A stretch of DNA of 64,000 nt, from positions 4,306,891-4,370,890 of the forward strand of contig NZ_CP073343.1 of NCBI RefSeq assembly GCF_024397855.1, in the 5' to 3' direction. Numbering within the stretch: position 1 is the stretch's first letter; each line of letters starts with the position of its first letter. The notes beneath the pieces are model-generated. The model had not been told where the DNA came from. It saw only the letters and a program-made list of their open reading frames with translations, and did no database searches. This stretch comes from Marinomonas rhizomae (GTDB lineage Bacteria > Pseudomonadota > Gammaproteobacteria > Pseudomonadales > Marinomonadaceae). The translations under genes were made by a program, and so were the position numbers. Below are positions 1-64,000 of the stretch, piece by piece.

Positions 1-887
1 CCTAGCAGATACGTCATCGATACCAGCTTGGTATCGGCCTCTTTGATTAAAGCGATCTCGTCTTTTAATTCAATATTATCAAAGTCACGCAGGTCAAACT
101 CGCTCATCGCGCCTGATCGCGTTGCAACATAAAGATAACGTTGATCACCACTCAGCAGCATACTAGCTACATCAGGAACGAATGGTAACGGCTCGCTTTG
201 CTCACTCAATTCCACTTCTTCGGTAATGAAATTGACGTCTTTCGTTACCTTAGTGATCGCGCTGCTTGCATCACCAATCGCAGCAATCGTTAAACTATCA
301 CTACCATCACGTAGGGTGAGTTTATTAATCGCGAAATCGGCCACATCTATCGGCTCTTCACCGTATGGGTATTCCACAACTGGGGTGATTTTACGTGTGC
401 CGCCAGGGTAAGAAATTTTGTAATCATGTTTTACGATTAACGCTTTACCATCTTCGTAACCAAATGCAATCAAACGACTGGTATCCGATTCAACCGCAAA
501 CGCCGTTACTTTTTCAGTACGAAGGTTTTTAATGGTGTTGATCACGCTGCCGTCAGCAACAGAGAAGAAGACGATACTACCATTGCTTGTCACTCGCATT
601 CCGACTTCGGATTGCTCCTCCGTCGTTAAATAAAGGCTTTTTCCTTGATCCTCTGCAGGCAAAGTGTAACTCGCCTCAAGATCAATACTGGCGCTGGAAA
701 ACAAGGGCGCCACTTCATAAAGTAAGTAGAAGCAAATAAGCAGAACAGCCAAAATAACACTGCTGCCCCCCACGGCAATGCCCATTCCAGCCATACGGTC
801 TTTCAGGGCGCGAATTTTACGATGACGCTTTAAAGCTGGCGTATTGAAATCCAGTTCAGGCATCTGATGGTCAGTTGATTTAGTCAT
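1..887 (-). CDS. pstC: Phosphate ABC transporter permease PstC, long form (partial, 5' end only)
   Basis: Inner-membrane permease of the high-affinity phosphate importer PstSCAB. Translating the minus strand from an ATG at 887 gives about 295 residues that run off the window edge with no stop. The N-terminus has the LDFNTP and ALKDRM stretches seen in long proteobacterial PstC proteins. One membrane segment at about residues 37-60 is followed by a large soluble region, presumably periplasmic, that precedes the permease domain (outside the window) in this class. The short enteric PstC has no such insert. It lies 130 bp downstream of pstS on the same strand with a Pho box between them. The C-terminal permease domain cannot be checked here. 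Confidence 0.8.
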   Translation of the reverse strand, partial: MTKSTDHQMPELDFNTPALKRHRKIRALKDRMAGMGIAVGGSSVILAVLLICFYLLYEVAPLFSSASIDLEASYTLPAEDQGKSLYLTTEEQSEVGMRVTSNGSIVFFSVADGSVINTIKNLRTEKVTAFAVESDTSRLIAFGYEDGKALIVKHDYKISYPGGTRKITPVVEYPYGEEPIDVADFAINKLTLRDGSDSLTIAAIGDASSAITKVTKDVNFITEEVELSEQSEPLPFVPDVASMLLSGDQRYLYVATRSGAMSEFDLRDFDNIELKDEIALIKEADTKLVSMTYLL

Positions 888-919
888 CCGCATTCATCTT
901 TGTTGTGTGACGTTTTTAT

Positions 920-937
920 ATGACAGTAGTGTGACAG
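920..937 (-). promoter_or_regulatory. Pho box upstream of pstC
   Basis: Read on the minus strand the site is CTGTCACACTACTGTCAT: two CTGTCAY heptamers separated by 4 bp, which is the PhoB-binding consensus. A weaker third repeat, ACGTCAC, lies at 907-913. The site is 33 bp upstream of the pstC start, so pstC probably has its own phosphate-starvation promoter in addition to read-through from pstS. Confidence 0.75.
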
Positions 938-951
938 CCTACGAACCAAGA

Positions 952-983
952 AAAGTAGGAGAGCATTTTGGCCCTCCTACTTT
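952..983 (-). terminator. Hairpin after pstS (terminator or attenuator)
   Basis: A perfect 10-bp inverted repeat (952-961 with 974-983, arm AAAGTAGGAG) with a 12-nt loop sits just after the pstS stop and before the pstC Pho box. The 3' side has only a short T run (TTTTCTT), so partial termination that keeps pstS mRNA in excess over pstC is plausible. Confidence 0.6.
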
Positions 984-1016
984 AAGCATATCGTCCGTAG
1001 CTCGCTACAGCGTTAC

Positions 1017-1985
1017 TTAGTTAATACCTAAATCTTTCAGGTACTTAGTAGCTACTTTCGCTGGAAGAGGAACATAGCCGTCTTTTACGACAACCTCTTG
1101 ACCCATTTTAGAAAGTACCATTTTAACGAATTCACGCTGTAGTGGTTCAAGCGGCTTATTAGGCGCTTTGTTTACATAAACGTAAAGGAAACGAGACAAT
1201 GGGTATGCGCCAGTTGCTGCGTTTTCAATCGTTGCATCGATGAACTTACCACCTTCTTTCTTCGTCAAAGGAACAGCGCGTACAGAAGACGTTTTGTAAC
1301 CGATACCAGAGTAACCAATACCGTTAAGAGACGTAGAAACAGACTGAACAACAGAAGCAGAACCTGGTTGCTCGTTTACAGAGTTTTTGAAGTCACCTTT
1401 GAAAAGCGCGTGCTCTTTAAAGTAACCGTAAGTACCAGATACTGAGTTACGACCAAACAATTGAATATCACGGTTCGCCCAAGCACCAGTCAGACCAGCT
1501 TTGCCCCAGTTAGTAATGTCTTCGCTGTGACCACCCTTACGAGTAGAAGAGAAAATGGCATCCACTTCAGGAAGAGACAAACCTTTGATTGGGTTATCTT
1601 TGTGTACGAATACTGCTAGAGCATCGATTGCTACTGGAACTGCAGTTGGCTTGTAGCCGTATTTTTTCTCGAACGCTGCGATCTCTTTGTCTTTCATCAT
1701 ACGAGACATAGGACCGAAGTTAGACGTACCTTCTGTCAACGCTGGTGGCGCAGTAGAAGAACCTGCCGCTTGAATTTGAATATTTACATTTGGGTATAGG
1801 CGTTTAAAGTCTTCCGCCCACAATGTCATTAGGTTCGCTAGGGTGTCAGAGCCAACACTTGAAATATTGCCAGAAACGCCACTTGCTTTGCTGTAAGACA
1901 TCAAATTTGAATCAACATCTGCAAAAGCGTTAACAGAAACGCCTACTGCCGCTGTCATCGCTAAACCTGCAACTAGTTTTTTCAT
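1017..1985 (-). CDS. pstS: Phosphate-binding periplasmic protein PstS
   Basis: Binds inorganic phosphate in the periplasm and delivers it to PstCAB. I use the ATG at 1985 rather than an upstream in-frame start because it follows a TGAGG ribosome-binding site and begins a clean signal peptide ([10 protein letters not shown] to AFA, about 22 residues). The mature protein has the family's phosphate-loop motifs: [14 protein letters not shown] and [11 protein letters not shown]. Length is 322 aa, typical for the family. It is the first gene of the pst transcript, followed by a hairpin and then pstC. A PhoB-type promoter upstream is suggested below. Confidence 0.92.
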
Positions 1986-2053
1986 CACATAAACCTCAGT
2001 GGTTGTAGTCAAATATTTATGAGCAACTGCCCATAGCTCGTTCGATGTTTTTC

Positions 2054-2087
2054 ACTATAAAAGGCTTATGTGACAAAAATGTTAAAC
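2054..2087 (-). promoter_or_regulatory. Possible PhoB-dependent promoter of pstS
   Basis: On the minus strand a TTGTCAC half-box (2070-2076) is preceded 11 bp upstream by a degenerate repeat GTTTAAC (2081-2087). It is followed 10 bp downstream by TATAGT (2054-2059), a good -10. This matches the layout of Pho promoters where the Pho box replaces the -35, but the distal repeat matches poorly (4 of 7). Confidence 0.4.
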
Positions 2088-2356
2088 AATGAAATATTTC
2101 AAAAATAAATGTTGGGGCTTTACACAATTAAGAGAAAACCAATGTAGCCTCAATAAACACTCCTATACTTCCTCTGCGTTGTTTTTATCACAAAGAACCG
2201 CTTAATTTCCGTTAAATACCTTCTAACAGGCCTTTCGCGCCGCCTGTAATATTCCCAAGCGTGGCGTTATCCAATAGACTAACGATCCGGATTTTATAGG
2301 CACTGTGGGCTCTTTAAACGTCCGATAAAAAATGATTAAAAACTGTGGGTATTTTA
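2088..2356. other. Intergenic region between pstS and the TRAP genes
   Basis: Divergent non-coding stretch between the pstS promoter and dctQ. No ORF with a plausible start, no strong hairpin and no clear -35/-10 pair for the plus-strand TRAP genes was recognised. Confidence 0.5.
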
Positions 2357-2893
2357 ATGTTAAACAAACTGGTCAGTTCGGCTGAGGCGATTTCCCATTA
2401 CATGGGAAGGTGCGTTGCTTGGCTTACATTAGCGATGATGCTGCTTACATGCCTCATCGTACTTTTGCGTTATGGCTTTGATATTGGTGCGATTGCTCTA
2501 CAAGAGTCCGTGCTTTATATGCATGCTATGGTCTTTATGTTGGGCGCGGCGTATACCTTTAAAGATGATGAACACGTTCGCGTGGATGTTTTTTATCGTG
2601 ATTTCTCTGTCACTAAAAAAGCGTGGGTGAATATCATTGGCGGCCTTTTCTTCCTTCTGCCATTCACACTTTATACTGCGTATTTGAGTTTTGATTACGT
2701 GAGTGCTTCTTGGCGCGTATTAGAGACCTCTCCTGAACCGGGCGGCTTACCTTTTGTGTATCTTCTAAAGACGTTAATTCCCATCATGATGGTGAGTATG
2801 ATCATTCAAGGTTCGGCTGATATTTTAAAAAATATTGGCATTGTGACTGCGGCTCGCTCCCCCATTAATAGACAGGCTAAAGGACAAAACTAA
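2357..2893 (+). CDS. TRAP transporter small permease subunit (DctQ/FcbT2 type)
   Basis: Small four-helix membrane subunit of a tripartite ATP-independent periplasmic transporter, which imports organic acids with an ion gradient. The 178-aa product has four hydrophobic segments (roughly 20-42, 50-70, 90-112 and 135-157) and the conserved hairpin region containing KDDEHVRVDVFY. I prefer ATG 2357; a GTG four codons upstream is also open. The stop overlaps the next ATG by one base (TAATG), so it is translationally coupled to DctM. No substrate-binding gene adjoins it. The four binding proteins at 10.5-15.7 kb are the nearest candidates. Confidence 0.88.
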   Translation: MLNKLVSSAEAISHYMGRCVAWLTLAMMLLTCLIVLLRYGFDIGAIALQESVLYMHAMVFMLGAAYTFKDDEHVRVDVFYRDFSVTKKAWVNIIGGLFFLLPFTLYTAYLSFDYVSASWRVLETSPEPGGLPFVYLLKTLIPIMMVSMIIQGSADILKNIGIVTAARSPINRQAKGQN

Positions 2894-4281
2894 TGGCTGA
2901 ATTTATTCCTTTATGGCTCTTTGCCGGCGTTTGTGTCTGCTTGCTGTTCGGTTACCCTGTCGCATTTTCTCTGGGTGGTACAGCGCTTATTTTTGCGGCT
3001 GTTGGCTCTTTGTTCGGTACCTTTGATAGCGTTTTCCTAGAAGCCTTGCCAAACCGTTTATTCGGTATTATCGGCAATGAAACCCTAATCGCTGTCCCGC
3101 TTTTTGTGCTGATGGGCGTTTTGCTCGAAAAATCCAAGTTGGCTGAGAAACTACTCGACTCCATGGCGATGCTATTTGGCACCTTGCGTGGCGGTTTAGG
3201 CATTTCCGTTATTCTGGTGGGCATGTTGCTGGCGGCAAGCACAGGTATTGTGGGTGCGACCGTGGTAACTATGGGTATGATCTCGTTACCCACCATGTTG
3301 CGTCGTGGTTACGATCCGGCTTTAGCGGCGGGGACTATTTGCGCCACAGGGACATTAGGTCAAATCATTCCACCATCCATCGCCTTGGTTTTATTAGGCG
3401 ACGTCATGTCCAATGCGTATCAAAAAGCGCAATTAGAAATGGGGATTTTTTCACCTAAAACAATCTCTGTGGGTGACTTGTTTGTTGGTGCCTTAATTCC
3501 TGGATTGATATTGGTCGGCCTTTATATTCTTTACGTTATCATGGTCGCTTGGTTGCAGCCGCACAAAGCGCCCGCAGTGCCTCGTGAAGAATTACGTAAT
3601 GGCTCAAACGAATCCTTAGTCGTTCAACTGTTTAAAGGATTGGTACCGCCTTTAGTACTTATCTTCGCCGTATTGGGGTCTATTCTTAGTGGGATTGCGA
3701 CACCGACTGAAGCCGCTGGCGTTGGCGCATTAGGCGCCGCTTTGTTGGCGATTGGAAGTGGCAAGCTAAGCCTTCCAACCTTGAAAGACGCTGTGTATTC
3801 GACGACTAAAGTCACCTGCATGGTGTTCATGATCCTGATCGGTGCCTCGTTATTTTCTTTGGTATTCCGAGGTTTTGGTGGCGAAGAACTGATTCAAGAC
3901 TTCTTCTCGCAATTGCCTGGTGGCGTAGTTGGCGCAATGATCGTCGTAATGTTGCTGATGTTCTTCCTTGGCTTCATCTTAGACTTCATTGAAATCACTT
4001 TTGTGGTTGTACCAATCGTTGCGCCAGTGCTGCTCGCTATGGGCTTAGACCCAGTGTGGTTGGGGATTATGATGGCTATCAACTTACAGACATCGTTCCT
4101 AACACCACCATTTGGATTCGCACTGTTTTACTTGCGTGGTGTTGCGCCACCAGAACTGAAAACTCAGTCTATTTATAAAGGGGTTTTGCCTTTTATCCTT
4201 ATTCAGGTGTTAGTACTAATCATGTTATCCATTTGGCCAGATCTAGCGACTTGGCTGCCTGAACAGGTCTATGCCGACTAA
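2893..4281 (+). CDS. TRAP transporter large permease subunit (DctM/FcbT3 type)
   Basis: Large, about 12-helix channel subunit of the TRAP transporter. At 462 aa it is longer than C4-dicarboxylate DctM (about 425 aa). It has the extra hydrophilic loop at about 165-195 ending in ISVGDLFVGALIPG, as in the mannitol/chloroaromatic (FcbT3, COG4664) branch. The repeated motifs GATVVTMGMISLP, GTLGQIIPPSIALVLLGD and TPTEAAGVGALGA are present. Permeases of this branch normally work with FcbT1/TakP-type binding proteins, the same type as the four paralogues encoded 6 kb downstream. Substrate is not readable from sequence. Confidence 0.9.
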   Translation: MAEFIPLWLFAGVCVCLLFGYPVAFSLGGTALIFAAVGSLFGTFDSVFLEALPNRLFGIIGNETLIAVPLFVLMGVLLEKSKLAEKLLDSMAMLFGTLRGGLGISVILVGMLLAASTGIVGATVVTMGMISLPTMLRRGYDPALAAGTICATGTLGQIIPPSIALVLLGDVMSNAYQKAQLEMGIFSPKTISVGDLFVGALIPGLILVGLYILYVIMVAWLQPHKAPAVPREELRNGSNESLVVQLFKGLVPPLVLIFAVLGSILSGIATPTEAAGVGALGAALLAIGSGKLSLPTLKDAVYSTTKVTCMVFMILIGASLFSLVFRGFGGEELIQDFFSQLPGGVVGAMIVVMLLMFFLGFILDFIEITFVVVPIVAPVLLAMGLDPVWLGIMMAINLQTSFLTPPFGFALFYLRGVAPPELKTQSIYKGVLPFILIQVLVLIMLSIWPDLATWLPEQVYAD

Positions 4282-4338
4282 TCTAAGACATAACGTTTGA
4301 AATAACAAAAACAGAACGTATTAAGTTAGGACAAAAAC

Positions 4339-5298
4339 ATGAAAACAATGCAAATGACAGACTACGGCCCAGCCAGCGATTTATCGCTGGTTGATGCGCC
4401 AAAGCCAAGCATCAACGAAGACCAAATTTTGGTTCAAGTCGGTGCGGCTGGTGTGAACCCAGTGGACACTTACATTCGCTCAGGAACCAATAATTACTCA
4501 GCCAATTTCCCGCACACACCAGGTTCTGATGGCGCAGGTACGATTGCGGAACTGGGCGCTAATGTTGTTGGTTTCGAGATAGGTCAGCGTGTTTATTTTA
4601 GTCGTAACCTAAGCGGTTCCTCGGCAGAGTTTGCCGCTTGCGCGGCAACTCATACGTATCCGCTGGCAGATGCTTTGTCTTTCGAAGAAGGGGCTTGTGT
4701 CGGTATTCCTTATACAACAGCGCATCGAGCTTTATTTGGTCGTGCCAACGGCAAAGCAGGTGACAAGGTATTAGTACATGGCGCAACCGGCGCTGTCGGT
4801 ATTGCCACGGTGCAATTAGCATTGGCTGCAGGCATGGACGTGGTTGCCAGCTCAGGTACGGTAGAAGGTGCTGAATTGCTGCGTCAGCAAGGTGTTACTA
4901 ACATCATTATGCACAATGAAGCAGACCATCTTGCGCCTTATCAATCGTTAGAGGCGGGTTTTGATATTGTTATCGAGATGCTGGCCAACCACAACTTAGA
5001 TCAAGACTTAAAAGCCTTGGCCTTTGGTGGTTGTGTGGCGGTTGTCGGCAACCGCGGTACGGTTGAAATCAACCCTCGTGACTTAATGGCGCGTGATGCC
5101 TCTGTCGTCGGTGTGGCATTGGCTAATGTGAAACCAGCCGAACTGGCCTTGATTGCAAAGTCCTTGCGTCCATTGTTTGAAAGAGGCGTGCTAAAGCCCG
5201 TTATTCGTCATAGCTACCCGCTTACCGAATTAGCACAAGCACACGATGATGTCTTAAAGTCTGGTGCGCTAGGTAACCTTGTTATTCGTATAAGCTAG
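4339..5298 (+). CDS. Zinc-independent MDR oxidoreductase, quinone reductase-like
   Basis: A 319-aa medium-chain dehydrogenase/reductase of the NADPH:quinone oxidoreductase/enoyl reductase group. The N-terminal GroES-like domain has GVNPVDTYIRSG and PHTPGSDGAGTI. The Rossmann nucleotide site is GATGAVGIATVQLA at about residues 150-165, and no catalytic zinc cysteines are present. It starts 57 bp after dctM with the A-rich leader TTAGGACAAAAAC, so it is probably co-transcribed with the TRAP permease genes and closed by the terminator at 5317. Substrate unknown; reduction of a quinone or an alpha,beta-unsaturated carbonyl is the family expectation. Confidence 0.8.
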   Translation: MKTMQMTDYGPASDLSLVDAPKPSINEDQILVQVGAAGVNPVDTYIRSGTNNYSANFPHTPGSDGAGTIAELGANVVGFEIGQRVYFSRNLSGSSAEFAACAATHTYPLADALSFEEGACVGIPYTTAHRALFGRANGKAGDKVLVHGATGAVGIATVQLALAAGMDVVASSGTVEGAELLRQQGVTNIIMHNEADHLAPYQSLEAGFDIVIEMLANHNLDQDLKALAFGGCVAVVGNRGTVEINPRDLMARDASVVGVALANVKPAELALIAKSLRPLFERGVLKPVIRHSYPLTELAQAHDDVLKSGALGNLVIRIS

Positions 5299-5316
5299 CA
5301 CCCTAGTAGAACAAAA

Positions 5317-5363
5317 AAAGACGGCGCCTTAATAAGCTCTTTATGACGTTGAGCGCCGTCTTT
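5317..5363 (+). terminator. Rho-independent terminator of the TRAP-oxidoreductase operon
   Basis: An 11-bp perfect stem (AAAGACGGCGC at 5317-5327 pairs with 5353-5363) with a 25-nt loop, followed by ACTTTTC. It lies 19 bp after the oxidoreductase stop. Confidence 0.75.
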
Positions 5364-5505
5364 ACTTTTCCCTTCCATATGCTTCTTTATTCACTATAAA
5401 CACTCTATTCATGCGGTAAAATCCGACATCTTCACAAAAATACGCTACTAAAGCAGCCTTAAGGCCGCTATACTTTCTGATTAATGTTTATTTAAAAGGC
5501 ATATT

Positions 5506-6279
5506 TTGACTGATTCTGATTCCGATGTTTTCAGCCTGCCTTCCGAAGCCGATGCCCATGATCATGATTATCATCAACTGGTAATCGTGCTGGATGGCAA
5601 TACCGATTTCGACATAGAAGGCAAAGGCAAGCAACTGCATACTGGCGAAGGTTGTATTCTTCCGTCAGAGAACAGTCATGCGTTTGCGGGTCTGGGAGAA
5701 AATCGTATCATGGTGGTTAACCTGCCTGTTCCACCGCAAAAAGGCATTACCGACGAAGAATACGAAATCGTATCGCGTTTGTTTGATCAGGCGGCGTATT
5801 TTCAGCTCAATCCTCGCTTGCAAATACTGGCTTCCGCTCTGTCTGGTGAATTACAGCAATACCCAAACGATATGATTCTGGCTCGTGCTTGCGGCAATAC
5901 CTTGTTAAGCGCCATTCGTCATCAGATCAATAACAAAGATGTACGCTCCCGAGGCAATCATCTCGATATCGATAAACTGGACCAGTTTATCGAGCTAAAT
6001 TTGTCTCGTCGCGTTCATATTGATCAATTAGCAAACTTTTGCTTTTTGAGTGTCAGTCAGTTTCACGAACGTTTCAAAGATCGTACCGGCATGACACCGC
6101 ATCAATACTTAATGCGCAAGCGCTTAGAACGTGCTCAAAGCTTACTCGCCGAAGGTTTTCCACCTATTCAAGTGGCCGAAATGTGTGGTTTCTCCAGCCA
6201 AAGCGCCATGACTAATGTGTTCTCTCAGACTCTTGGAATTACGCCATTAAAATACCAAAAACAATTTGGTAATCGCTGA
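5506..6279 (+). CDS. AraC-family transcriptional regulator upstream of putA
   Basis: A 257-aa regulator with a short cupin-like sensor domain at the N-terminus (HDHDYHQLVIVLDG, then GEGCILPSENSHAF) and a C-terminal AraC double helix-turn-helix from about residue 150 (IDQLANFCFLSVSQFHERFK, then VAEMCGFSSQSAMTNVF). The start appears to be TTG at 5506. No in-frame ATG lies nearby, and AAAAGG sits 7 bp upstream. It is directly upstream of putA on the same strand, and this PutA lacks the DNA-binding domain that lets long PutAs repress themselves. A role in proline control is inferred, not shown. Confidence 0.82.
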   Translation: MTDSDSDVFSLPSEADAHDHDYHQLVIVLDGNTDFDIEGKGKQLHTGEGCILPSENSHAFAGLGENRIMVVNLPVPPQKGITDEEYEIVSRLFDQAAYFQLNPRLQILASALSGELQQYPNDMILARACGNTLLSAIRHQINNKDVRSRGNHLDIDKLDQFIELNLSRRVHIDQLANFCFLSVSQFHERFKDRTGMTPHQYLMRKRLERAQSLLAEGFPPIQVAEMCGFSSQSAMTNVFSQTLGITPLKYQKQFGNR

Positions 6280-6355
6280 TTCTCGGTCCTAATTCATAAA
6301 ACCCAACAACCCTCTCCCACTTATAAGCATTGCCATCACCTCCCAAAACTTCTGC

Positions 6356-6388
6356 ACAAGAATAAATGACTGCTATGCTTATTCTTGT
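6356..6388. repeat. 10-bp perfect inverted repeat between araC-type gene and putA
   Basis: ACAAGAATAA (6356-6365) is repeated as TTATTCTTGT (6379-6388) with a 13-nt spacer. It is 77 bp after the regulator's stop and about 210 bp before putA. No T-run follows, so it may be an operator rather than a terminator. Confidence 0.5.
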
Positions 6389-6596
6389 CCAGTCGGACTT
6401 TCTTATAAAAAAAAACGACTTTTTCGAAAGACAATTTATCCCTTCTGTCACTAAAGTGTCAGCATTATCCAGACATGCATTTTTTTGATTCAGCAGAGTG
6501 AAAAGCAGTCAAAAAAACGCTTAATGCTCTATAACAATATGCGGCCTTACTAAAACACCATGCTGTTTTTTTATGTTAACGCGGGAGAATCCAACC
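6389..6596 (+). promoter_or_regulatory. Non-coding leader before putA
   Basis: The 6280-6596 gap is 317 bp and holds no gene. Besides the inverted repeat at 6356-6388 it has A/T runs at 6410-6425 and 6480-6520 and a GGGAG ribosome-binding site just before ATG 6597. The putA promoter presumably lies here, but I could not assign -35/-10 elements confidently. Confidence 0.4.
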
Positions 6597-9500
6597 ATGT
6601 TTAAAGCGATTGAGGTGTTACAGCCTAACTTCATTCAGCGTCCACTCAATGAATTGTGGCAGCTAATTTCCCCTCTTTATAATATGGATGAAGAGAAGTG
6701 GTTAAATGAACTATTACCTTTAGCCAAACCCACGGAAGGTGAGCTAGAAAACCAAACCAATGCTGCTGCAAATTTAATTACTGACGTTCGCAAAGACGAC
6801 GACAGTATGTCAATGATTGACGCTTTGTTATTGGAATACAGCCTAGACACTAAAGAAGGCATCTTGCTGATGTGTTTGGCAGAAGCGCTAATGCGCGTGC
6901 CGGACAAAGAAACCGCTGATGCTTTTATCAAAGACCGTTTGAGCGTTGCCGACTGGGCATCTCACGCTAAAAACTCTGATTCTTTCTTCGTAAATGCTTC
7001 TACTTGGGGTTTATTGTTGACGGGCAAAATCGTCACGATGGACGAGAACAAAGACGGCACGCCCGCTAACTTGGTGAATCGCATGGTGAACCGTGTTTCT
7101 GAGCCGGTAATTCGTAAAGCGATGAACCAAGCGATGAAAATCATGGGGCATCAGTTTGTACTTGGTCGCAGCATTGAAGAGGCCTTGTCCCGTGGCAAAA
7201 GCTACCGCGACAAAGGTTATACTTATTCTTTCGATATGCTGGGTGAAGCCGCACTAACCGCTGCTGACGCTGACAAATACCTAACGTCTTATATGAAAGC
7301 CGTAGAATCTGTCGGCAAAGACACTTACAGCCAAAAACACCGCCCGACTATTTCTATCAAGCTGTCCGCTCTTCACCCACGTTACGAAGTGGGTTGTGAA
7401 GAACGAGTTATGACCGAACTGTTTGAAAATGTTAAGACCTTGATCACCAAAGCACGTTCGTTAAACGTCGGCATCACCATCGATGCGGAAGAAGCAGATC
7501 GTCTAGAGCTGTCTTTGCATTTATTCGAAAAACTTTATCGCGACGAATGCACCAAAGGCTGGGGCTTGTTTGGTCTTGTGGTTCAGGCTTACTCAAAACG
7601 CGCTTTACCGGTTTTGGTTTGGTTAGCTGCACTTTCAAAAGAGCAAGGTGATCGCATTCCTGTACGCCTTGTAAAAGGTGCTTACTGGGACTCTGAAATC
7701 AAGATGTGCCAACAACGCGGCATCAATGGCTACCCAGTTTACACTCGTAAAGAATCCACCGACGTGTCTTACCTAGCTTGTGCGCACTTCTTATTAAGCG
7801 AGCATACTCGTGCGAACATATTCCCGCAGTTTGCGAGCCACAACGCGCACACTATCGCGACAATTAGCTGCATCGCCAAGCAACTAGGTGCGACAACAGA
7901 AGAGTTCGAATTCCAGCGACTACACGGAATGGGTGATGCGCTGTACAACCGCCTGATCAAAGACAGCGACATCTGTGTGCGTATTTATGCGCCTGTAGGT
8001 AGCCATAAAGACTTGCTTCCTTACTTGGTTCGTCGTCTGCTAGAAAATGGTGCCAACAGCTCATTCGTTCACCGTTTAATCGACGCTAGTTACCCTGTTT
8101 CTGAGTTGATCGATCACCCAGTAACAACACTTGAAAGCCGTAAAACGTTGGCGAATCCACATATCAGCTTGCCTTCAGGTTTGTTTGACGACCGTAAGAA
8201 CTCTTTTGGTCCAAACATCGAGATTGACTCTGAATGGACGCCATTCAAAGCAAAAATTGATGTATTCATGGGACAAGACACCCAATGGCGTGCCTTCCCT
8301 ATCGTTGGCGGCGAAAAAGTCACAACAGGTCAAACGCATTCTGTCGACAGCCCTTACGACCACAGCCAAACAGCAGGTCAAATTGACTGGGCAGACGCAG
8401 CGACGGTTACCAAGGCAATTGATCTTGCCGAAGCCGCTTTCCCTGCATGGTCTGCGCGTCCAGCCACAGAACGTGCTGACTGCCTAGACAAAATGGCTGA
8501 CTTGATGGAAGAAAACTACGCTGAATTGATGGCCCTTTGCCACCGTGAAGCGGGTAAAACGATTCAAGACAGCATTGATGAAGTACGTGAAGCCGTGGAT
8601 TTCTGTCGCTATTACGCGCAACAAGCCCGTAGCCACTTCGCTAACCCAACGCACTACAAAGATTTCTTAGGCCAAGACAAACAAACCAAGCTAAACGGCC
8701 GCGGCGTGTTCACTTGTATCAGCCCATGGAACTTCCCATTGGCCATCTTTACAGGCCAAGTAGTTGCCGCGCTTGTAGTGGGCAACACAGTGGTTGCAAA
8801 ACCAGCTGAGCAGACAAGCTTAATCGCTTTCCGCGCTATCGAAATGCTACACCAAGCAGGTGTTCCAACAGACGTACTTCACTTGTTACCAGGTGACGGT
8901 GCCACCGTTGGTGCTCCACTGACTAGCGACAAACGCATTGCTGGCCTTGCCTTCACAGGTTCCACTGGAACAGCACAATTGATCAACCGTACTCTAGCGG
9001 CTCGTGGCGTAGCGCCAGTGCCAGTGATTGCAGAAACCGGTGGTCAAAACGCCATGTTGGTTGATTCTACGTCTTTACCTGAACAAGTAGTGCGTGATGC
9101 GGTTCGTTCAGCCTTTGCTTCTGCGGGTCAGCGTTGTTCAGCATTGCGCGTATTGTTCGTACAAGCAGACATCGCAGACCGTGTCATTCCGATGATCAAA
9201 GGCGCCATGCAAGAACAAACTGTTGGTTTGCCTTACCTACACAGCACAGATGTGGGTCCGGTTATCGACAAAAAAGCTCAAGACATGTTGCTTAAACACA
9301 TCGAACGTATGACCAAAGAAAGCAAGTTAATTGCCCAAGCAGAACTGCCAGACTTCGCTAAAAACGGCACCTACGTTGCGCCAACGGCATTTGAAATCAG
9401 CAGCATTGACCAGCTAACGGATGAGAAGTTTGGCCCTATCCTTCACGTTGTACGCTACAAAGCACGCGACTTGGATAAGATCATCGACACCATCAATAAC

Positions 9501-9719
9501 TCAGGCTTTGGTTTGACTATGGGCGTTCACAGCCGAAATGAAACCACTTGTGCTCGTATCGCAAGTCGCGCTCGTGTTGGTAACCTATATATCAACCGTG
9601 ACCAAGTCGGTGCGGTGGTGGGTGTTCAGCCTTTCGGCGGACAAGGCTTGTCCGGCACAGGACCAAAAGCTGGCGGTCCTCATTACCTTCAACGCTTCGC
9701 TATTGAGCAAGACCTTTAA
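6597..9719 (+). CDS. putA: Bifunctional proline dehydrogenase / delta1-pyrroline-5-carboxylate dehydrogenase PutA, lacking N-terminal RHH and C-terminal domain
   Basis: Oxidises proline to glutamate in two steps: FAD-dependent proline dehydrogenase, then NAD-dependent P5C dehydrogenase. Start chosen at ATG 6597 after GCGGGAG, giving 1040 aa. The proline dehydrogenase barrel spans about residues 130-450 (IDAEEADRLELS near 299, RLVKGAYWDSEIK near 356). The ALDH domain follows, with PWNFPLAI near 709, the FTGSTGTAQL NAD site near 786, the catalytic Glu region AETGGQNA near 812 and catalytic Cys in AGQRCSAL near 846. There is no N-terminal ribbon-helix-helix, so it cannot act as its own repressor. 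It also ends without the ALDH-like C-terminal domain of the longest PutAs; that domain is encoded by the next gene, 14 bp downstream. Confidence 0.95.
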   Translation: MFKAIEVLQPNFIQRPLNELWQLISPLYNMDEEKWLNELLPLAKPTEGELENQTNAAANLITDVRKDDDSMSMIDALLLEYSLDTKEGILLMCLAEALMRVPDKETADAFIKDRLSVADWASHAKNSDSFFVNASTWGLLLTGKIVTMDENKDGTPANLVNRMVNRVSEPVIRKAMNQAMKIMGHQFVLGRSIEEALSRGKSYRDKGYTYSFDMLGEAALTAADADKYLTSYMKAVESVGKDTYSQKHRPTISIKLSALHPRYEVGCEERVMTELFENVKTLITKARSLNVGITIDAEEADRLELSLHLFEKLYRDECTKGWGLFGLVVQAYSKRALPVLVWLAALSKEQGDRIPVRLVKGAYWDSEIKMCQQRGINGYPVYTRKESTDVSYLACAHFLLSEHTRANIFPQFASHNAHTIATISCIAKQLGATTEEFEFQRLHGMGDALYNRLIKDSDICVRIYAPVGSHKDLLPYLVRRLLENGANSSFVHRLIDASYPVSELIDHPVTTLESRKTLANPHISLPSGLFDDRKNSFGPNIEIDSEWTPFKAKIDVFMGQDTQWRAFPIVGGEKVTTGQTHSVDSPYDHSQTAGQIDWADAATVTKAIDLAEAAFPAWSARPATERADCLDKMADLMEENYAELMALCHREAGKTIQDSIDEVREAVDFCRYYAQQARSHFANPTHYKDFLGQDKQTKLNGRGVFTCISPWNFPLAIFTGQVVAALVVGNTVVAKPAEQTSLIAFRAIEMLHQAGVPTDVLHLLPGDGATVGAPLTSDKRIAGLAFTGSTGTAQLINRTLAARGVAPVPVIAETGGQNAMLVDSTSLPEQVVRDAVRSAFASAGQRCSALRVLFVQADIADRVIPMIKGAMQEQTVGLPYLHSTDVGPVIDKKAQDMLLKHIERMTKESKLIAQAELPDFAKNGTYVAPTAFEISSIDQLTDEKFGPILHVVRYKARDLDKIIDTINNSGFGLTMGVHSRNETTCARIASRARVGNLYINRDQVGAVVGVQPFGGQGLSGTGPKAGGPHYLQRFAIEQDL

Positions 9720-9733
9720 GGGGAGACATTACT

Positions 9734-10417
9734 ATGACAATCGTACAACCTATCCAAATTCAGGTCGCTCAAAAAGTCTTCGAAGCATGGGATAAGCTAG
9801 GCGTAAATGGTCGTGCAGAAAAACTGCAAAAAGCCCTTAACGTTTTCCCTAGCGAACAAGGAAAAATGGCTGCTTGGCAGATCGACAATGCGAAACAATC
9901 TATTTCCGAAACACGCGTTATGCCTGGACCAACTGGCGAACGCAATGAGCTGTCAAACCAAGGTCGTGGCGTGTTTCTTTGCTCATCTTTTTTTGAAGGC
10001 GATAACGCAAAAATCGGCTTAGTTGGTCAAGTGTTTGCCGCGCTAATAGCAGGAAATCCAGTGATTACAGTTGGCCCAATGGGACAAGAAATCATGGATA
10101 TAATTTCCCCATTCGTTGCGGAAGGTGTGGTTCAAAATATTGCAGACTCTGCACAAGACTCGTTGATCGAAGCCGATCACCTTGCTGGTATTGCAACACT
10201 TTGCGACCCTGCACAAGCTCAACAACTAAGCCAACGTTTAGCCGCGAAAAGCGGCCTAATCTGCCAATTGGTAGAAGAAACGGATGCAGATAATCTAAGT
10301 GTAATTGCCAAACCGCATTACATTCTACGTTTTGTCACAGAGCGTACCGTGTCTAACAACACCACCGCAATCGGCGGTAACGCGACACTGCTTGAATTGG
10401 GCAGCATGAACGACTAA
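9734..10417 (+). CDS. Stand-alone PutA C-terminal ALDH-superfamily (ALDHSF) domain protein
   Basis: A 227-aa protein that corresponds to the C-terminal ALDHSF domain of long PutA proteins rather than to an enzyme. It has the TGERN motif (about residue 65) and ends with SNNTTAIGGNATLLELG, very close to the SVNTAAAGGNASLM ending of the E. coli PutA C-terminus. It has no ALDH catalytic Cys or Glu motif. In long PutAs this domain covers the P5C dehydrogenase active site and stabilises the substrate channel. Here it follows putA by 14 bp with its own GGGGAG ribosome-binding site, so it is probably a partner subunit made in trans. The domain assignment is sequence-based; the partnership is inferred. 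Confidence 0.8.
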   Translation: MTIVQPIQIQVAQKVFEAWDKLGVNGRAEKLQKALNVFPSEQGKMAAWQIDNAKQSISETRVMPGPTGERNELSNQGRGVFLCSSFFEGDNAKIGLVGQVFAALIAGNPVITVGPMGQEIMDIISPFVAEGVVQNIADSAQDSLIEADHLAGIATLCDPAQAQQLSQRLAAKSGLICQLVEETDADNLSVIAKPHYILRFVTERTVSNNTTAIGGNATLLELGSMND

Positions 10418-10441
10418 ACCTGCTCATCATAGATACGCTGT

Positions 10442-10485
10442 AAAAAAGGGCCCTTCTTGGTAGCAAGAAGGGCCCTTAATTTTAT
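10442..10485. terminator. Bidirectional terminator between putA operon and TRAP binding-protein cluster
   Basis: A perfect 14-bp stem (10446-10459 with 10464-10477, arm AAGGGCCCTTCTTG) with a GTAG loop. It is flanked by an A-run on the left and AATTTTATTT on the right, so it can serve both convergent units. Confidence 0.88.
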
Positions 10486-10506
10486 TTATTGCTCAAAAAC
10501 GTTCTG

Positions 10507-11616
10507 TTACTCAAGCTCACGAGCATTGATATAAGCCCGCTCAGACACTTCGTGCCACGCTCTTACTTTGCCATTAAACTCTTTAAATGAGTTGTAGACT
10601 TTTTGACTCATTGGGTCTGCTTCAGCCACTTCTTCCAAAGTTTCAGCGGAGGCTTTTTTCAATGCTACCAAGACTTCCCTTGGGAAGGCTTTGAAAATAA
10701 CATGATGTTCGTTCACCAAGGTTTCTAATGCCGCATTATTACGTGCTGTAAACTCATCCAACATATCGGCATTCACTTGGCGAGTCGCCGCTCGAACGAT
10801 CAGCTGAAGATCTTTTGGCAAAGCCTCAAACGCGTCTTTGTTGTAAATGGCTTCCATCGTAGAACCTGGCTCGTGCCAACCTGGGTAGTAGTAAAACTTC
10901 GCCGCTTTATACAAGCCAAAAGCGAGGTCGTTGTAAGGGCCAACCCATTCTGTTGCATCAATAGTACCCGTTTGTAACGCCGTAAAGATTTCACTGCCTG
11001 GCAAATTAACCGGTGTGCCACCGACTTTTTTCAGCACTTCCCCACCCAAACCTGGAAGGCGCATTTTCAGGCCTTGGAAGTCTTCAAGTGAGTTGATCTC
11101 TTTATTGAACCAACCTCCCATCTGTACCCCTGTATTGCCTGCCGCCATAGGAATAAGATTGAAAGGCGCGTAGGTTTCTTCCCACAATTTGAGGCCGCCA
11201 CCATAATGAAGCCATGAGTTCATTTCTTGCGCGGTAAAACCAAAAGGAACGGCAGAGAAAAACTGTGCAGCAGGGGCTTTGCCTTTCCAGTAGAAAGCGC
11301 CACCGTGACCCATTTGAGCAGTGCCACGAGATACTGCATCAAACACTTCCAAAGCAGGTACAAGTTCGCCTGCAGCGTATACTTTGACCGTCAAACGACC
11401 ATTAGACATGGCGGTAATGTTTTCCGCTAAATGCTCTGCCGCTGTACCTAAACCAGGGAAATTCTTTGGCCATGTTGTGACCATTTTCCAATGAATAACA
11501 TCAGCCGTTTTTTCCGCCTTGGCTGTTGTTTTTTCTTCAGATCCACCACAAGCCACCAAGCTTGCCGCCGTCAAACCAACTAAAGCCAGCTTTCCCCACA
11601 TTTTTATTGTTTTCAT
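10507..11616 (-). CDS. TRAP transporter substrate-binding lipoprotein, TakP/FcbT1 type (paralogue 1)
   Basis: Extracytoplasmic solute receptor for a TRAP transporter, 369 aa. It has a lipoprotein signal peptide with lipobox LVAC (Cys at about 23) and a low-complexity linker GGSEEKTTAKAEK, then the DctP fold beginning WKMVTTWPKN. The ligand region WVGPYNDLAFGLYKAAK plus YYYPGWHEPGS is characteristic of the TakP (2-oxoacid) and FcbT1 group. It is one of four tandem paralogues on the minus strand, all 369-370 aa, and the last in transcription order. No permease gene is adjacent. Its upstream region shares a promoter-like element with paralogue 2. Confidence 0.9.
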   Translation of the reverse strand: MKTIKMWGKLALVGLTAASLVACGGSEEKTTAKAEKTADVIHWKMVTTWPKNFPGLGTAAEHLAENITAMSNGRLTVKVYAAGELVPALEVFDAVSRGTAQMGHGGAFYWKGKAPAAQFFSAVPFGFTAQEMNSWLHYGGGLKLWEETYAPFNLIPMAAGNTGVQMGGWFNKEINSLEDFQGLKMRLPGLGGEVLKKVGGTPVNLPGSEIFTALQTGTIDATEWVGPYNDLAFGLYKAAKFYYYPGWHEPGSTMEAIYNKDAFEALPKDLQLIVRAATRQVNADMLDEFTARNNAALETLVNEHHVIFKAFPREVLVALKKASAETLEEVAEADPMSQKVYNSFKEFNGKVRAWHEVSERAYINARELE

Positions 11617-11724
11617 TAATTATCCCTAAAAGACTGAATTACTTTATTTTTATATAAGCTTTGCTTGATACCATGAACTAAGCAAAGACGAGTCGACAAC
11701 CAACTCTATAGCTATAACTTATTT

Positions 11725-11767
11725 ACTAAGTGCTTCTAATAGTATAAAGAGCAATATCAAGCCTCAA
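11725..11767 (-). promoter_or_regulatory. Conserved promoter-like element upstream of TRAP lipoprotein paralogue 1
   Basis: Minus strand: TTGAGG (11762-11767), 15-bp spacer, TATACT (11741-11746), then CACTTAGT ending 8 bp further down at 11725-11732. The same elements at the same spacing stand before paralogue 2. The spacer is two bases shorter than ideal for sigma70. Confidence 0.5.
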
Positions 11768-11813
11768 GGCTTTTTTTACTTTTATTTATGCGCCACTTTT
11801 ATAATGCATTAGA

Positions 11814-11851
11814 AATAAAAAAAGCTCTGTCATCAAGGATAACAGAGCTTT
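11814..11851 (-). terminator. Terminator of TRAP lipoprotein paralogue 2
   Basis: A 10-bp stem (AAAGCTCTGT at 11821-11830 with 11842-11851). On the minus strand it is followed by a run of T. It sits about 40 bp after the paralogue 2 stop and shares the GAGCTT core with the terminator of paralogue 3. Confidence 0.8.
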
Positions 11852-11893
11852 AAGATCAATAAGTTAGTTTACATCAAACGGGATAAAATACGC

Positions 11894-13003
11894 TTAGTTC
11901 AATTCACGCGCATTGATATAAGCACGTTCAGACACTTCATGCCACGCTCTTACTTTCGCACCAAATTCTTTGAATGAATCATAAACTTTTTGGCTCATTG
12001 GATCCGCCGCAGCGACTTCTTCTAGTGTTTCTGCTGAGGCCTTTTTCAGAGCTAACAATACGTCATTAGGAAAAGGCTTCAATGTCACGTTATGTTCGTT
12101 AACCAGCGTCTGCAGGGCAGAATTGTTCAACGCGGTGAACTCATCCAACATTTCCGCATTGGCTTGGCGCGTTGCCGCACGAACGATAAGCTGTAAATCT
12201 TTTGGCAAGGCTTCGAACGCTTCCTTGTTGTAGATCGCTTCCATCGTAGAACCTGGCTCATGCCAACCTGGGTAGTAGTAGAATTTAGCCGCTTTGTATA
12301 AGCCAAACGCTAAGTCGTTATATGGGCCAACCCATTCTGTTGCATCGATGGTTCCAGACTGCAAAGCAGTGAAAATTTCGCCACCAGGAAGGTTAATTGG
12401 CGTACCGCCCACTTTCTTCAACACTTCACCACCTAAACCAGGAATACGCATTTTTAGGCCTTGGAAGTCCGCCAAAGAGTTAATCTCTTTATTGAACCAG
12501 CCGCCCATTTGTACACCCGTGTTACCTGCAGCCATTGGAATCAAGTTAAATGGCGCGTAGATTTCTTCCCACAGTTTTAAACCGCCACCGTGGTGAATCC
12601 ATGAATTGATTTCTTGAGCGGTGAAGCCAAATGGGACAGCCGTAAAGAACTGAGCCGCTGGCGCTTTGCCTTTCCAATAATAAGCCGCACCGTGGCCCAT
12701 TTGAGCGGTACCACGCGACACAGCATCAAACACTTCCAAAGCAGGAACCAATTCACCCGCCGCATAGACTTTTACGTTGATACGTCCGCTGGACATCTCA
12801 TTAATGCTTTTTGCTAGGTTTTCAGCGCCCGTCCCCAAACCCGGAAAGTTTTTTGGCCAAGTGGTGACCATTTTCCAGTTAATGATCTCGGCTGCTTTTT
12901 CTACTTTTGCCGTTTCTTTTTCTTCTGATCCACCACACGCCACCAAAGTGGCTGCTGCCAAACCGACCAACGCCAGTTTGCCCCACGATTTTATTGCTAT
13001 CAT
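11894..13003 (-). CDS. TRAP transporter substrate-binding lipoprotein, TakP/FcbT1 type (paralogue 2)
   Basis: A second 369-aa solute-binding lipoprotein, very similar along its length to paralogue 1. It shares lipobox LVAC, the WKMVTTWPKNFPGLG start of the mature fold, the TQMGHGAAYYWKGKAPAAQFF-like segment and the ligand-site stretch DATEWVGPYNDLAFG with PGWHEPGS. A ribosome-binding site CTCAGGGATAATCA precedes the ATG. It has its own promoter-like element (13135-13177) and its own terminator, so each copy looks like an independent transcription unit. Differences from paralogue 1 concentrate in the linker after the lipid Cys and in the last 60 residues. Confidence 0.9.
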   Translation of the reverse strand: MIAIKSWGKLALVGLAAATLVACGGSEEKETAKVEKAAEIINWKMVTTWPKNFPGLGTGAENLAKSINEMSSGRINVKVYAAGELVPALEVFDAVSRGTAQMGHGAAYYWKGKAPAAQFFTAVPFGFTAQEINSWIHHGGGLKLWEEIYAPFNLIPMAAGNTGVQMGGWFNKEINSLADFQGLKMRIPGLGGEVLKKVGGTPINLPGGEIFTALQSGTIDATEWVGPYNDLAFGLYKAAKFYYYPGWHEPGSTMEAIYNKEAFEALPKDLQLIVRAATRQANAEMLDEFTALNNSALQTLVNEHNVTLKPFPNDVLLALKKASAETLEEVAAADPMSQKVYDSFKEFGAKVRAWHEVSERAYINARELN

Positions 13004-13134
13004 TGATTATCCCTCAGGAGACTAGTTATTTTTATTGGACTTAGCGTGCATATAACGAACAACACAACCCTAATAGTGTACGAGCAAGAATCTTAAATAA
13101 GGATAAAATTCGAACTCTAGTTCATATTTTATGC

Positions 13135-13177
13135 ACTAAGTGTATTGAATAGTATGAATTGCGCTGCCAGCGCTCAA
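13135..13177 (-). promoter_or_regulatory. Conserved promoter-like element upstream of TRAP lipoprotein paralogue 2
   Basis: Minus strand: TTGAGC (13172-13177), 15-bp spacer, CATACT (13151-13156), then CACTTAGT at 13135-13142. Spacing matches that before paralogue 1, while the DNA between the elements differs, which suggests selection on these boxes. Confidence 0.5.
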
Positions 13178-13229
13178 GACCTTTTTGATATTTATTTTGT
13201 CTAGCCACTCTTAATCCTATTAATGCAAA

Positions 13230-13266
13230 ACAAAAAAGCTCCGCTATCAAAGATAACGGAGCTTTT
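13230..13266 (-). terminator. Terminator of TRAP lipoprotein paralogue 3
   Basis: Stem of AAAAGCTCCG..TATC (13234-13248) with GATA..CGGAGCTTTT (13252-13266), one mismatch and an AAA loop, followed on the minus strand by T-rich sequence. Confidence 0.8.
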
Positions 13267-13302
13267 AGTGGTACTAGATAGATGTTTTAAAAGACAGGGA
13301 GC

Positions 13303-14412
13303 TTAATCATCTGCTCGCGCATTGATATAAGCACGCTCAGAAACATCATGCCATTCACTGACTGGGGCTAAAAATTTCTTGAACGACTCATAGACTTTTT
13401 TACTTTCAGGATCACCCGCAGCCACTTCTTCTAGGGTCTCAGCAGATGCTTTTTTAAGCGCCTCTAACAAGTCACGAGGGAAAGGCTTAAGAATCACATT
13501 ATGCTCATTTACCAAGGTTTGCAGGGCGGCATTATTCCGCGCCGTAAACTCATTGATCATATCCAAGTTAGCTTGTTTTACCGCTGCTCGAGCAATCGCT
13601 TGTAGATCTTTAGGTAAAGCCTCAAAAGCCTCTTTGTTAAAGATAACTTCAACCGCAGAACCTGGCTCATGCCAACCTGGGTAATAATAATACTTCGCTG
13701 CTTTATACAAACCAAAAGCAAGGTCGTTATATGGCCCAACCCATTCCGTCGCGTCAATCGTACCTGTTTGAAGAGCATTGAACACTTCGCTACCCGGCAA
13801 GTTAATGGGTGATGCACCCACTTTTTTCAGCACTTCGCCACCTAAACCTGGCATACGCATTTTCAAGCCTTGGAAATCCGCTAACGAATTGATCTCTTTG
13901 TTAAACCAACCACCCATTTGCACACCTGCGTTGCCAGCAACCATGGGGATTAAGTTAAAAGGCGCGTAGATTTCTTCCCAAAGCTGTAAACCACCACCAT
14001 AAGCAATCCAAGCATTAAATTCTTGTGCCGTAAAACCAAAAGGTACGGTTGAGAAAAACTGTGCCGCAGCAATTTTGCCTTTCCAATAGTACGCTGTTCC
14101 GTGCCCCATTTGCGCAGTACCGCGAGATACCGCATCAAACACCTCTAATGCAGGAACCAGTTCGCCAGCGGCATAGACTTTAATGTCCAAACGACCGTTA
14201 GACATTTCTTTAATATTCTTCGCCAGCGCTTCTGCACCCGTTCCCATTCCTGGGGCGTTTTTCGGCCAAGTGGTCACCATTTTCCAATGAATGACATCGG
14301 CTTTTTGCTCGACATTTGCCGCTTTCTTTTCTTCTGATCCACCACAAGCAGCCAAAACCGCAGCCATTAACCCGACGAAAACAACCTTCGCCCATGCGTT
14401 TATTTTATTCAT
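13303..14412 (-). CDS. TRAP transporter substrate-binding lipoprotein, TakP/FcbT1 type (paralogue 3)
   Basis: Third 369-aa binding protein of the tandem set. The lipoprotein signal ends at LAAC (Cys about 23). The mature fold starts WKMVTTWPKNAPGMG, and the ligand-site region WVGPYNDLAFG/KYYYYPGWHEPGS is kept. It is more like paralogue 4 than 1 and 2 at several sites, such as KKVGASP and AVEVIFNKEAF instead of the TMEAIYNKEAF seen in 1 and 2. Only 149 bp separate it from paralogue 4, and a strong terminator fills part of that gap. The TTGAG/TACT/CACTTAGT element of copies 1 and 2 was not found upstream. Confidence 0.9.
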   Translation of the reverse strand: MNKINAWAKVVFVGLMAAVLAACGGSEEKKAANVEQKADVIHWKMVTTWPKNAPGMGTGAEALAKNIKEMSNGRLDIKVYAAGELVPALEVFDAVSRGTAQMGHGTAYYWKGKIAAAQFFSTVPFGFTAQEFNAWIAYGGGLQLWEEIYAPFNLIPMVAGNAGVQMGGWFNKEINSLADFQGLKMRMPGLGGEVLKKVGASPINLPGSEVFNALQTGTIDATEWVGPYNDLAFGLYKAAKYYYYPGWHEPGSAVEVIFNKEAFEALPKDLQAIARAAVKQANLDMINEFTARNNAALQTLVNEHNVILKPFPRDLLEALKKASAETLEEVAAGDPESKKVYESFKKFLAPVSEWHDVSERAYINARADD

Positions 14413-14494
14413 TAACTGTATCCATTAACCGATGAATTACACCAATAACCAGCGCTTTGCCTCCTACCGTTCATCTAATAAAAAATGAAGAAAG

Positions 14495-14537
14495 GCGAAT
14501 AAAATAAGCCCTGTTATCAACGACAACAGGGCTTATT
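14495..14537 (-). terminator. Terminator of TRAP lipoprotein paralogue 4
   Basis: A perfect 13-bp stem (AATAAGCCCTGTT at 14503-14515 with 14525-14537), read on the minus strand into TTATTTTATTC, 25 bp after the paralogue 4 stop. Confidence 0.82.
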
Positions 14538-14561
14538 AGTATTGCTAGTTCTTAAAACGCA

Positions 14562-15674
14562 TTAGTCTGTTGCGCGAGCGTTGATAAACGCACGCTCAGA
14601 AATATCATGCCACTCGCTAACAGAGTTTAAAAATCCAGTGAAAGAGTCATAGACTTTTTGGCTCATAGGATCGTTAGCAGCGACTTCTTTTAGAGTTTCA
14701 TCAGATGCCACACGCAATGCTTCCAAAAGATCTTTCGGGAACTTTTTCAACACAACATTGTGTTCATCGACCAATGTTTTCAATGCCGCATTATTACGCG
14801 CTGTTAGCTCGCTCAACATATTCAGATTAGCTTGTTGTGCTGCAGAACGAACGATCTCTTGAAGGTCTTCTGGCAATGCATTAAACGCGTCTTTATTAAT
14901 CAGCGCTTCAACAGCAGAACCTGGCTCTTGCCACCCTGGGTAATAGTAGTATTTCGCAGCTTTGTACAAACCAAAAGCTAAGTCATTGTAAGGACCCACC
15001 CACTCCGTTGCATCAATCGTACCGGTTTGCAGAGCGGTAAACATTTCGCTACCCGGAAGGTTCACAGTCACAGCACCCACTTTCTTCAGCACTTCGCCAC
15101 CTAAACCTGGCATGCGCATTTTCAAGCCTTGGAAGTCTGCGAGAGAGTTGATCTCTTTGTTGAACCAACCACCCATTTGTGCGCCAGTATTACCCGCCGC
15201 CATAGGAATGATATTAAAGGGTGCGTAAACTTCTTCCCACAGTTGTAAACCACCGCCATAAGTAATCCAAGAGTTAAACTCTTGCGCCGTCATACCAAAT
15301 GGTACAGACGAGAAAAACTGTACGGCAGGCGCTTTGCCTTTCCAGTAATACGCCGAGCTGTGGCCCATTTGTGCTGTACCACGAGAAACCGCGTCAAACA
15401 CTTCCATAGCAGGGACCAACTCCCCTGCCGCGTAAACTTTAATCTCTAAACGACCGTTAGACATTTTTGTGATGTTTTTCGCTAATTCTTCAGCACTTGT
15501 GCCCAAACCTGGAAAGTTTTTTGGCCAAGTCGTGACCATTTTCCAGTGAATCGTTTCTACTTTTTTCTCAACTTTTGCCGTTTCTTCGGCTTTCTCTGAT
15601 CCGCCGCAAGCGGCCAAAGACAAAGCAAACAAACCAGCAAACGCCAATTTGCCCAATACCATTAAATTACGCAT
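14562..15674 (-). CDS. TRAP transporter substrate-binding lipoprotein, TakP/FcbT1 type (paralogue 4)
   Basis: Fourth copy, 370 aa and first in transcription order. Lipobox LAAC is followed by GGSEKAEETAKVEKK and then WKMVTTWPKNFPGLG. The conserved region WVGPYNDLAFG is intact, but the following motif reads PGWQEPGS where the other three have PGWHEPGS. The hinge segment is GAVTVNLPGSEMF rather than GGTPVNLPGSE. These changes near the ligand region may mean a different substrate preference. Ribosome-binding site CTGAGGGAAAAAAATGCG. The gene upstream is an unrelated oxidoreductase with its own terminator. Confidence 0.9.
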   Translation of the reverse strand: MRNLMVLGKLAFAGLFALSLAACGGSEKAEETAKVEKKVETIHWKMVTTWPKNFPGLGTSAEELAKNITKMSNGRLEIKVYAAGELVPAMEVFDAVSRGTAQMGHSSAYYWKGKAPAVQFFSSVPFGMTAQEFNSWITYGGGLQLWEEVYAPFNIIPMAAGNTGAQMGGWFNKEINSLADFQGLKMRMPGLGGEVLKKVGAVTVNLPGSEMFTALQTGTIDATEWVGPYNDLAFGLYKAAKYYYYPGWQEPGSAVEALINKDAFNALPEDLQEIVRSAAQQANLNMLSELTARNNAALKTLVDEHNVVLKKFPKDLLEALRVASDETLKEVAANDPMSQKVYDSFTGFLNSVSEWHDISERAFINARATD

Positions 15675-15789
15675 TTTTTTCCCTCAGGGAGCCAGTTACT
15701 TTTTAACAACGTAGATGTTCAATCTAGATGAAATGTGTCTGAGACATGGGAAAGCGATGAAAAAGCACCACCATCCATGGAGATTGGAT

Positions 15790-15824
15790 CAATAAAGGCA
15801 TTAGCGAGATGCCGCCCTTTATTG
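15790..15824. repeat. Hairpin in the intergenic region upstream of paralogue 4
   Basis: CAATAAAGG (15790-15798) pairs perfectly with CCTTTATTG (15816-15824) across a 17-nt loop. It lies between the Gfo/Idh terminator and the TRAP lipoprotein start, and its role is unclear. Confidence 0.4.
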
Positions 15825-15844
15825 CCTTTTTATTATAAGATCAG

Positions 15845-15886
15845 ACAAAAAATTGCCCTTTTGCCGCATAAAACAGCAAAAGGGCA
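15845..15886 (-). terminator. Terminator of the Gfo/Idh/MocA oxidoreductase gene
   Basis: An 11-bp perfect stem (TGCCCTTTTGC at 15854-15864 with 15876-15886), followed on the minus strand by AATTTTTTGTC. Confidence 0.85.
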
Positions 15887-15948
15887 GAAGATGATAAGAA
15901 TTGTAGGAACCTTGCTCAACTCTTTTTTACAATTTCTTGAGACTTATT

Positions 15949-17016
15949 TTACTCAGCTCCAAAGTGTGGCGTATAACTCCAAGACATGCGTTGACCACTT
16001 TCCGCGGATTGCTCCGCCAAACAAATCAAATAAATCAACTGACAAGCCTGCTCCATGGCAACCGGAGCCTCACCTTTACCAAGAATCGAGTCACGTAATT
16101 GCGCATAGAACGCGGCATAGTCGCCTTGTGTAGCCGCTTCTTGAATGCTTTCAATATCATCTTGAGAGTGCGCGACAAAGCGCGTAACTCTTTGCTGAGT
16201 GGCTTTCGAAGGAAATTCATCTTGCCATGGCATTTGTCCCGACCGTAACGCTTCTTCTTGTGGGTCTAGTCCCACACATTGCCAGCCGCCTTGAGAGAAT
16301 CGAGCATTAAATCTACGCATTTCTCCCGCTTCAAACGGTGTAGACGCCAAACGCACACGTTTATCGTCATAACCCAACTCTACTTCAAACCAATCGTGTG
16401 TTTGGCTACCATCACGTAGTTTATCAATACTGGCATGCAACCACTTAGGTGTCCCAAATAAACTGAGAGCCTGATCCAGTAAATGCGGACCTAAATCCCA
16501 AAAGATTCCAGTGCCAACCCCCGGCTCTTCACGCCAACGGGTTTGTACTGTTGGACGAAAGCGATCAAAACGAGAGTCCAAATGCTTCAATTCGCCCAGC
16601 TCACCACTTTCAATCAGCGCTTTAAGACGCAAGAAATCGCCATCAAAACGACGATTCTGATACACGCAAAACACCAAGCCGTTTTGCTTCGCAAGCGTAC
16701 AAAGGGCCTCTATTTGATCGAGGCTCGTCACCGAAGGCTTCTCCAATAGCACATGTTTGCCGTTTGATAGCGCTGCTTTAGCTTGCTCAAAATGCAAAGA
16801 ATTTGGCGTCGTGATCACTACCAGATCCACATCCGGCGCGGCAAACACAGATTCCGCAGACGACACCACAGACACATCCGGCAGCACAGCCCTCACCTCA
16901 TCCGCCTTTGAACTGCAAACATACGACATCGTCATGTCAGGATCATTCATCACAAACGGCGCGTGAAACACCCGCCCCGACAAACCAAAACCAATCAAAC
17001 CAACACGAATCGCCAT
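15949..17016 (-). CDS. Gfo/Idh/MocA-family NAD(P)-dependent oxidoreductase
   Basis: A 355-aa sugar/inositol dehydrogenase-type protein. The N-terminal Rossmann domain starts VGLIGFGLSGRVFHAPF (residues 5-21) and contains the family EKP motif (HVLLEKPSV, about 90-98). The C-terminal alpha/beta domain carries GTGIFWDLGPHLLDQAL around residues 165-185, with Asp and His typical of the active site. Overall it resembles the YdgJ subgroup. It is monocistronic with its own terminator. The substrate cannot be named; proximity to the TRAP binding proteins does not establish a link. Confidence 0.82.
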   Translation of the reverse strand: MAIRVGLIGFGLSGRVFHAPFVMNDPDMTMSYVCSSKADEVRAVLPDVSVVSSAESVFAAPDVDLVVITTPNSLHFEQAKAALSNGKHVLLEKPSVTSLDQIEALCTLAKQNGLVFCVYQNRRFDGDFLRLKALIESGELGELKHLDSRFDRFRPTVQTRWREEPGVGTGIFWDLGPHLLDQALSLFGTPKWLHASIDKLRDGSQTHDWFEVELGYDDKRVRLASTPFEAGEMRRFNARFSQGGWQCVGLDPQEEALRSGQMPWQDEFPSKATQQRVTRFVAHSQDDIESIQEAATQGDYAAFYAQLRDSILGKGEAPVAMEQACQLIYLICLAEQSAESGQRMSWSYTPHFGAE

Positions 17017-17146
17017 GTCACACTCCTTATCAGCTAAATACTTACAACTCTAAACAGTCTACAACCAATTTTAAAAAATTGCCGCAATTAAAAACATTTA
17101 CTAGGTTACAATCGGACAAACGAGAGAAATTGGAAAAAGCAGAACA

Positions 17147-17326
17147 ATGGAATCTACTAAGAAAAACACTAAAGAATGGCAGCAAACACTCGATGCTTTA
17201 GAGTCAGTCGCCAAAGGCAAGGTTATCGCAGCAAAAGAAGTGCATGAATGGCTAAATAGCTGGGGAACAGATAATGAACTTGAAGTCCCGAAACTCAAAA
17301 CCTCAACCGATATGTTAAAGGATTAA
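17147..17326 (+). CDS. Small acidic protein, possible antitoxin-like (59 aa)
   Basis: Open from ATG 17147 to TAA 17324. The protein is MESTKKNTKEWQQTLDALES followed by VAKGKVIAAKEVHEWLNSWG and a short tail. The pattern (helix, then V-x-AKEVHEWL-x-SWGT-x-NE) resembles small addiction-module antitoxin or regulator tails, but I cannot place it in a named family and no toxin gene follows. A GAGAGAAATTGG leader lies upstream. Three bases separate its stop from the next ATG, so the two are probably co-transcribed. Its neighbours are equally uncharacterised, giving the cassette an accessory, possibly transferred character. Confidence 0.55.
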   Translation: MESTKKNTKEWQQTLDALESVAKGKVIAAKEVHEWLNSWGTDNELEVPKLKTSTDMLKD

Positions 17327-17329
17327 TAA

Positions 17330-17497
17330 ATGGCTTACCCAGCATCTGAAATGATAGCCAACACTATCGCAGAAGCGATCAATACAGCATCCCAAATGAA
17401 CGCTTGGGATTATATTAGTGTTGGCGGAGTAGTTACAGCAGGTATTGGTGGTGTAGCAACTGCAGGGCTACTATTTTTGGGAAATTTCCAAGTCTAG
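17330..17497 (+). CDS. Small membrane protein, or 5' part of a frameshifted gene (55 aa)
   Basis: Reads MAYPASEMIANTIAEAINTA and continues through WDYISVGGVVTAGIGGVATA to a stop at 17495. Residues 28-48 form one hydrophobic helix. Just after the helix the frame ends, while the +1 frame stays open across the same DNA (from 17457) and runs without a stop into the 210-aa ORF below. That continuation begins with a very basic stretch (KSRKERARIRSL) of the sort that normally follows a membrane anchor on its cytoplasmic side. So this is most likely the N-terminus of one membrane-anchored protein interrupted around the T5-G3 run at 17474-17481. Confidence 0.5.
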   Translation: MAYPASEMIANTIAEAINTASQMNAWDYISVGGVVTAGIGGVATAGLLFLGNFQV

Positions 17498-17531
17498 AAA
17501 AGAAAGAGCTAGGATAAGAAGTCTAGCTATA

Positions 17532-18164
17532 TTGCAAAAAATAGAAAAACAGCATCAAAAAATTATATCTTTTCTTTTTAAAGATAGCCTTCCAAATAAC
17601 AATCTCCTCTTCTGGAATCAAGCTTACTTGGAAATTCTAAAACTTATTTCTATAAGCTTAATAGAAACCAATGAGATCAAAGAAGAAGCCAAAACAGCAC
17701 GACAAGCATTTATTGAAACACTCAAGTCTATAGAGTCAAGTGATCCCCAGAAAGAGTCCTTGCGATGGCAATTCTTTACAGGAACGAATAATTGGCAAGA
17801 GAATGATCAAACTTGGGAAGAGGTAAATAAAACTACATCCATAGGTATCGCTTTTTTACCAGCAGACAGGTTCGGAAATTTTAATAAGGCGGATAACTTA
17901 AAGAACCTTGATCCTGATATAGTTATAGCAATATATAACTACATGTATACAGAACAATGTCCAGAATTAGGAAATATAAACCTTCCTAGTAGGATAAATA
18001 ATGATCAAGTCAATAATAAGTCTGACATAAAAAGTATTCTGAAAGTAGAAAACAAAACACCTAGTTGGATCGGGCAATCAAACGTAGCTAATGGCCTTAT
18101 GCATTACTTGTTTGAGTTTTATTGTACGAATCCAAGTAGAACTCCACCAGATAAACAAGATTAG
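17532..18164 (+). CDS. Hypothetical protein, probable C-terminal part of the frameshifted membrane protein
   Basis: A 210-aa reading frame opening with TTG at 17532; there is no ATG and only a weak ribosome-binding site, while the frame is open upstream to 17457. It is predicted soluble: an N-terminal helical region (KIEKQHQKIISFLF, LIETNEIKEEAKTARQAF) and then WQFFTGTNNWQENDQTW. The helix KIEKQHQKI looks like the membrane-proximal coil of a single-pass protein whose anchor is the preceding 55-aa frame. I do not recognise a family. Base composition is more AT-rich than flanking genes, consistent with acquired DNA. It could be a pseudogene, a sequencing error or a recoding event. Confidence 0.5.
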   Translation: MQKIEKQHQKIISFLFKDSLPNNNLLFWNQAYLEILKLISISLIETNEIKEEAKTARQAFIETLKSIESSDPQKESLRWQFFTGTNNWQENDQTWEEVNKTTSIGIAFLPADRFGNFNKADNLKNLDPDIVIAIYNYMYTEQCPELGNINLPSRINNDQVNNKSDIKSILKVENKTPSWIGQSNVANGLMHYLFEFYCTNPSRTPPDKQD

Positions 18165-18258
18165 ATAGAATCTATATTTTGGGTATCATTACCAGAGGCC
18201 TAAGCGCTGGGCTTGAAAAGCAAACTCATATACACTTTTTCTAACTAAACTTAGCAAG

Positions 18259-18332
18259 TTATCTCGTTGTCTGATTTGCGCCGACGCGCTGAGCTTGCGA
18301 AGCAGGCGCAAGCAAATCAAACAACGAGATAA
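18259..18332. repeat. Long imperfect palindrome between the hypothetical cassette and uvrD
   Basis: TTATCTCGTTGT (18259-18270) pairs with ACAACGAGATAA (18321-18332), and the arms continue inward with near-complementary GATTTGCGCC and GGCGCAAGCAAATC. The centre contains a further GCTTGCGAAGC element. It lies 15 bp past the uvrD stop, so it could end uvrD transcription, but it lacks a T-run and is GC-rich in the middle like a REP-type element. Confidence 0.5.
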
Positions 18333-18346
18333 CACAACAGATAAAC

Positions 18347-20560
18347 CTAAAGCACTTCCAATTTAGCAAACGACAACACCAGCCACTTGGTGCCTTCATC
18401 GTCGAAGTTAACCTGTACGCGTGCTTGTGGGCCTTGGCCTTCGTAGTTGATTACCAAACCTTCACCAAACACCGGGTGATTGACTCGATCCCCCATGTTG
18501 ACGCTGATTTCTGGCGCCTTGTAACTGTTTAATACATTGCTGTTTTGCAGTTTATTTTTTTCAAAGTTGTAATCTGGACGCTGCATAGACACAGGACGAC
18601 TTACTTGAGAGCGAAGACGTACTTCTTCTAAGCATTCCGGTGGCAACTCTTTGATAAAGCGCGAAGGGCTGTTAAACGATTCACTACCGAACAAACGACG
18701 AGATTCCGCATAGGTGATGTACAGTTTTTCCATCGCGCGAGTAATGCCCACGTAGCAAAGACGACGCTCTTCTTCGAGTCGACCAGGTTCTTCGAAAGAC
18801 ATCTTGCTGGGGAAGATGTTTTCTTCTACGCCCGTTAAGAACACCAATGGGAACTCTAGACCTTTCGCCGAATGCAATGTCATCAACTGCACGGCATCTT
18901 GGTATTCGTCCGCTTGCGCATCGCCTGCATCCAATACCGCTTTGTCCAAGAACGCCATCAACGGAGAGCTAAATTCTTCGTCTTCGTCGCTCCAACTGAA
19001 TCCGCCAGCCGCACCAACCAACTCTTTCAAGTTTTCGATCCGTGCTTCGCCCTTCTCGCCTTTCTCTTTTTCGTGGAAAGGGATCAAGCCGGCTTCCTCG
19101 ATAATCTGCTCGAAAATATCATTCAGATTCAAATCAGGCTGCTGCACCGTGGTGCTCAAGCCTTCAATTAGATGCAAAAACGCCTTGATGGCATTGGTCG
19201 CGCGCCCTGCCATTAAGGACTGACGTACTATTTCTTGCGCTGCTTGCCACATAGAGCAACCATGGTCACGGGCAAACTCTCGTAGCGTACCAATACTGCG
19301 TTCACCAATACCACGAGGCGGCACGTTGATAACTCGCTCCATCGCACCATCGTCATTCGGATCCAACGCCAAACGCGCATAAGCCAAGGCGTTTTTGATC
19401 TCAAGACGATCATAGAATCTGTGCCCACCATAAATTCGATAAGCAATCTGTTCCCTAACTAAGCATTCCTCGATAACACGAGACTGAGCATTGGAGCGAT
19501 ACAAAATCGCCATGTCCGTCAGAGACGTTCCCTTGTCACGCCATTGTTTGATAATGCCAATGATAAAACGCGCTTCGTCTTGCTCGTTAAACCCTGCATA
19601 AAGAGAAATAGGGTCGCCTTCACCGCTATCTGTCCAAAGCTCCTTACCTAAGCGATCGTCGTTGTGTTTGATCAAACCATTTGCCGCATTCAGGATATGA
19701 CCGGTTGAACGGTAGTTTTGCTCCAATCGGATGGTGCCAACGTCTTTAAAATCTTTGGTGAAGTTTTGAATATTTTCAATTTTCGCGCCACGCCAGCCAT
19801 AAATCGATTGGTCATCATCGCCTACCGCAGTAATCGTACCTTCACTGCCCACCATGATGCGCAACCACGCGTATTGAATCGTGTTGGTATCTTGAAACTC
19901 GTCCACCAGCACATGACGAAAGCGATCTTGATAATGGCGTAGCAACGCCGGCGTACTGAGCATCAATTCATGAGCACGCAATAACAATTCGCCGAAATCC
20001 AATAATCCGCCACGTTCACAAGCTTCTTCGTAGTGGTAATACAACTCGCGCATGCCTTTGGAAAAAGGGTCATGGCTGTCTGGCACATGAGCCGCTCGGC
20101 GGCCTTCGTCTTTTTGTGCGTTGATAAACCAAGACACTTGCTTAGGCGGCCAGCGAGTATCGTCGATGTTCAGTTCTCGCATGATGCGTTTGATGAGTCG
20201 CAGCTGATCGTCGCTGTCCATAATCTGGAAGTTTTCTTTTAGTCCCGCATCACGCCAATGAGCACGCAATAAGCGATGTGCCAAGCCGTGAAAGGTTCCA
20301 ACCCACATGCCTTGAGGAGGAACGCCCACCAACTGCTCAATACGGCCTTGCATTTCACGAGCCGCTTTGTTGGTAAAGGTTACTGCCATTAAGCTGTAAG
20401 GCGACAATTCGTAAGCGTGCATCAACCATGCGATACGGTGCACTAGGACTCGGGTTTTTCCTGACCCAGCGCCAGCCAAAACAAGGCTATTTTGCAGAGG
20501 CGCTGCAACGGCTTCACGCTGCTTGTCATTCAATGAGTCGAGGATAAAAGAAACGTCCAT
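18347..20560 (-). CDS. uvrD: DNA helicase II UvrD
   Basis: ATP-dependent 3'-5' superfamily-1 helicase of nucleotide excision repair and methyl-directed mismatch repair, 737 aa (E. coli 720 aa). Motifs in order: Q-motif LNDKQREAV, Walker A AGAGSGKT (about 29-36), Walker B DEFQDTN with VGDDDQSIYGWRGA (about 220-255), EQNYRST, motif V HSAKGLEFP, motif VI YVGITRAMEKLY. The C-terminal Tudor-like end is present (GDRVNHPVFGEG). It is a single gene; the gene upstream runs divergently. Confidence 0.96.
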   Translation of the reverse strand: MDVSFILDSLNDKQREAVAAPLQNSLVLAGAGSGKTRVLVHRIAWLMHAYELSPYSLMAVTFTNKAAREMQGRIEQLVGVPPQGMWVGTFHGLAHRLLRAHWRDAGLKENFQIMDSDDQLRLIKRIMRELNIDDTRWPPKQVSWFINAQKDEGRRAAHVPDSHDPFSKGMRELYYHYEEACERGGLLDFGELLLRAHELMLSTPALLRHYQDRFRHVLVDEFQDTNTIQYAWLRIMVGSEGTITAVGDDDQSIYGWRGAKIENIQNFTKDFKDVGTIRLEQNYRSTGHILNAANGLIKHNDDRLGKELWTDSGEGDPISLYAGFNEQDEARFIIGIIKQWRDKGTSLTDMAILYRSNAQSRVIEECLVREQIAYRIYGGHRFYDRLEIKNALAYARLALDPNDDGAMERVINVPPRGIGERSIGTLREFARDHGCSMWQAAQEIVRQSLMAGRATNAIKAFLHLIEGLSTTVQQPDLNLNDIFEQIIEEAGLIPFHEKEKGEKGEARIENLKELVGAAGGFSWSDEDEEFSSPLMAFLDKAVLDAGDAQADEYQDAVQLMTLHSAKGLEFPLVFLTGVEENIFPSKMSFEEPGRLEEERRLCYVGITRAMEKLYITYAESRRLFGSESFNSPSRFIKELPPECLEEVRLRSQVSRPVSMQRPDYNFEKNKLQNSNVLNSYKAPEISVNMGDRVNHPVFGEGLVINYEGQGPQARVQVNFDDEGTKWLVLSFAKLEVL

Positions 20561-20744
20561 TACATTCCGCCATAATAATTAATAAATTTGTCACAAAAAA
20601 CGCGTAAAAATAGATTGATTTTTAATCTATTTGGGTTTTTTATTAGCTTGAAAATACGTTGTCTGTCTATTTTGACTTTTTTTAACTGTCGATGACAGTG
20701 ATCTATGCACTTCAATGTCGTCGAACGTCCAAAAGGGTATAACG

Positions 20745-20939
20745 ATGAGCGATTTTGCTGAAACATTAACTGAAGTAAAAACCGACATAATGCATGCGTC
20801 CATTAGCTTGGAGAACGAAACAAAAGAACGGAATCAAAAGGAAGACGCAGCACGTATGTTAAAAGCCAGACGTGCAATTGAACAGCATTTAGAAGAAAAA
20901 CGTCTGCACCATGATATCTCAAACGGCTGGGACGATTAA
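20745..20939 (+). CDS. PA3496-family small protein
   Basis: A 64-aa protein starting at ATG 20745 after an AAAAGGG ribosome-binding site; the longer reading frame from 20715 lacks one. The conserved part is C-terminal: MLKARRAIEQHLEEKRLHHD, then ISNGWDD. This matches the RR-A-I-E-x-E-x-x-L-x-x-x-x-D pattern of the small PA3496 family found beside housekeeping genes in gammaproteobacteria and annotated as putative envelope-integrity proteins. Function not established. Divergent from uvrD. Confidence 0.6.
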   Translation: MSDFAETLTEVKTDIMHASISLENETKERNQKEDAARMLKARRAIEQHLEEKRLHHDISNGWDD

Positions 20940-20980
20940 TTTTCCTCCTGATTGATTGAGACTTAAAGTGAACTAAATAC

Positions 20981-21012
20981 GACCTAGCTGTTTGGTTAGG
21001 TCTATGTACCTT
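20981..21012 (+). terminator. Weak terminator after the PA3496-like gene
   Basis: A short stem GACCTA (20981-20986) with TAGGTC (20997-21002), followed by a T-rich tail (CCTTTTTC). The rest of the 299-bp gap to 21239 has only A/T-rich sequence, probably the aminotransferase promoter. Confidence 0.35.
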
Positions 21013-21238
21013 TTTCACTAAAAAACACACCTCTCAGCAATCTAAGTGTTGTGACACTACTCTGTCAGCCTAAAAAAGCGGCTTTATTTATAATAAGCAG
21101 CTACATTTTATACAGTTAATTCTTGCCCTTTTTCTCCAACTTATAGCGGTTACTCACGTGTTGGAGTACCATACAGTCTGATTTTAATATCTTCTAATCC
21201 ATAATAAAAAAAGAAAATAACCCTCTTGGGGAGTTACC

Positions 21239-22435
21239 ATGTTTGAACAAATCCAAGCTGCTCCAGCAGACCCAATTCTTGGCCTGAATGACGCTTATAA
21301 AAATGACCAAAATCCCAATAAAATTAACTTGGGTGTTGGCGTTTACAAAGATGAACTAGGCAATACGCCTATTTTAAAATCAGTCAAACAAGCAGAAGAA
21401 CGTTTGTTGGCTCAAGAAAAAACCAAAAGCTATTTAAGTATCGAAGGCGCACCCGCTTATCGATCTGCCGTGCAAACGCTTTTATTTGGTAAAGACCACA
21501 ATATTATTACCAAACAGCTTGCTCAAACAGCCCATACCCCTGGCGGCACAGGCGCATTACGCGTCGCAGCAGAATTCATTAAAAAACATTTACCAGAAGC
21601 AACCATTTGGGTCAGTAACCCAACTTGGGCTAACCATCAGGCTATTTTTCAATCAGTCGGTTTGGAAGTTGGAAGCTATGCGTACTACGATGCTGACAGT
21701 AAATCCTTAGACTTTGAAGCCATGCTTGCCAGCTTGTCTCAAATTCCTGAAGGCGATGTAGTCTTGTTCCACGGCTGCTGTCACAACCCAACAGGCATAG
21801 ATCCAACGCCAGAGCAGTGGTATCAACTTGCTAAGCTTTGCAGTAAACAAGGCTTCTTGCCATTGTTTGACTTCGCGTATCAAGGTTTTGGCCAAGGTTT
21901 GCAAGAAGATGCTCAGGGCTTGCGTACTTTCTTAGAACACGTGCCAGAGATGCTAATCGCAAGTTCGTTCTCTAAAAACTTCGGTTTGTACAACGAACGT
22001 GTTGGCGCTTTGACGATCTTGTGTGAAACAGCAGAACAAGCTGAAGCGACATTTACACAGATCAAACGCTGCATTCGTACCAACTACTCAAATCCGCCAT
22101 CTCATGGCTCTGCGGTTGTTGCCGAGATTCTGAATGACCCTGAACTGTTTGCTCTATGGGAAAGCGAAGTAAAAGCCATGCGTACTCGTATTCATGAAAT
22201 GCGTAGCTTGTTTGTGAATACCCTACGAATCAAAGGCGTTAGCCAAGATTTCTCATTCATTTCCAAACAACAAGGCATGTTCTCTTTTTCTGGCCTAACG
22301 CCAGATCAAGTCGCTCAGCTACGTAAAGAGTTCGGCATCTACATTGTTGGCTCAGGACGTATCAGCGTAGCAGGCATGACCCATGACAACATGGAACCAC
22401 TTTGTGATGCTATCGCCGCAATTTTAAAGGGCTAG
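21239..22435 (+). CDS. Aromatic/aspartate aminotransferase (PLP-dependent, class I)
   Basis: Transfers amino groups between aspartate or aromatic amino acids and 2-oxoglutarate, 398 aa, full length for the AspC/TyrB/PhhC group. The N-terminus has the family signature [15 protein letters not shown] and [14 protein letters not shown]-binding features include [23 protein letters not shown] and the Schiff-base Lys in [15 protein letters not shown] (about residue 245). The substrate-carboxylate Arg lies in [10 protein letters not shown] near the C-terminus. Ribosome-binding site TTGGGGAG. Monocistronic with a strong terminator. AspC and TyrB/PhhC cannot be told apart from sequence alone. Confidence 0.92.
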
Positions 22436-22464
22436 TCTAATATTTAGTCATCATTATGTGATTT

Positions 22465-22506
22465 AAAAAAAGCGGCTTCAACTTGAGTGTTGAAGCCGCT
22501 TTTTTA
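22465..22506 (+). terminator. Terminator of the aminotransferase gene
   Basis: A 17-bp arm (AAAAAAGCGGCTTCAAC) pairs with GTTGAAGCCGCTTTTTT, a textbook intrinsic terminator. Confidence 0.93.
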
Positions 22507-22605
22507 TACCCATCGTTTTTGTTTATTGGTTGATCCTTGCTGTTTTCTAACTAAAAGGCTGCTACCTTATGGGCTCGCTTTTTTCTACCTTAATAGGAGC
22601 TATCC

Positions 22606-23232
22606 ATGACGGCCACACTGATTTACTGCTACGACCCTATGTGCAGCTGGTGTTGGGGATTCCGCCCTACTTGGATCAAACTACAAAAAGCACTACAAGA
22701 TCTGGTCGATGCGGATCAATTAACCATTCAACCCATGCTGGGTGGCCTTGCCATTGATTCCGATGTGGCCATGTCAGATGAGATGAAAAGTAAACTGGAA
22801 GGCACTTGGCAGAATATTCAAAGCTCGCTGGGAACAGAATTCAATTTCGACTTTTGGAGAACGGCCGCGCCACGACGCTCTACTTATCCTGCATGTCGAG
22901 CCTGCTATGTCGCAAGAGACACAGGACTAGAGGAAGAAATGTATCACGCCATCCAAGAGGCGTATTACTTAAACGCTAAAAATCCATCAAATTTAGACAC
23001 GCTCATCGAATGCGCTGAGCATATAGGCATGAATGCCGACGGTTTCAAGAAAACCATGCAACACGTGAAAAATGAGCGTTTATTGGAAGAAGAAATAGAA
23101 CAAGCTCGACACCTTGGCTTGAACTCTTTCCCATCGTTAGCCTTGCTAGTAGGCGATCAGCTCAAGCCAATCCCTCTCGATTACAAAGACCATTCAAGCA
23201 TGCTAAATGCTATAAAAAAGGCGCTATCGTAG
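22606..23232 (+). CDS. DsbA-family (FrnE-like) thioredoxin-fold protein
   Basis: A 208-aa thioredoxin-fold oxidoreductase/isomerase-like protein. The active-site motif is CSWC in YDPMCSWCWGF near residues 12-18, and the helical insertion typical of DsbA is present. The conserved FPSLALLVGDQL near residue 185 supplies the thioredoxin cis-Pro region. It has no signal peptide, so it is cytoplasmic, like FrnE and 2-hydroxychromene-2-carboxylate isomerase relatives. ATG 22606 follows TAATAGGAG. The terminator overlaps the stop codon. Confidence 0.8.
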   Translation: MTATLIYCYDPMCSWCWGFRPTWIKLQKALQDLVDADQLTIQPMLGGLAIDSDVAMSDEMKSKLEGTWQNIQSSLGTEFNFDFWRTAAPRRSTYPACRACYVARDTGLEEEMYHAIQEAYYLNAKNPSNLDTLIECAEHIGMNADGFKKTMQHVKNERLLEEEIEQARHLGLNSFPSLALLVGDQLKPIPLDYKDHSSMLNAIKKALS

Positions 23233-23243
23233 CGCCTGTTTTA
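23219..23243 (+). terminator. Terminator overlapping the end of the DsbA-family gene
   Basis: AGGCGCTA (23219-23226), loop TCG, TAGCGCCT (23230-23237), then GTTTTAT. The stem includes the stop codon. Confidence 0.75.
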
Positions 23244-23272
23244 TAGTAATAGATTGACCTAATTACCTACTT

Positions 23273-24850
23273 TTAACCAAAGTCATGATTAATTAAATCT
23301 AGCATGGGATTGTAGAGCGGCTCAGTTGTTGCGTTACGAGACTTATTGGTTTCCTTTTCAGAATCGGGTTGCGCTAAATCGCTTTCTATCGACTCAACAA
23401 TGTCTTCTGTTTGCTCGTTTTCTTCGGTTTGCTCAGCTTGCTCATCGGTTTCTTCAATACTAGGCTCTTCGGACTCATCAACTATTTCAGACTCTGCAAC
23501 TGGCTCAACTTCATCAACGACTAAATGCTCCGCCAAAGCTTTTGCCAAAGGCTCAACATCGTCCAAAGTGACATTCACTGCTAACCAGTAATTCGCATCC
23601 GCTTCATGGCTTACTAACGCGCCAGGCACAATGGCATGGCGAAAACTGGCTAATAAAGCTGTCATGCTGGCAACGTCTAATGGCTTAGACAATTGCATCC
23701 AGAGCGACATTCCACCTTTACTGGCCGCAAAACTGACATGTTCACCAAGGCGTGTTTCCAAATGCGCTTTCACTCGTTCTGAATTCGCCCAAACGTCTCG
23801 AGCACGTTTGGTTAATGAACGTTTACTGTTTGGCTGTAATGCATCACTCAAAGCGGCCTGCTGCACATCGCTCAACGCCATATCTGCGCCTAAAAAAGCC
23901 CCTTCTAACAAGGCTTGATGCTTACCCGGTAAACACCAGCTTGCTGAACGATCTACACCTTTTGATTCTACGCCACCGATATAAACAATCTGATCCGACG
24001 AATCCAATGACTTGTAAGTCATCATCGAACCCGCGCGATATGCTAGATGCGAACACAAATCCCACTCAATCACTGGTAACTTGGTTTCTTCGATAATCGC
24101 TAACCAACGACGCAAGCTTAAATTACTCACCAATTGACCGGCTGGAAACGAAAACTGCCCCGGCAAGACAATTAGGCGTATGTCTTTGTCACGCAAGCAG
24201 CGAATCGCTAAATCAAGATCGACACCGCGCTCGCCAGCAGAAAGTGCAATGACCTTTCGCCCTAAACTCTGCAAAGTGGTCGTGATTCTGGGATCACAAG
24301 GCGTTAACACCAAAACGCTATCGCCTCGTTGAGTCAGCGTTTGCACGGTTTGAGTGAACATAGCTAGAGGCGAATACCCTAGCCAAAGGTGAGAAGCATG
24401 CGCTTTGATACCAAGCCCTTTCAGATGCTCACTAACGGCTTCACGGGCTGCCAAATGACCTTTGCCTAAGACAGGAAGGCTTACGTCTTCCTGACGTGCT
24501 GCAGGGCTTAAAAAGGTGTCACTTTGATCTACCAAAGCGGCACGATGGGCTAGGCACGACCAAGCAGGCTTGGTTCCGTCATTAGCCAACTCACGTAAGT
24601 TATCACCCGCCAGTAACAACGCAGGCTTTGTCTCGCTGCGATGACAAACAAAGTAGCCCGATTTAGGACGAGATTCGATCCAGCCATCTTCACTTAATAA
24701 CTCATAGCCATGAATGACCGTATTTAAGCTAAGACCCAACTGTTTCGATAAAGCTCGCAAGGATGGCATTTTGTCACCGGGCACAATGGCCTCTTGTGAC
24801 ATCTGATCCAAAAACCAATCCACCACACCTTTATATAAAAAATCCGCCAC
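23273..24850 (-). CDS. MocR/PdxR-type GntR regulator with aminotransferase domain and acidic C-terminal tail
   Basis: A 525-aa regulator. The N-terminal GntR winged helix (PGDKMPSLRALSKQLGLSLNT, about 24-44) is fused to a fold-type-I aminotransferase-like domain (about 110-425). The PLP Lys is probably that in GGVESKGVD near residue 295. Relatives are about 450-480 aa. This one has an extra tail of about 95 residues, rich in Glu and Asp (for example EPSIEETDEQAEQTEENEQ), ending NPMLDLINHDFG. It lies divergent from csdA, a PLP-dependent enzyme, with 207 bp between. Control of csdA or of PLP metabolism is possible but unproven. Confidence 0.82.
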   Translation of the reverse strand: MADFLYKGVVDWFLDQMSQEAIVPGDKMPSLRALSKQLGLSLNTVIHGYELLSEDGWIESRPKSGYFVCHRSETKPALLLAGDNLRELANDGTKPAWSCLAHRAALVDQSDTFLSPAARQEDVSLPVLGKGHLAAREAVSEHLKGLGIKAHASHLWLGYSPLAMFTQTVQTLTQRGDSVLVLTPCDPRITTTLQSLGRKVIALSAGERGVDLDLAIRCLRDKDIRLIVLPGQFSFPAGQLVSNLSLRRWLAIIEETKLPVIEWDLCSHLAYRAGSMMTYKSLDSSDQIVYIGGVESKGVDRSASWCLPGKHQALLEGAFLGADMALSDVQQAALSDALQPNSKRSLTKRARDVWANSERVKAHLETRLGEHVSFAASKGGMSLWMQLSKPLDVASMTALLASFRHAIVPGALVSHEADANYWLAVNVTLDDVEPLAKALAEHLVVDEVEPVAESEIVDESEEPSIEETDEQAEQTEENEQTEDIVESIESDLAQPDSEKETNKSRNATTEPLYNPMLDLINHDFG

Positions 24851-25057
24851 CGTTTTGTACCTTTTCTAGTTTGTCATCTAGTATCTGTTCTCAATCATTA
24901 TAGCTGTCTTTAAAAAACGCAAGTAAAAGCCCAATAATTCACGATTTTGATGGGGGTTAAGGTACAATTTCATCAATTTAAGGCTGATTACATCGCTTTT
25001 AATCAATCTATCATCGGTTAAAATCAGCTCATTGTTCAAACATAAAGTAGAGTATCC

Positions 25058-26275
25058 ATGGCTTTTGACACTTCCTCGCTTCGTCACCTATTCCCAATTT
25101 TGGCGCAGCCTGCTTACGATCATCCGTTAATCTATTTGGATAACGCCGCGACGACACAAAAGCCCTTATCAGTATTGGATGCCATTCAAGATTATTACCG
25201 CAGCTATAACGCCAATGTCCATCGCGGCGCACACTTCCTGAGCGACCGAGCAACTAACCGCTTTGAGCAGGCTCGTGACACTGTGGCAAGCTTTATCAAT
25301 GCTCCCGAAAAAAGCCATGTGATTTGGACCAAAGGCGCGACCGAAGCCATCAATACGGTCGCGTTTGGCTTAGAACACCTGATCGAAAAAGGCGATGAAA
25401 TCCTCATTACCAGTTTGGAACATCATGCTAACCTTGTGCCTTGGCAGCAATTGGCCTTTCGCACTGGCGCTCGATTACGTATTCTGCCATTAACGTCCAA
25501 TGGCGAATGGGAACCTGAATTCAGCCACTATTTCACCGATAGAACACGTATTTTTGCAGCAACGCAGATCTCCAATGCCATTGGCGCCAGCACACCTCTG
25601 CAAACCATGCTTGATCATGCTAAGCAACAAGACGCGTTTACTCTTGTCGATGGCGCTCAAGCCGTGGCGCACTACCCTGTTGATGTACAAACACTGGATT
25701 GCGACTTCTATGTTTTCTCTGGCCACAAGATGTACGGACCAACTGGCATTGGTGTGTTATATGGCAAAAGTCATGCATTGGAAGTCTTGATGCCGAACCA
25801 AACTGGCGGCGAAATGGTGCGTCATGTTTCTTATCAAGCGACTGAATTCAATGTTTTGCCTTATCGCTTGGAAGCAGGGACGCCGCATATTGAAGGCGTT
25901 ATTGGATTGGCGACGGCCTGTGATTTTCTGAACGCGCAGGATCGTATCGCCTTGCTAGCTTGGGAGCAATCCCTCGCCTCTCATGTCTATTCGCGTCTTC
26001 ACAAAGAAGGTGGCATCGATATTTATTCACCAGAGAAAAACACGACTTTGGTTTCTCTAAGTGTACCCAATATTCATACTTTAGATTTAAATGCTTATCT
26101 AGATAGCCAAGGTGTCGCGGTTCGAGCTGGCAGCCACTGTGCCCATCCATTAATGGCGCAACTTGGCGTGGCTGGAACCTTGCGCGCTTCGTTTGCCTGC
26201 TACAACACCATGGAAGAAGCCAACCGCTTTTGTGACGTACTGCTAGAAGCCATAGACTTATTGAATGATGAGTAA
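25058..26275 (+). CDS. csdA: Cysteine desulfurase, SufS/CsdA family
   Basis: PLP enzyme that removes sulfur from cysteine to form an enzyme-bound persulfide, 405 aa. Signature segments: YLDNAATTQKP, NVHRGAHFLSDRAT, SLEHHANLVPWQ, the PLP Lys in SGHKMYGPTGIGVLY (about 224) and the persulfide Cys in RAGSHCAHPL (about 361), all typical of group II desulfurases. A SufE/CsdE partner follows 6 bp downstream. With no sufBCD genes nearby the pair is better named CsdA-CsdE. The CsdA pathway acceptor TcdA is also encoded in this window at 35.6 kb. Confidence 0.9.
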   Translation: MAFDTSSLRHLFPILAQPAYDHPLIYLDNAATTQKPLSVLDAIQDYYRSYNANVHRGAHFLSDRATNRFEQARDTVASFINAPEKSHVIWTKGATEAINTVAFGLEHLIEKGDEILITSLEHHANLVPWQQLAFRTGARLRILPLTSNGEWEPEFSHYFTDRTRIFAATQISNAIGASTPLQTMLDHAKQQDAFTLVDGAQAVAHYPVDVQTLDCDFYVFSGHKMYGPTGIGVLYGKSHALEVLMPNQTGGEMVRHVSYQATEFNVLPYRLEAGTPHIEGVIGLATACDFLNAQDRIALLAWEQSLASHVYSRLHKEGGIDIYSPEKNTTLVSLSVPNIHTLDLNAYLDSQGVAVRAGSHCAHPLMAQLGVAGTLRASFACYNTMEEANRFCDVLLEAIDLLNDE

Positions 26276-26281
26276 CAAGTA

Positions 26282-26689
26282 ATGACAGATTCTTTAAATC
26301 AACAAAAGCCTGCAAACATCAAAGAACAACTACAAGCTTGCCGTAGTAAAGAAGAAACCTTCAAAGCCTTGGTAACACTAAGCAAAACCCTAACGCGTTT
26401 AACAGCTGAAGAAAAAACCGAAGACAACAAGGTAAAAGGCTGCGAAAGCGCGGTTTGGCTAATCATTGAAGAAAAAGATGGCCAGCGTCATTTCAAAGCC
26501 GACAGCGACGCCAAACTTATGCGCGGTGTGCTGGTCGCCATATTGAGCTTGGTAGAAGGAAAAACACTCGCGGCTATTCAGAAAATGGACCTAAAGTCAG
26601 AGCTGGGAAAACTTAACTTATCAAGTTACCTCACCAGCTCCAGAACCAATGGTGTATTGGCGATTTTGGATAAAATCAGCGCTATGTGA
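26282..26689 (+). CDS. csdE: Sulfur acceptor protein CsdE (SufE family)
   Basis: Accepts persulfide sulfur from CsdA and stimulates its activity, 135 aa. The active-site Cys is in KVKGCESAVWL (about residue 53), and the downstream RMDL-like segment and C-terminal LSSYLTSSRTNGVLAIL fit the SufE fold. The start lies 6 bp after the csdA stop (TAACAAGTAATG), so the two are one operon. It ends 5 bp before the convergent LysR gene. Confidence 0.9.
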   Translation: MTDSLNQQKPANIKEQLQACRSKEETFKALVTLSKTLTRLTAEEKTEDNKVKGCESAVWLIIEEKDGQRHFKADSDAKLMRGVLVAILSLVEGKTLAAIQKMDLKSELGKLNLSSYLTSSRTNGVLAILDKISAM

Positions 26690-26694
26690 TTCTT

Positions 26695-27618
26695 CTATTT
26701 CAGCATCACAACACAGTCATTATTAAACTCACGCATCGTTTTAGCGACCTTTTGAATACTCTGAGTAAAACTGTATAAAGACTTATGTTGTCGAGCATTA
26801 GTTGGGTACGCCAGTCCATAAGGATAATAGATAGCTGGTTCAAACGGACGAATCACCACACCATTCCCTTCCCACACTCGCGCAGCAAAAGGCTCTAAAA
26901 CCGCCACAGCTAAACCAGCAGCAATCATGGCGTAACCAGTATGTGATGTGTCTATCATGATGCGCTGTTTGATCTGTGATTTTACGGAATTTAAAACCCC
27001 ACCTAACTCGCTCCAATAGACAGGCGAACTGTCGACCACGGTGAGTACGGTTTCGCCGATTAAATCTTGTGCACAAATCACTTCTTTTTTTGCTAATGGA
27101 TGATCAGATCGAGCCGCGAAAACAAAGCGAGCATTACCAATAAATTCCCGTTCAATTCCTATTAATTGGGGCAATTCCAATCCTATAGCTAAATCAACCG
27201 AGCTCGTTTGCAGTTTCATCACCAACTCAGCCATGCTGTCGGTATGAATGGTAACGCGTTCCTCTGGAAAGAATTTCTTGTGTTCCTGCAAAGCAAGTGG
27301 CAATAAAGAGGTAGCAATCGCCGATGTACTGGCAATTTTTAACTCACTTGGCGTTCTTGTTCGAATTTTTGACGCCACCGATTCCAGCTTCTCTAGCCCT
27401 AAAAAACTCTCTTCTACAGAACGAAAGAATTCCGTCGCTTCATGAGTTGGGTGTAGTCGCCCTTTACGACGGTCGAACAAAGAAAAACCTAACGAATGTT
27501 CAAGATCACTGAGCAAACGGCTCACTGCTGGCTGAGAAACATGCATTTCGGCCGCGGCCGCGGCTGTCGTTCCGCGCAACATGATGTAACGAAACGCCTC
27601 TACTTGCCTGAATTTCAT
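26695..27618 (-). CDS. LysR-family regulator of the adjacent peptide ABC operon
   Basis: A 307-aa LysR protein with an N-terminal winged helix-turn-helix (AFRYIMLRGTTAAAAAEMHV, then SQPAVSRLLSDLE, about 8-41) and a type-2 periplasmic-binding-like effector domain. It is divergent from the peptide transporter at 27827 with 208 bp between, the usual arrangement for a LysR activator and its target. The -AAAA- run in the recognition region is also seen in regulators that precede peptide or opine transport operons. An ATAA-N7-TTAT site lies just upstream of its own start. Ligand unknown. Confidence 0.85.
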   Translation of the reverse strand: MKFRQVEAFRYIMLRGTTAAAAAEMHVSQPAVSRLLSDLEHSLGFSLFDRRKGRLHPTHEATEFFRSVEESFLGLEKLESVASKIRTRTPSELKIASTSAIATSLLPLALQEHKKFFPEERVTIHTDSMAELVMKLQTSSVDLAIGLELPQLIGIEREFIGNARFVFAARSDHPLAKKEVICAQDLIGETVLTVVDSSPVYWSELGGVLNSVKSQIKQRIMIDTSHTGYAMIAAGLAVAVLEPFAARVWEGNGVVIRPFEPAIYYPYGLAYPTNARQHKSLYSFTQSIQKVAKTMREFNNDCVVMLK

Positions 27619-27637
27619 ACAGCGAGCCTCTTATTTA

Positions 27638-27652
27638 ATAACATTTGTTTAT
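27638..27652. promoter_or_regulatory. Candidate LysR-type binding site
   Basis: ATAACATTTGTTTAT fits ATAA-N7-TTAT, the T-N11-A pattern of LysR boxes. It is 19 bp upstream of the LysR start and about 175 bp from the ABC operon start. AT-rich DNA makes chance matches possible. Confidence 0.4.
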
Positions 27653-27826
27653 CAAGCATACAATAATATAAGTGGAAGTCATCGAGTTAAATAAACATTA
27701 TGAAAGTAGGCAAAGAATATGAATTTCGAAAACAACTTAGGTATTTTTATCACACACTCACTTAATCAGGTTGCGAGTTAACCCAAGAGCCTGTGCCAAA
27801 CGCATTTTGATAGTAAGGATTATTTC

Positions 27827-29659
27827 GTGACAGACATCCCATCCGCTCCAATACTGACCATCGAAAACTTATCGGTGGAATTCGGTCAATCTCGCGTTAT
27901 TGATGATCTTAATTTTTCTGTCATGGCCGGCCGAACACTCGCCATAGTTGGGGAGTCTGGTTCAGGAAAATCTGTTACATCTCAATCCATTATGCGTCTA
28001 GCAGACACAACAGGAGCATCTTATCCAACGGGGCGGATCCTCTTTTCCACAGAAAAGGGCGAAGTGGATCTACTCTCTCTTTCGCAACAACAAATGCGTT
28101 CTATCCGCGGCAAAGACATTGCAATGATCTTTCAAGAGCCAATGACTTCGCTGAACCCTGTTTTCACCATCGGCGATCAAATTTCAGAATCCCTGTCTTT
28201 GCATAAGAAGGTTTCAAAAGCTGAAGCCCTAGAAGAAAGCGTCCGACTATTAAAAATGGTACGACTTCCAGACGCTGAAGACATGCTTAAACGTTACCCC
28301 CACCAGCTATCTGGTGGTATGCGCCAACGCGTGATGATTGCCATGGCGTTAGCTTGTCGACCTAAAATTCTTATTGCCGACGAGCCAACAACCGCTCTTG
28401 ACGTCACTATCCAAGCACAAATTCTAACCATCCTGCACGATCTCCAAAAAGAGCTCGATATGGCGGTAATTTTTATCACCCATGATATGGGAGTTGTTGC
28501 CGAAATAGCGGACGACGTTGTAGTGATGTGGAAAGGCAAAAAAGTCGAGCAAGGGCCCGTCAAAGAACTGTTCGCCAACCCTAAACATCCTTATACCAAA
28601 GCCTTATTATCCGCCGTACCAAAGCTCGGAAGCATGACAGGAGAAGCCTTCCCTAAGCGTTTTCCTATGACGATTATGGACGAAGAAACGTCTCGTATTG
28701 TGGGCGAAGAAAAAACACAAGATACAGCCAAATATGATGAAGGTCCTTTATTGTCAGTACGAAATCTAGTGACTCGCTTTGACAGTAAAAAAGGCTTTTT
28801 TGGCGGCGTTACGCACCGTGTGCATGCGGTAGAAAAAGTTAGCTTTGATATTTTTCGGGGAGAAACTCTCGCTCTTGTCGGTGAATCAGGCTCAGGCAAA
28901 TCAACAATAGGGCGAACCATTCAACAACTGCAACATGCCACCAGCGGCGATATTAGCTTCGAAGGCAACCCGTTTGCCACTATGAACAAAGCCGACAAGC
29001 AGCGCTTACGCCAGGAAATACAATACATATTTCAAGATCCTTTAGCATCTCTTGATCCAAGAAAAACCATTGGCTTCTCCATTGCAGAACCCATTAAGAC
29101 TCACAACTTAATTCGCGGTGAAAAGAATATTCAGAAAAGAGTTCATGAGCTATTAGAGCGAGTTGGATTAACGGCTGAACATGCTAAACGTTATCCTCAT
29201 CAGTTTTCAGGTGGTCAGCGTCAGCGTATTTGTATTGCCCGAGCACTCGCATCAAACCCTAAACTGATCATTGCCGACGAGGCGTTATCAGCGCTTGATG
29301 TGTCTATCCAAGCACAGATCATTAACCTCTTTATGGAGCTTCAGGAAGAGCACGGCATCGCCTATTTGTTTATCAGTCACGATATGGCTGTGGTCGAAAA
29401 AATGAGCCATCGAGTGGCGGTACTGTATCTTGGGCAAGTGGCCGAACTTGGCTCTCGCCAACAAATTCTAGAAACACCATCTCACCCTTACACGCAACGT
29501 TTACTTAGCGCTGTGCCGATTGCTGATCCAACCATTAAACGTGATTTAGGTCGCTTGAGTGGCGAGATTCCAAGCCCTGTTAGACGAGTAGGAGACGAAC
29601 CTCGCATCCTGCCTCACAAAGAAATCGCGCCGGGACATTTTGTTGCTGACGCATCATAA
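27827..29659 (+). CDS. Peptide ABC transporter ATP-binding protein, fused DppD-DppF type
   Basis: A 610-aa protein carrying both ATPase domains of an oligopeptide/dipeptide importer. First half: Walker A GESGSGKS (about 42-49), signature LSGGMRQR (about 161), Walker [14 protein letters not shown]. Second half: Walker A GESGSGKS (about 353), signature FSGGQRQR (about 460), [12 protein letters not shown]. Each half ends in the peptide-family C-terminal segment HPYT. GTG start at 27827 with TAAGGATT upstream. It is the first gene of an operon with a binding protein, two permeases and a peptidase. Confidence 0.93.
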
Positions 29660-29705
29660 CAATAACAATCTATCCAACTATCACAAAAGAACGGAGCATT
29701 GAAAA

Positions 29706-31235
29706 ATGAACAGTAAAAAATCGTTAGGGATGGTATTAAAAACCCTCGCTATTACCGGCAGCTTAACGGCTGCAAGCTTAAGCTTTGCCAGTACATTAAC
29801 CGTATCTTCACCACAAGATCCAGGAAGTTGGGACCCAATCGATACCTTTTTGGTCAATTGGGCCTCCGTTGCAACCAATATTTATGATGGTTTGACCTAT
29901 CGTGGCCCAGACCTAAAATTACAGCCAGGCCTTGCTACCTCTTGGGAACAATTGGATAACGGCAAACGCATTCGTTTTACATTGCGCCAAGGCGTTAAAT
30001 TTCACAATGGTGAAGACTTTAATGCCGCAGCCGTGAAATTTACCTTTGATCGTTTAATGGGTGACGAAGGCAAAAAAGGCCCACAACGTTCCAATTATTC
30101 GGCTATTGATTCGGTCGAAGTCATTGATGACTATACCGTCGATTTTCATCTAAAAGCAGCCGATCCAGTGCTACTTACTAAGCTGGCCGGTTACGGCGCC
30201 ATGATAGTGCCGCCAAAATACATTCAAGAAAAAGGCGAAGACTTTTTCAATACCCATCCAGTTGGCACAGGGCCATTTAAGTTTGCCTCTTACGAGCCAA
30301 AAGTAGGTATCAAACTAGAAGCCTACGCAGATCATTGGGGTGGCGCTCCAAAGCTAACCAACCTGAATTATCGTTTTATCAGCGAGCCTTCTACCGCCGT
30401 GGCTGAACTACAATCTGGACGCGTTGATTTGGTTATTCCGCCAACCATCCCGATTGGCATGATTACTACTATCGAAAAAGACCCAAACCTTAAAGTAGTC
30501 ACTACCACCAGCCCAACCGTTTATGCCCTACGTTTTAACACCAAAAATGGCATTACAAAAGACGAAAAAGTCCGTAAGGCATTGATTTATGGGGTAGATC
30601 GTCAGGCAATCATTGATTCCATTTTAGGTGGTCAGGCAACTCCAATTGCCAGTTTCCAAAGTGCCATTTCCTTTGGTGACGATCCATCCATGACGCCGCT
30701 TCCTTATGATCCAAACAAAGCAATGCTACTTCTTAAAGAAGCAGGTATTAAACCTGGCACTAAGATTCAAATAGACATCCGTGGTAATGACGCCACGTTT
30801 AACGAAGTGTCACAAGCCGTTGCTAGCTATCTACAAATTGTCGGTCTAAACGCCACAATCAAGCCCTATGAAACCAATGTGCTGCTGAATGACATTATTC
30901 CGGCTGGTAAGACAGGTGAAATGTTCCAACAATCTTGGGGTGGTTGGACACTGGATTACGACAATACGGCGTATTTCATGTACCACTCAGGCGAAAAGTG
31001 GAATCCATATGACAGCGACCCAGCATTAGACAAACAGTTGGAGTCTCAGCGCTCTATTACAGATCGCGCTAAGCGAGAAGAGATTCTGCAGTCCATTGCT
31101 AACTACACGGCAAACCGCGCTTTAGAAATGCCGCTGTACAGTCTGAATGCTATTTTTGGTGTATCTAAAAGAGTGAAGAACTTTACTCCTGTACCTGATA
31201 GTCGTTTGCGCTTAACCGATGTCACTGTCGAATAA
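29706..31235 (+). CDS. Peptide ABC transporter substrate-binding protein (SBP family 5)
   Basis: Periplasmic binding protein of 509 aa with a Sec signal peptide (MNSKKSLGMVLKTLAITGSL and on to AAASLSFAS, cleaved near residue 29). The mature protein starts with TLTVSSPQDPGSWDP and carries family-5 motifs: WEQLDNGKRIRFTLRQGVKFHNG, the domain I region, and YYFMYHSG-like motif AYFMYHSG near the end. There is no lipobox, so it is soluble periplasmic. GGAGCATTGAAAA precedes the ATG. It lies between the ATPase and permease genes, and a strong hairpin after it probably raises its expression over the permeases. Substrate: peptides or related amides by family. Confidence 0.92.
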   Translation: MNSKKSLGMVLKTLAITGSLTAASLSFASTLTVSSPQDPGSWDPIDTFLVNWASVATNIYDGLTYRGPDLKLQPGLATSWEQLDNGKRIRFTLRQGVKFHNGEDFNAAAVKFTFDRLMGDEGKKGPQRSNYSAIDSVEVIDDYTVDFHLKAADPVLLTKLAGYGAMIVPPKYIQEKGEDFFNTHPVGTGPFKFASYEPKVGIKLEAYADHWGGAPKLTNLNYRFISEPSTAVAELQSGRVDLVIPPTIPIGMITTIEKDPNLKVVTTTSPTVYALRFNTKNGITKDEKVRKALIYGVDRQAIIDSILGGQATPIASFQSAISFGDDPSMTPLPYDPNKAMLLLKEAGIKPGTKIQIDIRGNDATFNEVSQAVASYLQIVGLNATIKPYETNVLLNDIIPAGKTGEMFQQSWGGWTLDYDNTAYFMYHSGEKWNPYDSDPALDKQLESQRSITDRAKREEILQSIANYTANRALEMPLYSLNAIFGVSKRVKNFTPVPDSRLRLTDVTVE

Positions 31236-31270
31236 GCACTTCTACCTTTCTTAACTCTCTAAGGTAAACA

Positions 31271-31313
31271 GCATTGCTCAGTCTATTACTAGCTGAGCAA
31301 TGCCCATTGTTTT
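31271..31313 (+). terminator. Intra-operon hairpin after the peptide-binding protein gene
   Basis: A perfect 11-bp stem (GCATTGCTCAG at 31271-31281 with 31293-31303), then CCATTGTTTTTAAAA. It stands between the binding-protein stop and the permease start and may work as a partial terminator or a 3' stabiliser. Confidence 0.65.
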
Positions 31314-31327
31314 TAAAAGGAAAAGTC

Positions 31328-32251
31328 ATGGCAAACTTTTTAATGAAACGATTTCTGCAAGCAGTATTTGTGCTGTTAGCCGTTACCCTAATCGTTGCTT
31401 TTGCTATACGTCTAACCGGAGATCCAGCTCTGATGCTGACTCAAGGCGCAGGCAGTGTGACCGAAGCAGATCTGATGTTGATTCGAGAAGCACTAGGCAT
31501 CAATAAGCCCTTTTTTGTTCAGTACTTTGAGTTTCTTAAAGGCTTATTTAGCTTCGATTTTGGTCGTAGTTTCATGGGCGGAACGCCGGTGGCGGATCTT
31601 ATCAGTCAATCTTTGCCTGCCACTCTCATGCTTGCGGCATCCGTTATGATTATCTCTATCTTGATTTCCATTCCTTTAGGCATTAAAGCCGCTGTTTCCA
31701 AAGGGAAATGGGTAGATCAAACGATTCGTATCCTATCTCTTATTGGTTTGTCTTTTCCAAATTTCTGGTTAGCACTCATGCTGGTTTTAGTCTTTTCTAT
31801 CTGGCTGCAGTGGTTACCGCCAAGCGGTATGGATGGATTTGCTAGCTTCTTAATGCCCGCATTTACCATGGCCATTATTCTGACTGCTACCAACGTTCGC
31901 CTGGTCCGCTCATCAATGCTTGAAACCCTTCAAGCGCAATACATCATGGTCGCTAGAGCAAAAGGGCTTAGCGAAAATAAAGTGCTTTATAAACATGCGT
32001 TACGTAATTGTGCGATTCCATTGATTACCTACTTTGGCCTGCAATTCGGTGGCTTATTAGGCGGGATTGTCATCATTGAGCGCGTCTTCAATTGGCCGGG
32101 ACTTGGCACACTTGCCTTCGATGCGGTAAGTGGGCGCGACTACCCTGTGCTGCAAGCCGTTATCACCATCCTGTCCATGCTTATCGTTAGCGTTAACCTA
32201 TTGGTTGATATTGCCTATGGCTTGATCGATCCACGCATTCGTACGGAGTAA
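31328..32251 (+). CDS. Peptide ABC transporter permease, DppB type
   Basis: A 307-aa inner-membrane permease. The ATG at 31328 is used because AAAAGGAAAAGTC is its ribosome-binding site; the frame extending to 31274 overlaps the hairpin and has none. Six transmembrane segments are visible (first at about residues 9-30). A long periplasmic loop LTGDPALMLTQGAG and LGINKPFFVQYFEFL precedes the EAA motif around VARAKGLSENKVLYKHALRN. DppB/OppB family by overall pattern. It is 7 bp before the DppC-type gene. Confidence 0.92.
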   Translation: MANFLMKRFLQAVFVLLAVTLIVAFAIRLTGDPALMLTQGAGSVTEADLMLIREALGINKPFFVQYFEFLKGLFSFDFGRSFMGGTPVADLISQSLPATLMLAASVMIISILISIPLGIKAAVSKGKWVDQTIRILSLIGLSFPNFWLALMLVLVFSIWLQWLPPSGMDGFASFLMPAFTMAIILTATNVRLVRSSMLETLQAQYIMVARAKGLSENKVLYKHALRNCAIPLITYFGLQFGGLLGGIVIIERVFNWPGLGTLAFDAVSGRDYPVLQAVITILSMLIVSVNLLVDIAYGLIDPRIRTE

Positions 32252-32258
32252 TCACACT

Positions 32259-33110
32259 ATGTCAGCGAATCGTTTTAGTGCCTCTTTTTCTCGCTATAAA
32301 AGCTTAGAGTTTATTCTCGGTATTTTATTGACCGGAGGTATTTGTTTTTTAGTCGTGTTTTCAGACTTCCTCTTTCAAGGTGCGGATAAAATCAATTTAT
32401 CAGCTCGCCTATTAGAACCCTTTACTCATACAGGTCATTTTTTTGGTACCGATCCTCTAGGTCGAGATGTGATGGCCCGTGTTATTTCTGGAGGTAAAAT
32501 CTCTCTTCAGGTCGGCTTTTTATCTGTCACTGGAGCCGTCATCTTTGGCGTTATTATGGGTTTAGTCTCAGGCTACTATCGTGGCTTCTGGGATGTGATC
32601 GTGATGCGCTTTGCGGATGTTCAACTGGCGATGCCCTTTATTCTGTTGGCCATTACTTTTATCGCCATTGTTGGTGGCGGTTTGGCTAATATGATTTTCT
32701 TACTGATTATTTCCCAATGGGTTCAATACGCTAGATTGGTTCGTGGCTCGGTTTTGTCTCTTCGTGATCGTGAGTTTATCCAGTCCGCACAAGCCATTGG
32801 CGTAAGTCACTTTAGTATTCTGTTCCGTCACTTGCTGCCCAATCTTATTGGTCCTGTCATCGTTTTAATGACACTCAATGTGGCAAACAACATCTTGCTA
32901 GAAAGTAGTTTGACCTTTCTAGGACTTGGCGTCGATCCATTAACGCCAAGCTGGGGCGGTATGCTTGCCGATGGTCGTACCTATATTCAAAGTGCTTGGT
33001 GGGTCAGTGTCTTTCCAGGCTTTGCTATTTTGTTAACCGTTCTAGGATTGAACCTTTTAGGTGATTGGTTGCGCGACAGCCTTGACCCTACTGGCAGGAC
33101 TTCACGATGA
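32259..33110 (+). CDS. Peptide ABC transporter permease, DppC type
   Basis: A 283-aa partner permease. The N-terminal helix (about 20-38) is followed by HFFGTDPLGRDVMARVISGG, the DppC/OppC signature, and the EAA-loop ATPase contact SAQAIGVSHFSILFRHLLPN. It closes with PGFAILLTVLGLNLLGDWLRD, as in the family. Its stop overlaps the next ATG (ATGA), tying the M14 peptidase gene to the transporter operon. Confidence 0.92.
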   Translation: MSANRFSASFSRYKSLEFILGILLTGGICFLVVFSDFLFQGADKINLSARLLEPFTHTGHFFGTDPLGRDVMARVISGGKISLQVGFLSVTGAVIFGVIMGLVSGYYRGFWDVIVMRFADVQLAMPFILLAITFIAIVGGGLANMIFLLIISQWVQYARLVRGSVLSLRDREFIQSAQAIGVSHFSILFRHLLPNLIGPVIVLMTLNVANNILLESSLTFLGLGVDPLTPSWGGMLADGRTYIQSAWWVSVFPGFAILLTVLGLNLLGDWLRDSLDPTGRTSR

Positions 33111-34861
33111 CTCATATTTTCTCCACCACCATTACACCAACTACTCATAAGTTGATCGAAAAATTTGGCAAACCTAAATATCAAGGGCAGCTTATTGAGG
33201 CTTGGGTCTTTGCCGATAAAGAGCATCGTCAACAAGCTGAAGCTGCACTATTGGGTTTTGGGGTAAAAGCCAAACTTCGCAGCGCTTATAAGCCACTATT
33301 GCACTTCTTTTTAGAAGACATTGATGTGTTATCGAGCCAAATATCTCGTATTGAAGTGCATTACCCTTTGCACGAGGCAGCTTCGGAGAAGCGCTTTTTA
33401 CTGGAGACTTACCCGTTAACAAGCTTAGTGGGTAAAGCAAATATCCATTTTATTGCCAACCCAAATTCAAGCGATTGTTATGAGGTGATTTTACGTTCAG
33501 CAACGGGAGTACAAACACAACATAAGGTTTTTGCTCCTAATCATCTGCACCTAGATCTTATTGATCAAACTCACCTGTCACCAACAGGTTGGCTAAAAAT
33601 AACGGATTCGGAAGGCAAAATAGCGTTCAACGAACGTCTTATTACCGATTATGAATCTCTGTTCTTAGCTGGAATGAAGGCTACTTCACAATACCCTTGG
33701 TCTGATTCAGAACCGTATTTCGAAGAGCTAAATATCCAAGTGTCTTTGCCTTGGCAAGCGCAATACATAGATTACAAACAAGAAACCATCAGCCTAAGTG
33801 AAGCGCTACACGAAGATTTTTATTTCTCATTACAAGAATGGTTCAAAATCAAGGCAGGCTATCAGCCAAATGACAGAGAAGGACAACCTGGTCAAATCGT
33901 CCCTGAGATAAATCATACTGATGAAAATGTTCTCAGCATCAAGGTCGAAACTCGACCTTATCAAAGACAACATTCAACAGGTCAGCAGATACTAGAAGTA
34001 GCCGATGCGCCGATCAGTATGGAACAAGTAGAAATAGAGCTGGCAAAAATAACAGGCGATACTTTCACTGCTAATACAGTGACTGGACGTAAAGTGAATG
34101 CTCGCTATCATAAAGGAACAGACTTTCCGGTCATGATCAGTGGCGGACAGCACGCTAATGAAACAACCGGTGTGGTTGGAACGTTACGCGCCGCTCAAAT
34201 TCTTAATCAACAACAAGGCAGCCACTTTACCATCTCACCACTAGAAAACCCTGATGGCTATGCTCTGCATCAGAGGTTGATCAAAGACAACCCTCATCAT
34301 ATGCATCATGCAGCTCGCTATACCGCCTTAGGTGATGACTTAGAGTATCGTGTGAAAGGAGCACTTTATGAAAAAGAAATTCGCCATAAAGCACGAAAAA
34401 TAAGCCAAGCACAGTTACATATAAACCTGCATGGTTATCCATCACATGAATGGACTCGCCCGCTTTCTGGCTACGTGCCTCGTGGTTTTGATATGTGGAC
34501 CATACCCAAGGGGTTTTTCTTGATTTTACGTCACAGTGCTGATGATAAATGGGCAGCTTATGCTGAGGAGTTCGTTCACCAAGTAACACTAAAACTGATT
34601 AATATTCCAGGTGTTTTGGCGTTCAACAATGAACAAGTTGAGTTGTACAGAAAGCATGCTGGCGAAACAAACTTTCGCATCATAAACAGCTTCCCTTGCC
34701 TGATTTCTCACGGCAAACCCGAAGACATTCCAATGCAGCTTATTACTGAATACCCTGATGAAACCATCTATGGAGAACATTTCATTACCGGTCATGATGT
34801 ACAAACGACCACAGTCTTAGCGGCTTATGAAGTGCATCAGTTATTGTCTTCGAATCAATGA
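33107..34861 (+). CDS. M14-family zinc carboxypeptidase-like protein in a peptide-uptake operon
   Basis: A 584-aa protein whose C-terminal half is an M14 metallopeptidase-like domain. A zinc pair H-x-x-E occurs in SGGQHANETTGV (His about 349, Glu about 352) and a third His is probable in NLHGYPSHEW (about 442). ENPDGYALHQ is also typical. The N-terminal 330 residues are not a known domain to me. There is no signal peptide, so it is cytoplasmic and would act on peptides after import. It overlaps dppC by 4 bp (ATGA). Catalytic activity is inferred from motifs; the Glu acid/base was not confidently located. Confidence 0.72.
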   Translation: MTHIFSTTITPTTHKLIEKFGKPKYQGQLIEAWVFADKEHRQQAEAALLGFGVKAKLRSAYKPLLHFFLEDIDVLSSQISRIEVHYPLHEAASEKRFLLETYPLTSLVGKANIHFIANPNSSDCYEVILRSATGVQTQHKVFAPNHLHLDLIDQTHLSPTGWLKITDSEGKIAFNERLITDYESLFLAGMKATSQYPWSDSEPYFEELNIQVSLPWQAQYIDYKQETISLSEALHEDFYFSLQEWFKIKAGYQPNDREGQPGQIVPEINHTDENVLSIKVETRPYQRQHSTGQQILEVADAPISMEQVEIELAKITGDTFTANTVTGRKVNARYHKGTDFPVMISGGQHANETTGVVGTLRAAQILNQQQGSHFTISPLENPDGYALHQRLIKDNPHHMHHAARYTALGDDLEYRVKGALYEKEIRHKARKISQAQLHINLHGYPSHEWTRPLSGYVPRGFDMWTIPKGFFLILRHSADDKWAAYAEEFVHQVTLKLINIPGVLAFNNEQVELYRKHAGETNFRIINSFPCLISHGKPEDIPMQLITEYPDETIYGEHFITGHDVQTTTVLAAYEVHQLLSSNQ

Positions 34862-34870
34862 GAAAAACAT

Positions 34871-34900
34871 AGGGCCAGATAAACGGTATTTGTCAGGCCT
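34871..34900. terminator. Weak convergent terminator
   Basis: GGCC-A-GATAAA pairs with TTTGTC-A-GGCC across CGGTA between the peptidase gene and the convergent DCC gene, with one wobble and one mismatch. No clear T-run. Confidence 0.3.
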
Positions 34901-34905
34901 TATGA

Positions 34906-35313
34906 CTAAAATCGTTCGTTACCACCCTGTTTTAAGTTATTAATCTTGGTTTTACCTAAGAGTTTCAATAACACGTTACGACAAGATCGTAATATTGGGT
35001 ACAAAATATCCGAGATTTTTTTGGAGCTAAACAACCAATAGTTCAAGCGGTTAAACAAGCCAGAGCGACTGCTAAGCAAAGCTAAAAGATGAATAGCATC
35101 CGCGCCGTAGTAAAGCAGTCCATCCATCTTCAATACCATACCTTGATCTATGTCCAAACCCTCAGCAGTGATTTCTTGCAACACTTCAGGGTTCTCTCTC
35201 GCATCAATGAGTACTAGTTCACCGACACTTTGGCGTATACGAACGATCTGGCAATAAAAATGACAAGCAGGACATTCTTTGTCATAGATGAGCAGTATCT
35301 GTTTATCTGTCAT
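34906..35313 (-). CDS. DCC-family (DUF393) thiol-disulfide-type protein
   Basis: A 135-aa protein with the DxxCxxC signature near the N-terminus (IYDKECPACHFYC, residues 9-21) and a predicted thioredoxin-like fold, family DUF393/DCC1. The N-terminal region reads ILLIYDKECPACH, then VRIRQS and VLIDARENPEVL, the usual pattern. Its start overlaps the yqfB stop (ATGA), so the two are translationally coupled. Function is unknown for the family, though the paired cysteines suggest redox chemistry. The C-terminus is basic and probably membrane-peripheral. Confidence 0.75.
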   Translation of the reverse strand: MTDKQILLIYDKECPACHFYCQIVRIRQSVGELVLIDARENPEVLQEITAEGLDIDQGMVLKMDGLLYYGADAIHLLALLSSRSGLFNRLNYWLFSSKKISDILYPILRSCRNVLLKLLGKTKINNLKQGGNERF

Positions 35314-35627
35314 GCATCAATCAACTGATAAGAGATCAAATACAGCTGTTGGATCCCTGGATAAATATCTTGAATCACTTCCCTTAATTCAGCCAGCGTC
35401 ATGTTTTCTTGCTCGGCATGATAATCCGATAAAGCATCAAACAAGACAGGCTCGACAGACACTATTTTTAAACGACAAAACTCACGACCCTCTTCGAAAG
35501 TAGACACAGTCACCACTGAGTTAGGCACATAGTACCTTTCAGCACCATCACGCAAGGTAATGGTCTTTTTGCCAGATAGAATATCGGCCTCAAAGCGCTC
35601 AAAGAACGTCATGGTGGTTGGTGTCAT
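35310..35627 (-). CDS. yqfB: N4-acetylcytidine amidohydrolase YqfB (ASCH domain)
   Basis: Small ASCH-fold enzyme that hydrolyses N4-acetylcytidine to cytidine and acetate. The 105-aa product aligns with E. coli YqfB (103 aa) without gaps up to the catalytic region: Lys21 and Thr24 in GKKTITLRD, and Glu74 in HAEQENMT, the residues reported for YqfB activity, are all at identical positions. Context: between tcdA and the DCC gene, with the tcdA stop directly abutting its ATG. This links it to tRNA-modification turnover in a loose sense. Identification is by residue-level match from memory of the E. coli sequence. Confidence 0.9.
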   Translation of the reverse strand: MTPTTMTFFERFEADILSGKKTITLRDGAERYYVPNSVVTVSTFEEGREFCRLKIVSVEPVLFDALSDYHAEQENMTLAELREVIQDIYPGIQQLYLISYQLIDA

Positions 35628-36407
35628 TTAGTTCGCCTTCTGTGCCAGTTTTTCTAATACTCTCGACACGGCCACAAACGCAAAAGAAGCCGTCACTGCG
35701 GTACTGGCACCAAAGCCAGTATCACAGTTCATTTTGGTTTCTGTATCGCCTTTTAAGCGCTGATGAGAAACCGTACCGTCGCCTTGTGGGTAGCTCAATT
35801 GCTCGGTGGAATACACGCACTCGATATCAAAGCGACGCTTTGGGTTACGGGTGAAGTTGTAATAACGTCGCAGAAAGTTGCGTAATTTAGCTGCGAGCGG
35901 ATCTTTTTCGGTTTTAGCGAGATCACCGATTAAAATCTTGGTTGGATCCATTTGACCGCCCGCACCACCAACAGTGATGACCTTACGCTTGTTGCTCTTA
36001 CTCCAAGCCATGAGAGCGGCTTTTGGTTTAATGCTGTCAATGCAATCAATAATGTAATCAAACGGCTCAGAAAGCAGCTCAGTGATGTTCTCGGGGGTAA
36101 TAAAGTCTTCAATACAATTAACTTGGCAGTCTGGATTAATCAACTTGATTCGTTCCGCCATGACTTCGACCTTCGATTGACCAATATTGCCATCTAGAGC
36201 GTGAATTTGGCGGTTCGTATTAGTAATACAAACGTCGTCCATATCGATCAATGTAATGTAACCAATACCGGAACGTGCCAAGGCTTCTGCCGCCCAAGAG
36301 CCAACGCCGCCAATGCCGATGACGCAGACGTGTGCTTGAGTAAAAAACGCATACGCGGCATCGCCATATAAACGGCGTATACCACCAAATCGTTGATCGT
36401 TTGTCAC
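35628..36407 (-). CDS. tcdA: tRNA threonylcarbamoyladenosine dehydratase TcdA (CsdL)
   Basis: E1-like enzyme (ThiF/MoeB fold) that cyclises t6A37 of tRNA to ct6A using ATP, 259 aa. It has the ThiF-type nucleotide loop GIGGVGSWAAEALARSGIG (about 31-49), then DMDDVCITNTNRQIHA and the Lys/Asp region DCIDSIKPKAALMAW. In E. coli it works with CsdA and CsdE, and both of those are encoded 9 kb away in this window. It is the first gene of a tightly packed tcdA-yqfB-DCC unit. Confidence 0.93.
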   Translation of the reverse strand: MTNDQRFGGIRRLYGDAAYAFFTQAHVCVIGIGGVGSWAAEALARSGIGYITLIDMDDVCITNTNRQIHALDGNIGQSKVEVMAERIKLINPDCQVNCIEDFITPENITELLSEPFDYIIDCIDSIKPKAALMAWSKSNKRKVITVGGAGGQMDPTKILIGDLAKTEKDPLAAKLRNFLRRYYNFTRNPKRRFDIECVYSTEQLSYPQGDGTVSHQRLKGDTETKMNCDTGFGASTAVTASFAFVAVSRVLEKLAQKAN

Positions 36408-36512
36408 TTTTCTCTCCTCGCAGCCAGATCGTCCTGCGCTTTTTATATCAATAAGTGTATTCTGTGAGCTTAGAAAATACAGACTACATTCTCTAAATAA
36501 TTATCATGTACT

Positions 36513-37262
36513 GTGAGCCGTATGATTCAACAAGCTTTTGAAATGCTTGGTTTGACACCAAGAGAAACGCAACTTTACCAAACCCTATTAAAACTAGGAC
36601 CTTCTTCGATCAGAGACATTGCCGAACACAGCGGCATCAATCGAGGAACGGCCTACGAGTCGCTAAAACAACTACAAAGCAAAGGTGTGGTCAGCTATTT
36701 TCCCAAAGGCAAACGTCGGCTATTTACCGCTGAAAATCCAGATATCCTGTTGAATCTAGCGGAAGAAAAACGCAACCGCTTAGACAAAACCATAGAAAAC
36801 CTAAAAAACACCATCATTCCAAATTTGCACCAGCAACAACCAGATTATCATCAAACCCATGTACGTTATTACGAAGGTGATGATGGCATAGAGTGGGTTT
36901 TACGCGATATTTTAAACGTGGTGTCACAACAAGACCACAAAGAATATTGTGTGTTTTCTTCTAAACCGATTCGTCCTTTTTTGTATCGCCCGTTTCCCAA
37001 CTACACAAAACAGCGGGTGAAGCTTGGTATTAACGTAAAAGTTATTGCTTTAGGGGATGGTGGTGAAGAAGCACAGTTGTCGGAACGAAAGTGGATTAAA
37101 ACGGAAGGTTCAGTCGACGCCAGCTATATCGCTATCTATCCGCCAAAGTGTGCGATTATTTCTTTGGCGAGTAATAACTTCCCTTCTGCCGTGGTGTTGG
37201 AATCAAAAGACATCGCCAAGGCACAACAGATCATCTTTGACACCCTGTGGAAGATGCTCTAA
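36513..37262 (+). CDS. TrmB/MarR-like transcriptional regulator
   Basis: A 249-aa protein with an N-terminal TrmB winged helix (LTPRETQLYQTLLKLGPSSI, then AEHSGINRGTAYESLKQL, about 14-50) and a C-terminal region with a beta-rich domain (YYEGDDGIEWVLRDIL). TrmB proteins are best known in archaea as sugar regulators but occur in bacteria. The frame opens with GTG at 36513; ATG 36522, three codons in, is an equally possible start. It is divergent from tcdA with 105 bp between. No target is evident. Confidence 0.72.
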   Translation: MSRMIQQAFEMLGLTPRETQLYQTLLKLGPSSIRDIAEHSGINRGTAYESLKQLQSKGVVSYFPKGKRRLFTAENPDILLNLAEEKRNRLDKTIENLKNTIIPNLHQQQPDYHQTHVRYYEGDDGIEWVLRDILNVVSQQDHKEYCVFSSKPIRPFLYRPFPNYTKQRVKLGINVKVIALGDGGEEAQLSERKWIKTEGSVDASYIAIYPPKCAIISLASNNFPSAVVLESKDIAKAQQIIFDTLWKML

Positions 37263-37293
37263 AAAAAACAACATTGCACTCGAATAACAGGCA

Positions 37294-37325
37294 ATAAAAA
37301 AGCAGCTCGAAAGCTGCTTTTTTTG
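37294..37325. terminator. Bidirectional terminator between TrmB-like gene and atpC
   Basis: A-run, AGCAGCT, loop CGAA, AGCTGCT and T-run. It serves the plus-strand regulator and the minus-strand atp operon. Confidence 0.92.
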
Positions 37326-37347
37326 ACTTCAAACTCAACATTACCGC

Positions 37348-37767
37348 TTATTTGTGATCGCGGAACTGCTGAATCGTACGCAAACGCGCAACAGCTTCTG
37401 CTAATTCCGCAGTTGCACGAGAATAGTCGACATCAGCTTGCTGATTAGCTATGAGCTCTTTTGCATGCTCTTTCGCTTTTACTGCCGCCTCTTCGTCCAG
37501 ATCTCTTGCACGAGTGGCTGTGTTAGCCAAGACGGTGACACGGTGCGGTTGAACTTCTAAGAAGCCACCGGACACGAAGATTACCTCTTCGTCACCATTT
37601 TCTTTAACCACACGAACAGGACCAGCTTCTAAAGTCGTCAATAATGCAGCGTGACCAGGCATAATACCTAAGTCACCATTATATCCTGAAGCCACAAGAA
37701 ATTGGACCGAGCCGGAAAAAATCTCTTGTTCAGCGCTTACGATATCGCAGTGTACTGTGATAGCCAT
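37348..37767 (-). CDS. atpC: ATP synthase epsilon subunit
   Basis: F1 epsilon, 139 aa: N-terminal beta-sandwich (VHCDIVSAEQEIFSGSVQFL, GDLGIMPGHAALLT) and a C-terminal helical hairpin that can inhibit ATPase activity. It is the last gene of atpIBEFHAGDC, 63 bp after atpD, and the operon ends at the hairpin at 37294. Length and start (ATG with TAAGAGAGGCAACTT upstream) are standard. Confidence 0.95.
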   Translation of the reverse strand: MAITVHCDIVSAEQEIFSGSVQFLVASGYNGDLGIMPGHAALLTTLEAGPVRVVKENGDEEVIFVSGGFLEVQPHRVTVLANTATRARDLDEEAAVKAKEHAKELIANQQADVDYSRATAELAEAVARLRTIQQFRDHK

Positions 37768-37830
37768 AAGTTGCCTCTCTTAGTCATACTTAGTAAAAGC
37801 GCCTAATGACGCTTTTACTACGCGTGATGG

Positions 37831-39219
<1,389 letters not shown>

Positions 39220-39236
39220 TTAAATACCTAAATACC

Positions 39237-40097
39237 TTAAACCGCTGCCGCGCCGCTGACTATCTCAGAAATTTCCTGAGTAATCGCTGCTTGACGAGCC
39301 TTGTTGTACACCAACTGCAATTCATCAATGATATCGCCGGCGTTGTCCGTTGCGTTTTTCATCGCAAGCATACGAGCTGCTTGTTCACACGCAATATTCT
39401 CAACCACTGACTGATATACTTGAGATTCAATATAGCGAACCAATAATCCGTCTAAAATTTCAACAGGCTCTGGTTCGTAGATGTAATCCCAGTGGTGCTG
39501 TAACTCTGTATTCTCTTCCGCTTTTAATGGCAAAAGTTGTTCAACCGTCGGGTTTTGAGTCATGGTATTCACGAACTCATTTGAAACCACATAAAGACGA
39601 TCAATACGACCTTCATCAAATGCGTCTAGCATCACCTTAACACTGCCAACCAAGTCGTCAGCTTTAGGTGCATCACCTAAACCGGTGAAGGCTGCTGCTA
39701 CATTTCCGCCGTAGTTACGAAAGAATGAAACGGCTTTACTACCAATTGCACAGATGTCGATTTCAACACCAGAATCAGCAAACTGTTTCATATCTTTAAT
39801 GGCTTTTTTGAACACGTTAACGTTCAAACCACCACATAAACCACGGTCAGAAGAGACTACGATATAACCAACACGCTTCGCCTCACGCTCGGTAAGGTAA
39901 CGGTGTTTATACTCAGGATTCGCGTTGGCCAAATGACCAACTACTTGGCGAATTCGTTCCGCATACGGACGAGAAGCGGCCATACGATCCTGAGCTTTAC
40001 GCGTCTTACTTGCTGCTACTTTTTCCATAGCACGAGTAATTTTACGCGTATTGTTAATGCTCGAAATCTGAGTACGTATCTCTTTTCCGACTGCCAT
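39237..40097 (-). CDS. atpG: ATP synthase gamma subunit
   Basis: Rotor stalk of F1, 286 aa (E. coli 287). The N-terminal coil [20 protein letters not shown] begins at residue 4, with [12 protein letters not shown] in the middle. The C-terminal coil ends [17 protein letters not shown]. Sits between atpA and atpD. Confidence 0.97.
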
Positions 40098-40178
40098 AAT
40101 AGAACTGCCCTTGTGAGAATGTTATTTCACAAACTGCAAGAAAGTGGTGACAGGCTAATTAGCTTGTCACCAAACTCA

Positions 40179-41723
40179 TTACCAAGTTTGCGTCGCTTTA
40201 AACTTCTCGATTGCCGCTTTAAATGTCGCTTCAATCTCGCCGTTAAAATTACCAGTTTTGTTAATGTCAGCCATTAGATCAGTGTGTTCACTGTTCATGA
40301 AGCCCAACAAAGCAGTTTCAAAACTACCAATTTTGCTTGTTTCAACATCTTCAAGGAAGCCATCATTAGCAGCGTAAAGAACTACGCCCATATCAGCTAC
40401 AGACATAGGAGAGAACTGCTTCTGTTTCATCAGTTCAGTAACCTGTTTACCGTGCTCTAGCTGCTTACGAGTCGCTTCGTCTAGGTCAGATGCAAACTGA
40501 GCGAAAGCCGCCAATTCACGATACTGAGCCAATGCAAGACGAATACCACCGCCAAGTTTCTTGACGATCTTAGTTTGTGCTGCACCACCAACACGAGATA
40601 CCGAAATACCAGCGTTCATCGCTGGACGGATACCTGCGTTAAACGAGCTCGTTTCCAAGAATATCTGACCATCTGTGATGGAGATAACGTTGGTTGGTAC
40701 GAAAGCAGATACGTCACCACCTTGAGTCTCGATGATTGGCAATGCTGTCAAAGAACCAGTTTTGCCTTTCACTTCACCATTGGTGAATTTCTCTACGTAC
40801 TCAACGTTTACACGAGAAGCACGCTCAAGAAGACGAGAGTGAAGGTAGAATACATCACCTGGGTAGGCTTCACGACCTGGTGGACGACGAAGAAGCAAAG
40901 AGATCTGACGGTAAGCCCAAGCTTGTTTAGTCAAATCATCATAAATGATCAATGCGTCTTCACCACGGTCACGGAAGTATTCACCCATGGTACAGCCAGT
41001 GTATGGCGCCATGTATAGCATTGCTGCTGGATCAGATGCGCCAGCCGCTACTACTGTGGTGTATTCCATTGCGCCAGCTTCTTCAAGCTTACGCACTACG
41101 TTAGCAATAGTAGATTGTTTCTGACCGATCGCTACGTACACACATTTAATGCCAGAGTTTTTCTGAGCAATAATGGTGTCGATTGCTAAAGCAGTCTTAC
41201 CAATCTGACGGTCACCGATGATCAACTCACGTTGACCACGGCCAATTGGCACCATGGCGTCAATGGCTTTGTAACCTGTTTGGATAGGCTGATCAACGGA
41301 CTGACGTTCGATAACGCCTGGTGCCACTTTCTCAACTTTATCCGTTAATTTTGCATCGATTGCGCCTTTGCCGTCGATTGGGTTACCCAATGCGTCAACA
41401 ACACGACCAAGCAATTCAGGACCAATTGGAACTTCCAATATACGACCTGTACATTTTACTTTTTGACCTTCTACAAGATCTTGGTATTTACCAAGTACTA
41501 CTGCACCGACAGAGTCACGCTCTAGGTTCAAAGCAATACCATAAACACCACCAGGGAATTCAATCATTTCCCCGTACATAACGTCTGCCAGACCGTGGAT
41601 CAGAACGATACCGTCTGCCACGCTGACAATTGTGCCCTCATTTTGGGCATCAGAAGATACATCGAGGTTCTCGATGCGCTTCTTGATAATCTCGCTGATC
41701 TCAGATGGATTCAGTTGCTGCAT
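40179..41723 (-). CDS. atpA: ATP synthase alpha subunit
   Basis: Regulatory nucleotide-binding F1 subunit, 514 aa (E. coli 513). Starts [21 protein letters not shown]-loop [13 protein letters not shown] near residue 170, [13 protein letters not shown], and the [20 protein letters not shown] block are all present. No insertions or changed active-site residues were noticed. Confidence 0.98.
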
Positions 41724-41761
41724 GCTAAATTCCTCAACCCTGGTTTCGATTTAACGAAACA

Positions 41762-42298
41762 CTAGGAGTTTATCGCCTCGGCCAGTTTCGCTAGTTTACC
41801 GCGAACTGAACCGTCGATGATTAAGTCACCTGTACGAATAACCACGCCACCAAGTAGGCTTGCGTCTATTTCACTGGTTAAGTTGACAGTACGGTCCAAC
41901 TTTTTCGCCAATGAAGCGGCTAATGCTTGTGTTTGTTCTGCTGTTAATTCAAATGCAGACGTAAATTCAACATTTACGGCTTTTTCGAAATTCAGTTTGA
42001 ACTGTAAAAATAGCTCACAAATCATAGGAAGAAGCGCTAAACGCTTATTCACTGCAAGAGTTAGCAAAAATGCTTTGCCTTGCTCTGTAGCTATTTCTGC
42101 ACAAACGTCCGCTAGAGCGTTTGCCTTCTCTTCCGCACTAAAAGCCGAATTTTTAAGCGCTTTTTTAAGCTTAGGTTCTACTGTTACAGCAGCCAATATG
42201 CTTAACATATCAGCCCACTCAGTAATATGACCTTGCTCTCTAGCAACTTCAAAAACCGCTTTCGCGTACGGTCGCGCGACTGTTTTTAATTCAGCCAT
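41762..42298 (-). CDS. atpH: ATP synthase delta subunit
   Basis: F1 delta (OSCP), 178 aa, linking F1 to the peripheral stalk. Starts MAELKTVARPYAKAVFEVAR, the family signature, and ends with the GVVIRTGDLIIDGSVRGKL motif. The adjacent atpF gene ends 11 bp upstream. Confidence 0.96.
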   Translation of the reverse strand: MAELKTVARPYAKAVFEVAREQGHITEWADMLSILAAVTVEPKLKKALKNSAFSAEEKANALADVCAEIATEQGKAFLLTLAVNKRLALLPMICELFLQFKLNFEKAVNVEFTSAFELTAEQTQALAASLAKKLDRTVNLTSEIDASLLGGVVIRTGDLIIDGSVRGKLAKLAEAINS

Positions 42299-42309
42299 TA
42301 GACCCTCGC

Positions 42310-42780
42310 TTAAAGCTCTTTGGCGAGCTGTTCAACGATCTCGCTATGTGCTTTTTCGTCAATGGTGGCTCCCAAAATCTTTTCGGCACCAGCAAATGCA
42401 AGAACAGAAACTTGAGCACGCAATGCTTCTTTAGCACGCATTACGTCTTGTTCGATCTCTGCTTGAGCTGATTCACGCAGACGTTTGCCATCGGCAATCA
42501 CCTGCTCTTTTGCCTCGTCGATCATTTGGTTCGCACGTTTGTTGGCTTGTTCAATAATCTCGGCCGCGTTGTCTTTGCTTTCACGTAGAATTTGAGTGGC
42601 TTGTTCTTGTGCCAGCTCAAGGTCACGTGAAGCTCGGTTCGCTGCTTCTAAACCGTCTGCTATTTTTTTGCTACGCTCTTCGAGCGCAGCAATCACTGGT
42701 GGCCACACAAATTTCATGCAGAACCAGACAAAAATAGCAAACGAGATAGCTTGGCCTATAAGTGTGAGATTTAAGTTCAC
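42310..42780 (-). CDS. atpF: ATP synthase b subunit
   Basis: Fo peripheral-stalk subunit, 156 aa (the usual length). One membrane helix (about 5-27, [20 protein letters not shown]) is followed by a long amphipathic helix rich in Ala, Glu and Lys that forms the dimeric stalk. Confidence 0.96.
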
Positions 42781-42837
42781 GCTAATACCCTCGCTTTAGT
42801 CGTTCAAAAAATAAGTCACTTACATTAAAGTGAAATA

Positions 42838-43110
<273 letters not shown>

Positions 43111-43161
43111 TTACAGTTTTAGATTCAAGTTTAAAAAAAATTATTACTATATAACAATATC

Positions 43162-44007
<846 letters not shown>

Positions 44008-44043
44008 TTAATGTTAAAAACTACGCGCCTACAATATACGTTA

Positions 44044-44445
44044 TTAACGAATAAATGCAGGGCTGAGCCAGTGACTCAAAATTGCCAAACCAAAGCCTAT
44101 AAAAAAGCTTCCTGCCGCAAGAGGTTTTACTAGTATAAAGACTAATGATAGCAGTAACGCTGTTATCACCAACTTACCGGCTTCACCTCTATAAAAAGAT
44201 TTAACAACCTCTTTTGCAGGCAAAATTCTTTTATGGCCAAACACCCGCCAAGCCATATAAATGTTGGGTAAAATACTGGAAAAAGCGCCCAGTAGAAAAG
44301 AGTACCCACTCAGACCGCCAGAAAAATAAAAAATTCCCAACGATACGAAAAAAATAAGGAATATTTGTAATTGTAGAAAATGAAAAATAGCCTTCTTTTT
44401 AGCGCTAATTATCGCACTCGCGCTTAGTGGCTTTTTCGTCTCCAT
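44044..44445 (-). CDS. atpI: ATP synthase assembly protein AtpI
   Basis: A small four-helix membrane protein (133 aa from ATG 44445) that heads the atp operon and assists c-ring assembly and Mg2+ handling. AAGAGAGTTGGGTA is the ribosome-binding site for ATG 44445; the frame also opens at GTG 44466. It has the family's helix pairs (IFLIFFVSLGIFYFSGG, GYSFLLGAFSSILPN) and an invariant-looking Ser/Pro-rich turn. Sequence similarity in this family is always low, so position carries much of the weight. Confidence 0.85.
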   Translation of the reverse strand: METKKPLSASAIISAKKKAIFHFLQLQIFLIFFVSLGIFYFSGGLSGYSFLLGAFSSILPNIYMAWRVFGHKRILPAKEVVKSFYRGEAGKLVITALLLSLVFILVKPLAAGSFFIGFGLAILSHWLSPAFIR

Positions 44446-44508
44446 TACCCAACTCTCTTTTCGCACTATAAAAGTGCAATCAATGTGATGATTTACAAAA
44501 TTCGAGGC

Positions 44509-44537
44509 ATTATATGGGTAATGGCGGCTGTGTTCAA
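44509..44537 (-). promoter_or_regulatory. Sigma70 promoter of the atp operon
   Basis: Minus strand: TTGAAC (44532-44537), 17-bp spacer, TATAAT (44509-44514). This is a near-consensus promoter whose start would fall about 44500, 55 nt before the atpI ATG. A GCACT/AGTGC hairpin lies between. Confidence 0.8.
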
Positions 44538-44609
44538 CTTAAACTGGCTATCAAGATCATTTTCTAGCTATCTTGTCTAGATAGCAAAAAGCATTTGTCA
44601 CGAATTGCT

Positions 44610-45494
44610 TCATTTCCCTGCAAGCAGCTCGCTAATCAAGAGTTCTAGGTGTTCAGGGTTACGATACTCAATGACCAGCTTACCTTTTCCCTTGGCTGAA
44701 GGTTGGATTTTTACCGCCGCATTAATTTTTTGACTGACACGTTCTGCTTCTGCACTTAAATCTGGCAGGGGAGGTTTACTATCTTCATTTTTTTCAACGA
44801 CTTGAAAGTTTTTCACCAATCTCTCTGTTTCGCGAACAGACAAAGATTTGGTCACAACTTGTGATGCCGCTTGAATTTGTTTGTCATGTTCTAAAGGTAA
44901 TAAAGCGCGCGCATGACCCATTTCAATATCGCCATGCTCTAACAAGCGACGAACTTCCGGTGTTAATCCTAATAAGCGTAATAAATTCGCCACAGTTGAA
45001 CGAGATTTACCAACCGTATCGGCAACTTCTTGTTGAGTAAGGTGAAAATCCTCGACCAAACGCTGTAACGCCAAGGCTTCTTCAACTGGGTTTAGGTCTT
45101 CACGTTGAATGTTTTCAATTAAGGCAAGAACCACAGCATCGGCGTCTTCGACGTGACGCACGATCACAGGTACTTGTGTTAAATCGGCCAATTTGGCGGC
45201 TCGCCAACGGCGTTCACCAGCAATAATTTCGTATTGATTATGGCCGTTTGGTCGCACCACAATAGGTTGCATAATACCTTGATTACGAATCGACGCGGCT
45301 AAATCTTCAAGTTGCGCAGGATTCATGTCACGACGAGGTTGGAATTTACCTTTGGATAGCCATTCCACAGGCAAATAAGTCAGGCCTTTTATTTGCTCAC
45401 TATCAGAGCCACTATCAGCCTCATTGGTTGGCGTTGATTGTGGTGCCAATAATGCATCTAAGCCACGACCTAGACCTCTTTTTTTCATCGTCAT
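44610..45494 (-). CDS. parB: Chromosome partitioning protein ParB
   Basis: CTP-dependent DNA-clamp protein that loads on parS sites near the origin, 294 aa. It has the GRGLDALL start, the ParB/Srx motif GERRWRAAKLA (about 99-109, with GERRxR for CTP binding), the helix-turn-helix LTQQEVADTVGKSRSTVANLLRLL (about 150-173) and a C-terminal dimerisation domain. It follows parA by 45 bp. TAGGGTTAATGAA precedes the ATG. Confidence 0.96.
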   Translation of the reverse strand: MTMKKRGLGRGLDALLAPQSTPTNEADSGSDSEQIKGLTYLPVEWLSKGKFQPRRDMNPAQLEDLAASIRNQGIMQPIVVRPNGHNQYEIIAGERRWRAAKLADLTQVPVIVRHVEDADAVVLALIENIQREDLNPVEEALALQRLVEDFHLTQQEVADTVGKSRSTVANLLRLLGLTPEVRRLLEHGDIEMGHARALLPLEHDKQIQAASQVVTKSLSVRETERLVKNFQVVEKNEDSKPPLPDLSAEAERVSQKINAAVKIQPSAKGKGKLVIEYRNPEHLELLISELLAGK

Positions 45495-45539
45495 TTCATT
45501 AACCCTAATTGGAATTAAACTACGCTTATTAAACAGTAA

Positions 45540-46307
45540 TTACGCAACAGATTTTCGAATAAACTCACCCGCTAGTGCAAGGTAAGCAATAGCACCACGA
45601 GACTGCTTTTCATAATGCAACACAGGTAACCCATAACTTGGAGATTCCGCTAAACGAATATTTCTAGGGATCACGGTATCATAAACCTTGTCGCCAAAAT
45701 GCTTGTGAAGCTGGCTAGAAACATCATGCGTTAAACTAGGGCGAGGATCATACATGGTTCGTAAAATACCTTCGACCTCTAGAGAGGGATTTAATGCTTG
45801 CGTAATACGATTGATCGTTTGCAATAATGCCGTTAACCCTTCTAATGCGTAATATTCACATTGCACAGGAATCAATACACCTTGAGAAGCCGCTAAGGCA
45901 TTTACTGTCAACATATTCAATGCCGGTGGGCAGTCAAGCAAGATATAATCAAAGTCATTATCGACTTCATACAGGCCAGCACGCAGACGAGTTTCCTTAC
46001 TTGGTAAATCAAGTAAAACCACTTCTGCGCCAGTTAAATCACCATTTGCAGGCAATACCCAGTAGTCCCCAGGCATGCTTTTTTTCATGACTTCTTTTAC
46101 GCCATGAGAACCAATCAATACGTCGTAGACGCTCGTGTCTAACTCTTCTTTGGTGAAACCACTTCCTGTTGTCGCATTACCTTGCGGATCTAAATCGATT
46201 AATAACACTCGACGCTTCATTGCCGCCAGTGACGCCGCTAAATTAACACAGGTGGTGGTTTTACCCACGCCACCTTTTTGGTTGGTAACTGCGATGATTC
46301 TTGCCAT
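45540..46307 (-). CDS. parA: Chromosome partitioning ATPase ParA (Soj)
   Basis: Deviant Walker ATPase that moves ParB-parS complexes, 255 aa. Deviant Walker A KGGVGKTTTCVNLA (residues 10-23), DLDPQGNATTGSG, and DCPPALNMLTVNAL. No DNA-binding N-terminal extension, so chromosomal (type Ib-like/Soj) rather than plasmid type. Four bases separate it from rsmG. Confidence 0.96.
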   Translation of the reverse strand: MARIIAVTNQKGGVGKTTTCVNLAASLAAMKRRVLLIDLDPQGNATTGSGFTKEELDTSVYDVLIGSHGVKEVMKKSMPGDYWVLPANGDLTGAEVVLLDLPSKETRLRAGLYEVDNDFDYILLDCPPALNMLTVNALAASQGVLIPVQCEYYALEGLTALLQTINRITQALNPSLEVEGILRTMYDPRPSLTHDVSSQLHKHFGDKVYDTVIPRNIRLAESPSYGLPVLHYEKQSRGAIAYLALAGEFIRKSVA

Positions 46308-46310
46308 GTT

Positions 46311-46937
46311 TTATCCTTTACGCGTCATCACTACCATGTGACGCTCCGCCTGAACATTTGGCACATTAAGAGGCTCTACAGATACTAAATCAACCTCTTT
46401 CGGTAGCGCCGCTATTTCTTCACTAGGGTAAACGCCTTTCATGGCTAGAAAATTACCAGTCTCTTTGGGGAGAGGTAAAGTCCAATTAATCATATCTTGT
46501 AAAGACGCAAAAGCTCGAGAAATGACATGATCGTACTCCCCTTGGTAAGGGTGTTTTTCAACACGTTCATTTGCCACAGTGGCATTATGAATGCCCAACT
46601 CCATCTTAACTTGTGTCAAAAAACGGGTTTTTTTGCCGTTACTGTCGAGTAAAGTGAAACGTTTTTCTGGATAACATATAGCAAGCACCATACCAGGTAA
46701 GCCAGGACCAGTACCTACGTCTATAATATTGTCACCGGTTATAAAGGGTAAAGTCGCCAAACTGTCTAATAAATGCAAAGAAATCATTTGCTCTACATCT
46801 CGAATAGCAGTCAGGTTATAAGCCTTGTTCCACTTTTCTAGCATGGCTAGGTATTTTACAAGAGTCTGAATCGTTTCATCAGATAGAGCAGCGCCCATTT
46901 GTTGGGCGCCTTTTTGAATAGTGTCAAAGTGTGTCAC
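46311..46937 (-). CDS. rsmG: 16S rRNA (guanine527-N7)-methyltransferase RsmG
   Basis: SAM-dependent methyltransferase (GidB), 208 aa. AdoMet-binding loop DVGTGPGLPGMVLAI (about 72-86) and substrate-side motif SRAFASLQDM (about 136-145). Located between mnmG and parA as in many gammaproteobacteria. Confidence 0.96.
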   Translation of the reverse strand: MTHFDTIQKGAQQMGAALSDETIQTLVKYLAMLEKWNKAYNLTAIRDVEQMISLHLLDSLATLPFITGDNIIDVGTGPGLPGMVLAICYPEKRFTLLDSNGKKTRFLTQVKMELGIHNATVANERVEKHPYQGEYDHVISRAFASLQDMINWTLPLPKETGNFLAMKGVYPSEEIAALPKEVDLVSVEPLNVPNVQAERHMVVMTRKG

Positions 46938-46988
46938 AGTCGATCCATTTCTATAAAGATAGCAATTAGGGATTATCGGCTGATGATT

Positions 46989-48878
46989 CTAGGCACTTTT
47001 GCGTGCAATCGCACGTTTTTTCAAGTGAATTAATAGTAAGGATACCGCCGCAGGCGTCACACCTTGGATTCGAGATGCCGCTGCAAGCGTTGCAGGACGC
47101 TGTTGAGTCAGCTTTTGCTTGATCTCATTCGAAAGACCTTCCATCTTGGTATAATCCAAATCTTCAGGTAGCTCGGTATTTTCTTGACGACGTAGACGCT
47201 CAATATCTTCGGCTTGACGAGAAATATAGCCAGCGTATTTAACGGCTATTTGAACCTGCTCAGAAACTTGTTCGTCCACAGGCTCATCAAGAGCATTTTT
47301 CAAATTCGCCACATCGGAATAGACAATGTTCGGACGTTTAAGCAAATCTAACAAGCTGTACTCATGAGTAATTGGCGTCTCAAGCTTTGGATTAATACTT
47401 TCCGCTTCAGGCGTATTTGGCACAATCCAACTCGATTTAAGACGTTGCGTTTCTACTTCTATCGCTTCACGTTTTTTGCAGAAGGCAGCCCAACGCTCAT
47501 CAGAAACCAAACCAAGTTCACGGCCTTTTTCAGTCAAACGCATGTCAGCATTGTCTTCACGCAAGATCAAACGATATTCTGCACGACTAGTAAACATGCG
47601 ATAGGGTTCTTTTGTCCCCATACTGATCAAATCATCAACCAGTACACCTAAATAAGCTTCATCTCGTCTAGGTGTCCAAGCATCTTTGTCTTGTGCAAGC
47701 AAAGCCGCATTTAGACCAGCCAGTAAGCCTTGTGCACCAGCTTCTTCATAACCTGTTGTGCCATTAATTTGTCCTGCAAAGAACAAACCAGGCATGTGTT
47801 TGGTTTCTAATGAATATTTTAAATCCTGAGGATTAAAATAATCGTACTCAATAGCATAACCAGGACGAGTAATATGGGCATTTTCCATGCCTTTCATAGA
47901 ACGTACTAGCTCAATCTGTACATCAAACGGTAAAGACGTCGAAATTCCATTCGGATACAGTTCGTGCGTAGTTAAACCTTCTGGCTCGATAAAGATTTGA
48001 TGGGAGTTCTTATCGGCAAAACGTACAATTTTGTCTTCAATAGAAGGACAGTAACGAGGCCCAATACCTTCAATAACGCCAGAATACATTGGTGAACGAT
48101 CCATACCGGCACGAATTATATCGTGAGTCTGTTCATTGGTATGAGTGATAAAACATTCAACTTGACGAGGGTGCATTGCGCGATTGCCCATGTATGACAT
48201 AACTGGATCAATATCATCGCCAGGTTGTGCTTGCATCAGAGAAAAATCGACAGTACGAGCGTCAATACGAGGTGGCGTTCCCGTTTTTAAGCGATCAACG
48301 CGAAATGGCAAAGCACGAAGCTTTTGCGCTAAACCTATGGATGGCGGATCACCGGCACGACCACCTGAGTGGTTTTGTAAGCCAATATGGATAACGCCAC
48401 CTAAAAAGGTACCGGCCGTTAAAACAACGGTTTTACTATTAAAGCGAATACCTGTTTGAGTAATCACACCACGAGCAGCACCATCTTCAACAATCAGATC
48501 TTCAGCCGATTGTTGAAAAAGCCATAAGTTTTCTTGGTTTTCTAACTTATGACGAATAGCCGCTTTATATAAAATGCGATCAGCTTGAGCTCGTGTGGCT
48601 CGAACAGCAGGTCCTTTACGAGAGTTCAAAGTACGAAACTGAATCCCGGCTTGATCTGTGGCCAATGCCATAGCGCCGTCTAAAGCGTCTATTTCTTTAA
48701 CCAGATGGGACTTCCCTATGCCACCAATGGCGGGGTTACAGGACATTTGTCCTAAAGTTTCAATGTTGTGAGAAAGTAACAAAGTTTTAACGCCCATACG
48801 AGCTGCTGCTAAAGCTGCTTCTGTACCAGCGTGTCCGCCACCAACCACAATCACATCAAAGCGACTTGGGAAATCCAC
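46989..48878 (-). CDS. mnmG: tRNA uridine-5-carboxymethylaminomethyl modification enzyme MnmG (GidA)
   Basis: FAD-dependent partner of MnmE in cmnm5U34 wobble modification. I place the start at GTG 48878 ([20 protein letters not shown]), where CCGAGG is 5-6 bp upstream; this gives 629 aa, the same length as the E. coli protein. A frame runs 28 codons further up but has no matching sequence in the family. FAD loop [17 protein letters not shown] (about residues 9-25), MSCNPAIGG, and the C-terminal helical MnmE-binding domain are present. The next DNA upstream holds DnaA boxes. mnmE is not adjacent here but 10.8 kb away. Confidence 0.95.
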
Positions 48879-48979
48879 AGGAACCTCGGTATTACTAAAT
48901 AAAATGAATAAAAAACGATCAATCATCGATTGAGGCCGCTTAGTATATAGGCTAATTTCCAAAAAGAAAGAGATCGAAA

Positions 48980-49430
48980 CTCTCTTAACCCGGTCATCAA
49001 TATTAATATATTTAAGTAAGTATATAAGGTCTTTTATGTTTGTTATGTTTATATAGCAAGCTAATTTCTGTGTATAAAGATAAAAAATCCATAATTATTA
49101 AATGTTTATAAAGATAACATCTTGTTAAGACTGGGCTGGTTATCTTGTGGTGTGGATAACCTGAACCTGTGCATAAAATAGGGACTTATACAGAGTCGAT
49201 TTTTAAGGTCCAAGTTGTTAAAAACTGTGCAAAACTTCCTATCAAGCTATCACCATACTTATCAACAAGCTGTTTTTTGTTTTCTGAATACTTTAACTTG
49301 TTGTTTGTTATGGTTTTTTGTGTTTTTTACCACAAAAAAAGCCCTTTTTATAAAAAAAATAATCCACAAGCAAAAAAAATAAAATTTTTATATTTTTCGT
49401 TTTTTTCTAGATAGACAGTGTGAATAATTA
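48980..49430. other. Origin-like region 1: DnaA-box cluster upstream of mnmG
   Basis: An AT-rich non-coding stretch with perfect DnaA boxes TGTGTATAA (49069), TGTGGATAA (49151), TGTGCATAA (49168) and TGTGAATAA (49419). Near-matches are TTATACAGA (49186) and TTATCAACA (49259). A/T runs at 49320-49410 could be the unwinding element. The mnmG-adjacent position matches the E. coli-type oriC. The window also has a second cluster at rpmH, so which site fires is not decided by sequence alone. Confidence 0.6.
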
Positions 49431-49751
49431 CCTTAGATCCTGCTTTTTGTTGATGTTCGAGCCATTGTGGAGAAAGAAAGACAATCTTGAAAAAATCTAC
49501 CTGTGAGTAACTATTTTGCTTTTATGATCATCTTCGCTGTATAAAGCGACAAATGAGGATGAGGCTATATTTGAGAGAGTGGCTTGTATTGAATTATCAA
49601 AAGCGATATCGGCATTCAATGAAACAATGGAGAGAAGTTTTTTGTGCAGTGGCGACGTGGTTAAGAAGAAAACGAGTTGATTACAGGCCTTAGCGCCCTC
49701 GCCCTGTTGCGTTTTTTAGTTATCAAACTGGACCGTGATAGAAAATAGAGC
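49431..49751. other. Intergenic stretch between origin-like region 1 and the alcohol dehydrogenase gene
   Basis: Contains one doubtful small ORF (49553-49693) and otherwise no recognisable gene or regulatory site. It continues the non-coding DNA upstream of mnmG. Confidence 0.4.
49553..49693 (+). CDS. Doubtful small basic ORF (46 aa)
   Basis: ATG 49553 to TAG 49691. The product is very basic: MRMRLYLREWLVLNYQKRYR, then HSMKQWREVFCAVATWLRRK, RVDYRP. There is no ribosome-binding site and no recognised family. It could be a remnant of a mobile element or chance. Kept because it is the only frame with a consistent amphipathic pattern in the 0.9 kb gap. Confidence 0.2.
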   Translation: MRMRLYLREWLVLNYQKRYRHSMKQWREVFCAVATWLRRKRVDYRP

Positions 49752-49781
49752 AAAAAAAAGCGCCTATCAAAGGCGCTTTTT
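49752..49781 (-). terminator. Terminator of the Zn-alcohol dehydrogenase gene
   Basis: AAAAGCGCCT (49756-49765), loop ATCAA, AGGCGCTTTT (49771-49780), with T-run on the minus strand. Confidence 0.88.
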
Positions 49782-49805
49782 AAGGTAAGAAGCTATAAAG
49801 CGAGG

Positions 49806-50864
49806 TTAAGCTTCTTCTTTCAAGCTTTTCATATCGATAATGAATCGATATTTCACATCGCCTTTTTTCATGCGCTGATAAGCTTGGTTGATATCCTGGA
49901 TATTGATCATCTCAGCATCACATTCAATGTTATGCTCTGCACAGAAGTCCAACATTTCTTGTGTTTCTGCAATACCACCGATCAAAGAACCAGTGAGTAC
50001 ACGACGTTTCATCACCAAGTTGGCCGCATGAACCGCTGGTTCCATTGGTTCGATAAGACCGACTAAAATGTGCGTTCCATCGACTTTTAAGCAACCCAAG
50101 TACGGGTTCAAATCATGTTGAACGGGAATGGTGTCTAATAAATAGTCGAATGTCATTGCGGCTGCTTTCATTTGTGCTTCGTCAGTTGAAACGATCACAT
50201 AATCTGCGCCTTGTTTTTTCGCTTCTGCAATTTTACTTTCTGAACGAGTGAAAATAGTCACTTCTGCACCAAAGGCTTTTGCGAATTTCACGCCCATGTG
50301 GCCTAAACCGCCCATTCCTAAAACACCGACTTTATCGCCTGCCTTAATGCCGTGATGACGTAGTGGAGAATACGTTGTGATACCAGCACATAATAAAGGA
50401 GCGGCTTTACTCAGTTCTAAAGTCTGAGGAATAGATAAGACGAACTTTTCACGCACTACTATGTGATCTGAATAACCACCGTAGGTTAAAGTTCCGTCGA
50501 TTAGATCGTGAGCACCATAGGTTCCGACTGGACCATTATCGCAATATTGCTCTAAGTCCGCGGCGCAATGGGAACAATGCTGACAAGAGTCGACCATACA
50601 ACCTACACCGACAATGTCGCCAATCTTATATTTGGATACTTTACTGCCAACTTCGGTGACTTTACCCACAATTTCATGGCCAGGAACGATTGGGTAATTA
50701 CTTGGTCCCCAATCACTTTCTGCCGTATGAATATCAGAGTGACAAACACCACAATAAAGAATGTCGATATTTACATCGTCTTCACGAAGCGCGCGACGTT
50801 CAAATGAAAAGGGTGCTAAAGGGGTTGTTGCAGAGAGTGCAGCATAAGATTTTGCTTGGCTCAT
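49806..50864 (-). CDS. Zinc-dependent alcohol/aldehyde dehydrogenase (YahK/CAD type)
   Basis: NADP-type zinc alcohol dehydrogenase, 352 aa. Catalytic zinc ligands in GVCHSDIH (Cys about 38) and GHEIVG (about 63). The four-Cys structural zinc loop DSCQHCSHCAADLEQYC is near 90-106, and the Rossmann GMGGLGHMGVKFAKAFGA near 180. This matches the YahK/cinnamyl-alcohol-like subgroup that reduces broad aldehydes. Divergent to an AraC_N-type regulator 186 bp away, an arrangement like yqhC-yqhD, suggesting aldehyde-responsive control. Confidence 0.9.
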   Translation of the reverse strand: MSQAKSYAALSATTPLAPFSFERRALREDDVNIDILYCGVCHSDIHTAESDWGPSNYPIVPGHEIVGKVTEVGSKVSKYKIGDIVGVGCMVDSCQHCSHCAADLEQYCDNGPVGTYGAHDLIDGTLTYGGYSDHIVVREKFVLSIPQTLELSKAAPLLCAGITTYSPLRHHGIKAGDKVGVLGMGGLGHMGVKFAKAFGAEVTIFTRSESKIAEAKKQGADYVIVSTDEAQMKAAAMTFDYLLDTIPVQHDLNPYLGCLKVDGTHILVGLIEPMEPAVHAANLVMKRRVLTGSLIGGIAETQEMLDFCAEHNIECDAEMINIQDINQAYQRMKKGDVKYRFIIDMKSLKEEA

Positions 50865-51050
50865 AAATAGTTACTCCAGTGTTGGAACATGAAATATGTG
50901 TTACCTAGTGTAGAGTAAGCTTTGGTGTTTTGTGTTGTGCATTCTTGCTATTGTTTTGCCTATTCCTCTAAATAGTTAAAACATAACTTTTCCTACACAA
51001 TCTTGTATGGATAATAACTTCATTGATTTTTATAGACAGATGGATCAAAT

Positions 51051-51929
51051 ATGAGCGATAGAAATTTAGTAGATTTGATCAAACCTCTGGTGAGAGAAGA
51101 TGGTTTCTGCGATACCTTGATTGCCAATGTTCGTTTAATGAAGTGTGAAAAATCTTTGCCTAGAATGCCGCTTATTTATCGGCCTGGACTCACCATTATT
51201 GTTCAAGGTCGTAAAATTGGCTATTTAGGCGATCGTGAAATTCACTACAACTCTAGTCACTACTTGGTGCAAACTTTACCCTTGCCTTTCGAATGTGAAA
51301 CCTTTGCCAGCCAACAAGAACCGCTTTTGGGGATCTCTATTGATATCGATCCTGTTGTGTTATCCGAGTTGGTTTCTGTTTCTTCTGAATATACATCAAA
51401 TCCATCTGTATCTAACTTTTCCATGTCATCCGTCCCAATGAGTGATGATATGATTGAATCTGTCTCTCGTCTTATCAAAGCCTTACATGATCCATATACC
51501 GCAAAAATCATGGGACAGAGTCGGGTTCGAGAAGTTATTTTTGAAGCTTTACAAAGTTCACAAGGCGATGCGTTACGTGCCTTGGTGCTTAATCAAGGAC
51601 GCTTTTCGCTGATAGTGAATTCCCTCAAACAACTGCATCAGCAGCTGGATCAAGAAGTCCGTGTGGAACAGCTTGCAGACGATGCCAACATGAGCGTTTC
51701 AAGCTTCCACCATCATTTTAAAAACATCGCAGGATCGTCTCCATTACAGTACCTGAAGCGTTTACGTCTATTGAAAGCACAAATGCTGTTAAGTCAAGGT
51801 CACCTGAATGTCAGTCAAATTTCTCTAGAAGTTGGTTATAAAAGCGTTCATCAGTTTAGTCGGGACTACAAACGCTATTTTGGCGCGCCGCCGACAAAAG
51901 ACAAATTAAGGGAAGACACCGTAATATGA
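51051..51929 (+). CDS. AraC-family regulator, AraC_N (YqhC-like) type
   Basis: A 292-aa activator with the AraC_N ligand-binding N-terminal half (RMPLIYRPGLTIIVQGRKIG) and a C-terminal double HTH (VEQLADDANMSVSSFHHHFK, then ISLEVGYKSVHQFSRDYKRY). Family members such as YqhC respond to aldehydes and control an adjacent oxidoreductase. The same architecture is found in the 58.7 kb regulator. Divergent from the Zn-alcohol dehydrogenase gene, presumably its target. Confidence 0.85.
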   Translation: MSDRNLVDLIKPLVREDGFCDTLIANVRLMKCEKSLPRMPLIYRPGLTIIVQGRKIGYLGDREIHYNSSHYLVQTLPLPFECETFASQQEPLLGISIDIDPVVLSELVSVSSEYTSNPSVSNFSMSSVPMSDDMIESVSRLIKALHDPYTAKIMGQSRVREVIFEALQSSQGDALRALVLNQGRFSLIVNSLKQLHQQLDQEVRVEQLADDANMSVSSFHHHFKNIAGSSPLQYLKRLRLLKAQMLLSQGHLNVSQISLEVGYKSVHQFSRDYKRYFGAPPTKDKLREDTVI

Positions 51930-51983
51930 GACTTTTAGCCTTTTCTTGAATTAGCTTGCTTGAACTAACTTTCTTGAATTAAA

Positions 51984-51998
51984 TAGACGAGTGGTCTA
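51984..51998. promoter_or_regulatory. Candidate AcuR operator upstream of acuR
   Basis: TAGACGAGTGGTCTA: arms TAGAC and GTCTA around a 5-bp centre, 39 bp before acuR. Identical arms and spacing recur before acuI (52746-52760). Confidence 0.75.
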
Positions 51999-52037
51999 AA
52001 TTAATGGACAACCATTTTATTGCTTAGGTATTAGACA

Positions 52038-52700
52038 TTGCACTCGGAATCCAATCCAGCCACTAACCTCCCTATTAAGCCTCGTCGAGGGCGGCCAAAA
52101 AAAACGTCAGTAGACGCTTTAGATACACGCGACGCTTTATTACGAGCTGGAATGCAAATATTGACAGAATCTGGCTTTATTCGCAGCGGCATTGATCCGA
52201 TTTTAAAATCTATCGGAGTGCCAAAAGGGTCTTTCTATCATTATTTTCCGAGTAAAGAAGCCTTTGGTTTGGCTGTTTTAGCGCGTTATCGTCGTTATTT
52301 TGAAGCAAAATTAGATGGTTTCTTATTGGACGAGTCATTTTCTCCCCTAGAACGATTACAGCGCTTTGCCCAAGATGCCCAAGACGGCATTGTCCGGCAC
52401 GAATTTAAACGTGGTTGTTTAGTGGGTAACTTAGAACAAGAATCCAGTCTGCTTTCTGAGACGTTTCGAGAGCAACTGCAAGCAACCTATCAAAGCTGGC
52501 AAATAAGAGTGGCGACCTGTTTATTAGAAAGTCAAAAACAAGGTGAAACTGATCTTACAGTCAATATTAACGATATTTCTCAAGCATTCTGGATTGGCTG
52601 GGAAGGTGCTGTTCATCGGGCGAGATTAGTCAAAAGCACACAACCACTAAGCTTGTTCATGGCGTTTTTTATCCAAGCAATTCAAATTAAAACAGACTAA
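52038..52700 (+). CDS. acuR: TetR-family regulator AcuR
   Basis: A 220-aa TetR repressor. An RGRPKK-type basic arm precedes the HTH (IDPILKSIGVPKGSFYHYFP, about 55-75), the pattern of AcuR, the acrylate-responsive repressor of Rhodobacter. The gene that follows encodes the acryloyl-CoA reductase AcuI, and the acuR-acuI pairing is the family's usual one. TTG start with TTAGG upstream. A palindrome with TAGAC/GTCTA arms stands before both acuR and acuI, consistent with autoregulation. No DMSP lyase gene (dddL, dddD, etc.) is in the window. Confidence 0.78.
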   Translation: MHSESNPATNLPIKPRRGRPKKTSVDALDTRDALLRAGMQILTESGFIRSGIDPILKSIGVPKGSFYHYFPSKEAFGLAVLARYRRYFEAKLDGFLLDESFSPLERLQRFAQDAQDGIVRHEFKRGCLVGNLEQESSLLSETFREQLQATYQSWQIRVATCLLESQKQGETDLTVNINDISQAFWIGWEGAVHRARLVKSTQPLSLFMAFFIQAIQIKTD

Positions 52701-52745
52701 TAACAATAGCCAAGTGAAGCCACTTGGCTTTTTATAAGCTAAAAA

Positions 52746-52760
52746 TAGACGATCGGTCTA
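52746..52760. promoter_or_regulatory. Candidate AcuR operator upstream of acuI
   Basis: TAGACGATCGGTCTA, the same arms as the site before acuR, 14 bp before the acuI ATG and next to its ribosome-binding site GGAGG, where repressor binding would block transcription. Confidence 0.75.
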
Positions 52761-52774
52761 AAATTGGAGGACTT

Positions 52775-53761
52775 ATGTTTAAAGGTTTATTGATCACGCA
52801 AGAAGACAAAAAAAGTACAGCATCCGTTGTGGAGCTACAGGAAGATCAGCTACCTGAAGGTGATGTGTTGGTTGAAGTTCACTACAGCACCTTAAATTAC
52901 AAAGATGGTTTAGCCATCACTGGTAAGTCTCCCGTTGTGCGCTCTTTTCCTATGGTGCCTGGAATAGATCTAGTCGGTAAAGTGCTACAAAGTGATTCTG
53001 AACGCTTCACTGTTGGTGATTTTGTTGTATTGAATGGTTTTGGTGTCGGTGAAGTGCATTGGGGCGGTTTGGCTCAAAAAGCACGACTCAAAAGCGAGTG
53101 GCTCATTCCTCTTCCAAAAGGTATAGATGCTAAGCACTCTATGGCAATAGGTACAGCGGGTTATACGGCGATGTTGTCGGTACTTGCTCTTGAAAAACAA
53201 GGTGTTACGGCGGATTCTGGCGAAATTCTAGTGACAGGCGCCAACGGTGGCGTTGGCAGTTTTGCGATTCGCCTACTGAACCGTCTTGGCTATCACGTTG
53301 TTGCTTCTACAGGACGAATGGAAGAAAGCGACTACTTGAAAAGCCTTGGAGCAAGCGACATCATCGACCGGAATACACTGTCTGAATCTGGTAAACCCTT
53401 ACAGAAAGAGCGTTGGGCTGGCGTCATTGATTGTGTCGGCAGTCACACTTTAGTTAATGCCTGCGCCACTACTAAATATGGCGGTGTGGTGACGTGTTGC
53501 GGCTTAGCACAAGGCATGGACTTCCCTGCTTCTGTAGCGCCTTTCATTTTACGAGGTATCAAGCTGATTGGCATAGATAGCGTCATGCGACCATTAGCTG
53601 ACCGCATTGAAGCATGGCAACGTTTGAGTGAACTACTACAGCCAGAGGATTTTGACAGCATGAGCGAAGAAATTGGCTTGGAAGATGTGGTAGAAACGGC
53701 TAATAAGCTACTTGGTGGCAAGGTACGTGGTCGTGTATTGGTAAATGTTAAGGCTTCATAA
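52775..53761 (+). CDS. acuI: Acryloyl-CoA reductase AcuI (YhdH family)
   Basis: Zinc-free MDR enzyme of 328 aa that reduces acryloyl-CoA to propionyl-CoA with NADPH and detoxifies acrylate. ATG 52775 is chosen after TTGGAGGACTT; the open frame further upstream overlaps the operator. Motifs: STLNYKDGLAITG, PMVPGIDLVGKV, the Rossmann ILVTGANGGVGSFAI (about 150-165) and the family's FGVGEVHWGGLAQKAR stretch. All these agree with E. coli YhdH/AcuI. Acrylate is the cytotoxic product of DMSP cleavage, common in marine bacteria. Confidence 0.88.
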   Translation: MFKGLLITQEDKKSTASVVELQEDQLPEGDVLVEVHYSTLNYKDGLAITGKSPVVRSFPMVPGIDLVGKVLQSDSERFTVGDFVVLNGFGVGEVHWGGLAQKARLKSEWLIPLPKGIDAKHSMAIGTAGYTAMLSVLALEKQGVTADSGEILVTGANGGVGSFAIRLLNRLGYHVVASTGRMEESDYLKSLGASDIIDRNTLSESGKPLQKERWAGVIDCVGSHTLVNACATTKYGGVVTCCGLAQGMDFPASVAPFILRGIKLIGIDSVMRPLADRIEAWQRLSELLQPEDFDSMSEEIGLEDVVETANKLLGGKVRGRVLVNVKAS

Positions 53762-53803
53762 CTATATTTTCTGCTTCATTGACGGGTACTAGATAATATT
53801 ACC

Positions 53804-53840
53804 TCAACTATCCAATCAGGTGATTTGATTGGATAGTTGA
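53804..53840. terminator. 15-bp perfect hairpin after acuI
   Basis: TCAACTATCCAATCA (53804-53818), 7-nt loop, TGATTGGATAGTTGA (53826-53840). A likely terminator of acuI despite a poor T-run (TCTTATAG), or a regulatory palindrome before the kinase gene. Confidence 0.6.
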
Positions 53841-53950
53841 TCTTATAGCGAATGAAAACGTTACGGTTTTTTTACGCGCCAATACCTCCGCCCTTTGCTA
53901 CAGTCTTGCTTGTGCCCTTCCTTACTTAAAAGGCGTTGACAAGCGACACT

Positions 53951-55021
53951 ATGAAACTGAAAACACCAACCATCCCTTCTCACTATTTAGTTGTGTTTGC
54001 TATTAGCACGGCTTTGCTAATCAGCTATGGATTAGATATTTGGCTTGGATCCAATATTGCGGTGTTGCTGATCTTGCAACTGGCTGTGGTGGTGGTCGCT
54101 TTATCCTGTCGTTCCCGTTGGGTCTATGGCGTGGCTGTACTTGAAGCCTTATGTTTTAACTTCCTGTTTACCGTTCCGCGTTATTCGTTCGAGATGTTTA
54201 ATGGCGATGACATGGTGAATTTGCTGGTGTTTTTGCTGGTGGCGGTGATCACCAGTAAGCTGGCGGAATTATATCAATATCAGCAAAACCAATTAAAACA
54301 AGAGCAGCTGCGTAACAGTATTTTATTGTCGGTTTCTCATGATTTGCGCACACCGCTGTCGACCATTATTGGTACCTTGAGCACACTAAAAGAATACATG
54401 GATAAGCTCTCGGAGCAGGAAAAGCAAGAGCTATTAGACAGTGCCACCGTCGAAAGCCATCGACTTCATCAATACATTGAAAATCTGCTACAAGCGACAA
54501 AACTGCACCATGGCGTTGTGGTTCCACGAATGTCTGAGCAATCTGCTGTTGCCATTATTCATCTTGTTATGGATCGTTTTAGTGAGCAAAAATCTCGTTT
54601 AATTCTGCAGTTAGACGATAAGCTGCCGCTGGTTTTTGTGAGTACTTCGCTTATTCAGCAGGCAGTTTTTAACGTTATCGATAATGCTTTGCGATATTCA
54701 CCAATAGATAAAACTGTCATCATTTCTATAAAAACATTAGTTACAGATAACAGACGTTCTCTGGTTGTTATTGATGTACGAGACCAAGGGGTTGGCATTA
54801 GTTCAGCCCAGTCTGAGACTGTCTTTGAGTTGTTTTACTCGGTCGACTCTTTCAAGCGAAATGACAGCGGCACAGGCTTAGGTTTGGCGGTATCAAAAGG
54901 CATTATTGCGGCTCATCATGGTTCAATTCAATCCGTTCCCGTCGAGCAAGGCTGTTTAATTCGTATCGGCTTGCCTGCGTGCGCTGAGCCGTCGATTAAC
55001 GAAAAAGGTAGTGCATCATGA
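53951..55021 (+). CDS. KdpD-like sensor histidine kinase lacking the KdpD N-terminal domain
   Basis: A 356-aa kinase (start ATG 53951; a TTG at 53936 is also open). It has four predicted transmembrane helices in the KdpD DUF4118 region (about 10-95), then the HisKA phospho-His in SHDLRTPLSTI (about 130) and HATPase motifs NVIDNALRYS, VRDQGVGI and GTGLGLAVSKGI. It lacks the about 400-residue N-terminal KdpD/USP-like cytosolic domain of E. coli KdpD. Its stop overlaps the response regulator start (ATGA), and it is followed by KtrAB-type genes instead of kdpFABC. It probably senses K+ limitation for Ktr. Confidence 0.85.
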   Translation: MKLKTPTIPSHYLVVFAISTALLISYGLDIWLGSNIAVLLILQLAVVVVALSCRSRWVYGVAVLEALCFNFLFTVPRYSFEMFNGDDMVNLLVFLLVAVITSKLAELYQYQQNQLKQEQLRNSILLSVSHDLRTPLSTIIGTLSTLKEYMDKLSEQEKQELLDSATVESHRLHQYIENLLQATKLHHGVVVPRMSEQSAVAIIHLVMDRFSEQKSRLILQLDDKLPLVFVSTSLIQQAVFNVIDNALRYSPIDKTVIISIKTLVTDNRRSLVVIDVRDQGVGISSAQSETVFELFYSVDSFKRNDSGTGLGLAVSKGIIAAHHGSIQSVPVEQGCLIRIGLPACAEPSINEKGSAS

Positions 55022-55707
55022 CCTCTTATAAAATCTTGGTGGTTGATGATGAGTCCCAAATCCATACTTTTATTCGGATTTCATTAGCGGCTGAAGGCTT
55101 TGAGTATTTCGGTGCTGAATCCATTAGCGCAGCGAAACAGTCCATTGAGCATAATCCACCGCATTTATTGATATTAGATCTAGGCTTGCCAGACGGCGAC
55201 GGTATGGATTTGGTCAACTATGTTCGAGCCACCAGCAGTACACCTATTCTCATTTTGACGGCCCGAGATGAAGAAGATGAAAAGATTCGGCTGCTTGAAG
55301 CGGGCGCAAATGATTACCTAAGCAAACCCTTCGGCATTCGCGAATTAATTGTCCGAGTGAAAGTTTTATTACGAGATTTAGTGAATACCCACTCACCGGC
55401 TGATGTCCTAGAAACAGGTAATATTAAGTTAGAAATCAGCACCAATCAGGCTTGGTTACAGGGTTCTCCTTTAGCGTTAACCAAGAAGGAATTCGCCTTT
55501 TTACGCATGTTAATGACCACGCCTGACAAACTGGTTATGCAAGAAGAGTTACTGGCAACAATTTGGGGGGTAACCCATACCCGAGACTCGCACTATTTAC
55601 GGATTTTAGTCAGTCAGTTGCGTAAAAAACTCAATGATAATGCCAATGATCAGCGTGTTATCAAAACGGAACCAGGTCTAGGTTATCGATTGTTATTCGA
55701 TCGTTAA
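55018..55707 (+). CDS. KdpE-like response regulator
   Basis: OmpR/KdpE-type two-domain regulator, 229 aa. Receiver phospho-Asp in LLILDLGLPDGDGMDLV (about residue 52), TARDEEDEKI, Lys in SKPFGIRELI. The winged helix ends GLGYRLLFD. Overlaps the sensor gene by 4 bp. Context with K+ channel genes supports K+-dependent regulation. Confidence 0.9.
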   Translation: MTSYKILVVDDESQIHTFIRISLAAEGFEYFGAESISAAKQSIEHNPPHLLILDLGLPDGDGMDLVNYVRATSSTPILILTARDEEDEKIRLLEAGANDYLSKPFGIRELIVRVKVLLRDLVNTHSPADVLETGNIKLEISTNQAWLQGSPLALTKKEFAFLRMLMTTPDKLVMQEELLATIWGVTHTRDSHYLRILVSQLRKKLNDNANDQRVIKTEPGLGYRLLFDR

Positions 55708-55751
55708 CTCAGCAAAAAACTCTTAAAAGGCATAAATAAAAGGTAATCAAT

Positions 55752-56405
55752 ATGGCGCATTTCACGGTGATTGGTTTAGGGCGTTTTGGTATTGCAGCAA
55801 GCATGGAGCTTATTTATTTAGGCCATACGGTTACAGGTGTAGATCGAGATTCGAAAATTGCTGAAAAGTATGTCGATGATTTCACCCAAGTGATGATTTG
55901 TGACTCCACCGACGAAAACGCGTTAAAAGAGCTCGACCTAATTAACAGCGACGCTGTGCTGGTGGCCATTGGTGAGGACATGGAATCCAGCCTGTTGTGC
56001 ATCTTGGCGCTGAAAAAGATTGGTGTGAAAGAAATCTGGGTCAAAGCCAGTAGCCGCGCCCATCATACTATTGTCTCTAAACTTGGCGTGTCACGAATTA
56101 TTCATCCTGAAGAAGAAATGGGTGTGCGTGTTGCACAGGCACTGAATTACCCAATGGTGAACGATTATTTGTCTATTGGGCATGGTTTATACGTGGTGGA
56201 GATTCATATCAAACCACAGCTAAACGGACGTCCTCTTGGGGATGTTTTAGACCCAACAAAAGGCAAAGTCGATGCTGTGATGATTAAACGTGAGCAAGAG
56301 ACGTTTTTGCACTTAGATAAAGCCTTTGTTCTAAAAGAGAAAGACATCTTGTTGCTGTGTGGCCCTCGCAGTGAACTAAAACATATCGCGCCAAGGTTGG
56401 CTTAA
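55752..56405 (+). CDS. ktrA: TrkA-family K+ uptake regulatory subunit (KtrA-like)
   Basis: Cytoplasmic gating subunit of K+ transport, 217 aa, single RCK unit: RCK_N Rossmann GLGRFGIAASMELIYLGHTV (about 5-24) and an RCK_C half ending LLLCGPRSELKHIAPRL. A single RCK of this size fits KtrA rather than the double TrkA. Next gene starts one base later. Confidence 0.85.
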   Translation: MAHFTVIGLGRFGIAASMELIYLGHTVTGVDRDSKIAEKYVDDFTQVMICDSTDENALKELDLINSDAVLVAIGEDMESSLLCILALKKIGVKEIWVKASSRAHHTIVSKLGVSRIIHPEEEMGVRVAQALNYPMVNDYLSIGHGLYVVEIHIKPQLNGRPLGDVLDPTKGKVDAVMIKREQETFLHLDKAFVLKEKDILLLCGPRSELKHIAPRLA

Positions 56406-56406
56406 G

Positions 56407-57774
56407 ATGGTGAATTGGGACCCAGCGGTTGCCGCCATAGAGCGACATCCAAAAGCGGCGAAAAAAATCATGGCGGCACCACCTTTGATTTTATGTGGTG
56501 GTTTTTTATTACTGATTATCATCGGTACCTTGTTGCTTAAATTACCGATTGCCACCACACAACCGATTTCTTGGTTACACAGTGTCTTTACTGCCACGTC
56601 TGCAGTTACAGTGACAGGTTTAGTTGTCGAAGACACAGGCACTGCTTTTACTTCGTTTGGGCAAGTCGTGATTGCGCTTTTGATCCAATGCGGCGGTCTC
56701 GGCTTAATGACTTTCGCTATTGTCACTCTCGTCGCGCTGGGCGGTCGTATTGGTTTTTTACAGCGCACGGTAGCCATAGAAGCATTTAATCAAACAGACG
56801 CCTCTAGCATCGTCTCTACGGCCAAGTCGGTATTGCTGTTTTCTTTGATTGTCGAAGTCATCGGTATGCTAATTCTCGCGCTGCACTGGAGTGATACCTT
56901 AGGTTGGAAAACCAGTTTATTCCATGGTTTCTTCTACACCATTAGCGCCTTTAATAATGCTGGTTTTGCGCTCTCCTCAGCGAGTTTAATGCCCTATGTG
57001 GCCGATCCTATTGTGAATTTTACCATCAGCGGTTTGTTTATCATTGGGGGGTTGGGTTTTTCCGTATGGATTGATTTGATGAAAAATCGCCGCTGGGCGA
57101 GACTTTCGCCCTACAGCAAAATGATGATTACTGGCACCATTGTCATCAATCTTGTAGCCTTGCTGACCATCTATTTTATTGAATACAGCAATCCGAATAC
57201 TCTGGGTCCATTAAGTGAAACGGGCAAGTGGCTGGCGTCTTGGTTTCAAGCAGTGACACCGCGTACGGCTGGGTTTAATACTCTCGCTATTGAAGAACTA
57301 AGAGACGCGACGACGTCACTGATGTTGGTGCTGATGTTCATTGGTGGTGGGTCCTTGAGTACCGCCAGCGGCATCAAGGTCGTAACTTTTATGTTGCTGG
57401 TCTTAGCAACCTACGCTTACCTGCGCCGTGATGACGAAGTAAATGTGTTTAAGCGCGAAATTCCTAAGGAAGTGATCAGCAAAGCCCTAGCCTTGAGCAT
57501 GATTTCTATCGGTGTCACTTGGTTGGCTATATTTGTATTGTTGGTGAGTGAAAAACACGCGCAAATGATCGATGTGGTGTTCGAAGCCGTGTCGGCATTG
57601 GGCACTGTTGGCCTTTCTCGTGGCTTGACCGGATCATTGAGTAACACTGGAGAAGGCATCATTATCTTCTTGATGTTCATCGGCCGTCTTGGGCCACTGA
57701 CGCTCGCTTACTTCCTCGCCAGCCCAAGAAGCAAAAAAGTCCGCTACCCAAAAGTCAAAATGACCGTGGGTTAA
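56407..57774 (+). CDS. ktrB: TrkH/KtrB-family K+ transporter subunit
   Basis: Membrane pore subunit, 455 aa (KtrB size; TrkH is usually about 480). It has the four M1-P-M2 repeat segments, with TSAVTVTGLVVEDTG, SAFNNAGFALSS, TPRTAGFNTLAI and ALGTVGLSRGLTG carrying the filter Gly residues. Paired with KtrA, it forms Na+-dependent K+ uptake in marine bacteria. Regulatory genes upstream suggest a kinase-controlled operon of four. Confidence 0.88.
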   Translation: MVNWDPAVAAIERHPKAAKKIMAAPPLILCGGFLLLIIIGTLLLKLPIATTQPISWLHSVFTATSAVTVTGLVVEDTGTAFTSFGQVVIALLIQCGGLGLMTFAIVTLVALGGRIGFLQRTVAIEAFNQTDASSIVSTAKSVLLFSLIVEVIGMLILALHWSDTLGWKTSLFHGFFYTISAFNNAGFALSSASLMPYVADPIVNFTISGLFIIGGLGFSVWIDLMKNRRWARLSPYSKMMITGTIVINLVALLTIYFIEYSNPNTLGPLSETGKWLASWFQAVTPRTAGFNTLAIEELRDATTSLMLVLMFIGGGSLSTASGIKVVTFMLLVLATYAYLRRDDEVNVFKREIPKEVISKALALSMISIGVTWLAIFVLLVSEKHAQMIDVVFEAVSALGTVGLSRGLTGSLSNTGEGIIIFLMFIGRLGPLTLAYFLASPRSKKVRYPKVKMTVG

Positions 57775-57781
57775 AAGGCAT

Positions 57782-57830
57782 TTCCACGCTCTAAGTCCAA
57801 TAACTTGGAGCGTGGAATACGCTATTTTTT
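57782..57830 (+). terminator. Terminator of the K+ uptake operon
   Basis: TTCCACGCTC (57782 onward) pairs with GAGCGTGGAA (ending 57817), stem extended by AAGT/ACTT, followed by TATTTTTTC. Confidence 0.8.
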
Positions 57831-57847
57831 CTATTTACGAAATTCTT

Positions 57848-58582
57848 TTAGCCCTCGAAACTTCCACCGTATTCTTTTGGAACGAGATCCGTCTCTTCAT
57901 CGCCCGTCTCTATTAGATTGATGATCATTTGTGCGGACAATGATGGTGGTTGAGCAATCGATACGGCTCCTGCTTCTTGTTCTTTTGAGGCGCTTAGGCC
58001 GGATTTTACTGAGCCATAAAACTCGGTCGCTGTCATGAAGGGATGTATCAAGGATACGGTGATGCCAGCATCCGCTAGTTCAAGCCGGGCCACTTTTGAG
58101 ATCATGTTAAGGGCTGACTTTGAACTTGTATAAGCCGCCGAACCTGGGTACGTTGCTAAGGTCGCGCCTGAACTCACATTGATGATGCATCCAGCGCTTT
58201 GTTTGCGCATCAGGGGGATGACCGCTTGCATCATAATTAGTGGTGCGATCGTATTTAGATTGAGCAGTTGCTTAAAATCGTCAATGCCGATGTCTTCAAT
58301 TGCGCCATACAGACCTTGTCCTGCATTGTTGATTAAGACATCGATTCGGCCATATTTCTTTTGTGCTATTTGGACTGCCTTTTGAGCCTCGGCAGAGTTA
58401 GTGACGTCGCAGGGTAAGGCTAGAACATCCTCGCCCAGCTCTCTTGCTAAATCGTCGAGCCGATCTTGGCGTCTTGCTAACAATACAGCACGACCGCCAG
58501 CTTGAACGACGGCGCGTGCTGTCGCTTCACCAATACCGGATGACGCCCCTGTAATGAGCACGACTGAATTTTTAATTTGCAT
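57848..58582 (-). CDS. Short-chain dehydrogenase/reductase
   Basis: A 244-aa classical SDR: NAD(P) loop TGASSGIGEAT (about 11-21), NNAGQGLYG (about 86-94), catalytic Tyr and Lys in YTSSKSALN (about 150-158). Basic residues after the first strand (ARRQDRLDD) suggest NADP preference. Divergent from an AraC_N-type regulator. Substrate unknown. Confidence 0.88.
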   Translation of the reverse strand: MQIKNSVVLITGASSGIGEATARAVVQAGGRAVLLARRQDRLDDLARELGEDVLALPCDVTNSAEAQKAVQIAQKKYGRIDVLINNAGQGLYGAIEDIGIDDFKQLLNLNTIAPLIMMQAVIPLMRKQSAGCIINVSSGATLATYPGSAAYTSSKSALNMISKVARLELADAGITVSLIHPFMTATEFYGSVKSGLSASKEQEAGAVSIAQPPSLSAQMIINLIETGDEETDLVPKEYGGSFEG

Positions 58583-58722
58583 AGCGTATTTCCTATCTGA
58601 AAGACGTGAAGTGGTATTTATAACTGCGTGGTGAAACTGTCGCGTGTCTATTTCAATCTATAAAATGCACATTCCTGCTTAATTTATTGATGCGCCATGT
58701 AAGCTATGCTAGAAAGAGTGGT

Positions 58723-59655
58723 ATGAATCATCCCCTTGAAAAACTAAAATCGCTTGTAGAGAAGCGTGCGATATCCTTGCTTACCGAAACTCAGATCTCT
58801 CGTTTGGACATTCTCAAGGTTTGCCAACCGACCGAGCTTTTTCCTGAAATATATCAACCCCTGATTAGCCTAATCCTGCAAGGTAGCAAAAGAATTGTTA
58901 TCGGAGATCAAGTCGTCGACTATCGTGCAGGGCAAAGTTTTATTACCTCGGTCGAACTGCCGGTGATTGCAGAAGTGGTCGAATCGAGCCCGGCCGCACC
59001 CTATTTGGCTTTGCGCTTATCTCTTGACCGAGCTTTAGTCACGGAGCTTTTGTGCGAGATGGATAGCCCTTTGAGCCTGTCAGAGACGAGAGGTTTTTGC
59101 ATTGATCAAGTGAGTGAGGATCTTGCTGATGCATGGTTCAGGATGGTCCGCCTTAGCGATCATCCACAAGATATTGACTTAATTGCACCTCTGATCGAAC
59201 GCGAGATCCTGTATCGAATGTTGCGCGGCCCGCAAGGCGCAGTATTACGACAAATAGCCGGTATCGATGATCGTTTTTTCCAAATTAGGAATGCTATTAC
59301 ATGGATTCGCAAACACTATGCCACGGCATTTCGGGTGGAAGAACTTGCGGCGACAGTGAATATGAGCCCGTCGGCTTTTCATCGACGCTTCAAGGCGACG
59401 GTTGGCTTGTCACCTCTTCAGTATCAAAAGCAGATTAGATTATATGAAGCGCGTAGAATGCTCTTCACTGAGCTGGGTGGTGTAACCACGGTTGCATTAT
59501 CGGTTGGCTATGAGAGCCTGTCACAATTTAGCCGAGAGTATTCTCGGCTGTTTGGCGCGCCCCCTGCGCGCGACATCAGAACACTGCGCCAAGATGCACA
59601 AGGGGGACTACCAAGAGAGCTCTATGGTCCTGACACCATCACGGGCGAGGTGTGA
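58723..59655 (+). CDS. AraC-family regulator, AraC_N type, divergent from SDR
   Basis: A 310-aa AraC_N regulator; ATG 58723 follows AAGAGTGGT, a better start than the TTG at 58687. The N-terminal part carries ILQGSKRIVIGDQVVDYRAG, the AraC_N motif also found in the 51 kb regulator. The C-terminal HTHs are VEELAATVNMSPSAFHRRFK and VALSVGYESLSQFSREYSRLF. It runs convergently into mnmE, with 8 bp between, and divergently from the SDR gene, its likely target. Confidence 0.85.
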   Translation: MNHPLEKLKSLVEKRAISLLTETQISRLDILKVCQPTELFPEIYQPLISLILQGSKRIVIGDQVVDYRAGQSFITSVELPVIAEVVESSPAAPYLALRLSLDRALVTELLCEMDSPLSLSETRGFCIDQVSEDLADAWFRMVRLSDHPQDIDLIAPLIEREILYRMLRGPQGAVLRQIAGIDDRFFQIRNAITWIRKHYATAFRVEELAATVNMSPSAFHRRFKATVGLSPLQYQKQIRLYEARRMLFTELGGVTTVALSVGYESLSQFSREYSRLFGAPPARDIRTLRQDAQGGLPRELYGPDTITGEV

Positions 59656-59663
59656 CCATGGTT

Positions 59664-61043
59664 TTACTTACCAATACAAAACGAGCCGAAGATACGTCCT
59701 AGCAGGTCATCGCTGGTAAAAGCACCGGTTATTTCGCTTAATGCTTGCTGGGCTTCTTTTAAATCTTCTGCGAGTAACTCCCCTGCGCCGTAGCCGTGCA
59801 GTTGCTCGTAGCCTGCGTCTAAAAAGCGGTTGGCTTTGTTGAGGGCTTCTATGTGACGACGACGAGCGATAAAGCCTCCTTCAGTCGTGCTGTCGAAGCC
59901 CATGACGGCTTTTAGGTGTTCAGTTAAGTCGTTAACGCCCTCACCTGTTTTTGCCGATAGAGAGACCACAGAGACGCCTGAGATCATCTCTATGCCAGTA
60001 CTTTCTTTGGTTAAGTCGACTTTGTTACGCACTAAAGTTAGATGTTTGGTATCACCAAGTTTTTCCATAAATTCTGGCCATATTTCGCTTGGGTCTTTTG
60101 AATCAATCGATTGGCTATCGACCATCATAAGAATGCGATCGGCTTTGCTGATTTCGTCCCATGCGCGCTGAATACCAATGCGCTCTACTTCGTCTGGACT
60201 GTCGCGTAAGCCTGCTGTATCGATAATGTGCAGCGGCATGCCATCTAGGTGAATATGTTCACGCAAGACATCACGAGTGGTGCCTTCGATGTTGGTGACA
60301 ATGGCGGATTCTTTGCCAGATAAGGCGTTTAGCAAGCTGGATTTACCGGCATTGGGACGCCCTGCAATAACCACGCTCATGCCCTCACGAATCAAGGCGC
60401 CTTGATTCGCTTCTTTGAGGACTTCTATTAGCTTATTTTTAATGCCTGCCAGTTCCGCTGCGACTTTGCCGTCACCGATGAAGTCGATTTCTTCTTCTGG
60501 AAAATCAATCGCCGCTTCCACGTATATTCTTAGATGAATTAAAGCTTCGACCAGTTCATCAACGCGTTTTGAAAAAGCACCTTGTAAGGAACGTAGTGCG
60601 CATTTTGCGGCTTGTTCCGAGGTGCTGTCGATCAAATCGGCAATGGCTTCGGCTTGGGTTAAGTCCATCTTATCGTTCATAAAAGCGCGTTCGGAAAACT
60701 CGCCTGGACGAGCTAAACGTGCCCCAAGAGCAACACAATGGCTAAGCAGCATGTCCATAATGACCGGACCACCGTGACCTTGTAGTTCAAAGACGTCTTC
60801 GCCAGTAAAGGAGTTTGGTCCTGGGAAATATAAAGCGATGCCTTCATCAAGCTGTTCTTGATTCGTTGTTCTGAACGGTACGTAATGGGCATAACGTGGT
60901 TTAGGCTCAAAGCCCACGATTTGCTGAGCAATGGCAAGGCTTTTGGGGCCAGATAAACGAATGATCCCTACGCCACCTCGGCCAGGCGCAGTGGCTTGTG
61001 CGGCAATCGTGTCTTGGTCTGTGGCGTATTGGAAATCGGTCAT
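59664..61043 (-). CDS. mnmE: tRNA modification GTPase MnmE
   Basis: GTPase that with MnmG makes cmnm5U34 in tRNA. Start at ATG 61043; the frame extends two codons further up at TTG. 459 aa (E. coli 454). G1 loop [11 protein letters not shown] (about 225), G3 DTAGLRDS, G4 NKVD. The C-terminal CIGK motif ends the protein (GSFCIGK). Lies between the accessory block and yidC. Confidence 0.96.
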
Positions 61044-61140
61044 AATCAAACTCTGTGCGGTAAAAGGAAATAAATTGAGGTTATTACTTTTGTTTGTTAG
61101 CCATTGTCCGTTAGCCAGACAAGCATGGCAATCTAAACGT

Positions 61141-61171
61141 AAAAAAGGCCTCCCAATGGGAAGCCTTTTTT
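61141..61171. terminator. Terminator between yidC and mnmE
   Basis: AAAAAAGGC-TCCC pairs with GGGA-GCCTTTTTT, one mismatch. It stands after the yidC stop on the minus strand. Confidence 0.85.
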
Positions 61172-61196
61172 GATCGAAACATGGGCCTTTTTAGTA

Positions 61197-62861
61197 TCAG
61201 GCTTCTTTTTCGATGCGTTTTGTAATCACATACTGTTGTAATATGGATAAGGTGTTGTTTGTTACCCAGTATAGAACCAAACCTGCTGGGAACCACAAGA
61301 AGAAGATGGAGAATGCCACTGGCATGATCTTCATGATTCGCGCTTGCATTGGATCTGGAGGCGTTGGGTTCAATGATTGCTGAACAAACATACTGATACC
61401 CATCAAAATTGGCAGTATGAAGTACGGGTCCATCACGGATAGATCATGAATCCATAGGAAGAATGGCGCGTGGCGCAATTCAACGGATTCCATTAATACC
61501 CAGTACAACGAAAGGAAAACTGGCATCTGAACCAAGATAGGCAAACAACCACCCAGAGGGTTAATTTTTTCTTTCTTGTAAAGCGCCATCATTTCTTGCG
61601 ACATCTTCTGACGGTCATCACCATACTTTTCTTTCAGTTTGGCAATTTCTGGTCCGAATTTACGCATTTTCGCCATTGAACGGTAGCTTGTCGCTGATAA
61701 CTTGAAGAAAACTGCTTTTACACAGACTACGACCAAGATAATCGCGATCCCCCAGTTAATAACGAAAGATTGGATCAAAGTCAGCAACCAGAATAGCGGC
61801 TTAGCCAACCACCACAACCAACCATAATCTACGGTTAGGTCAAGGTTTTCTGCTGTACTTTCAAGGTGGTCTTGAAGTTTTGGACCAACATAAAAAGTCG
61901 AGCTCAATGTACCTTGTTTACCCGGTGCAATCTCTACTGGCGTGCCAGTGAATCCAATGATGTTAAAGTCACCATTAGTACGAGCTTGTAAGGTGACTTT
62001 TTGACCTTGCTCTGGAATCCAAGCAGATACGAAGTAATGCTGAAGTACAGCAACCCAACCTTTGGTTGTGGTTGTTTTAATTGGCTCTTCTTCCATGTCA
62101 GAGAAAGAAACCTTGCTGTATTTCGTTTGCTCATCAGAAATAGCACCACCTAGATAAGGCTGTAGGCCCATGCTAGTTGCTTTGCTTGGATCTGGCGTAT
62201 TGTCACGCTTGATCTGGGCAAAAAGATTGCCGCGCCAAGTATCTGATGATGTGTTGTCTACGGTGATCAATTGGCGAATACGGTATTTACCTTTCATGAA
62301 GCGGAAGGTTTTCGTATATTTCACGCCTTTTGCGTCGGTGTAGTACAGGTTCACATCAAGAGAATCTTCACCATCTGCTAAGGAGTAAGCCGTTTTCTCA
62401 GATTGGTAAACTGGGCGACCTTCTGGTGAAGCGTCTGGACCATTTTGACCAACCAAACCACTTTGAGTCACGTAAGTGCGCTCGCTGCCATCTTCTAGGA
62501 TGACAAATGGATCAGGCTTGCCTAATTCTTTTTTGTATTGAAGAAGAGCTGCTTCAACTAAGTCACCACCGATAGGATTGATCGCAACACGAAGGGTATC
62601 GGTTGTTACTTCAATCAATTTCCCCGGTGCGATTTTTGTCACACTTTGCGGAATTTCGGCATTGGCTTCGGTTGTGCTTTGAGTTGCCATAGGCAAATCA
62701 TCGCTCACTTGAGGTTGTGTCTCTGATTGAGACTGAGAGCTTTGAGCTACGCTTTGAGTGGACTGAGGACCATAATCTTGGCTCCACTGTAAAAACAGTA
62801 GGTAGCCACTGATAAAAAGCGCACCCCATAAAAAGTAACGTCTGAAATCCATGGTATTCAA
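61197..62861 (-). CDS. yidC: Membrane protein insertase YidC
   Basis: Inserts and folds inner-membrane proteins, 554 aa (E. coli 548). An N-terminal anchor (about 7-25) precedes a Ser/Gln-rich linker and the P1 periplasmic domain. The conserved five-helix core begins WLWWLAKPLFWLL (about 345), with GCLPILVQMPVFLSLYWVL and the final TNNTLSILQQYVITK segment. No yidD gene stands between it and rnpA. Confidence 0.96.
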   Translation of the reverse strand: MNTMDFRRYFLWGALFISGYLLFLQWSQDYGPQSTQSVAQSSQSQSETQPQVSDDLPMATQSTTEANAEIPQSVTKIAPGKLIEVTTDTLRVAINPIGGDLVEAALLQYKKELGKPDPFVILEDGSERTYVTQSGLVGQNGPDASPEGRPVYQSEKTAYSLADGEDSLDVNLYYTDAKGVKYTKTFRFMKGKYRIRQLITVDNTSSDTWRGNLFAQIKRDNTPDPSKATSMGLQPYLGGAISDEQTKYSKVSFSDMEEEPIKTTTTKGWVAVLQHYFVSAWIPEQGQKVTLQARTNGDFNIIGFTGTPVEIAPGKQGTLSSTFYVGPKLQDHLESTAENLDLTVDYGWLWWLAKPLFWLLTLIQSFVINWGIAIILVVVCVKAVFFKLSATSYRSMAKMRKFGPEIAKLKEKYGDDRQKMSQEMMALYKKEKINPLGGCLPILVQMPVFLSLYWVLMESVELRHAPFFLWIHDLSVMDPYFILPILMGISMFVQQSLNPTPPDPMQARIMKIMPVAFSIFFLWFPAGLVLYWVTNNTLSILQQYVITKRIEKEA

Positions 62862-62946
62862 CTAATTTGTTTGGTTGGACAATAGGTTCACAGAACCCTT
62901 ATAAAAATCACGCGCTATTAAACCAGCCTTTGGCAGTTTTTTCAGC

Positions 62947-63345
62947 CTATTTCTGTCTAGTTTGGTCGCGTTTTTTATTTTGAGCAGGTTTTTGTGCTTT
63001 TTTTGCCAACTGAGCCCATGCTTTATCGAGTCGGTTGTGCAAATCGGCGTTTTCCAGTTCTTTAATACCGTGTCGTGCTAAGAAGACTATATCAAGACCA
63101 GAAAGAGGGATTTTGTTGTGACGAAAGGAATCACGCACCAAACGTTTGATACGATTCCTGCCTACCGCGCGTTTATCCGTTTTCTTAGACACAATAAGAC
63201 CCAACCGAGTTTGGTCATCATCTCGTTTTCGTGCCAATAAAAGGAATTCGCCTGCGAAGACTTTGGAGGAAGTGCCATTAAAGACAGATTGATAATCCCC
63301 GGCATTCAGAAGTCTGACATGCCGAGGAAAACAATATTCGGTCAT
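62947..63345 (-). CDS. rnpA: Ribonuclease P protein component
   Basis: Protein subunit of RNase P, 132 aa. It has the conserved RNR motif in GRNRIKRLVRDSFR (about 62-75) and an N-terminal RLLNAGDYQSVFNG pattern. The C-terminal 25 residues are Lys/Gln-rich. It lies 8 bp from rpmH as in other proteobacteria. Confidence 0.95.
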   Translation of the reverse strand: MTEYCFPRHVRLLNAGDYQSVFNGTSSKVFAGEFLLLARKRDDDQTRLGLIVSKKTDKRAVGRNRIKRLVRDSFRHNKIPLSGLDIVFLARHGIKELENADLHNRLDKAWAQLAKKAQKPAQNKKRDQTRQK

Positions 63346-63353
63346 CAGCGTAC

Positions 63354-63488
63354 TTATGCGCTTAGAACCTTGCGGCCGCGAGCACGACGACGAGCGACGA
63401 TTTGACGTCCGCTTTTAGTAGCCATACGAGCACGGAAACCGTGATTACGTTTGCGTTTTAGAACGCTAGGTTGGAAAGTTCTTTTCAT
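63354..63488 (-). CDS. rpmH: 50S ribosomal protein L34
   Basis: The 44-aa product begins [20 protein letters not shown], the invariant L34 start, so ATG 63488 is used and the longer frame is not coding. Basic, length identical to most L34 proteins. The presumed dnaA promoter faces away upstream. Confidence 0.97.
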
Positions 63489-63639
63489 CTTAATTCTCTC
63501 ACTGAATGCAGTGTTTGAGTTTTGAGGGTTAGCGACCGCCAAGCCTCTACATTTGATTGGTCAAATCAGGGCGCGGATTTTAGAGCCTTTCCTCAGTAAA
63601 TTCAATGCTTAGCGCGGCTTAATTGATAAAAAAATAGCT

Positions 63640-63945
63640 GCACAATCCATTAAACACTTACACACAGACTTCTACTGAGTTAGTGGATAAAGAATATTTC
63701 ATTTATAAATATTATCCACAGAGAGGTTTTTATTCCAACTAATGTGTATAAAAAACAAAATGATAGTATCTTACCCACATGTGGATTAAATAAAAATAAC
63801 CGGATTTTTATATGTGCATAACTATGTGGTTTATGCACAGTAATATTATTTTATCTACTGCTGTGTATAACCTTATATGTTATTAACATTTTTGCTTTTT
63901 GGGATAAGTTCGGTTTTTTTCCATTTATATGTGGATAACTTTAAA
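63640..63945. other. Origin-like region 2: DnaA-box cluster between rpmH and (presumed) dnaA
   Basis: Perfect DnaA boxes TTATCCACA (63712), TGTGTATAA (63743, 63862), TGTGCATAA (63813), TTATGCACA (63831) and TGTGGATAA (63930), plus near-matches TTACACACA (63658), AGTGGATAA (63682), TTACCCACA (63771) and TGTGGATTA (63780). AT-rich throughout. The rpmH-dnaA gap is the usual oriC position in Pseudomonas-like gammaproteobacteria. The dnaA gene itself is not in the window. Confidence 0.65.
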
Positions 63946-64000
63946 TCCCCGATGTAAAATCCGCTTCTTGTCTGTCACTCAACCAGGGAGTACGTCTACA

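Follow-up and report, generated by a model that had tools for sequence, protein, structure and literature searches.

Does the small gene that directly follows putA in Marinomonas rhizomae encode a detached piece of PutA, and if so, what does that piece do? We addressed this in a 64,000-nucleotide stretch of the M. rhizomae chromosome (the window). In type A PutAs, the tunnel that passes P5C/GSA is covered by an oligomerization flap that the partner subunit contributes, and in type B PutAs a fused domain covers it instead. We use the names CCM (the conserved C-terminal motif) and ALDHSF in their usual structural sense; the term ALDHSF also appears in the accessible text of PMC13155685. The original prediction for this locus held that a 1040-aa PutA ends at its ALDH module without the C-terminal domain of long PutAs, and that the gene 14 bp downstream carries that domain's TGERN motif and a PutA-type ending. 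Both observations were borne out: PutA terminates at GGPHYLQRFAIEQDL with no CCM, and the small protein has GPTGERNEL at residues 65-73 and SNNTTAIGGNATLLELG near its end. We consider it likely that the 227-aa protein is a stand-alone lid, acting in trans, for the substrate-channelling tunnel of PutA. The basis computed here comprises motifs and their complementary distribution, the gene pair, selection, clade structure and a predicted fold.

Table 1. Features of the putA region, numbered by position in the window.
Feature	Position	Strand	Remarks
AraC-family regulator gene	5506..6279	+	5' of putA; relatives upstream in 64/80 named split loci, 77/80 of which have >900 nt upstream of putA
putA	6573..9719	+	Bifunctional proline dehydrogenase / P5C (GSA) dehydrogenase core; without CCM and flap motif
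PutA flap region, THYKDFLGQDKQTKLNGRG	8649..8705	+	Length as in type A PutAs; PTGExN motif missing
PutA C-terminus, GGPHYLQRFAIEQDL	9672..9716	+	Stops short of where type A PutAs carry the CCM
Shine-Dalgarno-like site, AAGGGGAG	9718..9725	+	Overlaps putA stop codon; 8 nt 5' of small-gene ATG
227-aa stand-alone PutA ALDH-superfamily (putative lid) protein	9734..10417	+	ALDH fold, catalytic domain missing
Flap motif GPTGERNEL, small protein	9926..9952	+	Residues 65-73
CCM SNNTTAIGGNATLLELG, small protein	10352..10402	+	Four residues follow to the end
Terminator-like hairpin	10446..10477	+	14 pairs; consensus match; closes the putA-small gene pair

The putA frame would yield 1048 aa if translation began at the ATG at 6573, or 1040 aa from the ATG at 6597. 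The second start is probably the right one, because the protein of a relative (L221) begins identically, with MFKAIEVLQ. Pfam matches over the cut-off are Pro_dh-DNA_bdg, Pro_dh and Aldedh, and both ALDH catalytic motifs are kept (Cys in GQRCS, Glu in AETGG). Pfam reports no N-terminal DNA-binding domain of the ribbon-helix-helix type in the window PutA. The GGPHYLQRFAIEQDL end falls immediately ahead of the point at which short PutAs such as 3haz run on into the CCM. Proline dehydrogenase and the small protein each have a single match in the genome. The AraC-family protein encoded 5' of putA probably regulates the put genes.

The small-gene ORF begins 14 bp past the putA stop codon. The position of AAGGGGAG over that stop suggests translational coupling of the small gene, and many of the 30 loci compared have similar junctions. 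The region has 6 terminator-like sites, shuffled sequence 4.8, and the hairpin downstream of the small gene is the one with the most pairs. Beyond it, at 10507-17016 on the reverse strand, lie five tandem ORFs of similar size (369, 369, 369, 370 and 355 aa), the first three of which encode TRAP solute-binding proteins of the DctP type and resemble close paralogues.

When the small protein was compared with the full set of PDB chains, every match with E below 0.001 was a PutA. Matches to the ALDH and C-terminal parts of type A PutAs (6bsn, 3haz and mutants) had E values of 2.3e-15 to 3.6e-15, and those to the SmPutA C-terminal domain (5kf6 and variants) about 3e-4, over residues 1083-1235 of 5kf6. 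A best alignment to an unrelated ALDH fragment, which the original prediction had named as counter-evidence, was not seen. Searches for proteins of similar length at E<=1e-3 found 86 relatives with the 227-aa query, 478 when a Vibrio member was the query and 415 when a third member was; these sets share members, and for the two larger ones 120 matches each were listed. Judged by these sequence comparisons, the family's matches exceed chance by far. The predicted fold is that of an ALDH NAD domain without a catalytic domain, the Pfam Aldedh score falls under the cut-off, and the catalytic Cys motif GQRC is absent from all 85 split small proteins examined.

The pairing with putA is conserved. 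A gene-neighborhood survey, as the original prediction had proposed, placed putA directly 5' of the small gene in 30 of 30 loci, among them the window genome and 17 others of the genus. In the order-wide sample, those 18 genomes are all among the matches listed for the split gene, and the non-matches listed include no genome of the genus. We then took the best 80 of 572 relatives from named genomes. In every one, a putA without a full CCM lies directly upstream, at gaps of -1 to 69 nt, and the small gene is separate, never fused to PutA. These loci come from Photobacterium, Vibrio, Aliivibrio, Salinivibrio, Grimontia, Enterovibrio, Psychromonas, Agarivorans, Marinomonas, Marinobacterium, Nitrincola, Neptuniibacter and Bermanella, plus two MAGs labelled Neisseriaceae (L086, L095), in which the pair may reflect horizontal transfer or mis-binning. 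Fused or unlinked copies in relatives, the other outcome that would have counted against the idea, were not seen within the split clade. Since the small gene is separate in 80 of 80 loci, its product may act like the lid domain but does not belong to a fused type B PutA.

One family of 99 genomes has PutAs of all three kinds (A, B and split). There, all 41 split-type PutAs adjoin a small gene; 39 are complete, with 24-98 nt between match ends, and two small genes are cut by contig ends at the gene start. Split type was assigned here from a PutA match of at least 1460 bits, plus one genome with its match in pieces (G831), and the small gene was not used as a criterion; lower-scoring PutAs in this family were typed only in part. 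Among the matches listed in a class-wide search of 369 genomes, a separate frame of about 230 aa occurs only in the window genome.

At least seven genomes of the 99-genome family (G331, G763, G794, G805, G807, G796, G808) hold both the split pair and, by frame length, a long PutA. A Marinomonas-like pair with 79-82% PutA identity, matched in two pieces, occurs in a genome of another family (L193/G118, family f16), which suggests transfer of the pair. On a contig of 1982 bases (P0297), a 382-aa chimera joins the PutA N-terminus in frame with the small domain and is probably a deletion or a misassembly.

The core and the small protein carry complementary motifs. We typed 80 PutA regions, hand-picked from related families for family spread and so not a random sample (the order supplied 60 and the class 20; three genomes contributed two each, and four split regions were included knowingly). 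The CCM lies at the end of a type A chain in 47, at the end of a type B fused domain in 29 and in the next gene in the four split ones. No region had the CCM twice or lacked it, over a downstream stretch of about 1.8 kb, or less where the contig ended; two regions (L164 and L187) that escaped the motif pattern were assigned by visual inspection. The flap motif is distributed likewise. Among cores in which the flap could be anchored (anchoring failed for 15 of 159), it is present in 38 of 41 type A cores, the other three having degenerate forms, in none of 25 type B cores and in none of 78 split cores. Outside the core, it is found in 27 of 29 fused domains and in all 85 split small proteins, which also all have the CCM at their C-terminal end. 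Split PutA tails end ahead of a complete CCM in both the 30-locus and the 80-locus sets, so that split cores do not carry flap motif and CCM in cis as type A PutAs do. In two loci (L085, L093), the split PutA C-terminus ends in GGNA and overlaps the small-gene start, either as a CCM remnant or by chance.

The small gene is clearly kept by purifying selection, though it evolves faster than putA. Within the genus, dN/dS was 0.068-0.087 in six of seven pairs, and in the seventh dS was saturated; because dS exceeds 1 in all pairs but that with L002 (dS 0.64, ratio 0.072), these ratios are rough. The last 460 codons of putA gave 0.022-0.046. Across many genera, the small protein has near-constant length and invariant motifs.

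How the split state arose is addressed by trees of the core. One account would be fission, in which a stop and a start were introduced between the ALDH and C-terminal domains of a long type B PutA; the parts and their order are identical. A FastTree phylogeny of 109 cores, drawn from 159 (35 of 85 split, all 45 type A and all 29 type B), instead places the split cores in a single clade (support 99) amid type A cores, and a branch with support 100 sets the split cores, together with 21 of the type A cores, apart from the remaining 24 type A cores and every one of the 29 type B cores. A mixture-model IQ-TREE analysis of 42 cores agrees (split cores 100; split plus 10 type A cores 100). By core phylogeny, the split PutAs thus belong among type A. 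They also retain a type A-like flap length, with a median of 36 against a median of 24 (range 20-36, mostly shorter) in type B, and the window core shares up to 65% identity with type A cores, against about 46-52% for full-length long-PutA matches. As the main reading, fission of a long PutA is ruled out by the two core trees, and we give it only a very small probability overall. With its cores in a single clade amid type A, the split PutA does not represent a severed long PutA; given the cores sampled, splitting occurred once, from a short PutA with lid elements in cis. As read from these sequences, those elements disappeared from the short PutA and are now borne by a separate ALDH-like gene. 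The proposal that the C-terminal domain of long PutAs exists here as a separate gene thus stands with respect to motifs, fold, adjacency and a core without the same elements, and fails with respect to an origin by splitting.

The source of the small gene itself was addressed with a domain tree of 24 of the 85 small proteins, 40 core ALDHs and all 29 fused domains. The small proteins form one clade (100/98) and side with the fused domains against the core ALDHs (82/90), a grouping that fission would also produce. AU tests did not reject alternative origins (p 0.25 and 0.21, the former for a type A ALDH copied locally); the tree covers a short domain, and the branches of several fused domains are long. 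Distances among cores and among small proteins correlate (r 0.90, 77 pairs), which signals co-inheritance, not contact.

What would such a protein do? We propose that it is a dead ALDH protomer, which has kept the predicted NAD-domain fold, the beta-flap and the CCM and lacks the catalytic domain. The PutA core has given up both lid elements, flap motif and CCM, and the adjoining gene would supply them as a second chain, docking where the fused domain sits in type B PutA. There it would close the tunnel and affect channelling, and translational coupling would keep the PutA and lid chains near-equimolar. An AlphaFold2 model of the linked (read-through) proteins sets the flap and the CCM as in SmPutA; this is not independent evidence, but it is consistent with the small protein covering the substrate tunnel. 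Because the putative lid comes from the next gene, the PutA tunnel is probably assembled from two proteins in M. rhizomae and many relatives.

The small protein might instead chiefly stabilize or assemble PutA, through folding, oligomer state or membrane switching, with tunnel sealing not its main role. The accessible text of PMC5293562 implicates the type B C-terminal domain in ALDH activity and redox-dependent membrane binding, and motif complementarity by itself fits a stabilizer as well as a lid. Yet the elements relocated to the small protein are the flap and the CCM, which the read-through model, with the caveat above, puts as in SmPutA. Stabilizing and sealing are also not mutually exclusive, and we regard a chiefly stabilizing role as improbable. 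Many source records name the product 1-pyrroline-5-carboxylate dehydrogenase, a label that the small-protein sequence does not support. With the catalytic domain missing, the catalytic Cys motif absent from all 85 proteins and a Pfam Aldedh score under the cut-off, we give a separate P5C dehydrogenase almost no credence. An ALDH without its catalytic domain could also be a functionless, decaying fragment, but low dN/dS, near-constant length, motifs invariant over many genera and adjacency in 80 of 80 loci make decay just as hard to believe. A trans-acting lid remains our preferred reading.

Among known systems, the closest likeness is to the C-terminal domain of type B PutAs such as SmPutA (5kf6, Sinorhizobium meliloti) and RcPutA (Rhodobacter capsulatus), with which the small protein shares the flap motif, the CCM and a non-catalytic ALDH fold; the SmPutA domain occupies the place taken by the small protein in the read-through model. 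In those enzymes the domain is fused, whereas in Marinomonas the putative lid has its own gene and the core lies among type A. In its action the small protein probably resembles the type B lid domain, with a type A-derived core as its partner. A monofunctional PRODH/P5CDH pair likewise uses two polypeptides for proline catabolism. In that pair the catalytic activities themselves are divided between chains, unlike in Marinomonas, where PutA retains both activities and only the lid is separate. The type A PutA of Bradyrhizobium japonicum (3haz) keeps the CCM within its own chain, unlike split PutA, and the accessible text of PMC5786444 describes the tunnel of this type as covered by the dimer partner. 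The trifunctional type C PutA of Escherichia coli has a fused C-terminal domain (PMC5293562, accessible text) and, unlike the window PutA as judged by Pfam, an N-terminal DNA-binding ribbon-helix-helix domain.

We found no account of a separate lid gene in the literature searched, which was covered in part, so that publication elsewhere is possible. Such a gene is also unmentioned in the accessible portions of PMC5293562, PMC12398946, PMC5786444, PMC13155685, PMC9132996 and PMC11596857.

It is an even bet whether the pair constitutes a fourth PutA architecture, an obligate two-chain channelling enzyme in which a short PutA gave up its lid and a pseudo-ALDH from the next gene takes the role that a second subunit has in type A dimers. 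To our knowledge, tunnels that pass reactive intermediates usually lie within one chain or a homodimer. If the two-chain architecture is true, lid supply could set how tightly reactive P5C is held. A trans lid would also correct the 1-pyrroline-5-carboxylate dehydrogenase name in many Vibrio and Marinomonas entries, and genomes holding both the split pair and a long PutA would be useful for tests of lid cross-talk. A natural lid on its own gene can be omitted, re-added or titrated without cutting a protein, and the role of the lid in P5C channelling is therefore directly testable.
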